Assembly (NCBI RefSeq): GCF_003330765.1
Contig: NZ_CP024902.1
Location: 434,001 to 498,000 of the forward strand
DNA from: Burkholderia pyrrocinia
GTDB lineage: Bacteria; Pseudomonadota; Gammaproteobacteria; Burkholderiales; Burkholderiaceae
Direction: 5' to 3'
Length of the DNA stretch: 64,000 bases
The notes under the pieces are model-generated. The model was not told where the DNA came from and did not search any database. It saw only the letters and a list, made by a program, of their open reading frames with translations. A program made the position numbers and the translations under genes. Positions 1 to 64,000 of this stretch are shown here, in pieces. How positions within the stretch are numbered: position 1 is the stretch's first letter; every line of letters begins with the position of its first letter.

Positions 1-1367
1 CCGCCAGGGTGCGACCGAGGCTAGGAGGTAAAGACCCTCGCTACATGACGCCCCGGTGGTGTGACGCAGAGGACGCGAACCTATACGCCATTGGACGGCT
101 ACTGAGAAGCGCCGCGACTGGCGAGCTTGATTTCACGGCTCGCCAATGGGTGCTACGCGACGAGAACGTTGGGTGGTATCGAGGAATTGGCAGCACGTGG
201 CAAAAGCGTCGAATCGGTATGCTAAATACGTCCGTTGCCATGGCGGGGACAACTGGCGCCATCACACCATGGTTCTCAGAACTTCTGCTCCAACTCCTGA
301 GATGGCCTGGACTGCAGGCACAACTCGAATCTAGCAATGAGGTTGGGCCAATTGCAAATGTGGTCGCGCTGCGGAACCTAGTGAGCAACCGCATTCAGGC
401 ACAAGCCGGCATCTTCGGCAATAGCTCCGGTCTTCCCCTGTACGTTTATCCCGTTGAGTGGCCGATTCGTGAGTCCCGATTGCTGCGTGTGTGCGTTATT
501 CAGGGCCTACTTCCTGTCACCAAGGACTTCTCCGGAGGGTTGGCAGGCTTGGATGAGCCGGCCTTTCGAGCGAGGCATAGGAACCACACGGCATCAATCC
601 TTCACTTGGCCTACCAACAGTTGCAGGCGCGCGACTCTGTACTCGGCAAGGACCACAAACCGTACGTCGATTTGGTGGTGTTACCAGAGTACAGCGTCCA
701 TATTGATGACCAAGACCTGATGCGCGCATTCTCGGACGGCACTGGCGCGATGCTCTTTTACGGGCTGTGTGGGGCAACCGAACCGGTCAGCGGTAAGCCG
801 ATTAACGCCGCTCGCTGGTTAGTACCACAGCGCCGTGCGGGAGGTCGCTCGTGGGTAGAGGTCGACCAAGGGAAGATGTACCCAACGCCCGAAGAGGTAG
901 CTCTCGGTGTCAACCCGTGGCGCCCTTATCAGGTTGTTATTGAACTGCGCTCCGGTGACAAAGCTGAATTCCGTATCTCGGGGGCGATATGCTACGACGC
1001 TACCGACATTTCGCTGCCTGCCGATTTGCGCAACGTCTCAAACATGTTCATCGTTTCTGCCATGAATAAGGACGTCAAGACATTCGATAGCATGGTTGGG
1101 ATGCTTCGGTACCACATGTATCAACACGTGCTGGTTGCGAATGCCGGCGAGTTTGGCGGCTCGACCGCTCAAGCTCCCTACGAGCAGGAGCACATGCGCT
1201 TGATATCGCATAATCACGGCTCCGAGCAGATAGCCGTCAGCGTTTTCGACGTGAACATCGACCATTTTGGTCCGAATCTGGACGCTGCGAAGCCCGCAAT
1301 ACCCAGCCCCGGAGGGAAGACCAGGCGCATCGGCAAAACCCCGCCGGCGGGCCTGAACCGCCATTGA
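1..1367 (+). CDS. C-terminal part of a nitrilase-domain protein, probably an RT-nitrilase (DRT1/UG1-like) defence protein; truncated by the window edge
   Basis: The frame is open through the left edge (codons start at base 3) and ends in TGA, so the gene very likely begins outside the window; a GTG at 9 is the first possible internal start. The last ~300 residues show the carbon-nitrogen hydrolase pattern: a Glu in VVLPEYS, a Lys in the DQGKMYP segment, a Cys in GAICYD, and a downstream VANAGEFGGS turn. The ~150 residues before it (YRGI, KRRIGMLN, WPGL motifs) do not belong to a nitrilase and resemble, from memory, the helical linker of UG1 reverse transcriptases, in which an RT is fused to a C-terminal nitrilase for anti-phage defence. 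Nitrilase fold: fairly sure. RT fusion: inference, because the catalytic RT part would be upstream. It converges on the ATPase gene at 1450. Confidence 0.6.
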   Translation, partial: ARVRPRLGGKDPRYMTPRWCDAEDANLYAIGRLLRSAATGELDFTARQWVLRDENVGWYRGIGSTWQKRRIGMLNTSVAMAGTTGAITPWFSELLLQLLRWPGLQAQLESSNEVGPIANVVALRNLVSNRIQAQAGIFGNSSGLPLYVYPVEWPIRESRLLRVCVIQGLLPVTKDFSGGLAGLDEPAFRARHRNHTASILHLAYQQLQARDSVLGKDHKPYVDLVVLPEYSVHIDDQDLMRAFSDGTGAMLFYGLCGATEPVSGKPINAARWLVPQRRAGGRSWVEVDQGKMYPTPEEVALGVNPWRPYQVVIELRSGDKAEFRISGAICYDATDISLPADLRNVSNMFIVSAMNKDVKTFDSMVGMLRYHMYQHVLVANAGEFGGSTAQAPYEQEHMRLISHNHGSEQIAVSVFDVNIDHFGPNLDAAKPAIPSPGGKTRRIGKTPPAGLNRH

Positions 1368-1449
1368 AGGGCCGCGTTGCCGGCACGGCCTAGCTCGTTC
1401 GCCCGGTGCCACGCCGCGCAACTGGTCGCGCATGGCGCTGTTATCTGAT

Positions 1450-3285
1450 TTATGTAATATCCCTTTCGGTTGCAATTGCGGCGTTCCCGCGACCGACTAT
1501 CTGGTCAAAAATCGCCCAAAGCTCGCTGTGAACGAGGCCTAATGTCATAAAGCTACGTTGAAGCCTTGCTGGCTGAAAGGGGAACGGCGCGAACACTCTG
1601 CGAATGCAAGCGGCCAACGTATGGTCATCTTCCTCGATGAACCAGCGGGGGTACTTTAGACTCATACCTCCGTGATACAACACGGGCAGCCGTTCACACA
1701 TTCGCGAGGGAATATCCTGAACGAAAGTGCTTACCTCGGTCCAAACCGAGTCGATAACGGCTTGCAGTTCATGCTGGGGAAGTTCTTTGAATCGTCCTTC
1801 ATTGCCTTGGCGCAAAGACGGTATTTGATACAGGACTTCTTGCTTCTTGTGGTTTTCGAGCCGAAGGCACAACCAGATGTTGAGCGGGTCAAATAGATAG
1901 TTTTCCACCCCATTCCGACCATGCACGAAAACGCCTTCACCCCCATGGTTTTCGTTCGGTGGAGTGTCACGGTCGAGCAGCCCATAGAACCGGCGAAAGT
2001 CCCAGTCTCTCAGGTAGCGTACAGTCTCACGTACCTTCGAGCATCCATCTCGCGTCAGAAAGGCAACACCGGGAAAACTGGGCATGCCAGCTTCCATCAG
2101 CAAATTCCATAAGCCCGTGTAAAACGGCACGTCCGTCTTGCCTTCAACTACCACGAACCTCGTGGCCGCACTCACGGTCACGAATCCACCCGTTAACTTG
2201 GCTATGACCTCGGAGGCATTGTGGACTGCCGCAATCCGGGTCTCTCCAGTACGTCTGACTTCAAACACAGCTCCTTCGGGAGCCAGGGCGACTGTCGTTG
2301 GGGAATGTGTTGTCATGATGACACGTGCGCCGTATTTGTCCACCATCACCGACTTCAGAACATGCATGTACTGCTTCACCATTGAGGGATGAAGATGCGC
2401 ATCAGGCTCATCCATCAAAACGATATCGAAATGGTTTTCGTATGTCTCGGCTAGAAAGCGCCACAGCACAATCGATAGCATTGCCCGCTCCCCGACAGAC
2501 ATTGCATTTGCCGGCAATTTGATATTGCGACTGACATCAATGAACATGGGGTCGTAGGACTGCAGTCCACGTCCGAATACCGGTGAGAATGGTATTTCTG
2601 GTGGTACTACACGGAATTGGATGTCGGAATCTTCACAGTAAGAGTTGAAGAGCTCCCATGGGGGTGTCCCCAGTCTCTGCAATGCTGCTGAGAGCTCTTC
2701 AGCGCTTCGGCAGCGTTGGCGAGCAGCCATCAGTAGCAGTTCGTAGACAACGAAGTAGAGCGCCGGGTTCGAACGGTCACCGATTGACTCTACAACTAGC
2801 CGCGGAGTCAGACTTGCCTCAAACGTGTCCCAATCAGGTTTGTTAAGTCTGACAAGCGCACCTCCCGTTTCAAGGTTGGTACGCTCGACCGCCCAATTAG
2901 CGTAGAGTGGGCTTCTTTCCCATTCCGTCGAGTTGGTGTTGGGGGTCTCATAGAGCCGATGCACGTGCTGCACAATCGCATCCACGGAGACGGGCCCCCA
3001 CGTCGGAGGAATCCAATGGGCGTCTTGATAAATTGCTCGCCCGGTCTTTTCAATTGGCTTTCCATCGGCCTGTACGCTAACAACTATGGACTTCGTAGAG
3101 GGTAGGTTTGACGTCGCCGAATCGAATACTTGCGCGCCGTATGAGGCTGCCAGCAACTCAAGCAGGTGTGTCTTCCCTGCACCGTTCTCGCCCGTTACCA
3201 CAGCGAATGACGGCACAGCATGCCAGGTCATGGGACCCAAAGAGGCGTAGTATTTGTCGAAATGGTACGTGAGCGATTTCTGCAT
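1450..3285 (-). CDS. OLD-like AAA ATPase with C-terminal DUF4435/TOPRIM-like domain
   Basis: A 611-residue soluble protein. Walker A is GENGAGKT at residues 32-39, an ABC-type signature (MSVGERAML) lies at 262-270, and Walker B is DIVLMDEPDAHLHP at 287-300, followed by a TTHSP switch near 325. The C-terminal part has VVVEGKTD (378-385), GLLDRD (435-440) and ENYL (461-464), the acidic pattern of DUF4435, a TOPRIM-like domain found behind AAA ATPases. Proteins of this build (OLD, GajA, Abi-type) sense phage proteins or DNA and often carry nuclease activity; the specific role here is inferred. It is divergent from the membrane-protein gene at 3425 with 139 bp between, so the two could share a regulatory region. 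No strong ribosome binding site precedes the chosen ATG. Confidence 0.75.
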   Translation of the reverse strand: MQKSLTYHFDKYYASLGPMTWHAVPSFAVVTGENGAGKTHLLELLAASYGAQVFDSATSNLPSTKSIVVSVQADGKPIEKTGRAIYQDAHWIPPTWGPVSVDAIVQHVHRLYETPNTNSTEWERSPLYANWAVERTNLETGGALVRLNKPDWDTFEASLTPRLVVESIGDRSNPALYFVVYELLLMAARQRCRSAEELSAALQRLGTPPWELFNSYCEDSDIQFRVVPPEIPFSPVFGRGLQSYDPMFIDVSRNIKLPANAMSVGERAMLSIVLWRFLAETYENHFDIVLMDEPDAHLHPSMVKQYMHVLKSVMVDKYGARVIMTTHSPTTVALAPEGAVFEVRRTGETRIAAVHNASEVIAKLTGGFVTVSAATRFVVVEGKTDVPFYTGLWNLLMEAGMPSFPGVAFLTRDGCSKVRETVRYLRDWDFRRFYGLLDRDTPPNENHGGEGVFVHGRNGVENYLFDPLNIWLCLRLENHKKQEVLYQIPSLRQGNEGRFKELPQHELQAVIDSVWTEVSTFVQDIPSRMCERLPVLYHGGMSLKYPRWFIEEDDHTLAACIRRVFAPFPFQPARLQRSFMTLGLVHSELWAIFDQIVGRGNAAIATERDIT

Positions 3286-3424
3286 TTTTGTGTTCGTCGT
3301 TGAACTCTGCTGGTCTCATCTCAATGATAGTAGCGCTTGACACGTTCGTCACCTGCAGCACAATTAGTACTTCACGAACTACAGCGACGAAGGTCCGTAC
3401 ACGGGATTCTAAAACGGCGGGACA

Positions 3425-5944
3425 ATGAAGACACAACTATTCCTTCGATTCGCCCAATATCGGGTATTCTGGAGCGCCCGTCGGACTATCGGAAGAATCG
3501 CATTCCTGTTCACGTCCAGACTCTACAAGGCTAACCAATCGCTCAAGGATGCCAGAACGAACAGCCTCTCACTTGTCGGCATCGGACGAGTGACGGCTGC
3601 GCCATGGTTTCGGGCTATCGTTGTTGCGAGTATTCTTCAACTCAGCAATCCATGGCTCTGCCGCCTCTTTGGAAAACTCGGCTACTCGGTTCCTAACGAT
3701 TCAGACTATGTAACATTTCTCGCAGCAATCAGCAGTATTGGTGGTGTGTTCATCGGCTTGTATTACGCTGCGATTGCGACAGTCGGAAGCGCAATGTATG
3801 CAAAGGTTCCGGGCAACCTACGTGATTTGCTCGCGCAGGACAGATTCGGCAACGTCTATATGCAGTTTCTGTCGTTCTTGACCTACCTGTGCTTGGTTCT
3901 CATTTGTTTGAGGTTGTCGAATCTCGACCGCATTTACATTGCACCTCCGCTCGTAACCCTAGCGGCTGGGGTTGGTGTTTTTGCATTCGTGAGACTTGGC
4001 CAGCGGGTCTTTCATCTCTTCGACCCGGCGGAGCTCTCCTCGCACATTTTCGAGCAACTTCATCGTTCGATGAGCTCGGTGACCGTGGGGAGACTCAAGT
4101 GGCAAGACAAGTCGTTCCAGCATCACGCATACAAGCGAGCTGAAAAGTCGGTCACTGTTTTGGAAACCCTCCGAGACCTGTTGCTTCAGGAAGCTCACCT
4201 CAGCGGAGCGCCTCTGCTCGAAGTTTCGCTACGAACGACGCGGTTTCTAATGTTTTACAGAACGAAGAGAGCCTGGATTCCGACGAATAGTCTGTGGTAT
4301 CAACAAATCTATCGCCATGCCGAATGGTACCGAACCGATGACATGAGGTTGTCGGTGGCCACCGAGACAGGAACAAGCGTCTCGCCTAAAACTGAAGTCA
4401 ATCATGAATGGCTCGAAGAGCGCTTAATAGCGGTTCTACTCGACTGCCTTGCTGTCAATGTTCGCAATGCACAATGGGAAAACGCCATTGCAGCGCTTCA
4501 GCATATCGAGCATTACACAACCCTCCTGGCTAAGCTTGGACGGGGCGACTTCGCTTTTACTGTCTTCCAGCAGGCCTGCTCTCGTACTACCGATGCAATC
4601 AAGCAATCTTCAAATGCAGTGCAAGCCGAGACGGTGCAGAAGGTCGCCGTCGCTGAGGCACTGGCCTCGCTGCCCATCGCGATAAGCCTTGCCTTACGGG
4701 AACGATATGCGTCATTTCGACGCGCAGATGTCGTTGCTCGTATAGAAGGCATTAACTGGTCCAATCCGACCACCTACTATCAAGCGGGATTCGAGGACTA
4801 CGTCCTAAGCCAGATTGAATATTTGGCTCCAAGGCTGGAGTTCGAGCAAGCGGTTGAGGGAAAAAAAATCTCCCCTTCCTGGTATCTGGGTGAACTGGCA
4901 CTGCAGCCCCAAGCGAAACACTTTGTGAAGAACATTGCAGTTCTGATGGACGACCTACCCGAAGCGTACGCGATGCTACGCGAGACGTTCTCTGCAGTGG
5001 ACCTCCATTGGATGACAGCGGCAACACTCAGTCGTCAGTGGGAATACTGGCACAAGCTCGCCGAACAGGTTGCTGTCTGGCAAGGTGCTTGGTCCGAGAT
5101 GAGCGATAACCGGAAACTGACAGAACTTCCTTGGGCCAAGTTCGATATTGACTCGACCCGCGTCAAGCTGGGTCCAATGAAATCTGCGCTTCTTAAGGCG
5201 ATGTCGAACCTCCAAACACGGCTTAGCCCTTTGGAGCGTCCCCCAACATATCCGGATTATGCCGGGCAATTTTTGCACCTCTCCGGTGAGGCATTGCTTC
5301 AGGCATTGCTTGATGGGGACACCGAGCTCCTGCGAGATGTTTTTGACAGGTATTTTGTTGGGTGCCTTGCCGAGTTCGGGAAGCTCCAGTCAAGCGAAGG
5401 TCCAGACTGGCTGGTAAAACAGAATCTAAGAATTGCTGCCGCACCTGTATTGGACCTGATGGACGTGAGTGGTTACGCGCTATTGTTATCCGAATTGCAC
5501 GGGAACAGAGCCCTCTGGAGCATCGTTCGGTCGACCTGGGACCGATACTTTGCCGAGCCTCAGAGACTCGCTGGCATCGTCGCATTGGTCAATTTCGTCG
5601 AATCTGGTCTTGGTGCAACATCTCGCGACATCCTGCGAACGAGGTGGCAACGATTGGTTGAAGACAAGCTCGAACAGCTTCCTCGTAAGCCAGTCGAGGA
5701 CAAATCTTGGTACATGACGAACCAGACTGAAGCGGTACATCCGAGTTCCTTGGTGCGGGCGATGGCATCACGCACTAGCTCACTGAACTACGAGGGCACC
5801 GACATTTTCATCGGACTTTACGTTGCGCGAAATCCCGGCGCAAAAAATCTGCAAGAACACTGGCAACGAAGCGAGCTCTCGGATGAACTTGCCGGTGAAG
5901 AGTACAACGTTGACACATCGGATGATGAGGGCCAAACGAAATGA
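3425..5944 (+). CDS. Large membrane-anchored protein of unknown function
   Basis: 839 residues, not recognised. The N-terminal ~200 residues contain four likely membrane segments (roughly residues 58-78, 96-125, 148-168 and 175-198); the remaining ~640 residues have no hydrophobic spans, look mostly helical and should lie in the cytoplasm. No nuclease, ATPase or protease motif was seen. The stop overlaps the start of the next gene by four bases (5941-5944), so the two are translationally coupled and probably form one unit. Base composition is lower in GC than the T6SS region, and it sits between an OLD-like ATPase and a VgrG cassette inside an island, which suggests a defence or inter-bacterial role, but that is context only. 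The start has only a weak ribosome binding site, so the true N-terminus could differ. Confidence 0.65.
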   Translation: MKTQLFLRFAQYRVFWSARRTIGRIAFLFTSRLYKANQSLKDARTNSLSLVGIGRVTAAPWFRAIVVASILQLSNPWLCRLFGKLGYSVPNDSDYVTFLAAISSIGGVFIGLYYAAIATVGSAMYAKVPGNLRDLLAQDRFGNVYMQFLSFLTYLCLVLICLRLSNLDRIYIAPPLVTLAAGVGVFAFVRLGQRVFHLFDPAELSSHIFEQLHRSMSSVTVGRLKWQDKSFQHHAYKRAEKSVTVLETLRDLLLQEAHLSGAPLLEVSLRTTRFLMFYRTKRAWIPTNSLWYQQIYRHAEWYRTDDMRLSVATETGTSVSPKTEVNHEWLEERLIAVLLDCLAVNVRNAQWENAIAALQHIEHYTTLLAKLGRGDFAFTVFQQACSRTTDAIKQSSNAVQAETVQKVAVAEALASLPIAISLALRERYASFRRADVVARIEGINWSNPTTYYQAGFEDYVLSQIEYLAPRLEFEQAVEGKKISPSWYLGELALQPQAKHFVKNIAVLMDDLPEAYAMLRETFSAVDLHWMTAATLSRQWEYWHKLAEQVAVWQGAWSEMSDNRKLTELPWAKFDIDSTRVKLGPMKSALLKAMSNLQTRLSPLERPPTYPDYAGQFLHLSGEALLQALLDGDTELLRDVFDRYFVGCLAEFGKLQSSEGPDWLVKQNLRIAAAPVLDLMDVSGYALLLSELHGNRALWSIVRSTWDRYFAEPQRLAGIVALVNFVESGLGATSRDILRTRWQRLVEDKLEQLPRKPVEDKSWYMTNQTEAVHPSSLVRAMASRTSSLNYEGTDIFIGLYVARNPGAKNLQEHWQRSELSDELAGEEYNVDTSDDEGQTK

Positions 5945-6873
5945 TGCGAGAAAAACCACAGCCAAAATGGTCACCTCGTTTGGTTAGATTTCTGCCGAGT
6001 CTACGCCAAACGGAAGATGACATCATTCAGAACGTCTTTATGTTCGTTCAAGATATCTCTCGCCCGATGCCACTCCTCATTAAGAGGAAAAAAGAGTTTA
6101 CAGTACGCTTAGCTGGAACCGAAGATGCGCAGCGAAAGGCGCTTCAAGTGTTGGATGACTTGTCTGAGCATGAAGGGCGTTTACCTGAAGAGAAACTCGC
6201 ACGTGCTGTGGACACACTCGCCAAAGGTATTGCATGGGAGGGACGAGCGCAGTTTGAACTCATACCTCGGGATGATGGGACAACATTCTTTCACCAAGTC
6301 ACGACAAAGCGGTTATTCCGGTTTTTCGGTTTCGCAGTTCAATATCTCAACGCTGAGGACCGGAAATTTTGGCAAAGCCCTGCGCTGCGTTGGGTCCCGC
6401 TTTCAGCGATGTGGCACATTGAAGTCCCCAGCGAACTCGGTGGTCGACGCGGTTATAGAAGATTACTCTCAGGCCTAAAAAAATTCAGCAACCTTGGCCC
6501 GCGCTTCTTGGCAATGGATATGCAGCGCGGGAGCAATCCGAGTAACTTTGACATCACGTCATATGCTCGTTCAAACAACATATTTCGCTTCAAGCTCACT
6601 CACTCATGGGGATGGAATTGTCGCGACTTATCGACTGAACATACGACGGAGTTTTACAACATGTATCGGAGTGCCGCTGCTGAACGGTCCAGTTGCATCC
6701 TCAGGACGCACATCATTTCCCAAATAAATGCATTGCTCAAGCGCTTCGAAATAAATTGCACTATCGTCGTGGACGGTCTCCTATCGGTAGAGGACGCGCA
6801 AGGAATAATGCGCGAATTGGTCGCAGGCAAGCTGGGCTTCAAGGAATTTCTTGATATCAAATACGGTAGCTAG
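5941..6873 (+). CDS. Unknown soluble protein, partner of the preceding membrane protein
   Basis: 310 residues, not recognised. It has no signal peptide or membrane span. The N-terminal ~120 residues are charged and helical (Lys/Arg/Glu-rich); the middle holds many aromatic residues (for example RLFRFFGF, LTHSWGWN), and the C-terminus is a mixed alpha/beta stretch. No catalytic motif is evident. Its ATG overlaps the TGA of the 839-residue gene as ATGA, so it is almost certainly co-translated with it. Together they make a two-gene unit whose product could be a membrane-tethered complex; the function cannot be read from the sequence. Confidence 0.65.
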   Translation: MMREKPQPKWSPRLVRFLPSLRQTEDDIIQNVFMFVQDISRPMPLLIKRKKEFTVRLAGTEDAQRKALQVLDDLSEHEGRLPEEKLARAVDTLAKGIAWEGRAQFELIPRDDGTTFFHQVTTKRLFRFFGFAVQYLNAEDRKFWQSPALRWVPLSAMWHIEVPSELGGRRGYRRLLSGLKKFSNLGPRFLAMDMQRGSNPSNFDITSYARSNNIFRFKLTHSWGWNCRDLSTEHTTEFYNMYRSAAAERSSCILRTHIISQINALLKRFEINCTIVVDGLLSVEDAQGIMRELVAGKLGFKEFLDIKYGS

Positions 6874-7153
6874 CAGTACAAAAGTCCAGGTGGACATGTG
6901 CGAACAAGCACTCCCTGCAACGCCTTGCCCGAAGGGATTCCGCGGGACTGCACTTTCTCCGAAAAGTACATTACATTTGGGGTCGGATTGAGATGAGCCC
7001 TTCTCATTTCTGTTGAGAAAGCTTGAGAAAATCAGGTAGCTTTCGCTCCATAGCTCTCGGAGCGCAAGGGTCTGCGTTGTCATATTGCCTGCGTAGGGTC
7101 TTCCCTATATGATTTCGCTCGGCTCTGAGAGAAGCCGGCACAAGGAAAATCAA

Positions 7154-9979
7154 ATGGGAGCGCAGGACCTTATCGCTTTGATGAGCTCGGGGTTACTCCA
7201 GTCCGACCGGATTGTGAAATTGGATACCCCGGCTGGGCTAAATGTGCTACTGCCACATATCGTGGTGGGTACTGCTCGCCTGGGTGGCAATTTCGAGATT
7301 GCCATCGACGTTGTTTCGCTGCAGGATTCAATCGAGCTGAAGTCGCTCATTGCGCAGCCCGTCACACTTTGGACTCAGCAATCTGACAAGACCTACCGTC
7401 CGCGACACGGGTACGTCCACACAGTGCGCCGGCTCGGTGCTGACGGGCGACTGGCCAGCCTGCAACTGATTTTCTCGTCGTGGCTTCATTTCCTGAAGTT
7501 CCGCAAGGACGCGCGGATATTCCAGGACCAAACGGTCGAGGCCATTCTCGAAACAGTGTTTCAAGGGCATCCGCAGGCGGTCGGGGCATATCGAATCGAG
7601 GTGAGCAAACCGTCACCGGTACGCTCGTTCTGCGTCCAGTACGAGGATGACTGGACCTTCGTGCACCGACTGATGGAGTCGGAAGGCTGGTTCTATTACT
7701 TCGAGCACGCCGACGACGGTAAATCTCATACCCTCGTTGTCACGGACAACCTATATTCGCTCAAATCGCTTAAGCCGGAACAGCTCCGGTTCTATCGTGC
7801 TGGCGTCACGCGCCAGCCTGACGCGCTCGTACACTGGTCAGGCACGCGAACCCTACAGAGCACATCGCATTCGACAAGCACGTTCGACTATAAGAACCCC
7901 GAAGCTCGCAAGAAAACATCATTCCCTACCGTCGCGAACCAGGGCGACCTGCCGAAACAGGCCGAGGTCTACGAGTACACCGGACCGTACACGTACCTGG
8001 AGGATGACCGCGGCGACCAGCTCACGAAGCTGAAGTTGGAGGAATGGGAATCGCGCGCGAAGCGATTCTACGGCGTAGGCAGCGCACCGAGTATTGATGT
8101 GGCGCACTGGTTCAGCTTATTGGACCATCCAGAGCACGACCGGGATAGTGCCGACGACCGCATGTTCGTCGTCGTCGAAACAAACTGGTACATCCGCAAC
8201 AATCTGCCGGTGGGCGAAAGTCGCCTCCACCCGCATAGTCTGGACGCCCGTCTTGCCGAGGTTCGCGATGCTCACGAGGAGTCTGCGTCGGCATTCACCG
8301 TCAAGGACGCCATGGGAAGCGAGGGCTTCTTCCTGGTCGAGGTTGAAGCCCAGCGTCAGAAGGTACCGTTTCGCAGCCCCTTCGAGCACCAAAAGCCTGT
8401 CATGCACCTGCAGACAGCGACCGTCGTTGGCCCAGGCAATGAAGAGGTCTACACCGATTCGCTGAACCGCATCCTGGTCCGCATGCATTGGGACCGACGC
8501 GATGGCGTCGGGGCGACGTGCTGGGTCCGTGTTGCCTATTCCGACACTGGCGGCGGCTACGGCAGTGTGCATGTGCCGCGCATCGGAGAAGAGGTCACCA
8601 TCGATTGGGTCGGCGGTGACTGTGACCGCCCTCTGGCGACCGGCCGCGTGTACAACGGCGCAACCCAACCCCGCTGGCACACGAACGGAATTCTGTCGGG
8701 CTTCAGCTCGAAGGAGTACGGCGGTGGCGGAGGCTACAACCAGCTTGTGATGGACGACGCGACGGGGCAGAACCGCTTGCAGCTTTTCTCGTCGCAAGGT
8801 AGCTCCATGCTTCATCTTGGGTACCTAATTGCCCAGAACGGCAACATCCGCGGCAACTATCTGGGAAACGGCTTCGACCTTCGTACTGACGCTTACGGCG
8901 CAATTCGCGCCAATCGGGGGCTTTTCCTCACGACCTTCCCCGGCACAGGCGCAGCGACCCAACAGCTCGAGGTCCAGCAGGCTCAGCAGCAACTCGCCGG
9001 CGCGCATAACCTGCTCGAGTCACTTTCCGATGTCAGCACTCAGCACCAGGCCGAAAGCCTGAAAGCGGGCCACGACGCGCTCAAGGCATTGACGGACGCC
9101 ACGACCGACAACGTCCAAGGGCAAGGCCAGGGGAACGGTGGTCGCACGGCGGGTGGCGGGACTGGTTCGGCCAACGCGTTCAAGAAACCCATCCTCCTGG
9201 CGGCCAGCCCGGCGGGCATCGCCCTGTCGACGCAGCAGTCGGTGCACCTGGGCGCCGACGAGCAGGTCAATCTGGTCAGCGGTCAGAGCACACACATCGC
9301 GGCGGGAAAATCACTTCTCGCGAGCGTGGCCGAGCGTGTCAGCCTGTTTGTCCAAAACGCAGGAATGAAGCTCTTCGCTGCGAAGGGCAAGGTGGAAATC
9401 CAAGCGCAGTCGGACAACATCGAAATAACCGCGCAGAAAACGGTGAAGGTACTGTCGGCGACAGACAAGGTTGAAGTCGCGGCAAGCCAGGGTGTCCTGT
9501 TGACATCTGGTGGCGCGTACATCCGAATCCAGGGCGGCAATATCGAGATTCACGCTCCGGGCAAGATAGACATCAAGGGAGCGCAGCATGCGTTCGCCGG
9601 CCCCACGAGCGCACCCTACGATTTGCCAGCCCTACCCAAGGGCGACCTGCACAACAAGCTCGAGTTGAACCTCACGGACGACAAGCTGAAGGCCGTGCCT
9701 CAGGCTCCCTACAAAGTCGTGTTCGAGAACGGAACGACCTTGACTGGCAAGCTCGACGGAAGCGGTCACGCGGTCCTGCGCGATGTGCCCGACGGCACCG
9801 CGAAGGTTTTTTTCGGCGAAGACGCGCGGCCGTTCAATCCGCAACCCGTGCCCGCGCCGAAGGAGCTTGCGCAGACTGATGTTCTCAAAGAACTGCATGC
9901 GGCCGGACATGAGGGCATTACGGACGAAAACCTCTACCGCCTGTTCAACAAATTTTCTGGCCGGCCGGACGTCAAATGA
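7154..9979 (+). CDS. vgrG: VgrG (TssI) spike protein carried by the genomic island
   Basis: 941 residues from the ATG at 7154, which follows AAGGA at 7142-7146; an upstream in-frame start at 7109 adds only an uncharacteristic leader. VgrG trimers form the puncture tip of the T6SS. The N-terminal gp27-like/gp5 part shows the usual family motifs (SSGLLQSDRIVKLDTP, KFRKDAR, SDTGGGYGSVHVPRIGEE, RVYNGATQP), followed by the DUF2345 beta-helix (about residues 620-800) and a ~110-residue C-terminal extension with a transthyretin-like fold pattern and a short helical tail. The stop overlaps the next gene by four bases, so the PoNe-like effector is coupled to it. No tss structural genes lie in the island, so this spike would have to use the resident apparatus 30 kb away. 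Confidence 0.93.
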   Translation: MGAQDLIALMSSGLLQSDRIVKLDTPAGLNVLLPHIVVGTARLGGNFEIAIDVVSLQDSIELKSLIAQPVTLWTQQSDKTYRPRHGYVHTVRRLGADGRLASLQLIFSSWLHFLKFRKDARIFQDQTVEAILETVFQGHPQAVGAYRIEVSKPSPVRSFCVQYEDDWTFVHRLMESEGWFYYFEHADDGKSHTLVVTDNLYSLKSLKPEQLRFYRAGVTRQPDALVHWSGTRTLQSTSHSTSTFDYKNPEARKKTSFPTVANQGDLPKQAEVYEYTGPYTYLEDDRGDQLTKLKLEEWESRAKRFYGVGSAPSIDVAHWFSLLDHPEHDRDSADDRMFVVVETNWYIRNNLPVGESRLHPHSLDARLAEVRDAHEESASAFTVKDAMGSEGFFLVEVEAQRQKVPFRSPFEHQKPVMHLQTATVVGPGNEEVYTDSLNRILVRMHWDRRDGVGATCWVRVAYSDTGGGYGSVHVPRIGEEVTIDWVGGDCDRPLATGRVYNGATQPRWHTNGILSGFSSKEYGGGGGYNQLVMDDATGQNRLQLFSSQGSSMLHLGYLIAQNGNIRGNYLGNGFDLRTDAYGAIRANRGLFLTTFPGTGAATQQLEVQQAQQQLAGAHNLLESLSDVSTQHQAESLKAGHDALKALTDATTDNVQGQGQGNGGRTAGGGTGSANAFKKPILLAASPAGIALSTQQSVHLGADEQVNLVSGQSTHIAAGKSLLASVAERVSLFVQNAGMKLFAAKGKVEIQAQSDNIEITAQKTVKVLSATDKVEVAASQGVLLTSGGAYIRIQGGNIEIHAPGKIDIKGAQHAFAGPTSAPYDLPALPKGDLHNKLELNLTDDKLKAVPQAPYKVVFENGTTLTGKLDGSGHAVLRDVPDGTAKVFFGEDARPFNPQPVPAPKELAQTDVLKELHAAGHEGITDENLYRLFNKFSGRPDVK

Positions 9980-11577
9980 ACGAGAACGACCAACAAGCAA
10001 TCGAAGAAGCCGTCAAAGAGATTGGGTGGTCGATGGCAACCAACGCCGTGCCGGTGTTCTATGTCGCGCAGAACGTCTACGACACTACCGAAAGTGTTTG
10101 GACGGTATGGAACGCACGTGAAAGTGCGGATGAGATGACGAAAATCGAGGCCGGCATCGACCTTGTATTCGCCGTCGTGGGCTGGGTTCCTGTCGTCGGC
10201 GCAGGGGTCAAGCGTACGTTCCGTCTCGTCAACCACAAGTCTGAAATCTACGGCCCGTTGCTGTTCGACATTCTGCGTCTGGTGCTACAGCAAGCACACA
10301 TTCAGACCAGCCCGGATGCGTTGATTGACAAGCTGTTCGATGCCACCGGCGTCAAGAAGTACCTGACCGAGGCGCGCGAGCATATCCAGAAATCCTGGCT
10401 GTATCGTGAGATGCCGTCCGCAATGCAGGTCACGTTCATGCAGGCGCTGACCTTCGTCGAAACGAACCTGCCGTACTGGCTCGCTCAGTTCGTCCAGCGA
10501 AAGCTGCTCCACTGGCGCAAGAAGCAACCAAACTCGTCCGCGGTCAGCACCCTGGAGGAGCATCGGACCACTGAAAAGCCCGGCGCGAAGGGTGATGAGG
10601 CGAAAGCCGGGCATGACCGCCCAGTCCCGACGCCATCCAGAGGCGTGGTGAACGCCAAACTCGCGGTGACCGATATCACAACGAGTATCACCGGCATCCT
10701 GGGCGAGCACATCGGCGACTACTACTGCTATGAAAAGCTCAAATGGGGCAACGGCTGGAAGGACCACGACAAGGGCTTAAGCGGCAAATGGAGTGAACAG
10801 CCAGGCCTCAGGGTCATGGGCAAGCTCAACGACAACGGCAAGCTGAACAAGCTGTTCGACTTCAAGGCACGCGGCCGCGGTATCGACGGAGTTTGGCGCG
10901 CTGCGCCGTTCAGCAACCAGACGAAGGACTTCGCTATCGTCGAAATCAAGGCATCCACGACGACACGAAAGCTGAAGGACCCAAACGCCAAGCATAGTAT
11001 CGCCAGCAAACTCGGAACCGTGAAGGAAGCAGTCCGCCCGCCAGCAAATGACCTTCTCGAGCCGCCTGAGGATACCGGCCCCACCTTACCCTCCAAAGGA
11101 GGCGGCAAACCTGGTGGCGGAGGCAAACCCGGGAATGGCGGTGGAAAGCCGTCCGGAGGGGGCAAGCCAACCGCTGGAGGTGGTGCTGGAGAGGCCCCCT
11201 CACATGGTCAGCAGAAGTCCCAGCCCACACCACCAGAAACCACCTCCGGCTCAACTACTGATGCTGGTGGGAAAGACGCGACCAAGGGAGATAAATCAGT
11301 CGACAGAGTCCAGATGAGTACCGCCTGGATTCAGCGAAATCTTCCGCAGGCCGTACCCGAATCATTGGGTTCGGCAATCTTAAGGGCGGGCTATTCGCGA
11401 CACATTCTGTACGTTCCTTTTTACCTCCCTGCGGCAGCGCAACACGTTGAAGCTTTGGCGACAGGGGACGAGCACGGCCACACGGACCACGACCTTCCCT
11501 TCACCCACCATTACAAAGAAGGTGAAGTGGCAGAAGCAGTTAAGCTCAAAGCCAGCAGGTTAAAATCGCGGACGTAA
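9976..11577 (+). CDS. T6SS effector with PoNe-like PD-(D/E)XK DNase domain
   Basis: 533 residues. Residues ~50-140 form a hydrophobic helical N-terminal domain (GWVPVVGAGVKR, then QQAHI) that resembles the start of the Rhs protein at 27366 and may load the effector on VgrG; no PAAR motif is present. Residues ~240-345 hold the nuclease core: D304 in GRGIDGVW and E323-x-K325 in IVEIKAS, the PD-(D/E)XK signature. A Gly/Pro/Lys-rich stretch (about 361-445) follows, then QMSTAWI at 446-452 and a hydrophobic beta-rich end; in related nucleases QMS..WI lies shortly after ExK, so the linker appears to interrupt the fold. The next gene encodes a PoNi-like (DUF1911) protein, the known antidote family for PoNe DNases, which supports the assignment. 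Co-translated with vgrG (ATGA overlap). Confidence 0.8.
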   Translation: MNENDQQAIEEAVKEIGWSMATNAVPVFYVAQNVYDTTESVWTVWNARESADEMTKIEAGIDLVFAVVGWVPVVGAGVKRTFRLVNHKSEIYGPLLFDILRLVLQQAHIQTSPDALIDKLFDATGVKKYLTEAREHIQKSWLYREMPSAMQVTFMQALTFVETNLPYWLAQFVQRKLLHWRKKQPNSSAVSTLEEHRTTEKPGAKGDEAKAGHDRPVPTPSRGVVNAKLAVTDITTSITGILGEHIGDYYCYEKLKWGNGWKDHDKGLSGKWSEQPGLRVMGKLNDNGKLNKLFDFKARGRGIDGVWRAAPFSNQTKDFAIVEIKASTTTRKLKDPNAKHSIASKLGTVKEAVRPPANDLLEPPEDTGPTLPSKGGGKPGGGGKPGNGGGKPSGGGKPTAGGGAGEAPSHGQQKSQPTPPETTSGSTTDAGGKDATKGDKSVDRVQMSTAWIQRNLPQAVPESLGSAILRAGYSRHILYVPFYLPAAAQHVEALATGDEHGHTDHDLPFTHHYKEGEVAEAVKLKASRLKSRT

Positions 11578-11592
11578 CTTGAGAGGGTGGAC

Positions 11593-12603
11593 ATGAGCGA
11601 CGATTTTGATTCGAAGCGGCGACAGCGTTTTCTGGGCGAAGACTACTTCAAGTGGTTGATGGAGTCGTTGAGTGACGACGTTACATATTGGTCGGAAAAT
11701 ATTGCCCCGACTGGCGAAACCGAAAGTGAGCGCAAAGCGGCAACTGCCCTGTACCTCTCATCTTACCGTTATCGTCGTTTCTTGCTGATGTACACCGGTG
11801 GCACGGATATTGGGCTATTGCGCGTCGAGCTCGAATCAGTCGTCGATTCGTTCGAGCAATACACCAAAGCTAAGCGCCTTTATGAGGCGGACGCAGAGCA
11901 ACCCCCGTTGGCCTTTAGCGTCATCGGAGATTATGAGAACGTCATGCAACTGATTGGTTGCTGCTATCTCATGCATCGACGTGACCTGCTTCCCCGAATC
12001 GTCGACATGTTTGACCCAGCTTATCGAGGGCAGGACACGCTGTACGAAGACCTCTTGTCGTATGAGTTCGCGGGCCGCGTCGACGTAGATAGCTGGTTCC
12101 ACGATGTTCCTTACCGTCCGCTCGTTTTTTCCCTGTATCGCGAGACGAAAGATGAATGCATCAGCGACATCATCGAATATCTTGAGGCTTGGTATCCGGG
12201 TATGACCTCCGCGCCATGGCACGACGGCCATCTTGAGGCCCAGAAGAATGGCAAGGGGGCATATGTCGGCTACTGGGCGATAGAGGCCGCCGCCGCGGTC
12301 TACCTGTTGAAGGTTGATGACGGTTCATTCCGAGACCATCTTCTCTACCCGAAAGACCTCGCCGACTTCGCACGCGACTTCGACGCATCGACGAGTAAAG
12401 CGCCGGCAGTCGCAGAGAGCGGGGCAAAGACTGTGCGCACAGGCCAGACCTGCCCAGAAACCGGCATCTGGAAAGCGCAAGGCCATCTCGTGCCCGGTGT
12501 ACGGGTGCAGCAGGGCGAGCGTATGCCAGAGGTGTTCGCCCCAGACCGGTCAGGTGCATACCGCTCCCAGCCTGCGCTCTGGGAGTTTGAACGCAAGGAT
12601 TGA
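11593..12603 (+). CDS. PoNi-like immunity protein (DUF1910/DUF1911)
   Basis: 336 residues from the ATG at 11593, preceded by GAGAGGG; a GTG two codons upstream is the alternative. The N-terminal ~130 residues fit DUF1910, and the DUF1911 signature appears as YVGYWAIEAAAAVYLL near residue 220. DUF1910/DUF1911 proteins are the PoNi antidotes that bind PoNe nucleases. The last ~55 residues (CPETGIW, then GERMPEV, ending in a Trp-Glu stretch) form a small extra module seen on various T6SS-linked immunity proteins; its role is unknown to me. It starts 15 bases after the effector stop, as expected for an effector-immunity pair. Confidence 0.82.
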   Translation: MSDDFDSKRRQRFLGEDYFKWLMESLSDDVTYWSENIAPTGETESERKAATALYLSSYRYRRFLLMYTGGTDIGLLRVELESVVDSFEQYTKAKRLYEADAEQPPLAFSVIGDYENVMQLIGCCYLMHRRDLLPRIVDMFDPAYRGQDTLYEDLLSYEFAGRVDVDSWFHDVPYRPLVFSLYRETKDECISDIIEYLEAWYPGMTSAPWHDGHLEAQKNGKGAYVGYWAIEAAAAVYLLKVDDGSFRDHLLYPKDLADFARDFDASTSKAPAVAESGAKTVRTGQTCPETGIWKAQGHLVPGVRVQQGERMPEVFAPDRSGAYRSQPALWEFERKD

Positions 12604-12932
12604 CCCAGCAGACGAATGCCGAACGTGCGCATGCCCCGCGAAATACACGTCGCGGGGCGAATGTGGTCGATGTCGAGGCAATGTTCGTGATACGGCACTG
12701 CGCTCATCGCACAACACGACGCTGCAATTCAACACAGCTAGCGCTCACCTGCATACGAACCGAGTCAGACGCCCGCCCACTCGGTGGGCAGCGATTCCGC
12801 CTGCTGGAGCACAGTATCGGTTGCTTCTTCCTGCCGGTCGACCGGGTATATTTCCGGGAAGTCGAAAGCGAATAAACCGAGGCAAATGCCGGGCAGAGAG
12901 GAATGTCATCCGGCGCCCGGACTGCAACCAAC
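12604..12932. other. Convergent intergenic region; one hairpin, no gene
   Basis: About 330 bases between the PoNi-like gene and the H-NS gene, which converge here. A 9-bp GC-rich hairpin at 12633-12641/12650-12658 could end transcription from the left, though no T-run follows. Open frames crossing the region are extensions of frames antisense to neighbouring genes and look non-coding. Confidence 0.4.
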
Positions 12933-13685
12933 TCAGGTCTGGACAGGCATGCTCGCGACTTGAGTCGTTCCTTCGACCACACCAGCATCGACAGCACCCG
13001 CAGAGTCTGCGGAACTCTTCGGCACACGTGCTTTTCGGGCAACGGGCGCCTTTGCGGCTGCACTCCCATTCGGAGCAATTTTTCGAGCCACCGCCTTCTT
13101 GGCAACTGTCTTCTTCGTTGCTGCCACCTTCTTCGCGGCGGTTTTCTTAGCCGCGGGCTTGACCGGCTTTGCCTTCGGCGCGGTAGCCATTTCGTTCTCG
13201 TCGGCAATCAAAAACTTCGACCGGTCTTTCACACTCGCGAGCCAAGCCGGCGCGCGGCCGCGACCACTCCATGTAGCCCCCGACTTGGGGTCACGATAAA
13301 GCGCCGGTTGCGGGGCCTTCACTTGGTTTCCTGCCTTCGCCACCTTTGCCGGCGCCTTAGCAGTCGCCGCGGCGCTCGACGAAGCTCCGTCAACGAGGAA
13401 CTTGGCGCGGTCCTTTGCGTTCGCAATCCAAGCCGGTGTGCGGCCGCGACCCGACCACGTCTCGCCAGTCTTCGGGTTCTGGTACTTCGGTTCAGCAACC
13501 ACTGCCGGCTTCGCCGCATTCTTGGCGCGCTTGCGACCATAAATCTGGTCTTCGGTGATACCGTACTCAGCGACGAGCTCGCGAACCTGCGCAATGACTG
13601 CTTCAAGCTCTGCCATGCGCGCTGCTTCAGTGCGCTCCTGGAGCGCGTCGAGCTGCGCCTTCAGTGCCTTATAGTTTCCGGCCAT
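12933..13685 (-). CDS. H-NS family nucleoid protein with two DNA-binding modules
   Basis: 250 residues. The N-terminal ~50 residues are a coiled-coil oligomerisation domain. Two copies of the beta-proteobacterial H-NS DNA-binding module follow, each with the TWSGRGR.P.W core (about residues 66-100 and 126-160), and then a Lys/Ala-rich tail (AAKK-type repeats) that should add non-specific DNA affinity. H-NS proteins silence AT-rich, transferred DNA; an island-borne copy may silence or counter-silence the island. GGGAGA lies 8 bases before the ATG. Most family members have one DNA-binding module, so the tandem arrangement is unusual. Confidence 0.9.
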   Translation of the reverse strand: MAGNYKALKAQLDALQERTEAARMAELEAVIAQVRELVAEYGITEDQIYGRKRAKNAAKPAVVAEPKYQNPKTGETWSGRGRTPAWIANAKDRAKFLVDGASSSAAATAKAPAKVAKAGNQVKAPQPALYRDPKSGATWSGRGRAPAWLASVKDRSKFLIADENEMATAPKAKPVKPAAKKTAAKKVAATKKTVAKKAVARKIAPNGSAAAKAPVARKARVPKSSADSAGAVDAGVVEGTTQVASMPVQT

Positions 13686-14084
13686 TTATAAATTCTCCCG
13701 TTTTTAAGAAAAATTTGCATATCTGAGCAATCTAATTGTTGCTCGACCGAAGTATATCCTCGGCTCGTACCGGACAAGAGCGGAGTTTGTTGCCCGCAGT
13801 CAATACTCTGAGAGAGTTGGACGACCTTATGCCGCTGCAAATCTCGCAGCGCGAGGATGATGGTGTCTTTCCAGAGTCGGGTGAACATGCCGCTGCCTTT
13901 GAGACCTTTGTTCTTTTGCTCCATGTGTCGTCTCTCTCGTCTGCAGAAACTTTGGCCCGCAGAAATCAAAGGGGCGCGCTCCGGCGCCGACAAAAAAACA
14001 CAGGTCGCGGTTGTGTACCCGTTACTTCGCTGGAACGTGTGCCACTGTTTCGCCTGCCCCGACTCTAGGGGCAGGCGCAATCGA
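13686..14084. promoter_or_regulatory. Upstream region of the H-NS gene, AT-rich; no convincing gene
   Basis: About 400 bases between the H-NS gene start and the end of the restriction-helicase gene, all leftward. The 60 bases next to H-NS are strongly AT-rich, and a TATACT-like -10 hexamer on the minus strand (about 13752-13757) is a candidate promoter. A leftward frame of up to 139 codons crosses the region but covers this promoter and shows no family resemblance. Confidence 0.35.
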
Positions 14085-16580
14085 TTACGAATACCTCAAC
14101 CTGTGAGTCTCAAATGGTCCGTCATCAACCAGGCGGTCGTCAACCAATCGCCAAAGACGGAATCCGCCGTCGCGTCCTTCCTTTCCGACCATGAAGACAC
14201 GGCCGTAGGTAATGTGGTGTGCGGCTGCCTTAGCCCTGTCGTACTGCTGAAGTTGCGGTCCCTTTAGTTCCAGCAAAGCAATTCCGCCTCCTTCGGAGCG
14301 ACCAGCTATTCTAATTACGAAGTCAGGAAAGAAACCGACGCCGCCGGACCATTGATATAAGCTGACTGACTCTGGTCTATGGACAGGGTTGCGATGCCAC
14401 CATACGACCTCCTTCGCCGAGTCGATGTGCTCCGCGAATTCGCGTTCCTGAGGTGACAGGCTGTCCGGGAAAACACCATAGATGTTGCGCTTCGCCGGCA
14501 GCAAAGGGCTGGGGCTTTCTATCGCAGATGGAAGTTTCACGATTGTCGCTTCGACATTTTCGGCGCGTACGCGCTTGTACGCTTGACGAATCAAGCTTTC
14601 ATTACGTACAAGCACCAACTCCAGTTGTCGAGTAAGTTGCTCCTCCGTGTCCGGCAATTCGTGCCCCTCTTCCTGCAGCGCGCTTTTGAACCGCTCCTTC
14701 AGCGCAAGCAGCAGTTCCCGTCGGTCGAGTTCATCAAACTCGAATGCGATTTGGCGCGCGCGGTCTGCAATTGCGGCCGGAGACACGTTGGCCCAAACAT
14801 CGTGGTCTTCCGGAGACGTTTTGGAAAACACGTCTTCGACCCGTTCAGTCACGCGGGACCGAACTTTATATCGGTCGCCTAGCACCTTACTGAAATCGAT
14901 ATGTGCGACGAGACGCTCTTCCACGTCGTCCGGAGCAGCTGGTAACTTCTCCGCCACCAGAGTCGACGGCATGCCTTCCTTGAGCGAATATCGCTGGCCA
15001 CCCGATTGCGCTTCTAACTCGAACGCGCGCGTTAGAGGAGACGCTTCCGCAAAGCCGTGCACGAGTTTTTGCGATACATCGGGGCCTTCCGGATTCAACG
15101 TCTCAAACAACGCGGCTTGAATTGCCGTCGGTGCGGACAAAGGCACGTCATCGACGCCCTCATCTTCAGGAGGTTCTAGGCCTTCGGGCGTGACGCTGCT
15201 CTCGTCATGCAAGAGCGACAGTGATTCACCCGGATGAACTACTTGTACGGTCGCACTGCCAGCAAGAACCGTGACGACAGTCGATGGATTTGCCGAAGCG
15301 AGTTGCTGAGGCATCTGATTGATTCTCGCCGCAGCGCCGACTAACCCTTCCTGAGCTTCACTATTCGCAAGAAACACATAACCGTAGTTTAGGACGGCGG
15401 GAACGGACTCGAGCTTTCCTTGCAGCAGTCTGTGCACACGCATAATGCGTCCCACAACTTGGATGCCGAAATCGGTGTCGCGATTTCCACGTAACGCTGC
15501 CAGCGTAAAGGCGCGAGGCGCATCAAAGCCGGTCGCTATCGCCATCTTGAAGATGATAACTTCGACCTGAGGGTCGTCAGCCAGTGCCGCCAGACTGGGG
15601 TCTGGCTCGTCGGCTGTATGCACGCGAACCGCTTCCTCAGAAAATTTCAGAGGTCCAGTTAGGTATTCCCGCGCCTTTTGTAGAGCTTGTCCGCCGTTGG
15701 GTACCTGAACAAGCATGAGGGGTGTCAGTGCTATCCCGATGTTGGCCAATGTCTCCTTGATTCGTCGGTGCATCGTTGCGCATTCCGACATCGCGACTTC
15801 TTCGAAGGCCAGCAACTGCGCATCGTCATGATTCTTAGCGATGAAACGTGCCGCTTTGACGCTCCGTTTCAGTAATTGAGCATCAACACCTTCCTTGCGA
15901 GTGATGGATGCCCATTCGGAAGGACCGCCGATGCGGTAACCCGTTTGCTGAGAGAATTTCTCCGCGTCCGCATCACGCGGCGTTGCGGTCATCATTAGCA
16001 CGAAGTCGGGTTGGACTACATTCGCAAAAAATTTACTGGCTTCCGACGCCCGAACAAATCCGTGATGAGCTTCGTCGACAACGACGCCGATTCGAAAATT
16101 TTCGTGACGAGCCTGCACAAGAAGGTCGTCGATGGCTAGCCCGGCCTCACCACTCTGTCGCGCCAGACGAGAATCCTTGCTTCGAGCGGCCACCGTTTGC
16201 CACGTCAGTACAAAAGTGGCGCCGGGCAACAGATTCTCCGCGCGCCGGCCTGATTCGATATCAAGTTGGGTAAGATTCGGTGCTTGGCTGGTCAACGCAG
16301 TCTTAGCTTGGTCGATGACACCAGCGAAAGGAGCAAACCAAATCCACAAGACTCTTTCTTCGGCTGAGAATCGGCTGAGCAGTTCGCAAGCAATGAGCGT
16401 TTTGCCAATCCCGGTCGGGGCTTGAAGCAATACGCACGCGTCCGCACGACGAAGCCTGTTCAGCTCGACCTCAGATGCATCTTTGCCGAGCGCATCGTAG
16501 CGAGACTTCAATGCGCGGAACCTGCTAAGCAACGCCTCAATATGTTGCTTCTGAAACGACATTGGGCTGATTCGGCTCAT
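14085..16580 (-). CDS. res: Type III restriction subunit (Res): DEAH helicase with PD-(D/E)XK nuclease
   Basis: 831 residues. Superfamily 2 helicase motifs: Walker A PTGIGKT at 55-61, DEAH at 169-172, motif III TATPR shortly after, and a C-terminal helicase half with QVVGRIMR (motif VI). Near the C-terminus GFFPDF followed by LLELKGP matches the D...ExK centre of the type III Res endonuclease. Res and Mod form a complex that translocates or diffuses along DNA and cuts when two unmethylated sites face each other. Its ATG overlaps the mod stop by four bases, so the two are co-translated in the order mod-res. It is somewhat shorter than EcoP1/EcoP15 Res (~970 aa). Confidence 0.82.
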   Translation of the reverse strand: MSRISPMSFQKQHIEALLSRFRALKSRYDALGKDASEVELNRLRRADACVLLQAPTGIGKTLIACELLSRFSAEERVLWIWFAPFAGVIDQAKTALTSQAPNLTQLDIESGRRAENLLPGATFVLTWQTVAARSKDSRLARQSGEAGLAIDDLLVQARHENFRIGVVVDEAHHGFVRASEASKFFANVVQPDFVLMMTATPRDADAEKFSQQTGYRIGGPSEWASITRKEGVDAQLLKRSVKAARFIAKNHDDAQLLAFEEVAMSECATMHRRIKETLANIGIALTPLMLVQVPNGGQALQKAREYLTGPLKFSEEAVRVHTADEPDPSLAALADDPQVEVIIFKMAIATGFDAPRAFTLAALRGNRDTDFGIQVVGRIMRVHRLLQGKLESVPAVLNYGYVFLANSEAQEGLVGAAARINQMPQQLASANPSTVVTVLAGSATVQVVHPGESLSLLHDESSVTPEGLEPPEDEGVDDVPLSAPTAIQAALFETLNPEGPDVSQKLVHGFAEASPLTRAFELEAQSGGQRYSLKEGMPSTLVAEKLPAAPDDVEERLVAHIDFSKVLGDRYKVRSRVTERVEDVFSKTSPEDHDVWANVSPAAIADRARQIAFEFDELDRRELLLALKERFKSALQEEGHELPDTEEQLTRQLELVLVRNESLIRQAYKRVRAENVEATIVKLPSAIESPSPLLPAKRNIYGVFPDSLSPQEREFAEHIDSAKEVVWWHRNPVHRPESVSLYQWSGGVGFFPDFVIRIAGRSEGGGIALLELKGPQLQQYDRAKAAAHHITYGRVFMVGKEGRDGGFRLWRLVDDRLVDDGPFETHRLRYS

Positions 16581-18265
16581 TCCGACACCTCTAGTTCTTC
16601 TCTGAGTTCGGTTACACGTGCGTTTCCTTGCTTGAAAATTCGTCGCAAGTCGCCAGGTATGGCCACGATACTTATCTGGTCGGCAAGGTCACCCAAAGCG
16701 CTTACCACAGCTTGCGGAGCCCACGTCAACACGACAACCTTTCCGTCGAAGCCCTTTAATTGGACGACGAGTCTGTCCAACGTTGAGTGACGGGTGTTCG
16801 CACAATATGCGATTAGATGGTTGCCATTCACCGAGGTGGCCAATGGTAAATCCAGTGCAGTGACTGGATGGTCGCATGCCATTAGGGCGAAATTCCATAC
16901 CATCTCATCGGTCAGGTGCTCTTCCAGTCGATGCATGGCGACCGGCTTCGCGCGTAGGTATGCGAATTCTCCACCGAGGCCCGGCACTGCGCCATTGCGC
17001 GTAGACCGATAGCCTTCAATCACATCACGAACTCGTTTTGCACACACGTCGCGGCAAAGATTCTTGTCCGGGTCTTCGTCGGTTGCTTCTCGGCTCGAGA
17101 CGAGAACGAATCGCCGTGCGCCCCCGTCTTCTTTATTCATCTTCAGCACAGCTTGCGCTGTGGTGCCCGAGCCGGCAAAAAAGTCGAGGATTACTGCGTC
17201 TTTCTCTGGGGCGCCAATTTGCAACACGCGCTCCATGAGTCGCACGGGTTTGGGAGTGTCGAAGGCCGTTTGTGTCCCAAAGATTGCTTGAATCTCCTTC
17301 CGCGCCTCGTCTGTATGGCCGACCTCCTCGTGTGGCCACCACGTCCATGGGACCGCGCCCTCAACCTCGGAGAGATACCGGATGATGCTCGGCTGTGCGT
17401 TGCCGTCCTTTCCCCAGTAGACTCGCCCCTGCTCCTTAAGCTTCAGAAATTCAGGCTCAATCATAGACCAGCACCGACCCTCAGGAGGGGTATGTACCTT
17501 CCCGGTAGGGCCCGTAATTGCGTACATTTGGTTTGGTCGAAATCCTTGCGCAGTCATCGGGATGCCGCGCCAACGTTTAGTCGGGTCCGTCTCGTTCGGA
17601 TTTTCAGGGTTCTTATAGACCTTCGCCTGAACCTCTGTGAGAGGAATGCGTCCTCGACGCTGCTTAAATTTATCCGGATTGGGCGCGTAGACGAGAAGAT
17701 ACTCGTGTGCGTCGCCTATGGCCTCTCGGTTTTCACGAGAATAGCGCTTTTGCCAAATACAGTTGGCGACAAACCGCCTCTCTCCAAACACTTGGTTCAT
17801 GAGCAACCCAAGATTGAAGAGCTCGTTATCATCGATGGAAATAAATATTGCTCCATCTTCTCGCAGCAACGACTTCGCAAGCGCAAGTCGCTGGTACATA
17901 AACTCGAGCCATGTTGAATGGCGGTATCTATTCGTGGTGTCGAAATAGTGGTCGTTATAGACGAAATCGCGCCGGCCCGTGTTATACGGTACGTCGATGT
18001 AGATGAGATGGAACGCGCCCGCGTGCGTCGTCGCAAGGTGTCGGAGCGCATCGTAATTGTCACCTTCTATGATGAGGTTACGATGAGGTTCTGCTCCACA
18101 CGAAAGGGATGCGTCGAATTCTAAACCAACAAAGTCTCGGTTCAGCGCCTTGTCGGCTTCGATGTCAGTGCGCTCCCAATGCAAGCCGTATCGTGCTTGA
18201 GCGTCGCGGCGCTTCAAAATGGCAATGAGCGCCTGTTTGGTAAGGTTCTCGTACTCCAAGCTCAA
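16577..18265 (-). CDS. mod: Type III modification methyltransferase (Mod), N6-adenine class beta
   Basis: 562 residues when started at the TTG at 18265-18263. That start is chosen because AAGGA lies five bases before it, it overlaps the stop of the preceding small gene as TTGA, and the protein then begins MSLEYENLTKQ, the usual Mod beginning. A longer frame to 18337 gives a basic, unlikely leader. Motif IV is at residues 91-94 but reads DVPY rather than the usual DPPY; the SAM-binding motif I is FFAGSGTT about residue 357, in the order typical of beta-class enzymes with the target-recognition region between. Methylates one strand of an asymmetric site and provides specificity for Res. Confidence 0.85.
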   Translation of the reverse strand: MSLEYENLTKQALIAILKRRDAQARYGLHWERTDIEADKALNRDFVGLEFDASLSCGAEPHRNLIIEGDNYDALRHLATTHAGAFHLIYIDVPYNTGRRDFVYNDHYFDTTNRYRHSTWLEFMYQRLALAKSLLREDGAIFISIDDNELFNLGLLMNQVFGERRFVANCIWQKRYSRENREAIGDAHEYLLVYAPNPDKFKQRRGRIPLTEVQAKVYKNPENPNETDPTKRWRGIPMTAQGFRPNQMYAITGPTGKVHTPPEGRCWSMIEPEFLKLKEQGRVYWGKDGNAQPSIIRYLSEVEGAVPWTWWPHEEVGHTDEARKEIQAIFGTQTAFDTPKPVRLMERVLQIGAPEKDAVILDFFAGSGTTAQAVLKMNKEDGGARRFVLVSSREATDEDPDKNLCRDVCAKRVRDVIEGYRSTRNGAVPGLGGEFAYLRAKPVAMHRLEEHLTDEMVWNFALMACDHPVTALDLPLATSVNGNHLIAYCANTRHSTLDRLVVQLKGFDGKVVVLTWAPQAVVSALGDLADQISIVAIPGDLRRIFKQGNARVTELREELEVSE

Positions 18266-18465
18266 ATTTTCCTTGTCTCGGAGACATGTAAGGTCCGAGT
18301 CGGCTCTACGTCGACGTCGATGCCTCTGCTCCTGCAATAATCAAAGACCAGCTTCTCAATCATGTTGGTCTGGGAGCGTCGCTCAGCCAGCGCCGCTAGC
18401 TCTAAGCCGCGCTTGAACGCTGGCGTCACTCGAAAGCTGACCGGTATTCGTTTGCTGTCTTGCAC
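18262..18465 (-). CDS. Small putative ribbon-helix-helix protein heading the mod-res operon
   Basis: 67 residues from the GTG at 18465-18463, which has AGGAG six bases upstream; an in-frame ATG at 18504 is less well placed. The sequence KRIPVSFRVTPAFKRGLELAA has the short beta-strand plus helix layout of Arc/MetJ/CopG-type proteins, so it may bind DNA and regulate the operon. The stop overlaps the TTG of mod by four bases, indicating coupled translation. The family assignment is tentative because the protein is short. Confidence 0.55.
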   Translation of the reverse strand: MQDSKRIPVSFRVTPAFKRGLELAALAERRSQTNMIEKLVFDYCRSRGIDVDVEPTRTLHVSETRKI

Positions 18466-18678
18466 GGCTACTCCTCGGTCAAAGGTGTGTATAGTATGAC
18501 GCATTACACCGCTGGCGCGCTAGCGGTGCGACTCGGTCGGCGAGTGCGAGCAAGTCACCAGTCTCGTACTCGGATGTCTTTAGGGCGAGAAATCCTAAAC
18601 GCCATGCGAGCTTGTTATGCTGTGAACCGCCGCCTGAACCTCAGACGAGCTACGGTGGTCGCCGGCACGGGGCCGTAG

Positions 18679-18861
18679 ATGCAAGAAAACAATGGGAAGC
18701 TCAGGGGCCGCGACTATCGTTTCCGGGTTGTTGATGTGCATCCAAAAATAGTCGAGATATGGCGCGAACTCGATTCACCAGAATCTGCGGGGAAGTATGA
18801 GTTACAAGTACTCAAGATTGGATGTAAGGAACCGGGAATGGTTTACTACCGACAACTCTAG
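18679..18861 (+). CDS. Short frame that may be the displaced N-terminus of the following ATPase
   Basis: 60 codons, overlapping the next gene by 65 bases in another frame. The translation reads like real protein (RDYRFRVVDVHPKIVEIW, then GKYELQVL) but no family is recognised and no clear ribosome binding site is seen. If one base is removed near 18847, the reading passes from GMVYY into DNSRQSLIRIVLREG of the ATPase frame, giving a single longer ATPase. It could therefore be an N-terminal extension cut off by a frameshift, or an independent small gene. Confidence 0.35.
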   Translation: MQENNGKLRGRDYRFRVVDVHPKIVEIWRELDSPESAGKYELQVLKIGCKEPGMVYYRQL

Positions 18862-20410
18862 GCAAAGTCTAATAAGAATAGTGCTGCGAGAAGGGAGTAT
18901 TCGTAGCCTCAAACCATGCGCGGTGGAATTTCGATATCCACTCACTGCTGTTTCCGGGAAAAATGGTTCTGGGAAGTCGACTATGCTTGCAATGGCGGCA
19001 TGTGCTTTCCATAACTTAAAATCCAGCCTGCCTGGCTTCCCAGGGAGGAAGCATGATTACTATACATTTTCGGATTTTTTTGTTCAATCAATCGACGAAC
19101 TGACGCCAGAGGGTGTCACAATTGCGTATTCCATTCGTCATGATAAATGGAAGGAGGCTACTCATTTGCCAGGCGGAATTGGATTGGGGCGCCAAGTCCG
19201 GCAAAAAAAGAAAGGCGGAAAATGGACGGAGTATAATCGTCGCGTCCATCGAGAGGTAATGTTTTTTGGCATTAACCGCGTGGTCCCCCATTCGGAGCGC
19301 AGCGGTGCAGTGGGGCATCGGGCGACGTTTCGAGTCATTGAGCGCGGTGGATGGGAGGATGAGGTAAGGGCAGCCGTCGGGAAAATCCTCGGGGTTTCCT
19401 ACGACGATTTTCAATTGAAGCGCGCCTTGAAGCATCGTCTGCCGGTGGTTCGGCGTCGGATGGGGACGTATTCCGGTTTCAATATGGGGGCAGGTGAGAA
19501 TGCGCTCTTTGACCTGTTGTCCTATTTATATGCTTGTCCGGGAAGTCCGCTTGTCCTCATCGACGAATTGGAGCTTGGTTTGCACGAGCAAGCACAAAAG
19601 CGCCTCATTGAACACTTAAAGCAGCTTTGCTTTGATAGAAAGATGCAAATTATTTGCACAACGCATTCGCCAACAATTCTTGATGCTTTGCCGCCAGAGG
19701 GCAGATTATACGTCGAGAGCAATGAGAATCAGACGGTCGTCATTCCGGCTATCTCAGCTCTTTTCGCAGCCGGAAAATTGAGTGGCGTGAATGGCCTCGA
19801 GCTGGACATTTTTGTCGAGGATGACGTAGCTGCAGCATTGGTGACGGCAGCGCTACCGGTGTCGGCGCGAAAGCGCGTGACGATACGTCCCATCGGCTCG
19901 GCAGGTGCCGTGGTGCGTCAAATGGCAGCGCGCTACAAAGAAGGGCGGACATCAAACGTACTGGCAATTCTGGACGGAGACCAATCCAAGCGCTTGGCGG
20001 CGCACGCAAAGGTATTTGCGAATGCGCTGGAGGCAGTCACAGATGTTGATACGGCTAAGGAATGGTTCGAAAGCAGCCTCTTTTTCCTTCCCGGGGATAC
20101 GTGGCCTGAGCGATGGATGGTCGAACAACTACTAACTGACGTCGGGCTGAGTACCATTTGTAGTGAGTTCGGCACTGATATCCATACGACTCGGGAAGAG
20201 TTGGAGTCGTCTCTGCGTGCAGAGAAGCATGGCGAGCTCTTCTGCCTAGCAGATAGCTTCGCGCTGGACGAGAACAGTTGTCGAGATGCTTGCGCGCGTC
20301 TGGTGGCTCGTGTTTATGGAGCCGAGTTGTCGGCCACGATGGCTGGGGTATTTGCCCACCTCGGCCATAGCACCGTCGAACCTGCCGCGCGACTGGGCGC
20401 AGGCACGTAG
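18797..20410 (+). CDS. OLD-like AAA ATPase with C-terminal TOPRIM-like part
   Basis: 537 residues from the ATG at 18797. Walker A GKNGSGKS is at 54-61, the signature MGAGENALF at 230-238, Walker B PLVLIDEL at 251-258 followed by ELGLHE, and a TTHSPT switch after that. The C-terminal part has DIFVEDDV and LAILDGDQ, spaced like the acidic TOPRIM residues of OLD-type nucleases. Such proteins act as stand-alone or partnered phage-defence ATPase-nucleases. The first ~25 residues are doubtful: the neighbouring frame looks more protein-like there, so the gene may be frameshifted or start internally. It lies between the type III system and the end of the island. Confidence 0.7.
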   Translation: MSYKYSRLDVRNREWFTTDNSRQSLIRIVLREGSIRSLKPCAVEFRYPLTAVSGKNGSGKSTMLAMAACAFHNLKSSLPGFPGRKHDYYTFSDFFVQSIDELTPEGVTIAYSIRHDKWKEATHLPGGIGLGRQVRQKKKGGKWTEYNRRVHREVMFFGINRVVPHSERSGAVGHRATFRVIERGGWEDEVRAAVGKILGVSYDDFQLKRALKHRLPVVRRRMGTYSGFNMGAGENALFDLLSYLYACPGSPLVLIDELELGLHEQAQKRLIEHLKQLCFDRKMQIICTTHSPTILDALPPEGRLYVESNENQTVVIPAISALFAAGKLSGVNGLELDIFVEDDVAAALVTAALPVSARKRVTIRPIGSAGAVVRQMAARYKEGRTSNVLAILDGDQSKRLAAHAKVFANALEAVTDVDTAKEWFESSLFFLPGDTWPERWMVEQLLTDVGLSTICSEFGTDIHTTREELESSLRAEKHGELFCLADSFALDENSCRDACARLVARVYGAELSATMAGVFAHLGHSTVEPAARLGAGT

Positions 20411-20482
20411 TGGGCAGTTGCGTGACGACGCGGCGATTGACGTGGTTTCCATCTGGGTGCCCGAAGTTTAAAACAATTGCGC

Positions 20483-20488
20483 TATAAT
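20483..20488 (+). promoter_or_regulatory. Candidate -10 box (TATAAT) for the intron-bearing tRNA-Thr
   Basis: A perfect TATAAT sits 10 bases before the mature tRNA 5' end. The -35 region is not obvious. Position and context fit a tRNA promoter. Confidence 0.5.
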
Positions 20489-20498
20489 GTGAGATTGT

Positions 20499-20783
20499 GC
20501 CGCGTTAGCTCAGTTGGTAGAGCAACCGCCTTGAAGATACGAGTGCCTCATCGGAAACGATGGGAGTAGAACCCCTCAAACTCGGGGAAAGCTAAGGCCC
20601 GTCAGGGCTATGCCAATCCCGAGCCAAGCTTGCCGTCGGCAAGAAGGTGTAGAGACTAGACGGGGGGAGCCTAAAGCGTCAGCCATGGCTAAGGGATAGT
20701 CCAGACCACAAACATTTGGCGGCGAAAGCCGTAGTGGTAAGGTAAGCGGTAGGTCGTCTGTTCGAGTCAGACACGCGGCACCA
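20499..20783 (+). tRNA. tRNA-Thr(UGU) interrupted by a group I intron
   Basis: The exons are 20499-20532 and 20742-20783 (34 + 42 = 76 nt). Joined, they fold as a complete cloverleaf: acceptor GCCGCGT pairs fully with ACGCGGC, the anticodon stem ACCGC pairs with GCGGT around the loop CTTGTAA (anticodon TGT), the T-stem GTCTG pairs with CAGAC around TTCGAGT, and CCA is encoded. The intron follows the first anticodon base. The gene lies just inside the island end. Its body differs from the resident tRNA-Thr(UGU) remnant 100 bases away, so it is not a simple duplicate of it. The TGT anticodon identity depends on the splice sites proposed here. Confidence 0.88.
20533..20741 (+). ncRNA. Group I intron (IC3-like) in the tRNA-Thr anticodon loop
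   Basis: 209 nt with no open frame, so it depends on RNA catalysis alone. The layout and conserved core match the small Azoarcus tRNA-Ile intron: a P1 helix pairing the exon end CUU with intron GAG near 20541, with a U.G wobble at the 5' splice site; a P2 hairpin CTCATCG-GAAA-CGATGGG; the CTCAAACTCGGGGAAAGCTAAG segment in two parts (P3/P4 region); GAGCCAAGCTT; the near-invariant GGTGTAGAGACTAGACGG core (P3/P7); a late hairpin GGCGGCGAAAGCC; and a terminal G at 20741. Removal restores a perfect tRNA. Splice sites are inferred by pairing. Confidence 0.88.
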
Positions 20784-20891
20784 AGTTTTACGCGGCAAAC
20801 GCAACACCTGCATGAACGCAAGGCAACACCGCAGCGGGAGAACCTTTGATGGACAGGGGTTCGAAGCGCAACACCCTTTGGGTGCACATTC

Positions 20892-20939
20892 TGATTTGTA
20901 ATCATCAGGTGGCGGGTTCGAGTCCTGCAGCCGGCACCA
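20892..20939 (+). other. Attachment-site scar: 3' part of a resident tRNA-Thr(UGU) gene
   Basis: The segment reads as a tRNA from the 3' end of the anticodon 5' strand: loop TTTGTAA (anticodon TGT), stem TCATC, T-arm GCGGG-TTCGAGT-CCTGC, acceptor AGCCGGC and CCA. The sequence upstream does not complete the anticodon stem (TCTGA instead of the required GATGA) and has no D-arm or 5' acceptor. This is what remains at the distal end when an element integrates in a tRNA gene and rebuilds the intact gene at its other end. Orientation implies the island lies to the left and the intact gene is left of the window. Confidence 0.82.
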
Positions 20940-20948
20940 TATTGAACG

Positions 20949-20979
20949 AAGGGCTAGGAGATTATGTCTCCTAGCCCTT
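20949..20979 (+). terminator. Hairpin terminator after the tRNA-Thr remnant
   Basis: A 13-bp perfect stem (20949-20961 with 20967-20979) and a 5-base loop, ending in TTT. It is placed directly after the tRNA 3' end, as the native tRNA terminator would be, which supports the view that sequence to the right is the original chromosome. Confidence 0.75.
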
Positions 20980-21125
20980 TGTCATTTGTGGCGTGGCGGC
21001 CGTGTACCCGGAAGACTACTTTGCGGCCTCGAGGCGTACCACGACACGGTTCCTCCCGGGCAGTGCGGATACACGCAATCGGTTGACCTTGGGTGATATC
21101 GGAACGCAACTCGCGACGCAGTCAA

Positions 21126-21395
21126 TCAGCCCGTCAGCGACATCCCCGGCAGTTCGTACTGGTATCCGATTTGCCGGAAGGGTTCCTTCACACGCCCCCT
21201 GACAAGAGGGTCTCCGTAATCCGGCCTGATGGAAATCTGTCTGTTGACGTGATTGATCGAGAGGTACACGTGCCCGCCGGGTTCGAATCCGAACAGCTCA
21301 GAGTGCGCATCGATCACGTCCATCCACGGCAAGCAAGGTCGATTGGTCTCCATGACCGGATCGGGTGAGCTTCGAAGTGGCAACCGAAGAAGCAC
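21126..21395 (-). CDS. SymE-like small protein (tentative)
   Basis: Up to 89 residues; the family-like part begins at an internal Met (METNRPC, 21353). The pattern RPCLPWMDV, GFEPGGHVYLS, ISIRPD resembles SymE, an SOS-associated toxin with an AbrB-like fold often found near T6SS and Rhs loci. The usual RWL segment between the Pro-Trp and GFxPG is altered, so it may be divergent or decaying. No good ribosome binding site was found. It stands alone just outside the island boundary. Confidence 0.4.
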   Translation of the reverse strand: MLLRLPLRSSPDPVMETNRPCLPWMDVIDAHSELFGFEPGGHVYLSINHVNRQISIRPDYGDPLVRGRVKEPFRQIGYQYELPGMSLTG

Positions 21396-21582
21396 ATTGA
21401 TTCCGGCAGGATCTCTAACAATCTCTCCGGGAATTATCGAAGAGGAGAATCAAGGCTCGGTAGTCTTCAATATCGAACGCTTCACTCGCTCAGGGAGCAA
21501 ATTGGCCATTCGGTATAGAAGTGTCGATAAAACGCCGCACTGGGCGGCGTGATGAATCAAGGGATGAACGGAGTCGCTATGC

Positions 21583-22187
21583 TTACGTCCCCACACCGAT
21601 TCGCATCACATGCGCAGCGCGCAACGCATCGCCGAACATCTTCCCCATCGCCGTGCCGCATTTCTTCGCGAGACTGTCCGAATCGAGACACGTCTCCCCA
21701 TCGGCGCGCGCCTTATAGATCGGCTTGATCGTGTAGCGGGTACCGGCAGGCTTGTCGCTGGTTGCCGGAACGGGCGCCGTCGTCACGTTCGATACCTCCA
21801 TCTGCCACGTCGCGCTGATGGGTGTACCGTAACGCAGCATGTCGGACTCCGTGAACAGGCGGATCGTGTGACTCGGCCGCATGGCTCGCAGCGCCGACGG
21901 TACCGGATTCACGAACTTCATGATGTCCAGTTCGACGACTTTTGTCGGCACACCAGCCAGTGCCTCCTGGATGCCTTCGCCCAGGCCGGCGAGATACGCG
22001 CGACCTTCGCTGCGAATGCCGGCGCGTCGAACATTTTCCCGTCCACCACGATCAGGATCGCGTCCGCTTTTACTGGCGCGATGCCCGCGGTGTTCTCGCC
22101 GATGAGATTCGGGGTGGCGACGCAGCCGCTCACGAGCGCTGCAACCACGCATGTTGCGATTCCACTCAGTGTTTTCATTGGTTTCAT
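21583..22187 (-). pseudogene. Frameshifted lipoprotein gene of unknown function
   Basis: The N-terminal part (ATG at 22187, or MKTLSG at 22178) encodes a lipoprotein signal ending in LVSGC, then IGENTAGIAPVKADAILIVVDGK in two short segments. About residue 60 the reading must shift to another frame, where RAYLAGLGEGIQEAL and the rest of a coherent protein follow, ending at MRIGVGT and TGA at 21583. The two halves meet near 22000-22020. A single-base indel explains it: a true mutation or a sequencing error cannot be told apart here. The intact protein would be an outer-membrane lipoprotein of about 200 residues; no family recognised. Confidence 0.6.
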
Positions 22188-22694
22188 GGCGGGTCTGTCG
22201 GGGAACGTCGTGTCGGCTCGATGTAATGCGACCAAGCGCAACGTGTTCGCGCGATTGTGTTGGATGCGGCGCGGTTTGCCAACGCGGCGTCCAATATCTG
22301 TCAGAACGTAATCCGCGTGCACTGGCCGCAAGCGAATGTCGTCACATCTGCCTGAGCATCCATGTATCCGCAAGAAAGTCAGGCAGTGTCTCGTGCGGTC
22401 CCTTATACGAATACGCAACAGCGCGATCGGCACATATGTCACGCGCCGTTGCGCCCCCGTTTTGCTGTCACGGACACGTCACGATATGTCCATAAGGTGG
22501 GAAGTTCCCCGTTGCGGCGGCATCGCCGGATCCGGGACGTGCGCAACCCGCTCGCGACGACGTGCCCGCGTCGCAGGCGGGGCAACCGGGATCTCGCTCC
22601 CGCCGCGGCAGCGGTCATGCATCGCGCCATTTCATTCGAAAACACGATCGACGCCGATTTGAACCGGATCGCGGACGATCAGGAGACACGGACC

Positions 22695-22898
22695 ATGCTG
22701 AGCCCGCATGAATTCTCGATGCTGCTGCGCATTGCGCGCGCGCCGGACAGCGTCGATCAATCGAATCAGGCCTTCGCGGTGCTGGTCGAGAAGCGGCTGG
22801 TCGACGATACGCAGGTGCGCATGAACGCGGTGGCCGCGCGTCCCGCGTTGACGCCGATCGGCCAGATGCTGCTTGCGCGCTTCGACGAAGCGGCTTGA
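22695..22898 (+). CDS. Small conserved hypothetical protein
   Basis: 67 residues from the ATG at 22695 (GGAG 10 bases upstream). MLSPHEFSMLL at the start and LTPIGQMLL near the end resemble short helical proteins common in Burkholderia with the form MLSPHEFATLM...; they look like a truncated winged-helix, but no function is known to me. The same frame is open well upstream, yet that part is Arg/Pro-rich and unlikely to be translated. Convergent with the solute-binding protein gene. Confidence 0.6.
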   Translation: MLSPHEFSMLLRIARAPDSVDQSNQAFAVLVEKRLVDDTQVRMNAVAARPALTPIGQMLLARFDEAA

Positions 22899-22957
22899 GG
22901 GAAAGCGTCACGCCTTCATCGAGGCGAAGGGCGTGACGCGTTGAAACGCCGGGCCGC

Positions 22958-23758
22958 TTACTGCGCGACCGGCACCGTCACGTCGCTGCCGAACCAGTGC
23001 ATCGAGATCTTCTTCAGCGTGCCGTCCTTGCGCAGCGAATCCAGCGCGTCGTTGACCGCCTTCTCGAACTTCGGATTGCCCTTGCGGAACGGGATCGCCA
23101 TTTCCTGCTTGCCGCCGTTCAGCACCGCGCCCGCGCGCAGTGGCAGGTTCGACGTCTTGATCATGTACGGCAGCATCAGGCGATCGTCGAGCGTCGCCTC
23201 GATCCGGCCCGCGGCGAGGTCGCGCAGTTTCTCCGGCGCGCCCGGATACGTCTGCACCTCGATGCCCGGCACGGTGCGCGCCATCTGGTCATAGTTGGTG
23301 CCGAGCGTCACGCCGAGCTTCTTGCCCTTGAAATCGTCGAGCGACTTGAAGTTGCGCGTGTCGTCCTTGCGCTGGATCAGTTGCGCGGCCGAGTACGTGT
23401 ACGGCTGGCTGAAGTCGAGCACTTCCTTGCGCTGCGGCGTGATCGTGACCTGGTTGACGATCACGTCGAACTTGCCGGCCTGCAGGCCCGCGATGATGCC
23501 GCTCCATTCGGTCGGGATGAACTGCGTTTTCACGCCGAGCTTGCCGGCGACCGCGTTCGCGACGTCGACGTCGAAACCTTCGAGCTGGCCCGACGTGCCG
23601 CGCGAGTTGAACGGCGGATACGTGCCTTCGAGGCCGACGCGCAGCACGCCGGCCTTCTTCACCGAATCGAGCAGGTCGTCCGCGTGCGCGGCGACGGCCG
23701 TGAAGCCGAGGGCCGACGCGAGCAGCAGGCCCGACAGCAGGAACTTCGAACGTTTCAT
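22958..23758 (-). CDS. Amino-acid (cystine-type) ABC transporter solute-binding protein
   Basis: 266 residues with a signal peptide cleaved after AVAAHA (about residue 26). Family 3 solute-binding protein: GLEGTYPPF, GFDVDVA, NQVTITPQR, DFSQPYTYS, LGTNYDQ and the C-terminal HWFGSDVT closely follow FliY/TcyJ, the periplasmic cystine-binding protein. It would deliver its ligand to an inner-membrane permease, but no permease or ATPase gene lies next to it here, so it works with proteins encoded elsewhere. GGAG is 7 bases before the ATG. Confidence 0.88.
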   Translation of the reverse strand: MKRSKFLLSGLLLASALGFTAVAAHADDLLDSVKKAGVLRVGLEGTYPPFNSRGTSGQLEGFDVDVANAVAGKLGVKTQFIPTEWSGIIAGLQAGKFDVIVNQVTITPQRKEVLDFSQPYTYSAAQLIQRKDDTRNFKSLDDFKGKKLGVTLGTNYDQMARTVPGIEVQTYPGAPEKLRDLAAGRIEATLDDRLMLPYMIKTSNLPLRAGAVLNGGKQEMAIPFRKGNPKFEKAVNDALDSLRKDGTLKKISMHWFGSDVTVPVAQ

Positions 23759-24000
23759 CGCAGATCTCCAGTGTTCAGTGTTCAGCGTTGTGTGGTGAGC
23801 GCCGGGCGGGCCCGGCGAGGCCGGAATGCGGGCACGTAGACACTACTCGCAACCGGGCCGCGCTGGTAGCCGAATTGGCCCTGATTGCAATTGATTTCGT
23901 CGGGCGGCGGGGCGGACGATTGCCGGTCGCGCCGGGATGGAGCGCCCGGTTGGCGGCGAGAAATCGGCCTGCCGATCCCGCACGGATATTTTCCGTTCGC

Positions 24001-24038
24001 ACCCGAAATGCTCTTTTAAATCAGGTCATATTTCGGGT
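24001..24038. promoter_or_regulatory. Inverted repeat in the AT-rich leader of the Rhs-locus vgrG
   Basis: ACCCGAAAT at 24001-24009 is matched by its perfect reverse complement ATTTCGGGT at 24030-24038, with an AT-rich spacer. The repeat lies ~90-130 bases before vgrG in the only AT-rich patch of a 370-base gap (23759-24128), which otherwise holds no gene. It may be an operator or a loop in the leader RNA. Confidence 0.35.
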
Positions 24039-24128
24039 TCGTGCCGTAATTTGTCTGTAAAATCGCGCGAGCGGAATTCAATGCCGGCGCCATCCGAGGG
24101 CGCGTCAAAAGAAGAAAAGGCCGTTGTC

Positions 24129-27100
24129 ATGAACATGCAGAACACTGTAGCCGCATTGCGCGGCGGGTTGCTTCAGCAGGACCGGTTGCTGAAGCTCGAT
24201 ACGCCGCTGGGGGCCAATGTCCTGACCGTGCAGCGCGCGGTCGGCCGGTCGCGCATCGGGCGGGCGTACGAATTCACGCTCGACGTGCTGTCGACCGATA
24301 GCGATCTGGAGCTTAAAAAGCTGATCGCGCAGCCCGTCACGTTGTGGATTCAGCAGGGCGATCGCAGCTATCGGCCGATCAACGGGTACGTGCATACCGC
24401 GCGCCGGCTGGGCGCCGACGGCGGGCTCACGACCTATCAGCTCACGCTCGCCGATTTCACCCATTTCCTGAAGTTCCGTCGCGATCAGCGGCTCTGGAAT
24501 GACACGACCGTCGACCAGATCATCTCCGACGTGCTGAACAAGCATCCGCAGGCGCAGGGCCATTTCCGCTTCGCGCTGTCGAAGCCGCTGCCGAGCCGCT
24601 CGTACACGCGCCAGCACGACACCGACTGGCATTTCGTGCATCGGCTGATGGAGAACGAGGGGCTCTACTGCGCATGGCAGCAGGCCGACGATGGCAAATC
24701 GCACACGCTCGTCATCACCGACAACCTGCAGGCGTTCGCGCCGCTGTCGCCGGAGGCCGTGCGCTTCTATCACGGCGGCGCGGCAAGCGAGGCCGACGCG
24801 TTCACGCAATGGTCGGGCTCGCGCACGCTGCAGAGCGTGACCCGCACAACTCGGACGTTCGACTACAAGAATCCGTCGCAGCCGTCGAACCCGAAAGGCA
24901 CGTCGCTGCCGACGATGGGCGGTCAGGGCGAGTTGCCCGACCAGCTCGAAGTCTACGAGTACACGGGTGCATACACGTATCTGGACCAGACGCGTGGTGA
25001 CCACCTGACGAAGGTGAAGATGGAGGAATGGGAGTCGCAGGCAAAGCGCTTCCACGGTGCGGGTGGCGTGCGTGCCATCGATGCCGGCCGGCGCTTCACG
25101 CTGTCGGATCATCCCGAACACGATCGCGATCCCGCCGATCAACGAGAGTTCGCCGCGATCGACGTGGCGTGGTGGATCGAGAACAACCTGCCCGTCGCGA
25201 GCGACAGCGCGGACTTCCCGTACAGCCTGCGCGAGGCGTTGACGCAGGCACAGGAAGGTTACGGCGCAGATCCCGCGTTTCGTGTGCCGCACGACGACGG
25301 GTCGGCCGGCTTCTATCTCGTCGAAGTCGAGGCGCAACGCGTGAACGTGCCGTATCGCAGCCCGTTCGAGCATCACAAACCCGAGATGCATCTCGAGACG
25401 GCGATCGTCGTCGGGCCGCAAGGTGAAGAGGTCTATACGGATGACCTCAACCGGATTCGCGTGCAGTTCGTGTGGGACCGACTCAATCCCGGCAATGAGA
25501 ATGCGTCGTGCTGGGTGCGCGTCGTGCAGTCGGATACCGGTGGCGGCTATGGCGGCGTGCACGTGCCGCGCATCGGCGAGGAAGTGCTGATCGACTATGT
25601 CGGCGGCGACTGCGACCGGCCGCTTGCGGTGGGGCGCGTGTACAACGGCGCAAACCAGCCGCAGTGGCATACCGACGGGATCCTGTCCGGGTATCGGTCG
25701 AAGGAGTATTCGGGCGGCGGCTACAACCAGCTCGTGATGGACGACGCGACCGGGCAGAACCGCGTGCAGCTGATGAGCAGCAGCGCGAACAGCCTGCTGC
25801 ATCTCGGCTACATCATCGACCACAACGCCAATTCGCGCGGATCGTATCTCGGCAGCGGGTTCGACTTGCGTTCGGATGCGTACGGTGCGGTGCGGGCGAG
25901 CCAGGGCCTGTACGTCACCACGCATCCGAAGTCGGCGAACAGCCAGCCGCTCGATGTGAAAGAGGCGCAACAGCAGCTCGTGACGGGCGAGAGCCTTGTC
26001 GAAGCGCTGTCGGGCGTAAGCGAGCAGCATCAGGCGGAAAGCCTGAAGGACGCGCACGACACGATGCGCGCGTTCACCGATGCGACGCAGGACAGTGCAT
26101 CGGGCAGCGCGTCCGGCGGACGCACGGCAGGCGGCGGGACCGGCAGCGCGAATGCATTCAAGGAACCCGTGATGCTGTTCGGTAGCCCGTCGGGGATCGG
26201 GATGTCGACGCAGCAGACGGTGCATGTGGTCGCGAACGATCACGTGAACGTCGCGAGCGGGCAAAGCGTCCATGTTGCGGCGGGCAAGTCGCTGATCGCG
26301 AGCATCGGGCAGAAGCTGAGCCTGTTCGTGCAGAACGCAGGGATGAAGCTGTTCGCGGGCAAGGGCAAGGTCGAGATCCAGGCGCAGTCGGACAACGTCG
26401 AGGTGACCGCGCAGAAGGCGGTGAAGATCGTGTCGGCGACGGACCGGATCGAGATCGCGGCCGATCAGGGGATTCTGCTGACGAGCGGCGGCGGGTATAT
26501 CCGCATTCAAGGCGGGAACATCGAGATTCATACGCCGGGTGCGGTGGATGTGAAGGGCGCGTCGCATACGTTCGCGGGGCCGGCGAGCATGGGGTATCCG
26601 TTGCCGAGTCCGAGGCCGGATCAGCCGGGGCAGTTGGAGCTGTTTCACAAGTACGTGAACGGCGAGGCGGTCAAGGGCGGGTTGTTCACGGTGAAGGACG
26701 TGAACGGTGCGGTGCTGAAGAAGGGCGCGCTCGACAACAGCGGCTATACGGTCGTGAGCGGCTTGCCGCCCGGTGCGGTGCGCGTCGAGTTCGGGAAGGA
26801 CCCGCGCGAGTCGGATCAGCCGGCGAACTATTTCAAGCAGGCGAAGTGGCCGGTGGAGCCGGTCACGCCCGCGCCCGAGGCCGCGCAAGCTGCGGCGACG
26901 GGGCAGCTTGCGAGCCAGTTGCAGGGGATGACGCCTGCTGCGTCGACCGCTGCGATGGGACTTGTGAGCGGCGGTGGCGCGGGCGCAGCGCTGGGCGGGT
27001 TGGCGAGTTCCGCGTTGCCGGCTGCGGCGAGTGCGCTCGGCGGGGCGGGTGTGGCGTCGGCGTTGCAGACGGCCTCGAGCCTGAGCGGTGCCGCGAAGCA

Positions 27101-27308
27101 GGTGGCCGGGATGGTGCAGGCTGCACGCCAGGGCGGGCTCGCGGCGCTGGCCGCGCCGGCTGCGAATGCGGCATCCGGGGCGCTGCAGAGTGCGTTGCCG
27201 GGTGTTGCCGGGATCGCCGGCAAGGGCGCGACGACTGTGGCATCGGCAGCCGGTGCGACCGGCATGAAGCTGCCGACGAGCGGGTTTGGCGGACCGCTGA
27301 AATCCTGA
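24129..27308 (+). CDS. vgrG: VgrG (TssI) spike protein of the Rhs locus, with Ala/Gly-rich C-terminal extension
   Basis: 1059 residues from the ATG at 24129 (MNMQNTVAALRGG); an ATG at 24081 would add 16 residues. Gp27/gp5 core motifs as in the other two copies (ALRGGLLQQDRLLKLDTP, SDTGGGYGGVHVPRIGEE, RVYNGANQP), then DUF2345 and a transthyretin-like segment (LFHKYVNGEAVKGG). Unlike the others it ends in a ~180-residue Ala/Gly/Ser-rich hydrophobic tail (for example LGGLASSALPAAASALGG), which looks like a flexible or membrane-active extension. The Rhs effector follows 57 bases later and is the probable cargo. Confidence 0.93.
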   Translation: MNMQNTVAALRGGLLQQDRLLKLDTPLGANVLTVQRAVGRSRIGRAYEFTLDVLSTDSDLELKKLIAQPVTLWIQQGDRSYRPINGYVHTARRLGADGGLTTYQLTLADFTHFLKFRRDQRLWNDTTVDQIISDVLNKHPQAQGHFRFALSKPLPSRSYTRQHDTDWHFVHRLMENEGLYCAWQQADDGKSHTLVITDNLQAFAPLSPEAVRFYHGGAASEADAFTQWSGSRTLQSVTRTTRTFDYKNPSQPSNPKGTSLPTMGGQGELPDQLEVYEYTGAYTYLDQTRGDHLTKVKMEEWESQAKRFHGAGGVRAIDAGRRFTLSDHPEHDRDPADQREFAAIDVAWWIENNLPVASDSADFPYSLREALTQAQEGYGADPAFRVPHDDGSAGFYLVEVEAQRVNVPYRSPFEHHKPEMHLETAIVVGPQGEEVYTDDLNRIRVQFVWDRLNPGNENASCWVRVVQSDTGGGYGGVHVPRIGEEVLIDYVGGDCDRPLAVGRVYNGANQPQWHTDGILSGYRSKEYSGGGYNQLVMDDATGQNRVQLMSSSANSLLHLGYIIDHNANSRGSYLGSGFDLRSDAYGAVRASQGLYVTTHPKSANSQPLDVKEAQQQLVTGESLVEALSGVSEQHQAESLKDAHDTMRAFTDATQDSASGSASGGRTAGGGTGSANAFKEPVMLFGSPSGIGMSTQQTVHVVANDHVNVASGQSVHVAAGKSLIASIGQKLSLFVQNAGMKLFAGKGKVEIQAQSDNVEVTAQKAVKIVSATDRIEIAADQGILLTSGGGYIRIQGGNIEIHTPGAVDVKGASHTFAGPASMGYPLPSPRPDQPGQLELFHKYVNGEAVKGGLFTVKDVNGAVLKKGALDNSGYTVVSGLPPGAVRVEFGKDPRESDQPANYFKQAKWPVEPVTPAPEAAQAAATGQLASQLQGMTPAASTAAMGLVSGGGAGAALGGLASSALPAAASALGGAGVASALQTASSLSGAAKQVAGMVQAARQGGLAALAAPAANAASGALQSALPGVAGIAGKGATTVASAAGATGMKLPTSGFGGPLKS

Positions 27309-27365
27309 GAGGGCGGCGCATCAGCCGTCAAGAACAACTAAATCGCGACTTGAACGAACAACGAT

Positions 27366-30300
27366 ATGGCACAACAACTTCCACCGGGCGCCGAGAAGGA
27401 ACAGGCCGTAACCTGGCTCAGTGATGTTTCCCCCAAGGACGTCGCCGCAGTCGGCAACCGCTTCGATGCGTGGTTGCGCCGGATCAGCGGCAACCACATC
27501 ACGTTCGAGGACGTGAAGACGTTTGCCGGTGCCGTGCCGATCGTCGGCAACATCATGGCGATGGTCGACGCGCTTGGCGATATTGCCGAAATCGTCGAGA
27601 AGCGCGGTGGTCAGGTGCTCGATTACATGAGCCTCGCGATCAACCTGCTCGGCATCATTCCGATTCCGCCGACGCTCGCGCCGTTCCGGATGTCGGCGCG
27701 TCCGCTGCTCGCGCTCGTTCGTCACGAATTGCTGATGACGCGCAACAATCTTGGCGCGGCGATCATCTCCGTGCTGGTCACGCATATCAACGCGACCTGC
27801 GCGACCGAGATCGAGGATTTTCTCAACAAGCTGAAGGCCGGCCTCGTCGAACTGCTCGACGGATGTGCATCGAAATCCGAGGAGCTCATGATCGCGCTGG
27901 CGACCGGGATGGACAAGGCGCTGCACGGGCAGCTCTTCGATGCCAACGCCAATCTGAAACGCCAGCAACAGATCGCGAAGAAGATGGCCGACAATCGGCC
28001 GTGGTACAGCCCGAGTCGGGTCGGTGACGGCATCCAGTTCGCGTACGAGGGCACCAAGGCGCTCGGCAAGAAGGTCGTCAACAAGACGGCAGGCACGATG
28101 GCGAAGCTCGCGCCGGATGCCTGGCTCGAGCCGTTTCGCGGCACGGTGACATTCCTTCGGACGGAGGCGCCGAAGATCGCGACGTCGATCCGTTCGCTGG
28201 CGGGTAGCGAAGAAGGCAAGATGATGTGGCTCGTCTTGCAGTTGATCGAGGCTGTGGCGCGCGTCAAGGCACGCGCGAAGCTTCATGAGCAGAGCGCGGA
28301 CGTCAAGGCGGGCGGGAAGAGCCAGGCGAAGAAGACGCGGGAGCAGGAAGGGCTGGAGAAAACCAACGGGCAAGCGCCGGCCGAAGGGCCAGGGAAGAGC
28401 GCGTGCAAGGCATGCGGGCTCGGGGCATCGCCGGCATCGATCGATTTCGCGTTCGGTGACGAGATGTTCTCGCACGTAGATTTCGACTTGCCGGGCGCGT
28501 TGCCGCTCGTTTGGGAGCGTACGTATCGCTCCCGGCTCTCTGCCTATGACAACGGCGAGCTGGGTGCGCGATGGATCACGCCATATACGACGCGAATCGA
28601 CATCAAGAGCGGTCAGTGGATCTATCGCGATGCGGAGGGGCGTAGCATCGACTATCCGGCACTCGCGGCCGGCGCGGTGCACGACGATCTGTCGGAGAAC
28701 CTGACGCTGTCACGGCTCGACGATACATGGGTGACGATCGCATACGGTCATGACGTGCTGCATGTGTACGAGCGCCGTGGCGACGTGTTCCGGCTCGCTA
28801 TGCAGAAGGACCGCGCCGGAAACACGATCACGCTCGACTACGATACGCTTGACCGCCTTGCGCGTCTGATCGACGCGAGCGGCAATGTGCTGGCGTTCGA
28901 GCACGACAAGCATGGCCGGATCGTACAGATCGAGCACGTGTTCAAGGACGGCAAGCGTCGTACGCTGGCGAGCTACGAATACGATATGGAAGGCGACCTC
29001 GTGCGCGCGGTCGATCGCCATGGCAACGCGCGGACCTATCAATATCGCCGCCACCTTGTGACGCGCTATACCGATCGCACGGGCCGCGGGATGACGCTCG
29101 AATGGGATGGCGCGGATGCCGACGACAATGCGGACGCGAAGTGCATCCGTGAATATGCGGATGACGGCAGCCTCGATCTCCGGCTCGCGTGGAATCCGAA
29201 TATCCGTCTGACCTACGTGACGGACGCGCTGGGTCAGATGACGCGGTACTACTTCAACATCCACGGTTACGTGTACCGGATCGTGTATCCGGACGGTAAC
29301 CAGGAGTGGTTCCGGCGCGATGCCCATCACAATCTGGTGCTGCATATCCGGCAGGACGGCAGCATCGAACGGCGGGAATACGACGCGCGCGGCAATCTGG
29401 TTCAGCACGAGCGGGCGGACGGTAGCGTCGTCGAGATGGCGTACGACGACAAGGATCAGATGATCCGGCTCGTCGATCCGAACGGGCATGTCTGGCAGCG
29501 CAAGTACGATGATGCGGGCAACCTTGTCGAGGAAATTGATCCGCTAGAGCACACGACGAAGTACGCCTACGGCGACAAGGGGTTGCCGACGCAAATTACC
29601 GATGCGAAGGGTGGAGCGAAAGCACTCGAATACAACGCCGCCGGGCAACTGACAAGCTACACGGATTGTTCCGGCAAGAAGACCGAGTGGCGGTACGACG
29701 ATATCGGACGTGTGATCGAGGCAAAGGACGCGTCGGGGGGCGTGGTCGCTTATGGTTACGGCGCGAGCGGGCAATTGACGGAAATTCGTTCGCCTGCCGG
29801 TGTCGAGCAGGTGCATTACGACGCGGAAGGCCGATTGCTGCGGCATACCGATCAACTCAACCGCTCAACAAGATACAGCTACGACGCAGTCGGCCGTATA
29901 GCGAGCCGCGCGGATGCGCTCGGGCAGACTGTTGCCTACCGCTATGACCGCCTCGGTCGCCTGACTGCGTTGACCGACGCGAACTTCGCGACCTATCAGT
30001 TTCACTACGACCCGGCGGGGCGATTGATCGAGGAAATCGGCTTCGACGGGAAGTCGACGCGCTATCAATACGATCAGGGAAGCGGGAGCCTTGTTTCCGT
30101 TGACGAAGCGGGCTGCGTGACGTCGACGGACCTCGATGCAAATGGCCGTTTGCTGAAGCGTGCTTCAGGTGAAAGCGAAGAGCGGTTTGCCTACGATCCG
30201 AGCGGTCGGCTGATCGATGCGGTGAACCGGTACAGTCGCGTGCAGTTCTTCTTCGATCCGGTCGGCAATCTCGTGCGCGAACATCACGGCTACGATCTGT

Positions 30301-32036
30301 TCGGGGAGCGGCGCAGCTACGTTTGGCATCACGAATACGATGAACTGGGCAACCGGCGACGCACCGTGCGGCCGGACGGCCATGCGGTCGACTGGCTGAT
30401 GTATGGTTCGGGGCATGTGCACGGGATGCTGCTCGATGGCGAGGAGCGTGTGCAGTTCGAGCGTGATGACCTTCATCGCGAGACGGTGCGGATGCTGTCG
30501 AGCAAGGTCGGGCAGCGCACGCACTACGACCCTGCAGGACGTGTGCTGCAACAAACGATTCAGCGATCGACGTCGCCTGCGCCACTCGCCGAGCGGCGTT
30601 ATCGCTATGACGCGGTGGGGCAACTGTCACGAATCGAGGACAGCCGCAAGGGTGGGACCGACTACAGGTATGACCCGGTCGGGCGATTGATCGAGGCGAT
30701 CAGTCCGGTTGCGAAGGAGCGCTTTGCGTTTGATCCGGCGAGCAATATTGTCGATTCCGTGCAGCGGCAGGCGACACCTGCGTCACGGCCGAGTCCGGTG
30801 AGGCCGGAAAACACGCTGCCGATCGAGGTGCCGAAAGTACTCGGTAACCTGCTGAAGGCGTATGCGGGGATGCACTTCGAATACGACGCGCGCGGGAATT
30901 TGATCCGCAAGCGTACGCCGGCCGGGGAACAGGAATACGAGTGGGACGAGTTCAACCGCTTGTTGTCGGCTCGGGTTGCGGAAACGTCGCGGCAGAGCCA
31001 GTCGCGCTATTTCTACGATGCGTTCGGCCGCCGGATCTCGAAGGAGGTGAACGGCGAGCGGACGGTGTTCGGGTGGGATGGTGACACGCTGGCGTATGAG
31101 AGCGATGGCCAATGTGGCACGCACTATATCTACGAACCGGGGACGTTTGTGCCGCTGGCGCAGTATGTGGCGGAGCCGGTGGAGGGAATTGCGACGCCGG
31201 AGTGGAAGAGCACCGATCGGTATGTGCCGGAGGACGATCCGCTGCAAAAGGTGCCGGAGCGGCGGGCGGATGCCAAACCGTTCTATTACCACTGCGACCA
31301 GATCGGTACGCCGCAGTTGCTGACAGATGACTATGGCGACGTCGTGTGGGAGGCGTCGTACAAGGCGTGGGGCGAAGCGCGGGAAGTGGTCGCGCGGACG
31401 TCGAAGGCGGCGGGGATCGTGCTGAAGAATCCGTTGCGGTTCCAGGGGCAACAGGTCGATGAGGAGACGGGGCTGCACTACAACAGACATCGATACTATG
31501 ATCCGATGTCCGGAAGATTCGCCTCGAGAGATCCGATCGGACTGGCGGGCGGCTCAAACGTGTATGAGTATTCAGTCAATCCGATCGACAGCATAGATCC
31601 TTATGGGCTAACAGCTGAAAAGCTCGGGCGTAACCTTGCTCGTGCGGGGAGACCTCTTCAGCCGGGACAAACGGCACACCACATAGTTCAGGAGAATTGT
31701 CGTAAGGGCTCACCAAATAGCCACGTTCAGAAGTCACGGGAAATACTAGAACGGGGTAATACAGACATTGACTCCGCTCCAAATGGTGCTCGGTTGTGGG
31801 GCACTGGAAATGCCCAAGTTCAGGTGCCAGGACACCCAGGAAGAGTAGCCGCGCGGGCTGATGGCACTTACCATGCCGGTGCGCACGTTCATGGCAGCGA
31901 CAATGACAAGTTGATATATCAGGTGCTAAAGGGTGTCGAAAAGAGAGGAGGGAATATCGAAAATGCTCTCCGCGATATCGGGCAACGAATGGAAAGTGGC
32001 AGTTGGAAAGGAACATTCGGCTGCTGCTGCGACTAG
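27366..32036 (+). CDS. rhs: Rhs-repeat T6SS effector with C-terminal AHH-type HNH nuclease
   Basis: 1556 residues. Residues ~55-160 are hydrophobic and helical (AGAVPIVGNIMA, INLLGIIPIP) and resemble the N-terminus of the PoNe-like effector; no PAAR motif is visible. A DUF6531-like start of the Rhs shell is at ~350-380, followed by >20 YD-type repeats that fold into a cocoon. The shell closes with the Rhs core end, DPIGLAGGSNVYEYSVNP and DPYGL (near 1410), where the toxin is cleaved. The toxin tip (~140 residues) has AHH at 1437-1439 in QTAHHIVQE and later conserved His/Asn residues of the AHH nuclease family. It ends in GCCCD. DNase activity is inferred from the family. The immunity gene follows after 12 bases. 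Confidence 0.9.
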   Translation: MAQQLPPGAEKEQAVTWLSDVSPKDVAAVGNRFDAWLRRISGNHITFEDVKTFAGAVPIVGNIMAMVDALGDIAEIVEKRGGQVLDYMSLAINLLGIIPIPPTLAPFRMSARPLLALVRHELLMTRNNLGAAIISVLVTHINATCATEIEDFLNKLKAGLVELLDGCASKSEELMIALATGMDKALHGQLFDANANLKRQQQIAKKMADNRPWYSPSRVGDGIQFAYEGTKALGKKVVNKTAGTMAKLAPDAWLEPFRGTVTFLRTEAPKIATSIRSLAGSEEGKMMWLVLQLIEAVARVKARAKLHEQSADVKAGGKSQAKKTREQEGLEKTNGQAPAEGPGKSACKACGLGASPASIDFAFGDEMFSHVDFDLPGALPLVWERTYRSRLSAYDNGELGARWITPYTTRIDIKSGQWIYRDAEGRSIDYPALAAGAVHDDLSENLTLSRLDDTWVTIAYGHDVLHVYERRGDVFRLAMQKDRAGNTITLDYDTLDRLARLIDASGNVLAFEHDKHGRIVQIEHVFKDGKRRTLASYEYDMEGDLVRAVDRHGNARTYQYRRHLVTRYTDRTGRGMTLEWDGADADDNADAKCIREYADDGSLDLRLAWNPNIRLTYVTDALGQMTRYYFNIHGYVYRIVYPDGNQEWFRRDAHHNLVLHIRQDGSIERREYDARGNLVQHERADGSVVEMAYDDKDQMIRLVDPNGHVWQRKYDDAGNLVEEIDPLEHTTKYAYGDKGLPTQITDAKGGAKALEYNAAGQLTSYTDCSGKKTEWRYDDIGRVIEAKDASGGVVAYGYGASGQLTEIRSPAGVEQVHYDAEGRLLRHTDQLNRSTRYSYDAVGRIASRADALGQTVAYRYDRLGRLTALTDANFATYQFHYDPAGRLIEEIGFDGKSTRYQYDQGSGSLVSVDEAGCVTSTDLDANGRLLKRASGESEERFAYDPSGRLIDAVNRYSRVQFFFDPVGNLVREHHGYDLFGERRSYVWHHEYDELGNRRRTVRPDGHAVDWLMYGSGHVHGMLLDGEERVQFERDDLHRETVRMLSSKVGQRTHYDPAGRVLQQTIQRSTSPAPLAERRYRYDAVGQLSRIEDSRKGGTDYRYDPVGRLIEAISPVAKERFAFDPASNIVDSVQRQATPASRPSPVRPENTLPIEVPKVLGNLLKAYAGMHFEYDARGNLIRKRTPAGEQEYEWDEFNRLLSARVAETSRQSQSRYFYDAFGRRISKEVNGERTVFGWDGDTLAYESDGQCGTHYIYEPGTFVPLAQYVAEPVEGIATPEWKSTDRYVPEDDPLQKVPERRADAKPFYYHCDQIGTPQLLTDDYGDVVWEASYKAWGEAREVVARTSKAAGIVLKNPLRFQGQQVDEETGLHYNRHRYYDPMSGRFASRDPIGLAGGSNVYEYSVNPIDSIDPYGLTAEKLGRNLARAGRPLQPGQTAHHIVQENCRKGSPNSHVQKSREILERGNTDIDSAPNGARLWGTGNAQVQVPGHPGRVAARADGTYHAGAHVHGSDNDKLIYQVLKGVEKRGGNIENALRDIGQRMESGSWKGTFGCCCD

Positions 32037-32048
32037 GAGGATAAAATA

Positions 32049-32699
32049 ATGTTGTTGGAAACGCCGGTAATTGCAAATGCCCTGGCTCTTCTTCAAGGGG
32101 AATTTGAGTCGATTGATAAAAAATATCTCTATGATCGATACCTTGTTCTCAAGGATTCGATAGAGGATTGGAAATTTTCGTCGGGGGATTACTATTCATG
32201 TCTACCATATGAAGAGCAGCGACAAGGTTTTTCTTCCCCAAAACTACTTAAGAAACGCTATGAAAGCGTCGATGACGCGCGCTGGCTCGGAAAATATAGT
32301 GCAGGCTTCCGAGATGGAAAGCATGTCGTTACGGTAATGCCGGGTCAAAAGACTGTTCAGGCGCTGAGTGCAGATTTCTATGATGAAAATGAAGGCGTAA
32401 TCGACGTACGCAGTGTCACTTATAAGGGGATTGATCATCCGGAGAAGGTCATATCTCGGGTAACGGGTGTCGCTCGGATGATGTCTCTGGATGAATTGCG
32501 CAAAGTATATGTGGCCGTCGGGGATGGCGGCGCATTTGCGGTCTACCTCTACACGTACTCTGCTGAGCACAGGCCGTTAAGCTCGGTGGCATTTTCGAAA
32601 GGATGGACAGGCGAATCTCAGTGGAATTTCCATTACGACGCAGTCGGTGAGTTGGAGCGAATCACATCCGGCCCGGCGACACTTTGGACCCGCACGTAG
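32049..32699 (+). CDS. Probable immunity protein to the AHH-nuclease Rhs effector
   Basis: 216 residues, no family recognised. It has a strong AGGAGG eight bases before its ATG, starts 12 bases after the rhs stop, and has a markedly lower GC content than the Rhs shell, as does the toxin tip, so tip and antidote look acquired together. No signal peptide, as expected for protection against a DNase in the cytoplasm. The role is inferred from position. Confidence 0.65.
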   Translation: MLLETPVIANALALLQGEFESIDKKYLYDRYLVLKDSIEDWKFSSGDYYSCLPYEEQRQGFSSPKLLKKRYESVDDARWLGKYSAGFRDGKHVVTVMPGQKTVQALSADFYDENEGVIDVRSVTYKGIDHPEKVISRVTGVARMMSLDELRKVYVAVGDGGAFAVYLYTYSAEHRPLSSVAFSKGWTGESQWNFHYDAVGELERITSGPATLWTRT

Positions 32700-32730
32700 T
32701 GTCGGACGTGTAAGGGGGGAGCTATCTCTG

Positions 32731-32973
32731 TTGAGTGCGTCGATTCGATGGAGTGGCACGTTGTATGACGGGACCGTCCGAAAGAAGAGAACATTCTCTC
32801 GCGCGACGCTGCATGTGATTGACGCACTCATCCGTCTCGATCAAGTTGGATTAGCGTTTCGGGATAACAATCAATCCGAGTGGCATCGTCGCGCATATGG
32901 AGCATACTATCGCGCGATAGCTGAAGAGGAAATATACGAGAGCTTCGGGAGATTGTTTTTACTTGAAGAATGA
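32731..32973 (+). CDS. Small hypothetical protein, possibly a remnant
   Basis: About 80 residues from a TTG at 32731, behind a GGGGGGAG stretch. The reading (LHVIDALIRLDQVGLAF, then YYRAIAEEEIYES) looks protein-like and acidic at the end; no family recognised. The frame runs upstream into the end of the preceding gene, so the start is uncertain. It may be the 3' part of an older immunity gene displaced by a new toxin-immunity exchange. Confidence 0.35.
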   Translation: MSASIRWSGTLYDGTVRKKRTFSRATLHVIDALIRLDQVGLAFRDNNQSEWHRRAYGAYYRAIAEEEIYESFGRLFLLEE

Positions 32974-33015
32974 CGAGGATGGTTATCGCCAGCGGGAATA
33001 TGAATCTATCTAGGG

Positions 33016-33377
33016 GGCGGAGATGAATCGTTCTATGTCGTCGACAATGTGCCGTATTGTGTCTATGGCGTAAGCAAGGGGGACGCGGTAGCAGTCATCC
33101 TGCAACGCGGAACCGAAGATGACGAATAGGATGAAGTGCTTGGCCTCGACACTTACTACATGGAAGTGGGTGAAGACGGTGTCGCCGGACACGACGGCAT
33201 CGAGTCGGTTTCGTTGCGTGGAGAGATGCTGACACTGAGTTGTCTCACGATGCCGCACGGTCGGAAGGGCTTGCATTGGTCGCAATAGTCGTTCGCGTGC
33301 CCGACAAGCAGGGGCACTTGAAGCAGGGACTGACTGCGATCTTCGCGGGTAAATCGACCCAATTGCGTTTTGATTGA
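33016..33377 (+). pseudogene. Decayed immunity genes (DUF4265-like fragment fused to an Imm10-like remnant)
   Basis: Reading from 33016 gives DESFYVVDNVPYCVYGVSKGD, split here into DESFYVV and VPYCVYGV, reminiscent of DUF4265, then AVILQRGTEDDE, an in-frame TAG at 33127, and DEVLGLDTYYMEV with a GIESVSL strand, the layout of Imm10 immunity proteins. Near 33235 the frame must shift, after which ELSHDAARSEGLAL runs to a TGA at 33375. No start codon remains. At least one stop and one frameshift make it non-functional. Confidence 0.55.
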
Positions 33378-33578
33378 TACGCATCGCGCAGACCAGCCAG
33401 TGGCTCTTGTCAATCTCATTTGCGCGGAATTGGCATAATGTCGCTTGCCGACACGAGCCGCTGCAGCATTCACTGGCACGTGCGGCCTACGCTGTTGGTG
33501 GTGGAGAAGAGGGGCGGCTTGCCGCCGCGATCTCACGATCACCGCGCCGCATTCACCCTAGTTTCCAACGCACTACCC

Positions 33579-33896
33579 ATGTCGACCACCCCCACGCTCG
33601 AAGCATCGCTGAAACACATCCTCGAGCGCCCAGGCGACTTCGCCGGATGGCTCTATCTGCCGCCGATGCCATGGACGCTCGATACCGAGGGGGCATTTTC
33701 CGAAGACGCCACCGACGTGGAAGATGATGTTGTGCCTGCTATCGCAACGCAACCTGGCTGGCAGATCACATTGGACAGCGTGACGATCGAGGACATCGTG
33801 ATCAACGCGCACGATCAGGTCGACGAACCGAGCGTTGCGCAATTGCTCGACGCGTTCGTCTTCTACGTCGAGAACGACGCATTTATCCTGCTCTGA
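33579..33896 (+). CDS. DUF7716-like small acidic protein, probable orphan immunity protein
   Basis: 105 residues from the ATG at 33579. It starts with LKHILERPGDFAGWLYLP, and the middle and end (TEGAFSEDATDVED, YVENDAFILL) match the DUF7716 pattern from memory. It is strongly acidic, as many antidotes of nucleases are. No toxin gene sits beside it; it lies in a string of immunity-like genes behind the Rhs locus. The frame is open upstream but that part is not protein-like. Confidence 0.6.
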   Translation: MSTTPTLEASLKHILERPGDFAGWLYLPPMPWTLDTEGAFSEDATDVEDDVVPAIATQPGWQITLDSVTIEDIVINAHDQVDEPSVAQLLDAFVFYVENDAFILL

Positions 33897-33935
33897 CGAT
33901 ACGCTAACGGCACGACGGCAGGGCACTGCGCTTCC

Positions 33936-34271
33936 ATGCGTCGTCCAACATGCCGCCGGCCAATAGAATCTGCGATCGTGTTCAAGCGCGGCGGAAACTA
34001 CTGCATCCAGATCTACGGCGACGCGATTCCACACGATGAAATCGATCGACTCGAACACGAGGCCGGGACTGAACTGGGCGGGACGCTGGATGGTCGCTAT
34101 GGCGGCTCGCTTGCGCTGTCCATTCCGGCAAAGGTTGGTGGCGAGCGAATTCGTATCGTATTGGACGGCTTCACTGCGAGAACCGATATCGCGTGGTAAT
34201 ACGCAAACATCTACCTGAACTTCGAGGATCCGGACGATGAAACGCTGCTCGACTGGTGGATCGAGCCGTGA
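33936..34271 (+). pseudogene. Immunity-like gene with an in-frame stop
   Basis: The frame encodes FKRGGNYCIQIYGDAIPHDE and GRYGGSLALSIP, breaks at TAA (34197-34199), and then continues in the same frame with YANIYLNFEDPDDE and LLDWWIEP to a TGA at 34271. The continuation after the stop is clearly coding-like, so one nonsense change inactivated the gene. The family was not identified; size and place fit an immunity protein. The beginning (33936) is uncertain. Confidence 0.5.
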
Positions 34272-34332
34272 TGGTGCGGAGCCGAACGTGAGCATATCGG
34301 GCGAAAAGGATCGTCCGACTGCGGAGGCAGAG

Positions 34333-34914
34333 ATGAGAGTGCTGTCGATTGGCGACTCGCGTCGTGACGAGTTGGAACCGAGAGTCGGCGGCGTCGCCCT
34401 GCTCGGGAGCATCGAGAACTGGTCGACAACAACGTCTGGCGAGCCTCTTCATCTTATCGCGTCATTTCCGGCCCGCTTTCTGGGAATCGAGCGCGGCAGA
34501 GACGAGTTTGTCTCGGTGTTTTCCTTCTACTCGAAGCGTCATTACTTCCTCGATCGAGTCACGTATCACGGCGATCCGTCCGAAATGCGCGTTATCGAAG
34601 GAGAGGGAACAACCCGCGTCGTTTTTCATGACCGACAGTGCGAAGTGTTTGAGGCGAACACGATACCGACGAGGCGGCTGATCGCAGGTGAGCTGGCGGA
34701 GCGGGCGTTTCAAGGGAGCGGGTTAGGCGGCTTCCCGGGATTCCTGCAGAATGAGAGCATTGCAATCGATTCGAGATTCGAATTCGCCTTGCAGTTGTAC
34801 GGCGGCGACTTCCCCGAAGGATGGTCCGACATTTTCGGTCTGAGCGATGCGGTCGGCTATCTGTTTGTCGACAAGCTGGCGGGAGAGGGGTTGTTTTTTG
34901 TTCAGGCAACTTGA
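34333..34914 (+). CDS. Hypothetical protein, possibly DUF1963/YwqG-like immunity protein
   Basis: 193 residues from the ATG at 34333, chosen because GGAGG lies six bases upstream; the frame is open to 34237. Features include PLHLIASFPARFLG, FVSVFSFYSKRHYF, a VSRLF-free middle, and an acidic end (GDFPEGWSDIFGLSDAVG) resembling the cytoplasmic DUF1963 fold that binds toxins. The assignment is tentative. It sits in the immunity cluster, 12 bases before an Imm1-type gene. Confidence 0.5.
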   Translation: MRVLSIGDSRRDELEPRVGGVALLGSIENWSTTTSGEPLHLIASFPARFLGIERGRDEFVSVFSFYSKRHYFLDRVTYHGDPSEMRVIEGEGTTRVVFHDRQCEVFEANTIPTRRLIAGELAERAFQGSGLGGFPGFLQNESIAIDSRFEFALQLYGGDFPEGWSDIFGLSDAVGYLFVDKLAGEGLFFVQAT

Positions 34915-34926
34915 GAATCCGGGGCG

Positions 34927-35331
34927 ATGCGCACAATCAACGTGATCGAGGAGACGTACATCGGCAATTGCTCGCACGCGACGAAAGCGCGATGCGACAA
35001 CACGACGCAAGCCATCGCGGCAGTCGACAGACTGAACGGCCGCGATCGCTCGACTGTCGCGTTCGAGGCGAGCGACGGAACGGTGATGACGATCGGCGGC
35101 GGTAACCGCGGCTGGTATGTCGTGTTCATCGCATCGCATATCGATGCCGCGTTGCTAAGCCTGACGACACCCGAAGCACCGGCAGACGAAACGATCGAAC
35201 TCGTCGCGGGCGGCCAGCGCGGTAGCTATCCGGCGCGAGACTGCGTGGATCGCGCGACGGTCGCGCAAGCAGCGGCTTATTTCATCTCATGCGGCGGCGC
35301 CGACCCAGGGCTATGCTGGCAAGTCGGCTGA
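34927..35331 (+). CDS. Imm1-family immunity protein
   Basis: 134 residues. The pattern fits Imm1 (PF14430): an N-terminal helix with AIAAVDRLNGRD, a strand VAFEASDGTVMTIGGG, then the typical VAGGQRGSYPARDCVD and a final FISCGG...LCWQVG. Imm1 proteins neutralise deaminase or nuclease tips of polymorphic toxins. The matching toxin is not next to it, so it is an orphan antidote here. Confidence 0.7.
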   Translation: MRTINVIEETYIGNCSHATKARCDNTTQAIAAVDRLNGRDRSTVAFEASDGTVMTIGGGNRGWYVVFIASHIDAALLSLTTPEAPADETIELVAGGQRGSYPARDCVDRATVAQAAAYFISCGGADPGLCWQVG

Positions 35332-35373
35332 CATGCCGATACAACCACAGCGAGCGTGGAGGAAGATCGACCG

Positions 35374-35829
35374 ATGACCCAGACGCCGACCATCGGCACG
35401 ACCGTGGCCGGAATCGACGCGGCCGAAGCATCGCTCGGCCGCGAGTTGCCGCGGTCGTTCGCGGTATGGCTGCTGCTCAACAACGGCAGGTCGCTCGGCG
35501 GACTTCCCGTGTTCCCTGTCTTCGACGCGCGCAATCCGCGCAAGACGTGGAATTCGATCGTTCGGCACTACAACGAGGGCTGGCGCGAGTGGCGAGACAA
35601 CTTTGACCACGCGGATGCGGATTTCTCGAACCTGTTGCCGTTTGCCGAGTTCGGGACGGGCAACTACTATTGCTTCGACTATGACCGGGCCGGTGCGTCG
35701 GTCGAGCCGACCGTTGTTCTCTGGTCGCACGAGACGGGCGAGACGGCGCACGTGGCTGACGATTTCACCGCTTTTCTTTCGCTGCGGGGCCACACGGTAG
35801 AAAGAAAGCGAAATGAAAACGACAGATGA
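35374..35829 (+). CDS. SMI1/KNR4 (SUKH) family immunity-type protein
   Basis: 151 residues from the ATG at 35374 (GGAGGA 10 bases upstream; a GTG at 35356 is possible). It carries SUKH features: AEASLGRELPRSFAVWLL at the start, NNGRSLGGLPVF in the middle, LLPFAEFGTGNYYCFDYD, and a closing acidic helix VADDFTAFLSL. SUKH proteins are common antidotes to nuclease toxins. It overlaps the following gene by 17 bases. Confidence 0.75.
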   Translation: MTQTPTIGTTVAGIDAAEASLGRELPRSFAVWLLLNNGRSLGGLPVFPVFDARNPRKTWNSIVRHYNEGWREWRDNFDHADADFSNLLPFAEFGTGNYYCFDYDRAGASVEPTVVLWSHETGETAHVADDFTAFLSLRGHTVERKRNENDR

Positions 35830-36181
35830 TCTGGCTGCGTTGCGTGAACGCCAGGAGGCCATGTGCGCGCGATACGGTCTGCCTGCCACCGAACCCGAGT
35901 ACAAGGTTGCCGTCGCCATGTCGACGCTCGGGCGGATGCCCGTCTATGGCATGCGCATCACGCTGTCCGAAGGCGATGACGTCGGCTGGTTCTTCCATTG
36001 CGGTGAATATTCGGACGCGGCCGATTTCTACCAGCCGCTGCACGCCGCGCATCTGTCGACGTACCTGCCGTTGGTTCTGTCGTACCTGAGGTTGCCACCC
36101 GGCACGCGCTTCATCATCGACGACAACGGCTACGAAGACGTCTGGATGGATTCGCCCGCCGACAACGGCGCGCCGAAATGA
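35813..36181 (+). CDS. Imm33-like immunity protein
   Basis: 122 residues. GWFFHCGEYSDAADFYQP, LSTYLPLVLSYLRLPPG and GYEDVW follow the Imm33 pattern as I recall it. The gene overlaps the SUKH gene and is followed after its stop by a strong terminator, so it ends the immunity cluster. No cognate toxin adjacent. Confidence 0.6.
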   Translation: MKTTDDLAALRERQEAMCARYGLPATEPEYKVAVAMSTLGRMPVYGMRITLSEGDDVGWFFHCGEYSDAADFYQPLHAAHLSTYLPLVLSYLRLPPGTRFIIDDNGYEDVWMDSPADNGAPK

Positions 36182-36206
36182 AAAAGGACCGTCCAGCGGT
36201 CCTTTT
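36182..36206. terminator. Bidirectional terminator between the immunity cluster and tssL
   Basis: A 10-bp stem (36182-36191 with 36197-36206) flanked by A4 and T4, so it can stop transcription both from the immunity genes and from the leftward tssJ-K-L genes. Confidence 0.85.
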
Positions 36207-36238
36207 CCTCATGAAGCGACGCTTTTACAAAGCACCCC

Positions 36239-37021
36239 TCAAGGCAACGAAATCGTCAAATTAGCCGACTCCGGCCCGACCTTGATCACTTGCGAATAAG
36301 GCGCAAGCGCCTGCAGCGTCTTGTCTTTCAGATACGTATTGAGCCCGAGGAACCCGAGCAGCGCGACCAGCGCAAACACCGCCCCAATCGCCCAAACCGG
36401 CACTTCACGTTTGAGTCGATGCGCAATCTGATCCGGCAACGGCCAATGCGGCGCAAACGGCGCCCGCTTGCCCTTCATATGCGCGATCTCATCCCCCAGC
36501 CGCGCCGTCAGATAAGCAAGCTTCTCCGGCCCCTCGAGCAGGTACTTGCCCTGGAACCCGAGCAGCAGGCACATATGAAACACCTCGAGCGACTGTAACC
36601 GTGCCGCACCCTGAGCGCGGCATTCCTCGAGATACTGAAAAAACTTCTCGCCCGCCAACTGCTCGCCGAACAGCACGAGCTGCAGCGGCCGGCGTTCCCA
36701 GTCCGTGCGGATCTTGAACTGCGACGACAGCACCATCTCGTCGATGGCCGCGCAGAACGCGAACTTCGCGCCGTACACATCCTCGGCGGCGATATTCAGC
36801 TTCTTCGCGCCGCGCTCGAAATCCGACAGGAATTCCTGGATCCGCGTGCTGAATTCGCTCGCGCTGTCCGGCTCGCGGCCGTTCTTGAGCAGGAACAGCA
36901 TGAAGAACCCGTCGTACAGCAGGTCGAGCAGCGAACGGGCCTGGAACGCGGAGTCCGTCGACGCCGGGGTATGCATGGGTGCCGGCGCGTTGTCGCCGAA
37001 CAGGGAAGGCGCGTAGCTCAT
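36239..37021 (-). CDS. tssL: TssL, T6SS inner-membrane baseplate-anchor protein (DotU/IcmH family)
   Basis: 260 residues. The cytoplasmic DotU-like domain (LLDLLYDGFFMLFLL, FCAAIDEMVL, FGEQLAGEKFF) precedes a single C-terminal membrane segment at about 212-234, giving a short periplasmic tail. It binds TssM and TssJ in the membrane complex and contacts TssK. It lacks the C-terminal OmpA-like peptidoglycan-binding extension of some TssL proteins, which may be supplied by the OmpA-like protein at 54823. The start overlaps the tssK stop (ATGA). Confidence 0.95.
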   Translation of the reverse strand: MSYAPSLFGDNAPAPMHTPASTDSAFQARSLLDLLYDGFFMLFLLKNGREPDSASEFSTRIQEFLSDFERGAKKLNIAAEDVYGAKFAFCAAIDEMVLSSQFKIRTDWERRPLQLVLFGEQLAGEKFFQYLEECRAQGAARLQSLEVFHMCLLLGFQGKYLLEGPEKLAYLTARLGDEIAHMKGKRAPFAPHWPLPDQIAHRLKREVPVWAIGAVFALVALLGFLGLNTYLKDKTLQALAPYSQVIKVGPESANLTISLP

Positions 37022-38364
37022 GATGTGACCGCGATCAGTTCGAATTTCAGGTCATTGATGCCAGTCGGCGCGTAGATCATCGCGGACTGGGCCTGCAGCA
37101 TGCGCTCGTACAGCGCGCCACGCGAATCGAGCGAGAAGTAGCAAGCGCCGGGCCGTACCGGAATCGCAGGCGGCACCTGCGGCGTGTACGAGAGCCGCAC
37201 GCCGGGCATCGCCGACAGCACGAGCTTGTCGACATCGTCGGGCGCGCCGACCTTGAAGCGGGCCGGCACGGCATCGACGAGTTCGACGCTCGGCATGTCC
37301 GCGGACACCGCCAGATAGAACTCGGTCTTGTCGTCGATCTTGCCCGAATCGAGGCGGCCGAGGTGGAACGACGGACGCACCTCGTCGAGCGTGATCGCGA
37401 AGTAACGCGTCGAGATCACGGTGTCGAGCAACTCGCGCAGCATCAGGTCGAGACGCGCAAAGCTCGGGCCCGGATCGTCGTGGCGATACACGGGCAGGTC
37501 GGCGAGCGTATAGCCTTTCGAGAACGTCATCAGCTGGCCCGCGAGGCGCAGCAGTTCCTGGAACAGCCGCTCCGGATGCAGCGCCGCGTGCTGGTGCAGG
37601 TGCGCGAGCGTCGCGAACGCGGCGTTAGCGGTGTGCAGCAGCCAGAACGACGCGATGTCGCCCGAGCGGAACTCGATGATGTTCTTCGACGGCTCGCGGT
37701 GGAAACCGTACAGCGCGTTCACCTTCGCCTGCAGCGCGTCGACCAGCTGGCGCAGCCGCTGGTGCAGGATCGGCGAGGCCTCGATCGCGAGGCACGGCGG
37801 CACGAAGCTGTCGTCGATCTCGAAACCGGACGTCGCGGTACGGCGCACGCGCACGAGCGGCACCGACAGCAACTGGTCGCGCGGTTCGCTGTGCGCGATC
37901 AGCTTGACCTGCGTCTTCAGGAACGTGATGTCGGCTTCGGCGGCGTCGGTGAAGTTGTCGGCGACGCTGGTCTGCTCGCTGACGAAACGCGTCATGAAGC
38001 CGGCGGCCGGATCGTCGCTGTAATTGGTGCCGTTCTCGCGCAACGGGTGCAGCGCGAGGTAGAACACGAACTCGTTGATGCCGTCGGGCAGCGTGTCGAG
38101 CGCGATCGGCGGCGGCAGGTCGTCGGCCTGCGGCCCGGCATACAGCGCGCCGTCCGGGAATACGAGCGCGAGCTCGGCAACCCGCAGCACGTTGCTGCCG
38201 AGCGCGTCGCGGTCGATGCGCACCGAGCGCACGCCCCAGTTGTACGGCTGGATCGCCTGGATGGATTCGAACAGGCGCGCCTCGTGGTACGCGTCCTGTC
38301 GCTGGAAGTGTTGAGGCCGGAGGAACAGCCCTTCCCCCCACAGCACCTTGGCCGAATAACTCAT
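37018..38364 (-). CDS. tssK: TssK, T6SS baseplate adaptor
   Basis: 448 residues, the usual length. It begins SAKVLWGEGLFLRPQHFQ, the near-invariant TssK start, and continues with WGVRSVRID and the trimeric shoulder domain; the head ends in LYERMLQ and DLKFELIAV. TssK trimers link the baseplate (TssFG) to the TssL-TssM membrane complex. It is followed directly by tssL and lies about 100 bases after tssJ, the gap being AT-rich enough to hold a promoter. Confidence 0.96.
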   Translation of the reverse strand: MSYSAKVLWGEGLFLRPQHFQRQDAYHEARLFESIQAIQPYNWGVRSVRIDRDALGSNVLRVAELALVFPDGALYAGPQADDLPPPIALDTLPDGINEFVFYLALHPLRENGTNYSDDPAAGFMTRFVSEQTSVADNFTDAAEADITFLKTQVKLIAHSEPRDQLLSVPLVRVRRTATSGFEIDDSFVPPCLAIEASPILHQRLRQLVDALQAKVNALYGFHREPSKNIIEFRSGDIASFWLLHTANAAFATLAHLHQHAALHPERLFQELLRLAGQLMTFSKGYTLADLPVYRHDDPGPSFARLDLMLRELLDTVISTRYFAITLDEVRPSFHLGRLDSGKIDDKTEFYLAVSADMPSVELVDAVPARFKVGAPDDVDKLVLSAMPGVRLSYTPQVPPAIPVRPGACYFSLDSRGALYERMLQAQSAMIYAPTGINDLKFELIAVTS

Positions 38365-38466
38365 GTCAAATCCGGTTAATGTGGCGTTGCGATGTAATCG
38401 ATTTGTTCGTGCCCGAATTAAATCGCCAATTGTTAACTCTTGTTAATTGACATTCGTGCGTCATGT

Positions 38467-39078
38467 TTAACCGCAGGAGACCGAAGAAAGCATATTCAGC
38501 GGTTGCGAAGGCGCACCCTGTTGCGGTGCGATGACGGTGCCATTGGTGACCGTCATCGCGCAATTATGCAGGCCGATGATTATGCCGGATTTCTCCGATT
38601 TCACCGGATCGAACGTCAATTTCCATCGTTGCAGTGCGGGATCGCGGAACAGCGCGACGATGCCGAACGCCTGCGCTTCGCGCGATACCTTCTCGGTCGC
38701 CGTATAGCGCTGGCCCGGAATCAGCGTGATTTCACGCACGTTCAGCAGGTCGGCGCCGAGCGCGGCCTTTTCCTTGGTCGGGTCGGTAAATGCGTCGAAC
38801 GGCGCCTGCTGGAACGACGTCGGGTCCTTCAGCGCATAGAGTCGTACGACGAGCGCGAGCGGCTTGTTGTCGGTCGCGGCATTCAGGTTCGGCGCGGCGG
38901 CCAGCGTGAGCCCGAGATTGCGCGGCGGCTTCTGCGCGTCGGGCAGCTCGGGCTTGCCGATGCCGGCGGCCGACATCACGGCGCTCGCGGCCGAGCCGAG
39001 CAGCGGGGCGGCCGCGCATCCGGCCAGAAGGGCGCAGGCAACCAGCGGCAGCGCGTAGCGAATCATGGACGATCTCAT
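38467..39078 (-). CDS. tssJ: TssJ, T6SS outer-membrane lipoprotein
   Basis: 203 residues; the lipobox is LLAGC after a short hydrophobic signal, so it is anchored at the outer membrane. The beta-sandwich core is marked by LALVVRLYALKD, FDAFTDP and LIPGQRY. TssJ caps the periplasmic TssM stalk. An in-frame ATG at 39066 is an alternative start. It begins the leftward tssJ-K-L group and is divergent from tagM. Confidence 0.93.
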   Translation of the reverse strand: MRSSMIRYALPLVACALLAGCAAAPLLGSAASAVMSAAGIGKPELPDAQKPPRNLGLTLAAAPNLNAATDNKPLALVVRLYALKDPTSFQQAPFDAFTDPTKEKAALGADLLNVREITLIPGQRYTATEKVSREAQAFGIVALFRDPALQRWKLTFDPVKSEKSGIIIGLHNCAMTVTNGTVIAPQQGAPSQPLNMLSSVSCG

Positions 39079-39452
39079 CGTGTTTCCGGCGTGCCGCCTT
39101 TATCCCTGTCAAAACTGCCGGGTATTTTCGCGTTCGCTGCGTATCCCCGGCGTTGCACTGTTCAACTATTAAGCACGCCTGCGTCGTGGCAGGCATCCGG
39201 AAATTTTTTCCGCCGTCCGGGCGACGCATCGCACGGCCAGTAAAACTTGCGCATTCCGGTCGAACGAAAAATCGCTGCGAGCCCGCAGCGAGAGGCCATT
39301 CGAGGGGGTAGCGCCCGGTTTTAAAAGGAATTACTCTTCACACGGCGATTGAATTATGAAAAATTGATCGGTACTATACCCGCGCGCTTCATGCAAAGCA
39401 AAAGAACCAGATTCTCAACGATTTTAAAACTCACGCGCCGGTGGATATAACG
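39079..39452. promoter_or_regulatory. Divergent promoter region between tssJ and the tagM-tssB operon
   Basis: About 370 bases with no gene. The right half (39320-39450) is AT-rich against the surrounding high GC and is the obvious place for promoters firing both ways. Clear sigma-70 or sigma-54 (GG...GC) boxes were not found by eye. Confidence 0.45.
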
Positions 39453-40085
39453 ATGAAAGACCGTCTCTTCGCAAAACTGTCTGGGGTAGTGGTGGCTTGC
39501 GGCGTGATCGCCGGCTGTGCGAGCCAGCCCCCCGCGCCGCCGACTGCCGAGGTGTTCAACAAGTCGCTGGCCGATGCGGACGCCGTTGCGAAGGCGGGCG
39601 ACCAGGACAAGGCTCTCGGCCTGTACCAGCAACTCGCGAAGTCGGATCCGACGCGCGAGGAACCGTGGTCGCGCATCGCGCAAATCCAGTTCGCACAGAA
39701 CCACTACGGCCAGGCGATCGTCGCCGCCCAGGAAGCACTGCAGCGCGACGCGACCGACCGTCAGGCGAAGAGCGTGCTGGCCGTCGCCGGCCTGCGGATC
39801 GCGACGCAGTCGCTCGGCGAGCTGCGCCAGGATTCGTCGCTCGCGGGCGACGCGAAGTCCGATGCGCAAGCGCTCGCGAAGCAACTGCGCGATACGCTGG
39901 GCGAATCGGCGCTGTTCCCGCCGGAGGCGAAGGTCGTGAAGCCGCGTTCGCCGCGCCGGGTCGTCCATCGTCCGAAGGGCGGCGCTGCACCGGCCGCCGA
40001 GGCAGCGGCCGCGACCACCGCGCCGCCGCCGCCCACCACGCCGCAAAAAGGCGGTGCCGATCCGTTCAGCGCGCTGCGCAACTGA
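39453..40085 (+). CDS. tagM: TagM-like TPR lipoprotein of the T6SS locus
   Basis: 210 residues from the ATG at 39453 (a GTG at 39441 is open but would spoil the signal). The signal ends in VIAGC, a lipobox. Two to three TPR-like helical pairs follow (LADADAVAKAGDQDKALGLY, IQFAQNHYGQAIVAAQEAL), then a Pro/Ala-rich tail. In Burkholderia T6SS loci this gene is placed before tssB and has been called tagM; the name is from gene order. The exact function is unknown; an outer-membrane scaffold is likely. It begins the operon running to tssA. Confidence 0.8.
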   Translation: MKDRLFAKLSGVVVACGVIAGCASQPPAPPTAEVFNKSLADADAVAKAGDQDKALGLYQQLAKSDPTREEPWSRIAQIQFAQNHYGQAIVAAQEALQRDATDRQAKSVLAVAGLRIATQSLGELRQDSSLAGDAKSDAQALAKQLRDTLGESALFPPEAKVVKPRSPRRVVHRPKGGAAPAAEAAAATTAPPPPTTPQKGGADPFSALRN

Positions 40086-40117
40086 CGCGATAACCACAAC
40101 TAACCTGGGAGCCGTCG

Positions 40118-40633
40118 ATGGCCAAGAAAGAAAGCATTCAGAAAAGCTTGCAGAAAATACGGCCGCCGCGCGTCCAACTGACCTACGAGGTCGAGAAGGG
40201 CGACGCGATCGAGGTGAAGGAACTGCCGTTCGTCGTCGGGGTTGTCGGCGATCTGGCGGGCCAGTCCGAAATCGAGCAGCCGAAGCTGCGCGACCGCAAG
40301 TTCGTCAATATCGACCGCGACAACTTTGACGACGTGATGAAGGCGATCGAGCCGCGCGCCGCGTTCCAGGTGGAAAACCGCCTGAGCCCGGAAGGCGGCA
40401 AGTTCGCGGTCGACCTGAAGTTCCGCTCGCTGTCGGATTTCAGCCCGGACGATGTCGTCGAACAGGTCGAGCCGCTGCGCCGCCTGCTCGAGGCGCGTTC
40501 GAAGCTCGCCGACCTGCGCAACAAGCTCGCCGGCAACGACAAGCTCGAGGATCTGCTGTCCGAGGTGCTGAAGAACACGCAGCAGCTGCAGGAGCTCGCG
40601 AAGGGCACCGGCGGCGACAAAGACGGCGAATGA
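40118..40633 (+). CDS. tssB: TssB, small T6SS sheath subunit (VipA/ImpB)
   Basis: 171 residues of the usual length. It starts with KESIQKSLQKIRPPRV and contains VQLTYEVEKGDAIEVKELPF and FVVGVVGDLAG, family signatures. It assembles with TssC into the contractile sheath that drives the Hcp tube. The RBS GGGAG lies upstream, and tssC follows after 15 bases. Confidence 0.97.
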   Translation: MAKKESIQKSLQKIRPPRVQLTYEVEKGDAIEVKELPFVVGVVGDLAGQSEIEQPKLRDRKFVNIDRDNFDDVMKAIEPRAAFQVENRLSPEGGKFAVDLKFRSLSDFSPDDVVEQVEPLRRLLEARSKLADLRNKLAGNDKLEDLLSEVLKNTQQLQELAKGTGGDKDGE

Positions 40634-40648
40634 CGACGGAGTGTTGAG

Positions 40649-42139
40649 ATGAACCAGCAAACGGCTGCGGCCCAAGCAAGCGGCGCGGAATACGCCGCCG
40701 GGACTTCGCTGCTCGACGACATCGTCGAGAAGAGCAAGGTCGCGAAATCCGATTCCGAGCACGCGCGCGCGAAGGACCTGATCGGCGAACTCGTGCACCA
40801 GGTGCTCGACGGCACGGTGATCGTGTCGGACAACCTGTCGGCCACGATCGACGCGCGCGTCGCGGAACTCGACCGCCTGATCTCCACGCAGCTTTCCGCG
40901 GTGATGCACGCGCCGGAATTCCAGCGCCTCGAAAGCACGTGGCGCGGGATGGACTACCTGGTCAAGGAAAGCAACACGGGCCAGACGATCAAGATCAAGG
41001 CGCTGCACGCACCGAAGCGCGACCTCGTGCGCGACTTCAAGGGCGCGAGCGAGTTCGACCAGAGCGCGCTGTTCAAGAAGGTCTACGAAGAGGAATTCGG
41101 CACGTTCGGCGGCTCGCCGTTCGGTGCGCTGATCGGCGATTACGAGATCTCGCGCCAGCCGGAAGACATGTACTTCATCGAGCAGATGTCGCACGTCGCG
41201 GCGGCCGCGCACGCGCCGTTCATCGCGTCGGCGTCGCCCGAGCTGCTCGGCCTCGAGTCGTTCTCCGACCTCGGCAAGCCGCGCGATCTCGGCAAGGTGT
41301 TCGATACCGTTGAATACGCGAAGTGGAAGTCGTTCCGCGACGCCGAAGATTCGCGCTACGTCGGCCTGACGCTGCCGCGCTTCCTCGGCCGCCTGCCGTT
41401 CAATCCGAAGGACGGCCAGACCGCGGAGAACTTCAACTTCGTCGAGGACGTCGACGGCACCGATCACGACAAGTACCTGTGGTGCAACGCGTCGTGGGCA
41501 TTCGCTGCACGCCTGACGGCCGCGTTCGACGACTTCGGCTGGTGCGCGGCGATCCGCGGCGTCGAAGGCGGCGGCCTCGTCGAGGACCTGCCGACCCACA
41601 CGTTCAAGACCGACGACGGCGAAGTTGCGCTGAAGTGCCCGACCGAGATCGCGATCACCGATCGCCGCGAGAAGGAGCTGAGCGACCTCGGCTTCATCCC
41701 GCTCGTCCATTGCAAGAACTCAGATTACGCCGCGTTCTTCGCTGCGCAGTCGGTGCAGAAGCCGAAGAAATACAGCACCGACAGCGCGAATGCGAACGCC
41801 GTCCTGTCCGCCCAGCTTCAGTACATCTTCTCGGTATCGCGCGTCGCGCACTACCTGAAGGCGATGATGCGGGACAAGATCGGCAGCTTTGCATCGGCGC
41901 AGAACGTGGAGACTTTCCTCAACCGGTGGATTTCGCAGTACGTCCTGCTCGACGACAATGCCTCGCAGGAACAGAAAGCGCAATTCCCGCTGCGCGAGGC
42001 ATCCATACAAGTGTCGGAGATTCCGGGCAAGCCGGGCTCGTATCGTTCGGTCGCGTTCCTGCGTCCGCACTTTCAGCTCGACGAACTCTCGATTTCTCTG
42101 CGACTTGTCGCTGATCTGCCCAAACCGGCAAATTCATAA
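40649..42139 (+). CDS. tssC: TssC, large T6SS sheath subunit (VipB/ImpC)
   Basis: 496 residues. Typical motifs: LESTWRGMDYLVKES, EEFGTFGGSPFGALIGDYE, NPKDGQ with FNFVED, and a C-terminal ISQYVLLDD sheath strand. It forms the sheath wall with TssB and is the target of ClpV after contraction through TssB-TssC disassembly. Between its end and hcp lies a GC-rich hairpin (about 42150-42170) that could trim or weaken read-through. Confidence 0.97.
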   Translation: MNQQTAAAQASGAEYAAGTSLLDDIVEKSKVAKSDSEHARAKDLIGELVHQVLDGTVIVSDNLSATIDARVAELDRLISTQLSAVMHAPEFQRLESTWRGMDYLVKESNTGQTIKIKALHAPKRDLVRDFKGASEFDQSALFKKVYEEEFGTFGGSPFGALIGDYEISRQPEDMYFIEQMSHVAAAAHAPFIASASPELLGLESFSDLGKPRDLGKVFDTVEYAKWKSFRDAEDSRYVGLTLPRFLGRLPFNPKDGQTAENFNFVEDVDGTDHDKYLWCNASWAFAARLTAAFDDFGWCAAIRGVEGGGLVEDLPTHTFKTDDGEVALKCPTEIAITDRREKELSDLGFIPLVHCKNSDYAAFFAAQSVQKPKKYSTDSANANAVLSAQLQYIFSVSRVAHYLKAMMRDKIGSFASAQNVETFLNRWISQYVLLDDNASQEQKAQFPLREASIQVSEIPGKPGSYRSVAFLRPHFQLDELSISLRLVADLPKPANS

Positions 42140-42209
42140 GCGAGTAAATCGCCCGGGCGGGCCGCCTGGGTAGGACGTTAAAACCACCTCTTTGGGGAGT
42201 CGAAGGGCC

Positions 42210-42713
42210 ATGTTACATATGCACTTGCAGTTTGGTAGTCCGGCGGTGAAGGGCGAATCCGCGGACAAAGACCATCAGGGCTGGGTCGAACTGAAATCGT
42301 GGGATCACTCGATCGTTCAGCCGCGTTCGGCAACCGCATCGACCGCTGGCGGTCATACGATGACGCGTTGCGAGCACGGCGACATGATTTTCACGAAGGA
42401 AATCGATTCGTCGAGCCCGCTGCTGTACCAGCACGCTTCGGGCGGCACCACGTTCGACGAGGTGACGGTCCATTTCTCGCGCGCAGACGGTGAAGGCAAG
42501 CGCGTGCAGTATCTGGAAGTCAAGCTCAAGTACGTGATCATCTCGAGCATCGCCCCGAGCGTCCGCGAGGAAGGTCTGCCGCTCGAGACGTTCTCGCTGA
42601 AGTATGCAGCCGTGCAGTGGAAGCAAACCCAGCAGAAGATCGGCGGCAATCAGGGCGGTAACACGCAGGGCGCCTGGAGTCTGACGAAGAACGACAAGAC
42701 CTACGCGGTCTAA
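42210..42713 (+). CDS. hcp: Hcp (TssD), T6SS inner-tube protein
   Basis: 167 residues from the ATG at 42210 (GGGGAG and AAGGG upstream); an in-frame start six codons earlier is unlikely. Hcp motifs are HLQFGSPAVKGES, VTVHFSRADG and YVIISSIAPSV. Hexameric rings stack into the tube that carries small effectors. Codon usage looks strongly biased, as expected for an abundant protein. Confidence 0.97.
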   Translation: MLHMHLQFGSPAVKGESADKDHQGWVELKSWDHSIVQPRSATASTAGGHTMTRCEHGDMIFTKEIDSSSPLLYQHASGGTTFDEVTVHFSRADGEGKRVQYLEVKLKYVIISSIAPSVREEGLPLETFSLKYAAVQWKQTQQKIGGNQGGNTQGAWSLTKNDKTYAV

Positions 42714-42781
42714 GGTCGGTTGCGGCAACGGGGCGCGCGGCGTCCCGTTGCCGTTTTCGCTGTGCATACCGGCCGAGGCCG

Positions 42782-43267
42782 ATGAAACGATTCGAACCCA
42801 GTTTTCTCGACAAGCTGTTCGACGACGAACCGCACCTGCCGGCCTCGGCAGCGATGCGGCAATTGTCGCTGGACGAGCTCAAGACCACGGTCGCCCGCGA
42901 CGTCGAGGCGATCCTCAACTCCCGTATCGCGCACACGGAGAACGAGCTGGCCGCGCTGCCGGAATGCCAGAAATCGGTGCTGACCTACGGGCTGAACGAT
43001 TTCGCGGGGCTCAGCCTCGCGAGTCACTACGACCGCGCGTTCATCTGCAAGTCGATCCAGCAGGCCATTGCGCGCCATGAGCCGCGCCTGCAGCAGGTGC
43101 AGGTGACGTTCGAGCTGAACGAGCAGGCGACCAACGCGCTCTATTTCGCGATCCAGGCGCTGCTCGTCGTGCACCCGGCCGAGGAGCCGGTGAGTTTCGA
43201 CGCGATGCTGCAGCCGTCGACGCTCCAGTATTCGGTCACGCGCGCACGCGCTGCAAGAATGCAGTAA
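42782..43267 (+). CDS. tssE: TssE, T6SS baseplate wedge protein (gp25-like)
   Basis: 161 residues with the gp25 family pattern: EAILNSRIAHTENELAAL, LTYGLNDFAGLS and QAIARHEPRLQQV. TssE is a small wedge component that helps start sheath growth. It is located between hcp and tssF as in other Burkholderia T6SS loci. Confidence 0.95.
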   Translation: MKRFEPSFLDKLFDDEPHLPASAAMRQLSLDELKTTVARDVEAILNSRIAHTENELAALPECQKSVLTYGLNDFAGLSLASHYDRAFICKSIQQAIARHEPRLQQVQVTFELNEQATNALYFAIQALLVVHPAEEPVSFDAMLQPSTLQYSVTRARAARMQ

Positions 43268-43344
43268 ATCAAGCCGCCGAGCGGGCCGGACCGCCCGGTG
43301 GTGGATCATGGTCCGGCAGGAAATATTGAGGTTCGGGGTCGTCG

Positions 43345-45180
43345 ATGGAAGAATTGCTGCCGTATTACGAGCGCGAATTATCGTTTTTGCGGCGCTATTC
43401 GCGAGATTTCGCCGAACGCTATCCGAAGATCGCGGCGCGGCTCGCGTTGTCCGGCGAGCATTGCGAGGATCCGCACGTCGAGCGGATGATCGAGTCGTTC
43501 GCGCTGCTCGGCGCGCGCATCAACAAGAAGCTCGACGACGACTACCCCGAATTCACCGAAGCGCTGCTGGAAGTGCTGTATCCGCACTACCTGCGGCCGT
43601 TTCCGTCGTGCTCGATCGCGCAGTTCACGCCGGCTTCGCCCGGCCAGCAGACCGAACCGGTCGTGATCGATCGCGGCACCGAGCTGAAGAGCCGCCCGAT
43701 CCGCGGCGTGCAGTGCCGGTTCCGCACCGCCTACGACGTGACGCTCGCGCCGATCCGCATCTCGGAAGCGCGCTACATGCCGGTCGCACTCGCGCCGAGC
43801 GCGACGGTGCTGCCGTCCAACGCGACGGGCGTGATCTCGATCACGTTCGAATCGCTCGCCGCGCAACTCGATCTCGGCGCACTGAAGCTGCCGACGCTGC
43901 GCGCGCACCTGCACGGCGAGCAGTCGTTCGTCGCCGCGCTGACCGACTGCCTGTTCGTCAACGTGCTCGGCGCGTATGTCGAGCCCGAACGCAACGGCCG
44001 CTGGACCGCGCTGCGCAAGCTGCCGATCGCGCAGGCCGGCTTCGACGAGGACGACGCGCTGATCGACTACCCGGCGAAATCGCATCCCGCGTATCGCCTG
44101 CTCACCGAATACTTCGCGTTCCCCGACAAGTTCGATTTCGTCGATTTCGATCTCGCGGCGATTGCACGCGCGTCGGGCCGCTGCCAGCGCGCGACGCTGC
44201 ATCTCGTGCTGCAGGACGTGCGCAGCGATTCGCACGTCGCGCGGCTGCTCGAACTGCTGACGGCGAGCCACTTCCGGCTGTTCTGCACGCCGATCGTCAA
44301 CCTGTTCCGCCAGCACGGCGAGCCGATCCGCATCACGCACCGCGCGGTGTCCTACCCGGTGATCGCCGAGGCGCGGCGCGCGTTCGCGTACGAGGTGTAC
44401 TCGATCGACTCGGTGAAGCTCGTCAGGCAGCAGGCGCACGAGGAATCGGTGATCGAGTTCCGGCCGTTCTATTCGCTGCACCACGGTGAATCGGCGCGGA
44501 TCGGCCATTACTGGTTCGCGCGCCGCAACGACTGGGTTGCGCAGAAGAGCCCCGGATACGAAACCGAGATCTCGATCGTCGACATCGATTTCGAGCCGAC
44601 GTCGCCGCAGACCGACACGCTGAGCCTCGACCTCACCTGCACGAACCGCGACCTGCCGGCGATGCTCGCGTTCGGCCTCGAGGGCGGCGACTTGTTCCAG
44701 GAGGGCGGCGCGCAGACGAGCGGTATCTCGCTGCTGCGCCGCCCGACGCAGAGCGTGCGCTTCGAGCGCGGCCGCGCCGCGCACTGGCGGCTCGTGTCGC
44801 ACCTCGCGCTCAATCACGTGTCGCTGGTCGCGCACGGCCTCGCGCCGCTGAAGGAAATGCTGACGTTGTACGACCTGCGGCGCACCGCCGTGTCGATGCG
44901 CCAGATCGACGGGCTGGCCGGCATCGAGCAGCGCGGCGCCGTGCAGTGGCTGCCCGGCAAGCCGTTCGCGACCTTCGTGCGCGGCATCGAGATCCGCCTG
45001 ACGATCGACGAGGAGCACTTCGTCGGGGCAAGCCTCGCGTCGTTCGTGCGCGTGCTCGACAGCTTCTTCGGGCTCTACGTCCATCTCAACAGTTTCGTTC
45101 AATTAGTCGTCGTGTCGAAGCGCACCGGCGAGGAGATCATCCGATGCAAGCCCCGGACCGGCGAATCGATCCTGGCGTAG
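43345..45180 (+). CDS. tssF: TssF, T6SS baseplate protein
   Basis: 611 residues, the normal length. It begins with EELLPYYERELSFLRRY and contains AERYPKIAARLAL and PHYLRPFPS, the family signature. Two TssF with one TssG form the wedge core that binds TssK. The end overlaps tssG by 37 bases. Confidence 0.97.
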   Translation: MEELLPYYERELSFLRRYSRDFAERYPKIAARLALSGEHCEDPHVERMIESFALLGARINKKLDDDYPEFTEALLEVLYPHYLRPFPSCSIAQFTPASPGQQTEPVVIDRGTELKSRPIRGVQCRFRTAYDVTLAPIRISEARYMPVALAPSATVLPSNATGVISITFESLAAQLDLGALKLPTLRAHLHGEQSFVAALTDCLFVNVLGAYVEPERNGRWTALRKLPIAQAGFDEDDALIDYPAKSHPAYRLLTEYFAFPDKFDFVDFDLAAIARASGRCQRATLHLVLQDVRSDSHVARLLELLTASHFRLFCTPIVNLFRQHGEPIRITHRAVSYPVIAEARRAFAYEVYSIDSVKLVRQQAHEESVIEFRPFYSLHHGESARIGHYWFARRNDWVAQKSPGYETEISIVDIDFEPTSPQTDTLSLDLTCTNRDLPAMLAFGLEGGDLFQEGGAQTSGISLLRRPTQSVRFERGRAAHWRLVSHLALNHVSLVAHGLAPLKEMLTLYDLRRTAVSMRQIDGLAGIEQRGAVQWLPGKPFATFVRGIEIRLTIDEEHFVGASLASFVRVLDSFFGLYVHLNSFVQLVVVSKRTGEEIIRCKPRTGESILA

Positions 45181-46244
45181 TCGACGCGCTGCTCGACGAG
45201 CCGCACCGCTTCGAGTTCTTCCAGGCCGTGCGCGTGCTCGAAGGGCTGTTCGCGCGGCAGGCGTCGGATGCGCCCGGCGCATGGCGGCAGGGCGACGTGG
45301 TCGCGCAGCGCATCGAATTCCGCAACACGCTGTCGCTCGGCTTTCCGCCGAGCGAGATCGAAGGCGTGCGCTCGTTCGACGACGGCGGCGCGTTGCTCGA
45401 CTCGGGCGAGCAGCGCGGTGCCGCGCTCGCGGCCGGCGAACTCGGCCACGTCGAGCTGACGCCCGCGTTCTTCGGGCTGCTCGGCGGGCAGGGCGCGTTG
45501 CCGCTGCATTACACCGAGCAGATCGTCGCGCGCGAGTACCTGAAGCGCGACCATGCGGCGCGCGCGTTCTTCGACGTGTTCTCGAACCGCGCGACCGCGT
45601 TGTTCTATGCGGCGTGGAAGAAATACCGGCTGCCGTTCCATTACGAACTCGACCGCGACGAGCGCTACCTGCCGCTGCTGCTCGCGATCGCGGGCGTGCC
45701 GAGCGACGAGGTGCGCGACAGCCTCGCGGCCGGCGTCGGCGGCGTGCTCGACGAGGCCGTTGCCGGCTACGCGCTGGCCGCGCGGCACCGGCCGATGTCG
45801 GCCGCGTACCTGCAGCGCGCGCTGTCCGACTATTTCCGCGTGCCGGTGAAGATCGACCAGTTCGTCGGCAAGTGGTACGACGTGCCGCCCGACCAGTTGA
45901 GCGTGCTCGGCGAGGTCAACGCGGTGCTGGGCGCGACGGCGCTCGTCGGCGAACGCGTGTGGCAGCGCGACATGCGCGCGCGGATCGTCGTCGGCCCGCT
46001 GTCCAAGCGCGACTACGAGGCGTTCCTGCCCGGCGGCGCGCAGGCTATCGCGCTCGAACGGATGCTGACGCTGCTCGCCGGCGTCACGCTCGAATACGAG
46101 GTGAAGCTCGTGCTGAAGCGCACCGAGGTTGGCGCAAGCGTGCTCGGGGCGGGCTCGCGGCTTGGCTGGGACGCGTTCCTCTGCACGCGCGATGCGATCG
46201 ATGACCGCTCGGACGCGCGCTACGAACTGCACGTGATTCACTGA
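45144..46244 (+). CDS. tssG: TssG, T6SS baseplate protein
   Basis: 366 residues from the ATG at 45144, which has AGGAG eight bases upstream inside tssF; the frame stays open to 44946 but only as an antisense-like extension. Family features: PHRFEFFQAVRVLE, LSLGFPPSEIE, LTPAFFGLLGGQGALP and HYTEQI. It bridges the two TssF copies in each wedge. Confidence 0.95.
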   Translation: MQAPDRRIDPGVVDALLDEPHRFEFFQAVRVLEGLFARQASDAPGAWRQGDVVAQRIEFRNTLSLGFPPSEIEGVRSFDDGGALLDSGEQRGAALAAGELGHVELTPAFFGLLGGQGALPLHYTEQIVAREYLKRDHAARAFFDVFSNRATALFYAAWKKYRLPFHYELDRDERYLPLLLAIAGVPSDEVRDSLAAGVGGVLDEAVAGYALAARHRPMSAAYLQRALSDYFRVPVKIDQFVGKWYDVPPDQLSVLGEVNAVLGATALVGERVWQRDMRARIVVGPLSKRDYEAFLPGGAQAIALERMLTLLAGVTLEYEVKLVLKRTEVGASVLGAGSRLGWDAFLCTRDAIDDRSDARYELHVIH

Positions 46245-46288
46245 TTCCAAACGACAACAAACACGCAATCGAACCTGAGATCGACGCC

Positions 46289-48958
46289 ATGAGCACGCCT
46301 CTGAAGACCCTGATCACGAAACTGAACCCGCTGTGCCGCCACGCGACCGAGCGTGCGGCGAGCGCGTGCCTGGCGCGCGGCCACTACGAGGTCGATCTGG
46401 AGCACCTGTTCCTCGCGTTGCTCGAAGCGCCGGCGGGCGACCTGCCGCTCGCGCTGCGCGCGAGCCGCGTCGATCCGCATGCGCTGCGCGCCGATCTCGA
46501 GCGCGAACTGACGCGCCTGAAGACGGGGAACACGCGCACGCCGGTGTTTTCCGTGCACCTGATCGCGCTGTTCGAACAGGCCTGGCTGATCGCATCGCTC
46601 GATTCGCAGCTCGGGCGCATCCGCTCGGGGCACCTGCTGCTCGCGCTGCTGACCGCGCCGGATCTCGCGCAGTTCGCGCAGCGGATGTCGTCGCAGTTCG
46701 CGGAAATGAACGTGACGGACCTGAAGCACAAGTTCGACGAGATCACGGCCGGGTCGAGCGAGGCCGAACCGCGCCAGGCCGATACGGACGACGGCGGCGT
46801 GGCGCCGGGCGCCGACGGCACGATGCCCGCGGCCGGCCCGTCGAAGACGCCCGCGCTCGACACGTACACGACCAATCTCACGCAGCGTGCACGCGACGGC
46901 AAGATCGATCCGGTGATCGGCCGCGAAGCCGAGATCCGCCAGGCGATCGACATCCTGATGCGGCGCCGCCAGAACAACCCGATCATGACCGGCGAGGCCG
47001 GCGTCGGCAAAACGGCGGTCGTCGAGGGGCTCGCGCTGCGCATCGCGGCCGACGACGTGCCGCCGCCGTTGCGAGGCGTCGCGCTGCACGTACTCGACAT
47101 GGGGCTGCTGCAGGCCGGCGCGAGCGTGAAGGGCGAGTTCGAGAACCGCCTGAAGAGCGTGATCGACGAGGTGAAGAAGAGCGCGTATCCGATCATCCTG
47201 TTCATCGACGAGGCGCACACGATCATCGGAGCGGGCGGCCAGGCCGGCCAGAACGATGCGGCGAACCTGCTGAAGCCGGCGCTTGCGCGCGGCGAGCTGC
47301 GCACGATCGCGGCGACGACGTGGAGCGAATACAAGAAGTACTTCGAGAAGGACGCGGCGCTCGCGCGGCGCTTCCAGGTCGTGAAGGTCGAGGAGCCGAG
47401 CGAGCCGCTCGCGGCCGCGATGCTGCGCGGGATGTCCGGTCTGATGGAGAAGCATTTCAATGTGCGGATCCTCGACGATGCGATTACCGAGGCCGTGCGC
47501 CTGTCGCACCGCTACATCAGCGGCCGCCAGCTGCCCGACAAGGCGATCAGCGTGCTCGACACCGCGTGCGCGAAGGTCGCGCTCGCGCACAGCGCGACAC
47601 CGGCGGCGATCGACGACACGAAGAAGCGCATCGAGCGGATCGACGCGGAGATCGCATCGCTGGAACGCGAAGCGGCCGGCGGCGCGCCGCACGACGAGCG
47701 CCTCGGCGAACTGCGCGGCACGCGCGACGCGGCGCTCGAACAACTGGCGAAGGACGAGGCGCGCTACGAAGCCGAGCGCGTGATCGTCGCCGAGATCACC
47801 GAACTGCGCGAAGCGCTCGACAAGTCGCGCGGCCCGTCGGAAGACGGCCAGCCGGTCGACGTGCAGGCGACGCGCGACCAGCTCGCCGAACGCGTGACGG
47901 CGCTGCATGCGCTGCAGGGCGGCGAGCCGATGGTGCCGCTGCAGGTCGACGGCCATGTCGTCGCCGAGATCGTCGCCGCGTGGACGGGCGTTCCGCTCGG
48001 CCGGATGGTGAAGGATGAGATCGGCACGGTGCTGAACCTGCAGTCGCTGCTTGGCGCGCGCGTGATCGGCCAGGACCACGCGCTCGACGCGATCGCGCAG
48101 CGCGTGCGCACGGCGTCCGCGAACCTCGAGGATCCGAACAAGCCGCGCGGCGTGTTCATGTTCGTCGGGCCGTCGGGCGTCGGCAAGACCGAGACGGCGC
48201 TCGCGCTGGCCGACGTCCTGTACGGCGGTGAGCGCAAGATGATCACGATCAACATGAGCGAGTACCAGGAAGCGCACAGCGTGTCCGGCCTGAAGGGCTC
48301 GCCGCCGGGCTACGTCGGCTACGGCGAAGGCGGCGTGCTGACCGAGGCCGTGCGCCGCAACCCGTATTCCGTCGTGCTGCTCGACGAGGTCGAGAAGGCG
48401 CACCCCGACGTGCTCGAGATGTTCTTCCAGGTGTTCGACAAGGGTGCGATGGACGACGCCGAAGGGCGCGAGATCGACTTCCGCAACACGCTGATCATCC
48501 TGACGTCGAACGTCGGGTCGACCGCGGTGATGCAGGCCTGCCTGAACAAGCCGGCCGAGGAGTTGCCCGATCCGGACGCGCTTGCCGAGACGCTGCGCCC
48601 GCAGCTGTACAAGGCGTTCAAGCCCGCGTTCCTCGGGCGGATGAAGGTCGTGCCGTACTATCCGATTTCCGACGACGTGCTGGCCGAGATCATCGAGCTG
48701 AAGCTCGACCGAATCCGCCGTCGGATCGAGGCGAACCACAAGGCCGCGTTCGAATGGGACGAGTCGCTCGTCGAGGCAGTGCTGGCGCGCTGCACCGAGG
48801 TCGACTCGGGCGCCCGCAACGTCGACCATATCCTGAACGGCACGCTGCTGCCGGAGATCGCGGGCCACGTGCTCGGCCGGATCGCCGACGGCGAGGCCAT
48901 CGCGCGCATCGCGGTGCGCGCGGACGAGGCCGGCGAATTCGCGTACGCGGTCGAATGA
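46289..48958 (+). CDS. tssH: TssH (ClpV), sheath-recycling AAA+ ATPase
   Basis: 889 residues. An N-terminal Clp-N domain (about 1-160) recognises the contracted sheath. The first AAA domain has GEAGVGKT with FIDEAHTIIGAG; after a ClpB-type middle helix (about 440-560) the second has GPSGVGKTE, NMSEYQEAH and LLDEVEKAHPD. It pulls apart contracted TssBC so subunits are reused. Confidence 0.97.
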   Translation: MSTPLKTLITKLNPLCRHATERAASACLARGHYEVDLEHLFLALLEAPAGDLPLALRASRVDPHALRADLERELTRLKTGNTRTPVFSVHLIALFEQAWLIASLDSQLGRIRSGHLLLALLTAPDLAQFAQRMSSQFAEMNVTDLKHKFDEITAGSSEAEPRQADTDDGGVAPGADGTMPAAGPSKTPALDTYTTNLTQRARDGKIDPVIGREAEIRQAIDILMRRRQNNPIMTGEAGVGKTAVVEGLALRIAADDVPPPLRGVALHVLDMGLLQAGASVKGEFENRLKSVIDEVKKSAYPIILFIDEAHTIIGAGGQAGQNDAANLLKPALARGELRTIAATTWSEYKKYFEKDAALARRFQVVKVEEPSEPLAAAMLRGMSGLMEKHFNVRILDDAITEAVRLSHRYISGRQLPDKAISVLDTACAKVALAHSATPAAIDDTKKRIERIDAEIASLEREAAGGAPHDERLGELRGTRDAALEQLAKDEARYEAERVIVAEITELREALDKSRGPSEDGQPVDVQATRDQLAERVTALHALQGGEPMVPLQVDGHVVAEIVAAWTGVPLGRMVKDEIGTVLNLQSLLGARVIGQDHALDAIAQRVRTASANLEDPNKPRGVFMFVGPSGVGKTETALALADVLYGGERKMITINMSEYQEAHSVSGLKGSPPGYVGYGEGGVLTEAVRRNPYSVVLLDEVEKAHPDVLEMFFQVFDKGAMDDAEGREIDFRNTLIILTSNVGSTAVMQACLNKPAEELPDPDALAETLRPQLYKAFKPAFLGRMKVVPYYPISDDVLAEIIELKLDRIRRRIEANHKAAFEWDESLVEAVLARCTEVDSGARNVDHILNGTLLPEIAGHVLGRIADGEAIARIAVRADEAGEFAYAVE

Positions 48959-49001
48959 GCCCCGCGCGCGACATCTCATGCATCAACGGATTCACTGAAC
49001 C

Positions 49002-50123
49002 ATGCCGATCAATCTCCCCGAGTTGCTGACGCCGATCAGCGATGTGTCGCCCAGCGGCGACGACCTGCTGTTTTCGAACGAATTCGACGCGATCCAGGAC
49101 GCGCGGCGCTACGACGATCCGACGCTCGACCAGGGCGAATGGGTGACCGAGATCAAGGAGGCCGACTGGGGCTTCGTCGTCGACCATGCGGGCGAGTTGC
49201 TGCGCATGCGCACGAAGGACCTGCGGCTCGCCGTGTGGCTGACCGAGGCGCTTGGGCTCGAGGACGGCATCACCGGTCTCACCGAGGGCTATGCGCTGCT
49301 CGAGGGCCTGTGCCGCGAGTACTGGGACACCGTGCACCCGCTGCCCGAAGGCGACGACACCGAGTACCGGCTCGGCAACGTCGCGTGGCTCGCCGGCCGC
49401 ACGGCCGAGCTGCTGCGCGCGGTGCCGATCACGGACGGTGCGTCGAACGCGTTCAGCACGCTCGACTGGGAAGTGGCGCAGCACGTCGCGCAGTCCATCA
49501 AGCGCGACCCCGAACACGCGGACGACATCGCGCGCGGCAAGCCGTCGATCGACCAGATCGATTCGTCGCGGCGCGTGACGCCGATCGCGTTCTATACAGC
49601 ACTGCTGGCGAACCTGAAGGCGTTCGAATTTGCGCTCGATGCGTTCGAGGAGCGGCTCGTCGAGCGCGCGGGCGATTCGGCGCCGAGCTTCCGGCAGGCG
49701 CGCGACGCGTTCGAGACCGTGTACCGGCTCGCCGAGCGTTTCGCACGCGAGCAGGGTTATACGGGCAGCACGCCGCACACGCCATCGGCGCCGCAGGCGC
49801 AGCCCGAGCGCATCGAGCCTGTTTTCGGCAATTCGATCCAGAACGAGGAGACTCACGTGCAGCAGCAGACCGCTTCTCGTCCTCCGGTGACGCAGATGAT
49901 CGCCGGCATCCAGAACCGCGCGCAGGCCGTCGACCAGTTGCGGGCGGTGGCGCGTTATTTTCGTCAGACCGAGCCGCACAGCCCGGTCGCGTATCTCGCC
50001 GACAAGGCGGCCGAATGGGCCGACATGCCGTTGCACAAGTGGCTCGAGAGCGTCGTGAAGGACGACGGCTCGCTGTCGCATATTCGCGAACTGCTCGGCG
50101 TGAGGCCGGACGAGCAGTCGTGA
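49002..50123 (+). CDS. tssA: TssA, T6SS tube-sheath cap/priming protein (ImpA family)
   Basis: 373 residues with the ImpA N-terminal domain (PINLPELLTPISDVSPSGDD, then LAVWLTEALG and YWDTVHPLPEG). The C-terminal part is short and helical (ending in WLESVVKDDGSLSHI and ELLGV), so it is of the shorter TssA class. It caps the growing tail. It closes the tagM-tssA operon. Confidence 0.93.
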   Translation: MPINLPELLTPISDVSPSGDDLLFSNEFDAIQDARRYDDPTLDQGEWVTEIKEADWGFVVDHAGELLRMRTKDLRLAVWLTEALGLEDGITGLTEGYALLEGLCREYWDTVHPLPEGDDTEYRLGNVAWLAGRTAELLRAVPITDGASNAFSTLDWEVAQHVAQSIKRDPEHADDIARGKPSIDQIDSSRRVTPIAFYTALLANLKAFEFALDAFEERLVERAGDSAPSFRQARDAFETVYRLAERFAREQGYTGSTPHTPSAPQAQPERIEPVFGNSIQNEETHVQQQTASRPPVTQMIAGIQNRAQAVDQLRAVARYFRQTEPHSPVAYLADKAAEWADMPLHKWLESVVKDDGSLSHIRELLGVRPDEQS

Positions 50124-50190
50124 GCGGCGGGCTGTTGACCTGAGAGTGCGAGCCCGGCGGGTTCGCGGCACACAAGAAGATGGATGACGC

Positions 50191-52887
50191 ATGAACGTGA
50201 CCGAACTGGCACAGGCGATTCGCGGTGGCCTGATTCAGCAGGATCGCCTGCTGAAGACAGACATCCCGTCGCTGCCGAACAATGCGCTGATACCGCGCCG
50301 CGCCGTGACCTGTTCCGAACTGGGGCGCGATTTCAGTGTCGAGCTGGACCTGGTCTCTACCGCGAGCGACGTCGAGCTCAAGACGCTGATCGCGAAGCCG
50401 ATCACGTTGTGGATCCAGCAGGCGGACAAGTCGTATCTTCCGATCAACGGCTATATCCATACGGCGCGCCGGCTTGGTGCGGACGGCAGCTTGTCGGGCT
50501 ACCAGTTGACCTTCGCATCGTGGATGCACTTTCTCAAGTTCCGCAGCGACATGCGGTACTGGCAGGACCAGAGCGTCGACACGATCCTGGCCGACGTGTT
50601 CGACGCGCATCCGCAGGCCAAGGGCCAGTACCAGTTCGCGTTGTCGAAGCCGCTGCCGTCGCGTTCGTATTGCCGCCAGAGCGAAACCGACTGGAACTTC
50701 GTGCATCGCCTGATGGAAGACGAAGGGTTATTTGGTTTCTGGCGGCACAGCGAAGACGGCAACGCGCACACGCTGGTCATTACCGACGACCTGCATGCGG
50801 TCGATGAACTGTCGCCGAAAACAGTCAGGTTCGACCATTCGGGAACGGGCACCGAGACTGCGGGTTTCACGCAATGGGCGGCATCGCGGACGTTGCAGAG
50901 CACGCTGCACACGACGCGTACCTTCGACTACAAGTCGCCGTCCTCGCCGGGCAATCCGAACGGCACGACGTTGCCGACGAAGGCCGGCCAGGGGGAGCTG
51001 CCGGACCAGGCAGAAATCTACGAATACACCGGTGCGTATACGTATGCGGGCCAGGATCGCGGCGAACATCTGTCGAAGATCCGTCTTGAGGAGTGGGAGT
51101 CGCGCGCGAAGCGTTTCTTCGGCGTGGGCGGCGTGCGCGGGATCGACGCCGGGCGGCGCTTCACGCTGGCGGATCACCCCGAGCACGACCGCGATGTGGC
51201 GCAAGACCGGGAATTCGCGGCATTGAAGGTGTCGCGGTACATCGAGAACAACCTGCCGATCTCGGACCACGAAGCGAATTTCCCGCACAGCCTGCAGGGC
51301 CGGCTGGCACAGGTGAAAGCCGGTTATGGCGAAGCGGCTGCATTCGAAGTCGGTCATGACGACGGTTCGGCCGGGTTCTATCTCGTCGAAGTCGAAGCGC
51401 AACGCGCGGCCGTGCCGTATCGCAGCCCGTTCGAGCACCGGAAGCCTGCGATGCAACTCGAAACGGCCATCGTCGTCGGGCCGAAGGGCGAGGAGGTCTA
51501 TACGGACGAACTGAACCGGATCAAGGTCATGTTCGTCTGGGACCGGCAGAGCGAGGGGCGCGAAAACGCGTCGTGCTGGGTGCGCGTCGTGCAGTCGGAT
51601 ACCGGCGGCGGTTACGGCGGTGTCCATATTCCGCGGGTCGGCGAGGAAGTGATGATCGGCTACATCGGCGGGGACTGTGACCGGCCGATCGTGATGCATC
51701 GTGTCTACAACGGGGCCGCCAAGCCGCAGTGGCATAGCGACGGAATCCTGTCGGGCTTCCGGTCGAAGGAGTATGCGGGATCGGGTCACAACGAGATGGT
51801 GCTCGACGACGCGACCGGGCAGAACCGGGCGCGCCTGTTCAGCAGCAACGCGAATTCAATGCTTCATCTCGGTTATCTGATCGAGCAGAACGGCAACACG
51901 CGCGGCGCGTATCTCGGCTCGGGGTTCGACTTGCGGACGGATGCTTACGGCGCCGTGCGTGCGGCGCAAGGGCTGTACGTGACGACGCATCCGAAGCAGG
52001 CGAACAGCCAGCCGCTCGACGTGAGCGAAGCGCAGCAGCAGCTTGCCAATGCCGACGGGCTGCTCGAATCGATGTCGCAGGTCAGTGAAATGCATCAGGC
52101 AGGAAGTCTCGGCGATGGTCACGATGCGTTGAAGCAATTCACCGATGCCACGAAGAACAGCGTGGCGGGCGCGTCGTCAGGCGGCAGGACAGCGGGCGGA
52201 GGGACGGGCAACGCGAATGCGTTCAAGGAGCCGGTGATGCTGTTCGCGAGCCCGGCGGGGATCGGGATGGCGTCGCAGCAGTCGGTGCACCTGGCGAGCG
52301 ACCGGCAGACCAATATCGTCAGTGGCGAAAGCACGTTCGTTGTCAGCGGAAAGTCTTTGATCGCAAGCGTTGCTGACAAAATCAGCTTTTTTGTGCAGAA
52401 CGCGGGGATGAAGTTGTTCGCCGCGAAGGGAAAGGTTGAGGTGCAGGCGCACATGGACGACATCGAACTAACGGCGCAGAAGGCTGTGAAGGTGTTGTCG
52501 GCAACTGAGAGCGTCGAGGTGGCGGCCAAAAGCGAAATCCTGCTGACGTCGGGCGGCGCCTATATCCGGATCAAGGATGGTGAAATCGCAATTCACGCGC
52601 CGGGGAAGATCGATTTAAAAGGGAGCGTCCACAGTTTTGCGGGGCCGACTCAGACAAACTACCCTCTTCCGCATCTTCCTATTAATCATCTCTATGATCG
52701 ACCAGTCTGGGTCGTGGATGATCAGGGTTTCTCCATTCCTGATAGACCAATCCGAGTCCATCTCAAGAACGGTAAGACAGTCACGGGCAAGACGGACCAT
52801 GACGGCGTTGCGCAACTCGCAATCAGCGATCAGGCAGATATTCTTCGCATCGAGATTTTGAAGAAACTGAGCGGGAAGAACATATGA
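50191..52887 (+). CDS. vgrG: VgrG (TssI) spike protein of the main T6SS cluster
   Basis: 898 residues. Core motifs are as in the other two copies (AIRGGLIQQDRLLK, KFRSDMRYWQDQ, SDTGGGYGGVHIPRVGEE), with DUF2345 and a short C-terminal beta domain (VWVVDDQGFSIPDRPIRVHL) resembling a transthyretin-like fold. GC drops sharply in the last ~250 bases and stays low in the next two genes, a sign that the C-terminal part and cargo were swapped in. Overlaps the effector gene by four bases. Confidence 0.94.
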   Translation: MNVTELAQAIRGGLIQQDRLLKTDIPSLPNNALIPRRAVTCSELGRDFSVELDLVSTASDVELKTLIAKPITLWIQQADKSYLPINGYIHTARRLGADGSLSGYQLTFASWMHFLKFRSDMRYWQDQSVDTILADVFDAHPQAKGQYQFALSKPLPSRSYCRQSETDWNFVHRLMEDEGLFGFWRHSEDGNAHTLVITDDLHAVDELSPKTVRFDHSGTGTETAGFTQWAASRTLQSTLHTTRTFDYKSPSSPGNPNGTTLPTKAGQGELPDQAEIYEYTGAYTYAGQDRGEHLSKIRLEEWESRAKRFFGVGGVRGIDAGRRFTLADHPEHDRDVAQDREFAALKVSRYIENNLPISDHEANFPHSLQGRLAQVKAGYGEAAAFEVGHDDGSAGFYLVEVEAQRAAVPYRSPFEHRKPAMQLETAIVVGPKGEEVYTDELNRIKVMFVWDRQSEGRENASCWVRVVQSDTGGGYGGVHIPRVGEEVMIGYIGGDCDRPIVMHRVYNGAAKPQWHSDGILSGFRSKEYAGSGHNEMVLDDATGQNRARLFSSNANSMLHLGYLIEQNGNTRGAYLGSGFDLRTDAYGAVRAAQGLYVTTHPKQANSQPLDVSEAQQQLANADGLLESMSQVSEMHQAGSLGDGHDALKQFTDATKNSVAGASSGGRTAGGGTGNANAFKEPVMLFASPAGIGMASQQSVHLASDRQTNIVSGESTFVVSGKSLIASVADKISFFVQNAGMKLFAAKGKVEVQAHMDDIELTAQKAVKVLSATESVEVAAKSEILLTSGGAYIRIKDGEIAIHAPGKIDLKGSVHSFAGPTQTNYPLPHLPINHLYDRPVWVVDDQGFSIPDRPIRVHLKNGKTVTGKTDHDGVAQLAISDQADILRIEILKKLSGKNI

Positions 52888-54278
52888 CGTTCAATAATGA
52901 CCCATCGGGATACCCCTATCCGCCGAACAAGGACGACGTCTTTCCGCCCTTTGTTCGGCCGATGGTGGACCCAGAAACTGGAAGCGGCAAGGATGGTCTC
53001 GGCTCAGAACCATACTCATATGAAAGAGGCAATATCTGCAAGATTGATCTCGCAGATGCGTTGCTGGAACAACTCCGTCGGAACGGCGAGTTGAAGGAAG
53101 CACAACATGAAGACGATGTGCCTCTAACAAAGAAGGCTGATCCTTCGTCGCCTACGACGTCACCGCCTACGACGTCACCGCCTACGACGTCACCGCCTAC
53201 GACGTCACCGCCTACGACGTCACCGCCTACGACGTCACCGCCTACGACGTCACCACCCGCGGCTCCAGCGGCATCGCCCAAAAAGAAGAACAAGAACGAC
53301 AGTGTCGATCATCAGGCCCTGCTCGATCGTCTGAACAAGAAGCCGCACGTGATTGAATTTAAGGGTGTTGTGTTGGACCGGAATGAGCGTCTTAAAATCA
53401 TTGCAGCGGTTGCAATCTGTGAAAGCGGCAAAGATCCGTTTACGGCCGAGAATCTGGACTCCGAATTCCACATGTCGATAAGTCAAAACGTGTCGTATGC
53501 ACATATCGTTCATATCGGGCTTTCGTACGGCATCATTCAGTTTACTCAAGATGGCGGCGCGCTTGGTAGACTGTTGCAGAAGATGAAAAGCAAGGATCCT
53601 GATACTTTTTCAGTGACATTTGGTGATAACAACGACGAATTGATCACATTGACTACGTCTGGCATTGACGTCAAGGGCGTTGATTATGCTTCGGGGCAAG
53701 CGCACTGGAATTCGATTCGCAAGTCATCGGAAGGGAGGCGGTTGAGTGAACTCGCGCGAATGAATAAGCTGCCGGTCGGTAGTGAGATTCGCGGCAAGCG
53801 GGTGCAGCCGATCGCAACGAATATTGGTGGTCCTAAGCAGGATTTGTGGGAGGGTGCTTGGAAGCAGCGCTTTGTTAATGCTGGTAAGGTCGATATTTTT
53901 CAGGAGGCGCAACTTGAGTTCGCGGTCGAAGGCTACATGAATCCCGCATTGAAATTTTGTAAGGATAACAACATTCGATCTGCGCTCGGGATTGCCTTTG
54001 TAGCGGCATGTGCTATTCGTGGCGCACCCAAAAATTTCATTACCGGAGCTGCGGCGGCGCTAGGTTTGACCACGCCTTTCTCTGATGGTGCGGATGAGAA
54101 GAAGGCGGTGCAATATATCGCTGATCTGAATATGAAGAAGAGTAATAGTATCGGTGGCAAGCTGGTGCAGAAGGATGAGATTACTCGTGCTAAAAAACTC
54201 ATAAAAGATGAGACGGGTTTTTTGGCTGAGGATCTCTATTGGGTAGAAACTTATACGGATGCATACGACAAGAAATGA
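52884..54278 (+). CDS. VgrG-linked effector with TTSPP repeats and a lysozyme-like domain
   Basis: 464 residues. The N-terminal ~85 residues are Pro/Asp-rich and unlike the helical start of the other two effectors. A seven-fold TTSPP repeat (about 90-124) and a KKKNKN basic spacer follow. The C-terminal domain (about 145-464) has ICESG with E180 and IGLSYGIIQFTQDGGALG, a layout like lysozyme or chitosanase-type peptidoglycan hydrolases in which the Glu is catalytic. The family was not named with certainty. The co-translated LprI-like periplasmic protein, a lysozyme-inhibitor family, supports a muramidase role in the target periplasm. It overlaps both neighbours by four bases. Confidence 0.65.
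   Translation: MTFNNDPSGYPYPPNKDDVFPPFVRPMVDPETGSGKDGLGSEPYSYERGNICKIDLADALLEQLRRNGELKEAQHEDDVPLTKKADPSSPTTSPPTTSPPTTSPPTTSPPTTSPPTTSPPTTSPPAAPAASPKKKNKNDSVDHQALLDRLNKKPHVIEFKGVVLDRNERLKIIAAVAICESGKDPFTAENLDSEFHMSISQNVSYAHIVHIGLSYGIIQFTQDGGALGRLLQKMKSKDPDTFSVTFGDNNDELITLTTSGIDVKGVDYASGQAHWNSIRKSSEGRRLSELARMNKLPVGSEIRGKRVQPIATNIGGPKQDLWEGAWKQRFVNAGKVDIFQEAQLEFAVEGYMNPALKFCKDNNIRSALGIAFVAACAIRGAPKNFITGAAAALGLTTPFSDGADEKKAVQYIADLNMKKSNSIGGKLVQKDEITRAKKLIKDETGFLAEDLYWVETYTDAYDKK
53151..53255 (+). repeat. 15-bp tandem repeat, seven copies, encoding (PTTSP)n
   Basis: Unit CCTACGACGTCACCG repeated head to tail seven times with only the last base of the last copy changed. In frame it gives a flexible Pro/Thr linker. 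Near-identical copies point to recent expansion and likely length variation between strains. Confidence 0.95.
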
Positions 54279-54700
54279 GCAATGCGATGAGGTATTTTTT
54301 ATTTGTTGGTGCGGTAATTTCCTTGGTCGTTTCTGCAAAGGCATTTGCGATCGATTGTGGAAATCCGCCTGGAGGGGTCGATCTTGAAAGTGCGCAAGCG
54401 AATTATCAATGTGCCGAAAAGAGTCGGCGCGCCGCAGATTCGATACTGAATCAAACCTATAAAAAGCTCCTGAATACGCTCAAGGATGATCCTGATAGCG
54501 GGCTCATTCCCAAGACGCAGATCATTTCGGCTCAACGAGCTTGGGTGGCATTCCGGGACGCAGAGTGTGATTTTCGAACAAGCGTGAACGGTGGGGCACG
54601 TCAATGGCTGACTGTCAATCACGCGCAATGCCTCACGGAATTGACGGAGCAACGAACAAAGGTTCTTCAGGATTACTTGAAACAGGTGATGGATCAGTGA
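54275..54700 (+). CDS. LprI-like (DUF1311) periplasmic protein, probable immunity protein
   Basis: 141 residues from the ATG at 54275, which overlaps the effector stop as ATGA; an ATG at 54287 gives a cleaner signal peptide (cut near AKAFA). LprI/DUF1311 features: ADSILNQTYKKLL, ISAQRAWVAFRDAECDF and four Cys (two near the start, one in AEC, one in HAQC) for two disulfides. LprI-type proteins inhibit lysozyme, so periplasmic export and pairing with the lysozyme-like effector fit an immunity role. Inference from family and position. Confidence 0.75.
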   Translation: MSNAMRYFLFVGAVISLVVSAKAFAIDCGNPPGGVDLESAQANYQCAEKSRRAADSILNQTYKKLLNTLKDDPDSGLIPKTQIISAQRAWVAFRDAECDFRTSVNGGARQWLTVNHAQCLTELTEQRTKVLQDYLKQVMDQ

Positions 54701-54822
54701 GCGTTGATGCGTCGTGTTTGTCTGATCACATTTGACGTAAGCGCAACGGGCGGCGTCCCAACGGCCGTCGCCCGTGCACAAGCCCACTTGGCTTATAACG
54801 AAGCCACTTGCAGCCTCGTCCG

Positions 54823-55773
54823 TTACTGCCCCACCCGGAACTCGATCCTCCGATTCCTCGCCCTTCCATCCGCCGTATCATTCGGCGCGATCGGCTGATC
54901 CGGCCCGACGCCCGTCGTTGTCATCTGCTGCGGCGGAATGCTCTTCGTGATCAGATAACCCTTCACCGCGTCCGCGCGCGCCTGGCTCAGCGCGATGTTC
55001 GACGTCCGGTTCCCCGAGTTGTCGGTGTGGCCGATGATGTCGACCGTGCGGTTCTGCATCTTCGAGAGTGCTGCCGCCATCTGGTCGAGAATCAGCCGGC
55101 CCTGCGGCGTCAGCGTCGCGCTGCCGGTCTCGAACTCGATCGTCCGGTTCGCGAGCGTCTGGTCGAGCACACCCTGCTCGGATGCCGACACACGCAGCCC
55201 GTTCTTGATCGTGTACGTCGGGTTCAGCGTGTTCGCCATGTCGCTCGCGAGCTGCTGGCGCTGCGCCTCGTTGTGCACCTCGCCCTTCATCTCGATCTGC
55301 GTGCCGTTGATCTTCAACTGCCCCTTGCTGATCTGCTTGAGTTGCGCGCCGAGCAGCTTCTGCACGTTCGCGCTCCAGTTCGGCGGCGTCGCGACGTCGC
55401 CGACCTCGATCTGGTCGACGACGTTCGTCGCGCCATAGGTATCGCGCAGCTTCTGCAGCACGGCGGCCTTGGTCCCCTCGTCGGGCACCTTGCCGCCGAC
55501 GACCACCTGGCCTGGCGCCGCGTTCGCGGGCGGCGGCGTGAGGGTGCCGGCCGTGCCGTGCACCACCGTGCCGGACGCGGTTGCCGGCGCGGCGCCGGGG
55601 TTCGTGTTCGACGACGGCAGCGCGGTCGTCGCTACCGTGCCGTTGCCGACCGGCGTGACGGTCGCGCCGGTGTTCTGCGCGAAGCTCGCGCCGCTCGCGA
55701 ACAGGCCGGCGGCGAGGAGGGCGGCGAAGACAGTCGAAACGCCTGCGCGTCGTGCGTGATTCATGCGGTGCAT
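54823..55773 (-). CDS. OmpA-family peptidoglycan-binding protein of the T6SS locus
   Basis: 316 residues from the ATG at 55773 (GGAGG eight bases upstream); the frame extends further but into antisense of tagF. A signal peptide (cut near GASFAQ) is followed by a Thr/Ala/Pro-rich region, BON-like repeats and a C-terminal OmpA domain with DIIGHTDNSGNRTSN, LSQARADAVKGYL and RARNRRIEF. It should anchor the membrane complex to peptidoglycan, replacing the domain missing in TssL; similar genes are called tagN or tagL elsewhere. It is four bases after tagF. Confidence 0.88.
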   Translation of the reverse strand: MHRMNHARRAGVSTVFAALLAAGLFASGASFAQNTGATVTPVGNGTVATTALPSSNTNPGAAPATASGTVVHGTAGTLTPPPANAAPGQVVVGGKVPDEGTKAAVLQKLRDTYGATNVVDQIEVGDVATPPNWSANVQKLLGAQLKQISKGQLKINGTQIEMKGEVHNEAQRQQLASDMANTLNPTYTIKNGLRVSASEQGVLDQTLANRTIEFETGSATLTPQGRLILDQMAAALSKMQNRTVDIIGHTDNSGNRTSNIALSQARADAVKGYLITKSIPPQQMTTTGVGPDQPIAPNDTADGRARNRRIEFRVGQ

Positions 55774-55777
55774 CCCG

Positions 55778-56767
55778 TCAGCCTCCGATGAACGCTTCGC
55801 GGAACGCGTCGATGGCGACGCGCAGCGAGAGTTGCGGTTGGTCGAGGTAGCTGACGAGCTTGCTGATCTGGTGATCGTTTTGCGCATGGGCGTCGATCCA
55901 CTCGGGATCGTCGATGTCGATGTTGTGGGCGGCGTAGGTCTGCGGGTCGACAACGCTCAGCAGCGTCTTGGCCGACGCGCCGTTGAAGCCGATGACGAGC
56001 CGTTCGCGCTCGGCGATCGAGCCGATGAAGATCGCGAGCTCGAAGTCGGCCTGCGCGACGAACGGCGCGATCAGTTCGAGCCAGAACGCGGCGACGAGGC
56101 TGCGGTAGAACGGATCGACCGGCAGCGGCAGCGTGAGGCCGCGCTCGATGTGCGACGAGCCGCTCTGCATCACCGGCCGCAGCAGCGAGCCGAGCGCGAG
56201 CATCGCGCCGCGCAGCCGTACGGGGTGGCCGCTTTCGAGCAGCATCTCCTGGAGGCCGTACAGCGACTGGTGTTCGACGAAATCGTTGAAGGTGCCGTCA
56301 TGCGACGTGCCGGGGCCGCCGACATCGATCGGCACTTGCGTGTCGCCGAGCGCCTGCAGCGCGCCGGGCGGCTCGTCCTTGCCGAGCAGCGGCGGCATCT
56401 GCGTGGCGACGCGCGACCACAGCCGCGCGAAGGCGAGCGGGCTGCGCGCGAGGAACGCGAGCGGCCGGTCGACCTCGAGCGCGGTTGCGCCGAGGAACGG
56501 GAAGCGGCGCATCGACACGTCGTGGCTCGCGACCATGTGGCCCGCGATCGCGAGCTTGCTGCGCGAGCCGAGGAACGCGAAATGCATCGGCTTCGCATCC
56601 TCGTAGACGATCTTCCAGCGCGGATCTTCCGCGAGCAATTCGAGCGCCTGCGCGATCCAGCGATCGAGCGTCTGCAGCAGCTGCGGATTGTGCGCGCTCT
56701 TCACGAAGTCGCCGCGCGACGGAATCTTGCCGAAGTAGGCGATTTGCGCCTGTACGGTTTGCGTCAT
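55778..56767 (-). CDS. tagF: TagF (ImpM), T6SS accessory/repressor protein
   Basis: 329 residues from the ATG at 56767, which overlaps the tssM stop as ATGA. TagF motifs: IAYFGKIPSRGDFVKS at the start, PFLGATALEVDRPLAFLA and a C-terminal half of unknown fold. In Pseudomonas and others TagF blocks T6SS assembly by binding Fha, under control of the threonine phosphorylation pathway; neither Fha nor PpkA/PppA is in this window. Confidence 0.92.
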   Translation of the reverse strand: MTQTVQAQIAYFGKIPSRGDFVKSAHNPQLLQTLDRWIAQALELLAEDPRWKIVYEDAKPMHFAFLGSRSKLAIAGHMVASHDVSMRRFPFLGATALEVDRPLAFLARSPLAFARLWSRVATQMPPLLGKDEPPGALQALGDTQVPIDVGGPGTSHDGTFNDFVEHQSLYGLQEMLLESGHPVRLRGAMLALGSLLRPVMQSGSSHIERGLTLPLPVDPFYRSLVAAFWLELIAPFVAQADFELAIFIGSIAERERLVIGFNGASAKTLLSVVDPQTYAAHNIDIDDPEWIDAHAQNDHQISKLVSYLDQPQLSLRVAIDAFREAFIGG

Positions 56768-59700
56768 TGCGCCCCCTGTGCATTCGTTGCGTTGGCGGCC
56801 GCGATGGCCGGCGCTGCGCCCGGCGTGCCCGTGCCGGACTGCGTCGCATTCTGCGCGGCGCCCGCGCTCGCGTCGGCGACCGACGACGGCAGCTGCAGGC
56901 CGCGCAGGCTCTGTTGCTGCGGCTGGTCGCCGCCACCACCTGTCGGTTGCGACGTGCTGATGATGCGCATCGTCACCGACACGTTCACGCTGCCCTGCAC
57001 CCACGTGAGGTCGAAGGTGCCGTCCGGGCGGCGCTTGCGTTGCGCCGAGTTGATCAGCTTCTCGAGACCGTAGCGGCCCGGCTCGTTGACGAGCTGCACC
57101 GTGCGGCCGTCGAAGGTCGTCGCGGACAGCGTCGCGCCCGGCGAGCCCGACGGGTTCGGCCACACGAAGTTGGTCCACTGCGGCGGCGTGTTGCGGTAGC
57201 GCAGTTGCTGGCCGTCGATCGCGATCGTGTATTCCGTCGTGCCCGTGCTCGGCTGCGGCAGGATCTGGAACACGGTCTGCGGCTCGGACGACGCGGCCGC
57301 GCTGCCTGCTGCGCCGCCCGCGAGCGGTGCGACCCAGCGCGCGAAGCCGTTCGTGAAGTCCGGCGTGAGCCCGATGCCCATGTCGCCCCACGTGCGGGCG
57401 GCGAGCGTGTCGCCGCGGCGCACCGCGAGCGGCCCGAGCGTCGTGCCGACGAACTTCGCGATCGAGCCGTCCGGACCGAACACCTGCGCGATCTCGCCGG
57501 CGCCGGCCTCGACCTTCGCGCTCGCCGCGAACGGGTACTTCGTCGCGAGCGAGTTCTGGAACGGCTGATAGACCTGTGCGTTCCACACCTTGTTGACCTC
57601 GGTGCTGGCCGGCTGGATCACGACCGCGAACGCCTGCATCAGCGGCCGCACCAGCAGCGGACGCAGCGACTTGCGTTGCGAATCGGTGAGGCCTGTCAGC
57701 ATCTGCTCGTCGACGAGCTTCAGCGAATCAGCGAGTTCCGAACCGTTGCCGTCGAGCGTCTGCTGCATCAGCTGGCGCGCGCCGGGGCCCGGGTCGCCCT
57801 GGTTCTTGATCACGTTGAAGCGCGTCCGGACCTTCGACAGCGATTCCATGTAGCCCTTCAGCATCGACGTGCCGTCGTGCGTCGCGACGATCCGCGCGAG
57901 CCCGATGAACTCCTGGCCGATCGGACCCATCGGCACCTCGGCCGGATTGCCGTTGATGTCGATGTTGGCGGCCGCCACCTGGCCGGCCTGCGAGCGCGAG
58001 AACAGTTGCTTGACCCAGTTCACGACGCCCGTCTGCGCCTTCTTGATCGTCACGTTCGCGAGCGACGGGTTGTCCCACGACGTCTGGTCATACGCGGTCT
58101 CGAGAATCTTGCGGATCGGCGAATCCTGCGGGTCGCCGAGACGGTTCATCCCGTCGACGGCCTGGCCGAAGCTGCTGAAGCCCTGCACCGCGATGCCCTG
58201 CATGAACTTCTGCCAGTGCTGCGCGTACTCGGTCTTGTACATGCCGACGAGCGTCTTCTGGATCTGCTCGGGGCTGCCCTCGAGCGTCAGGTCGTCCTGC
58301 GTCGACGTGTTCAGCACCCAGTCCTTCGCCTGCAGCTCCTTGGTCGCTGCGTCGCGGATCGCCGGCTGCACGTAGTCGAACCACGCTTCGCGCGTGAACG
58401 TGCCCGGAATCGCGTAGCTGCCTGCCACGAGCCCCTGGTTGCCGTCGCCGACGATGCGCGCGATGGTCATCGGCGCGAAACGGGTCGACGCGCGAGCCTT
58501 GATTTCCTCGTAGACGCGCTGGCGGGCCGGCATCCCGCGCACGACGCGGCGCAGGTTCTCGCGGGTCTGGTCGACGAGCGAGAGGTTCGCGTCGATCATC
58601 GGCCAGTCGTCGTCGTTCACGCGGGCGAGATAGAACGAGATCATGCGTTCCGCGCTGCGGATCATCTCGTCGCGCGGCATGTTGCCGCGATTCGTCTCGA
58701 GCCAGCCGCGCCAGAAGCGCGCGAGCTGGTCGGTCAGGTGCGCCTGCTCGACGTGACGCTTGTCGGACAGCATCAGGTACGTCTTGAGCGCGTTGTACGC
58801 GTCCTGCACGTTGGTCGGCGAAGCATCGCTGTAGAGGCCGCCCTGCGGTGCCGCCGGCTGTTGTTGCGCGGCGGCCGGCGCGGCGCCGGACGCGGCCAGT
58901 GCGGCACCGGCCAGCGGCGCGGCGCCTGCCGCGTTCGTCGAGACCGGCAGCGCGCCGGCCTGCACGGCGCCCGACTCGGGCGGGCGCGTCATCGGCACGA
59001 GCTGTTCGGGGTGCGCGTTCACGTCCTTCATGAACGACGCGAGGTTCTGCGACACGGGGGCCAGCAGGATCTGGCGCACGCCGTTGTAGTACTCGGTCAA
59101 CAGGTGCTGCTCGAGACGGTCGCCCTGGTACAGGCCGAGCGACACCGACAGCGGCTTGTCGCGGCGGAACTGCTCGAGCTGTTCGATCCGGTCTTCCAGG
59201 ATGTCCATCGCCTGCAGGCGCGACTGCAGGTCGTTGCGGCCCTGCTGCAGGCGCGTGACGTTGTCCAGGTCGGCCTGCACGTTCGAGACGAGCTGCTGGT
59301 TGCCGATCGTCGACCAGGTCCAGCCGCCGAGCGCGATCGCGAGCGCCGCGACGAAGCCGAAGAAGGTCGCGTAGCGCAGCCGCGTCTTGGTCGGGCTGGC
59401 GAACTGGCGCACCGTCTGGCGGTCCGCGAAGATCACCTTCGAGAACAGGTCGCGCAGGAAGAAGCCGTTCTTCGAGAACGCGCTGTGCGGCTTCGGCAGC
59501 GCGTTCGCGTCGAGGCCGAAGCGGTGCGCGATGCGCTGCGCGGCCGTACTGCTGGTTTCGCCTTCCTGCAGCGCGCTCGTGAAGTAGAAGCCGCGGAAGA
59601 TCGGCTTGTACTGGAACGGGTTGTTCTCGAACAGCGTCGCGAGGAACGCGCGCAGCGACGGCTTGATCGTCGAGAATTCAAGCGGGAAGCTCAACTGGCC

Positions 59701-60708
59701 CGGCGAAAGCTGGTTGCCGCGCGACAGCGACAGCTGCGCGACGCTGATCTCCTTCAGCCCTTCGTAGAGTTCCTCGAAGTGCGTGTCGAACTGCGCGACG
59801 ACGTCGCGCTTGTCGTCGGGCTCGTAGGGCAGGGTGGCGCCCCACACGCGGTCGTACTCGTGCTTGTCGCTGCTGCTGAAGAATTCGGTGAAGCCGGTGA
59901 TCAGGTCGGCCTTCGTGAACATCACGTAGACCGGCGCGAACACCTCGAGCTTTTCCGTCAGCTCCTGAACGCGCTGGCGGAGGTTTTTCGCGAGGTTGAT
60001 CGCGAATTCGGGGCGGTTGCCGGTGAGTTCGGCGATGCTCGCGGTGACGATGATGCCGTTGATCGGCGCCTTCGGACGATAGCGCTTGAGCAGGCCGAGG
60101 AAGCCGAGCCACTCGCTGCGATCTTCCTCGTGCACCGAATAGCGGCCGGCCGTGTCGAGCAGGATCCCTTCGGTCGTGAAGAACCAGTCGCAGTTGCGCG
60201 TACCGCCGATGCCGTGGATGACCGCGCTGTTCTTGTCCGCGAACGGGAACTGCAGGCCGGAATTGAGCACGGCGCTGCTCTTGCCCGCGGCCGGGTTGCC
60301 GATCACGATGTACCACGGCAGTTCGTACAGCGCGGAACCGCCCGAGACCTGGCCGATCTTCGACGTCTTGATCGTCTTCACCGCATCCGACAGGCGCGTG
60401 CGCAGCACGTCGAGGTCGGCCGTCTTCGCGTCGGGCGCGAGCGCGGCGGCGGCCGGTGCGGCGATCTTGCCGGTTTCCGCCTGTTCTTCCAGGATCTGGC
60501 CGAGCTGCTGGTTTGCGCGCTTCACGCGCCAGCGGCGCCACAGCGCGACGACGAGCCACAGCGCGAGGATCGCCGCGAAGGCGATCGCTGCCCACAGGAG
60601 CGGCAGCTGCAGCATGTCGGCGACGATGAAGAGGATCGCCGCTAGCGCGACGATCCCGACAATCGAGAGCGTACGCGGATGAGTCAGCACGTTGAGGATG
60701 CGTTGCAT
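56764..60708 (-). CDS. tssM: TssM, T6SS inner-membrane stalk protein (IcmF family)
   Basis: 1314 residues from the ATG at 60708; a longer start at 60798 adds an unlikely Pro/Arg leader. Two membrane spans (about 14-33 and 37-58), a cytoplasmic NTPase-like domain with Walker A GNPAAGKS at 137-144, and a third span near 440 (FFGFVAALAIALGG) precede the long periplasmic part with its C-terminal beta domain that meets TssJ. The Walker A is intact. Operon order is tssM-tagF-ompA-like. Confidence 0.95.
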   Translation of the reverse strand: MQRILNVLTHPRTLSIVGIVALAAILFIVADMLQLPLLWAAIAFAAILALWLVVALWRRWRVKRANQQLGQILEEQAETGKIAAPAAAALAPDAKTADLDVLRTRLSDAVKTIKTSKIGQVSGGSALYELPWYIVIGNPAAGKSSAVLNSGLQFPFADKNSAVIHGIGGTRNCDWFFTTEGILLDTAGRYSVHEEDRSEWLGFLGLLKRYRPKAPINGIIVTASIAELTGNRPEFAINLAKNLRQRVQELTEKLEVFAPVYVMFTKADLITGFTEFFSSSDKHEYDRVWGATLPYEPDDKRDVVAQFDTHFEELYEGLKEISVAQLSLSRGNQLSPGQLSFPLEFSTIKPSLRAFLATLFENNPFQYKPIFRGFYFTSALQEGETSSTAAQRIAHRFGLDANALPKPHSAFSKNGFFLRDLFSKVIFADRQTVRQFASPTKTRLRYATFFGFVAALAIALGGWTWSTIGNQQLVSNVQADLDNVTRLQQGRNDLQSRLQAMDILEDRIEQLEQFRRDKPLSVSLGLYQGDRLEQHLLTEYYNGVRQILLAPVSQNLASFMKDVNAHPEQLVPMTRPPESGAVQAGALPVSTNAAGAAPLAGAALAASGAAPAAAQQQPAAPQGGLYSDASPTNVQDAYNALKTYLMLSDKRHVEQAHLTDQLARFWRGWLETNRGNMPRDEMIRSAERMISFYLARVNDDDWPMIDANLSLVDQTRENLRRVVRGMPARQRVYEEIKARASTRFAPMTIARIVGDGNQGLVAGSYAIPGTFTREAWFDYVQPAIRDAATKELQAKDWVLNTSTQDDLTLEGSPEQIQKTLVGMYKTEYAQHWQKFMQGIAVQGFSSFGQAVDGMNRLGDPQDSPIRKILETAYDQTSWDNPSLANVTIKKAQTGVVNWVKQLFSRSQAGQVAAANIDINGNPAEVPMGPIGQEFIGLARIVATHDGTSMLKGYMESLSKVRTRFNVIKNQGDPGPGARQLMQQTLDGNGSELADSLKLVDEQMLTGLTDSQRKSLRPLLVRPLMQAFAVVIQPASTEVNKVWNAQVYQPFQNSLATKYPFAASAKVEAGAGEIAQVFGPDGSIAKFVGTTLGPLAVRRGDTLAARTWGDMGIGLTPDFTNGFARWVAPLAGGAAGSAAASSEPQTVFQILPQPSTGTTEYTIAIDGQQLRYRNTPPQWTNFVWPNPSGSPGATLSATTFDGRTVQLVNEPGRYGLEKLINSAQRKRRPDGTFDLTWVQGSVNVSVTMRIISTSQPTGGGGDQPQQQSLRGLQLPSSVADASAGAAQNATQSGTGTPGAAPAIAAANATNAQGAQ

Positions 60709-61009
60709 AGGACGTTCAGGTTCCGGTGCGATTCGGTGAGGCGACGCAGGCGCGACGAGCGGCAAGGGTGGCGCCGCGATGTGTCGCCATGCTGTCAAAC
60801 GGGATGAAGGGGGCTGGCATCAATGCGCCCGCGGCATCGGAGAAGGCGCGCGCATTAACGAAAGGACGCTGTGAGATTTAAAACGGAAGCGGCGGCCGGA
60901 AAAAATCGCGCACCGGAATGCATGATTTTTTGCGCCGCCCATATCGTTTCCTGCCGGGATATTAAAAAGCCCCATGCCGCCCTCATTATTTCTTGTCCGG
61001 CAGCCCTGG
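60709..61009. promoter_or_regulatory. Region upstream of tssM; no gene
   Basis: About 300 bases between the end of tagX and the start of tssM, both leftward. It contains AT-rich patches (about 60868-60880 and 60960-60970) suited to a tssM promoter. No open frame of note. Confidence 0.35.
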
Positions 61010-61855
61010 CTAGCTGCCGCGTCCCAGTTTAAAACCGGGTTTATGGTATTCCACGTGCCCGAGATCCATCATTTTCCATCGGCCCCCCCAGGTCAGGCCG
61101 ACCTGCTCGGCGACCTGGCCGTACAACTGGTAGCCGCGCATCGCCCACGGATCTTTCTCGGTAATGACCAGCTTGCCGTCGCGCAGGAACGCGTTGTCGG
61201 CCGCCAGCCCGAATTGGTGATAACTCTGGAAGGCAGCCGCGTTGGTTACGTTGCCGCCCATCTGCGCCAGCCGGTTCTGCCGTTCCGGGCTCCGGTAACC
61301 TTCCAGCAGCGCCATTTCATAACCATATTGTTCGTGCATGATCTTGTAGACCAGCAGCAAACGCGTACGGAAATCCGGGTCCAGCAGGTTCCAGTCGCGG
61401 CTCGCATCCTTCAGCGCCGGGCGCACCTGCTCGACTTCCTTGGTGGCGAAGACTTCCGGCGGCAGCGGCGGGGGCGGCACGAGCTGTTCGCCCTGCAGCA
61501 GCGCGGCGATCTTCTCGTCGGGCACGCGCGCCGTGTCGTCGTACTGGAACAATTGCCGGCCGCGTAACGCAATGGCGACCAATGGCGGCGTCGCAAGAAT
61601 ACCTGCCGATACCGTAATCATCAAGCGCCGCCGAACCAGTAAATTTTGCACATCGTTTAAAGCGCCGCGCGTAGCGCTTGCCGATTTAACAATCTGACTT
61701 CGCGTACGCGCGGCGCGATCGTTCGCACGGCGCGTAAGACGGCCGTGAAACTGGGCGACGGATTCGAAAACGGTCGCGCGGATACCCGGTAAAAGCAACA
61801 GTGCCGCAACCGCGACGGCAAGGGCGAAATAGGCGACGAGTGCGACGGCAATCAA
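61010..61855 (-). CDS. tagX: TagX-like membrane-bound M15 peptidoglycan peptidase
   Basis: 281 residues with membrane segments at about 4-24 and 79-98 and a C-terminal M15 (VanY/CwlK-type) domain: LLEGYRSPERQNRLA, SYHQFGLAADNAF and DLGHVEYHK give the zinc ligands His-Asp-His. Acinetobacter TagX is an L,D-endopeptidase that opens peptidoglycan for T6SS assembly; the same role is inferred here. It lies upstream of tssM in the same direction. Confidence 0.87.
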   Translation of the reverse strand: MIAVALVAYFALAVAVAALLLLPGIRATVFESVAQFHGRLTRRANDRAARTRSQIVKSASATRGALNDVQNLLVRRRLMITVSAGILATPPLVAIALRGRQLFQYDDTARVPDEKIAALLQGEQLVPPPPLPPEVFATKEVEQVRPALKDASRDWNLLDPDFRTRLLLVYKIMHEQYGYEMALLEGYRSPERQNRLAQMGGNVTNAAAFQSYHQFGLAADNAFLRDGKLVITEKDPWAMRGYQLYGQVAEQVGLTWGGRWKMMDLGHVEYHKPGFKLGRGS

Positions 61856-61976
61856 AGAAATCCCCGGAAATTGGAATTGATTGTGTTTTGCAATGCTTGC
61901 TCTTAGAATCAGGCTGCTTCGAGAAGCCGGGCTATATTATCGCGGTGAATTAAACCAGGATTCAATGAGACGCTGA

Positions 61977-62924
61977 ATGAGTGCGCCGGAAAATTCAAAT
62001 TCGAAAACTCCGCCCAGCCTGCTGTCCGATACGAAACCGGCCGGCGCGGGAGGACCTCAGCAGTCGCGCATTCTCGCGAATCTGGAAGGCCGTGTCACGC
62101 CGCCCGCCGAACCGCCGCGCCGTTCGCTGAAGGCGCCGATCGCCGCAGTCGTGGCATTGGTGGTTGCCGTCGGCGGCTGGGGCGCGTGGCGCATGCAGCA
62201 GCATTCGGGCGAGCAGGCCGCCGCTGTCACGGCCGCGGCTGCGCCTGCCGCGACGGCGCCGGCCAAGGCCGCACCGGCCAGCGATGCCGCCGTGCAGGTC
62301 GCGCAGAATGCCGCGCCCGCCGCGCAACCGGCCACGATCGTCAACGACGATTCGGCCTCCCAGACCGTTGCGTCCGCATCGTCCGCGCCCGCCGCGGACA
62401 ACAGCCGCCTGTCGCGCGCGCTCGCCGGTGGCGCCGACGACGCATCGGGCGCGGTCACGGCTGCTGCAGCCGCCACGGCCGCCGCGGCCGCGACGACCCA
62501 AACCGCGAAGGCCGACGCCGCGAAGAGCACGAAGGTCGCGGCGCACGGCAAGGCCGATGCGAAGGCCGAGGCCCGCAAGCAACACAAGGAGCAGCAGGCC
62601 GAGCTCGCGCAGGCGAAGAAGCGCCGCGATGCGACGTCGACCCGTACCGCGAGCGCGAAGGCGGCCGGCAAGGACGATCCGGATGCGGATCTGCTCGCGG
62701 CGCTCGTCGCGCGCACGAAGCCGGCCGACAAGAAACTCGCCGCGCAGAAGGCGCAGGCCGTGCCGACCAAGACGGCGGCGACCGGCTCGCTGGCGTCGCG
62801 CGTGAAGGCGTGTTCGGAGCGCGGCTTCTTCGAGGATCAGTTGTGCCGCTGGCGCGTCTGCGACGGCCAGTGGGGCAAGGACCCGGCGTGCCCGACCGCC
62901 GCGCAGGCGGAGACGCGGCAGTAA
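61977..62924 (+). CDS. Ala/Lys-rich single-pass membrane protein at the T6SS locus edge
   Basis: 315 residues. A cytoplasmic N-terminus (~50 residues) is followed by one membrane span (about 53-70, AAVVALVVAVGGWGAW), a long Ala/Thr/Lys-rich periplasmic region, and a compact C-terminal motif with four Cys (VKACSERGFFEDQLC, RVCDGQW, PACPT). It is divergent from tagX, and a similar protein accompanies tagX in Burkholderia T6SS loci (sometimes listed as tagY). Function unknown. Confidence 0.75.
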   Translation: MSAPENSNSKTPPSLLSDTKPAGAGGPQQSRILANLEGRVTPPAEPPRRSLKAPIAAVVALVVAVGGWGAWRMQQHSGEQAAAVTAAAAPAATAPAKAAPASDAAVQVAQNAAPAAQPATIVNDDSASQTVASASSAPAADNSRLSRALAGGADDASGAVTAAAAATAAAAATTQTAKADAAKSTKVAAHGKADAKAEARKQHKEQQAELAQAKKRRDATSTRTASAKAAGKDDPDADLLAALVARTKPADKKLAAQKAQAVPTKTAATGSLASRVKACSERGFFEDQLCRWRVCDGQWGKDPACPTAAQAETRQ

Positions 62925-62955
62925 CCCGTCCTGCGCATGTCGCCATGCCGTACCT

Positions 62956-62985
62956 GCGCCGCCCGTTGGGCGGCGCGTTGCTTTT
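62956..62985 (+). terminator. GC-rich hairpin terminator after the T6SS locus
   Basis: A 9-bp perfect stem (62956-62964 with 62968-62976) and a 3-base loop, followed by GTTGCTTTT. It is placed shortly after the last T6SS-linked gene. Confidence 0.7.
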
Positions 62986-63131
62986 GGGGCAAGGAAAGCT
63001 GCCGGTATGATGCCGCGTGACGCTGTCACGAGCGCGTCACGCCCGTCGGGCATACGTCTCCTTTCTTTCCCCGGCGCGGGCCCGCGACCCGCGATGTGCG
63101 GCGCGGCGCGCGCCGCACGACCTTCGACACG

Positions 63132-64000
63132 ATGGACCTGATCGTACAGACTTACGGCGCCGATACGTCCGGCATGGTGTGCGGATTCCGCTTCGTTCCG
63201 GGCGGATCCGGCGCGATGCTCGACGCCGACGCGGCCGCCACGTGGCTGCGCACGTGCCGCGCGCACGATGCGGCCGCGTCGGGCGATTTCGTCTGGCTGC
63301 ACTTCAATCTCGCGCACGGCGCGAGCGAGCGCTGGATGCGCACGCATCTCGAGCTGCCCGACAGCTTCTTCGAATTCCTCCACGAAGGTTCGCGCTCGAC
63401 GCGCATCGAGCAGGAAGACGGCGCGTTGCGCGCGATCGTCAACGACGTGATGTTCAACCTCGAGCTGACGCCGTCGGAGATCGCGACGCTGTTCGTCCAT
63501 GTCGAGCGGCGCATCATGATCACCGCGCGGCTCAAGCCGCTGCGCTCGGTCGACACGCTGCGCGCGTGCGTGCGCGACGGCGAGCAGTTCAGGTCGCCCG
63601 CGGAACTGCTCGTGCACCTGCTGCGCGACCAGGCCGACCTGCTGATCCAGATCATGCGGCGCACGAGCGTCGACGTCGACCGCATCGAGGATCGCTTCCT
63701 GTCGCAGCGGCTCACGTCGAGCCGCATCGAGCTCGGCGCGATGCGCCGCACGCTGACGCGCCTGCAGCGCATGCTCGCGCCCGAGCCCGGGTCGATCTTC
63801 CGGCTGCTCGCGAAGCCGCCCGCGTGGCTGCACGCGGAAGACGTGCAGGAACTGCGCGAATCGACCGAAGAGTTCTCGCTCGTACTCGTCGATCTGTCGG
63901 GGCTCAACGAGCGGATCAAGCTGTTGCAGGAAGAGATCGGATCGCGTCTCGACGAGCAGAACAACCGGACGCTGTTCACGCTGACGCTCGTGACCGTGAT
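63132..64000 (+). CDS. CorA/ZntB-like metal-ion transporter, truncated at the window edge
   Basis: The frame starts at the ATG at 63132 and is still open at 64000 (289 codons seen). The cytoplasmic part (FVWLHFNLAHGASERWM, DVMFNLELTPSEIATLFV, RIMITARLKPLRSVD) follows the CorA/ZntB funnel domain, and the last residues (DEQNNRTLFTLTLVTV) start the first membrane span before the GxN selectivity motif, which is outside the window. ZntB-type proteins move zinc or other divalent ions. It is unrelated to the T6SS. Confidence 0.88.
   Translation, partial: MDLIVQTYGADTSGMVCGFRFVPGGSGAMLDADAAATWLRTCRAHDAAASGDFVWLHFNLAHGASERWMRTHLELPDSFFEFLHEGSRSTRIEQEDGALRAIVNDVMFNLELTPSEIATLFVHVERRIMITARLKPLRSVDTLRACVRDGEQFRSPAELLVHLLRDQADLLIQIMRRTSVDVDRIEDRFLSQRLTSSRIELGAMRRTLTRLQRMLAPEPGSIFRLLAKPPAWLHAEDVQELRESTEEFSLVLVDLSGLNERIKLLQEEIGSRLDEQNNRTLFTLTLVTV

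What the first reader, a model, noticed from the sequence alone, without database searches (positions are those of the whole stretch)
20499..20783. tRNA-Thr(UGU) gene split by a group I intron
Removing 20533-20741 yields a perfect 76-nt cloverleaf with encoded CCA, and the 209-nt insert has the conserved core of the small Azoarcus-type tRNA introns, including the near-invariant AGAGACTAGAC segment. Bacterial tRNA group I introns are known in tRNA-Leu(UAA), -Ile(CAU), -Arg(CCU) and -fMet; I do not recall one in tRNA-Thr, and standard tRNA finders would likely miss this gene.
Basis: partly seen in the sequence, partly recalled or inferred. Interest (0 to 1): 0.82.

Follow-up and report, generated by a model that had tools for sequence, protein, structure and literature searches.

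The report
Intron-split rescue tRNA on an island
A mobile DNA island that sits inside, and has cut in two, a bacterium's gene for one threonine tRNA carries its own copy of that gene, which is interrupted by an RNA segment predicted to splice itself out and likely keeps the host able to make protein.

Summary
Confirmed: window 20499-20783 is a tRNA-Thr(UGU) gene split between anticodon bases 34 and 35 by a 209-nt group I intron; in 25 aligned introns, 30 of 53 pairs show compensatory changes. The context is the larger finding. The gene lies at the right end of a 35.3-kb island with tyrosine recombinases that cut the native tRNA-Thr(UGU) gene in its anticodon loop (3' half at 20892-20939). No intact tRNA-Thr(UGU) was found elsewhere in the 8.0-Mb genome, so the intron-split gene is likely the replacement. 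A relative holds a 5.9-kb minimal version. Broken halves beside an intron-split tRNA of the same isotype recur in Thiobacillus, Hydrogenophaga and Acetobacter (Thr) and in 13 of 85 tRNA-Leu(UAA) loci. Gordonia phage Daredevil, published as lacking its own tRNA, carries tRNA-Lys(UUU) split by such an intron. The principle is known in phages ("tRNA-dependent lysogeny"); an intron inside the replacement, and islands doing it, were not found in my searches. New variant of a known kind. Whether the intron hides the spare tRNA from the integrase is open: Daredevil's 16-bp core supports it, intron-less replacements argue against need.

The parts
20499..20532 (+). 5' exon of replacement tRNA-Thr(UGU), ends at U34
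20533..20741 (+). group I intron, 209 nt, starts after U34 and ends in G
   Evidence: RF00028 35.9 bits; covariation
20742..20783 (+). 3' exon of replacement tRNA-Thr(UGU), with CCA
20530..20543 (+). P1: exon CUU (20530-20532) with GAG (20541-20543), U.G at the 5' splice site
   Evidence: invariant in 25 of 25 introns
20572..20667 (+). P3: 20572-20577 with 20662-20667
   Evidence: 3 of 6 pairs with changes on both sides, 100% of cells paired
20654..20701 (+). P7: 20654-20658 with 20697-20701 (pseudoknotted with P3)
   Evidence: 100% of cells paired, 1 of 5 pairs with changes on both sides
20483..20488 (+). TATAAT directly upstream of the tRNA, possible -10 element
   Evidence: read; TATAAT also upstream of the tRNA in 7 of 15 fetched relatives (by eye); the consensus scan found no promoter
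20797..20875 (+). three direct repeats AAACGCAACACC / CAAGGCAACACC / AAGCGCAACACC (20797-20808, 20819-20830, 20864-20875), possible recombinase arm sites at the island's right end
   Evidence: TGTTGC at the left end; function inferred
20892..20897 (+). TGATTT, the sequence shared by both island ends (crossover core, in the tRNA anticodon arm)
20892..20939 (+). 3' half of the broken native tRNA-Thr(UGU) gene; chromosome resumes to the right
   Evidence: intact gene in 17 of 20 stretches fetched from relatives, the other three being other places or not reaching it; only such 3' pattern in the genome
1..20891 (.). part of the 35.3-kb island inside the window; it begins outside, at G000:C1:419584 (5' half of the native tRNA at C1:419550-419583, recombinase genes and small ORF at C1:422319-427009)
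   Evidence: synteny with 11 of 11 relatives' loci stops at C1:419583; recombinases by Pfam
14085..18337 (-). island cargo: type III restriction-modification genes (res 14085-16580, mod 16577-18337)
18797..20410 (+). island cargo: AAA ATPase of defence type (best PADLOC match HEC-04) beside the tRNA

Best explanation
Window 20499-20783 is a tRNA-Thr(UGU) gene split by a group I intron, carried at the end of a 35.3-kb island that sits in the anticodon loop of the genome's native tRNA-Thr(UGU) gene and cuts it in two, and it likely serves, after predicted self-splicing, as the replacement for that broken gene. Shown: both tRNA halves at the island ends, a shared 6-bp core TGATTT, an intact gene in relatives and in the joined empty site, no other intact tRNA-Thr(UGU) found by pattern, and the covarying group I fold. 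Inferred: one or more of the island's tyrosine recombinases made the insertion without rebuilding the tRNA; the intron self-splices with a guanosine cofactor; the spliced tRNA reads ACA codons and so keeps the host alive and dependent on the island. The first recombinase gene appears interrupted by an IS21-type element, so the island is probably stuck and the dependence lasting. Why an intron: either it masks the spare anticodon loop from the element's own integrase, or it is a passenger favoured by sitting in an essential mobile gene; neither is shown.
For: tRNA and intron. Broken native gene: 5' half at C1:419550-419583, 3' half at window 20892-20939; left synteny with 11 of 11 relatives' loci ends at 419583; joined flanks give tRNA-Thr(tgt) and align without gaps over 227 nt to relative L058. 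Sole copy: the tRNA-Thr(UGU) 3' pattern occurs once in the genome, as the remnant. Minimal element: G290, about 5.9 kb, both halves, recombinases, intron tRNA. Broken halves with an intron-split tRNA-Thr in Thiobacillus L208, Hydrogenophaga L308 plus L367, Acetobacter L279. tRNA-Leu(UAA): 13 of 85 loci with a broken half; phage Daredevil Lys(UUU). Principle shown experimentally in phages by PMC10865867 (abstract, sections 10 and 11 read).
Against: No RNA data: splicing and charging are not shown. Sole-copy status rests on patterns, not on a full tRNA scan; a tRNA without CCA or with an odd T-loop would be missed. The RF00028 score is under the gathering cut-off. In 8 of 16 intron-split tRNA-Thr loci no broken half was found (L293 ends just past the gene; recombinases were sought there only by a crude motif, that missed known ones). 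One of these, L218, has the intron-split gene at the native sspB locus, so it also exists without a visible element. No consensus promoter was found.
Confidence: 0.88

Rival explanations
1. The intron is a passenger: an old tRNA group I intron that happened to sit in the donor tRNA and is kept because the replacement tRNA cannot be lost. It has no role in integration.
For: Intron-less replacements exist: G661 tRNA-Leu(CAA) and Gordonia phage OneUp, whose own tRNA carries a 10-nt stretch that is also in the region before its integrase, the length of core given for OneUp in PMC10865867; phage locus L377 shares 9 nt. Group I introns also sit in tRNA-Leu(UAA) of many relatives and of this genome. 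In the window and G290 the spliced replacement shares only a 6-nt run with the native anticodon arm, so no mask seems needed there.
Against: In Daredevil the spliced tRNA shares 16 bp with attP and in Thiobacillus 26 nt with the broken gene, and the intron splits exactly that stretch.
Confidence: 0.45
2. The intron masks the replacement tRNA at DNA level: it splits the crossover site so that the element's integrase cannot insert into, or recombine attP with, its own spare tRNA, while splicing restores the tRNA.
For: The insertion point lies within the shared stretch in Thr, Leu and Lys cases; the spliced Daredevil tRNA shares 16 bp with attP, while the unspliced gene keeps none of that core (longest shared run 9 nt, elsewhere). 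The same idea was argued for archaeal tRNA introns (PMC3293823, passages read).
Against: Intron-less replacement tRNAs exist with the short core intact (OneUp) or with a changed loop (G661); in the window the replacement already differs from the native arm.
Confidence: 0.4
3. The intron-split gene is a dead relic or unrelated cargo and the cell reads ACA codons by another tRNA.
For: No expression data; only pattern-based evidence that no other tRNA-Thr(UGU) exists.
Against: Perfect cloverleaf, intact covarying intron, conserved exons and closeness to a broken gene of the same isotype in several unrelated hosts; ACA codons occur in 6 of 7 window ORFs counted.
Confidence: 0.06

Closest known systems
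tRNA-dependent lysogeny of actinobacteriophages (Guerrero-Bustamante and Hatfull 2024, PMC10865867)
   Different: Here the carried tRNA is split by a group I intron, the carrier is a 35-kb island or a 5.9-kb minimal element without recognised phage structural genes in what was tested, several recombinases are present, and hosts are Proteobacteria.
Small tRNA group I introns (Azoarcus tRNA-Ile, cyanobacterial tRNA-Leu(UAA); subgroup name IC3 recalled)
   Same: About 200 nt, anticodon loop, covarying P1-P9 fold.
   Different: Host tRNA is Thr(UGU); no such case was found in my searches.
Archaeal tRNA introns gained from integrating elements (Sugahara 2012, PMC3293823; Randau and Soll 2008 as cited there)
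   Same: Introns in tRNA genes linked to integrase sites and proposed to block further integration.
   Different: Archaeal introns are cut by protein enzymes and lie in the rebuilt host gene; here the intron is a ribozyme-type intron in a separate replacement gene.
Ordinary tRNA-targeting elements that leave an intact tRNA
   Same: Four relatives hold a 3' half of the same tRNA-Thr beside an intact copy (L056, L057, L060, L061).
   Different: There the host gene stays intact; here it does not. The integrases of those four were not examined.

Membership tests
Group I intron (tRNA type) | P1 with U.G at 5' splice site, 3'-terminal G | tested here: met
   P1 pairs invariant in 25 of 25; the window intron ends in G
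Group I intron (tRNA type) | P3/P7 pseudoknotted core with covariation | tested here: met
   P3 3 of 6 pairs and P7 1 of 5 pairs with changes on both sides, all cells paired
Group I intron (tRNA type) | Rfam RF00028 gathering score of 50 bits | tested here: not met
   35.9 bits, E 1.5e-7; the tRNA-Leu intron of the same genome scores the same
Group I intron (tRNA type) | self-splicing | not testable with these tools
   needs RNA
tRNA-dependent lysogeny | tyrosine integrase in the element | tested here: met
   PF00589 above cut-off in two recombinases, below it (21.7 of 27.1 bits) in the third
tRNA-dependent lysogeny | short att core inside a host tRNA gene, tRNA not rebuilt | tested here: met
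   6-bp core TGATTT; no tRNA found in the stretch with the left end nor downstream of the intron-split gene; empty site intact
[quoted passage not shown]
   tRNA-Thr(UGU), intron-split
tRNA-dependent lysogeny | carried tRNA required for viability of the integrated state | not testable with these tools
   no experiment
tRNA-dependent lysogeny | element is a temperate phage | tested here: inconclusive
   10 of the island's ORFs against PHROGs: no capsid or tail family, one weak terminase-small-subunit hit (E 7.4e-6); not all ORFs tested

The most novel reading that the evidence does not exclude
Mobile elements across Proteobacteria and actinophages use a self-splicing ribozyme as a DNA-level disguise. 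They break an essential host tRNA at the anticodon loop, supply a spare of the same isotype, and split the spare's anticodon loop with a group I intron so that the integrase cannot see it, while RNA splicing makes it whole. The host thereby becomes addicted to the element, and the site is closed to later integrases.
Probability: 0.35. Interest if true: 0.92.

Novelty: new variant of a known kind. Interest (0 to 1): 0.82.

Why it matters
It extends tRNA-dependent lysogeny from actinophages to islands of Proteobacteria, gives small bacterial tRNA introns a possible use, and shows that tRNAs on mobile elements are missed because finders skip introns by default. It bears directly on a published case: Daredevil was reported to break tRNA-Lys(UUU) without encoding its own tRNA, yet it carries one split by this kind of intron, so its clear plaques need another explanation (poor splicing, or a weak tRNA; its T-loop reads ATCGAAA). 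The mask idea is testable in that existing laboratory system.

Tried and rejected
Tried: Rfam at gathering score (nothing); default ARAGORN (nothing); near-identity search of plasmids (2 records, only the 3' half and a few flanking bases, in Mycetohabitans); exact-motif search of 369 genomes of the class (1 of 369, the window's own), so exact copies are rare; recombinase C relatives in 398 family genomes (17 with a match including the window's own; only G290 is close, at 80%; the 48% relatives L327 and L328 show no tRNA by ARAGORN or the half patterns in the fetched flanks). A viral scan for the Thr motif gave 18 stretches, of which only L154 and L384 are introns. A crude recombinase motif found only the first recombinase of G290 and of the window island and missed others confirmed later by Pfam, so it says nothing about absence. 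G058 was included without reason; it has two matches and was not examined.

Rejected as broken halves after inspection: L240 (AT-rich chance hit), L225 and L302 (starts of a further intron-split tRNA), L280 (ambiguous). L213 was flagged intact by one filter because of a downstream T-loop-like motif, but its anticodon stem does not continue; I count it as broken. Viral Leu loci flagged (8 of 56) looked like AT-rich chance hits or complete tRNAs and are not counted. Cross-isotype junction matches occurred in 9 viral loci (tRNA-like sequences with a T-loop following) and in none of the non-viral loci (158 loci of Thr, Leu and Lys type examined, viral ones included). Paper searches: ten; the library holds open-licence papers only.

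Full report
1. Observation. Window 20499-20783 holds exons 20499-20532 and 20742-20783 around a 209-nt insert. The joined exons form a 76-nt tRNA-Thr(tgt) with CCA; default ARAGORN finds nothing, ARAGORN with introns finds the gene. The insert matches RF00028 over the whole model at 35.9 bits, E 1.5e-7, below the gathering score of 50. The intron is placed between U34 and G35, so that the 5' exon ends in U and the intron in G; ARAGORN's own placement is slid by one base.

2. The intron is a real group I intron. I aligned 25 introns (16 Thr, 2 Lys, 7 Leu) and wrote the group I fold from the window sequence, helix names recalled. Of cells with letters, 96.4% pair, against 83.4% in shuffles and 28-47% when partners are slid; 30 of 53 pairs have changes on both sides, 156 cells, 0 of 500 shuffles as high. 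P3 and P7 form the expected pseudoknot. The structure was taken from one sequence, which favours it over the slid controls, and related sequences inflate shuffle contrasts. Self-splicing is inferred.

3. The native tRNA-Thr(UGU) gene is cut in two. At 20892-20939 lies a 3' half of a different tRNA-Thr(UGU). 41 of 41 genus genomes searched, the window's own included, match this flank query somewhere. Of 20 stretches that I fetched from them, 17 hold an intact tRNA-Thr(tgt); of the other three, L064 is a second place in a genome with an intact copy and holds another 3' half, L066 is another hit, and L074 did not reach the gene. In the window's genome the 5' half lies at C1:419550-419583. Synteny with 11 of 11 relatives' loci stops at C1:419583. 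Both ends share TGATTT. Joining the flanks gives an intact tRNA-Thr(tgt) that aligns without gaps over 227 nt to relative L058; all 17 relatives align across the joint, some with small gaps. The insertion is 35,307 bases with GC 0.565 against 0.62 in both flanks.

4. No other intact copy was found. TGATTTGTAATCA occurs once in 8.0 Mb, and a general tRNA-Thr(UGU) 3' pattern occurs once, at the remnant. Two relatives without the island, G211 and G110, each have one. In the nine genomes with an intron-split tRNA-Thr that I examined by pattern (G000, G290, G325, G401-G406), no intact intron-less tRNA-Thr(UGU) turned up: the match (G405) and the 3' matches in G402, G404 (two) and G405 are broken halves. 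Patterns can miss odd tRNAs.

5. The element. Left end: three recombinase genes and a small ORF; PF00589 is above its cut-off in two and below it in the third. The first appears interrupted by istA/istB-like genes of IS21 type (name recalled; an rve domain was found in one). Cargo includes type III restriction-modification genes, AAA ATPases of defence type, a VgrG and an H-NS-like gene. Ten island ORFs gave no capsid or tail family in PHROGs. Direct repeats with GCAACACC lie between the tRNA and the 3' half.

6. A minimal relative. In G290 the order is tRNA-Thr 5' half, recombinase ORFs (394, 566 and 633 aa), a 155-aa ORF, intron-split tRNA-Thr, tRNA-Thr 3' half, about 5.9 kb in all. The first two have PF00589 above cut-off; the third is 80% identical to the window island's. 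The tRNA therefore looks like part of the core rather than random cargo.

7. Other tRNA-Thr cases. Of 16 loci (window, G290, G325, 12 from genome contigs, viral L154): clear broken halves in 5 (window, G290, Thiobacillus L208, Hydrogenophaga L308 with its 5' half on another contig, L367, and Acetobacter L279 with an integrase, PF00589 above cut-off); decayed 3' remnants, judged by eye, in 2 (G325, Zoogloea L309); a stretch 66% identical to recombinase C beside the tRNA in 1 (Massilia L206); no half found in 8. Of these, L218 has the intron-split gene downstream of sspB, where relatives have the native gene, and L293 ends just past the gene.

8. tRNA-Leu(UAA). Of 85 non-viral Leu loci (84 from genome contigs, one plasmid), the half detector flagged 12, one of them spurious; a junction search added L213 and L243, giving 13: L196, L205, L213, L224, L235, L243, L244, L246, L268, L292, L295, L311, L314. 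In 12 of these it is the 5' half, in L295 the 3' half; the partner half was not sought beyond the 8-kb loci. In L196, L224, L246, L268, L292 and L314 a protein of 396-442 aa with integrase-family hits lies between the half and the intron-split tRNA; PF00589 is above its cut-off only in L196, below it in four, and L314 has only a SAM-like integrase domain. Non-viral loci showed no cross-isotype junction matches.

9. Phage Daredevil. Its tRNA-Lys(UUU) is split by the same kind of intron (L035 3001-3312), unannotated, in the place and orientation relative to the integrase where OneUp has an annotated tRNA. PMC10865867 (abstract, sections 10 and 11, and passages read; [quoted passage not shown] the figure legend words the missing tRNA as Ile2-CAT. 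An attP-like copy of CGGACTTTTAATCCGC here agrees with the site; the missing tRNA does not agree with the sequence.

10. Is the intron a mask? The spliced Daredevil tRNA shares 16 bp with attP, the unspliced gene none of that core; in Thiobacillus the spliced spare shares 26 nt with the broken gene, in Hydrogenophaga 13, in the window and G290 only 6. Against need: OneUp's intron-less tRNA shares 10 nt with the region before its integrase, the core length published for it, and phage locus L377 shares 9; G661 carries an intron-less tRNA-Leu(CAA) beside a broken one. I rate mask and passenger about equal.

11. Literature. The replacement principle is published for phages (PMC10865867). PMC3293823 (passages) argues that archaeal tRNA introns brought by elements may block integration. 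PMC3984707 (passages) says that phage group I introns observed to 2014 were all in protein genes. PMC4033280 (passages) lists bacterial tRNA introns in cyanobacteria and alpha- and beta-proteobacteria. My searches turned up no bacterial tRNA-Thr case and no intron in a replacement tRNA in the listings and passages that I saw; subscription papers are not covered.

12. Verdict. It works like tRNA-dependent lysogeny; I do not file the island as a member, because it is not shown to be a phage and viability was not tested.

Noticed in passing
L035:3001-3312 (Gordonia phage Daredevil NC_048021.1, about 41.8-42.1 kb): Unannotated tRNA-Lys(UUU) split by a 238-nt group I intron, in a phage published as not encoding its own tRNA (PMC10865867).
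   Followed up: yes
L034:3984-4282 (pCTX-M3, NC_004464.2): Unannotated intron-split tRNA gene near aac(3)-IId; ARAGORN calls it tRNA-Stop(tta), I read it as tRNA-Leu(UAA). 1267 plasmid records match the tRNA-intron query at 60-80% identity.
   Followed up: partly
G000:C1:1322025-1322288 (L002/L003): The same genome has a second group I intron, in tRNA-Leu(UAA), as do many genus relatives; also below the Rfam cut-off.
   Followed up: partly
L056, L057, L060, L061: The native tRNA-Thr(UGU) locus looks like an integration hot spot: extra 3' halves lie downstream of an intact gene.
   Followed up: partly
L345/L351 (G661:C46): Two integrase-like genes between a broken tRNA-Leu(CAA) 5' half and an intact, intron-less tRNA-Leu(CAA): replacement without an intron.
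   Followed up: partly
viral loci L104, L120, L125, L126, L134, L145, L154, L161, L176, L181 and others: IMG/VR contigs hold intron-split tRNAs of several isotypes by ARAGORN (Lys, Ala, Arg, Asn, Thr, Met and more; some assignments may be slipped), though a 2014 review knew none in phage tRNAs.
   Followed up: no
window 9-1367: ORF matching the C-terminal part of DRT type 1 defence proteins (PADLOC Drt1a, E 6.6e-172); its start may lie outside the window.
   Followed up: no
L052:6011-9156: First recombinase gene of the island appears interrupted by an IS21-type istA/istB pair, so the island is probably no longer mobile.
   Followed up: partly
L218:6171-6459 and L296:1598-1905: Intron-split tRNA-Thr(UGU) at or near the native locus with no broken halves seen, possibly a domesticated end state.
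   Followed up: partly
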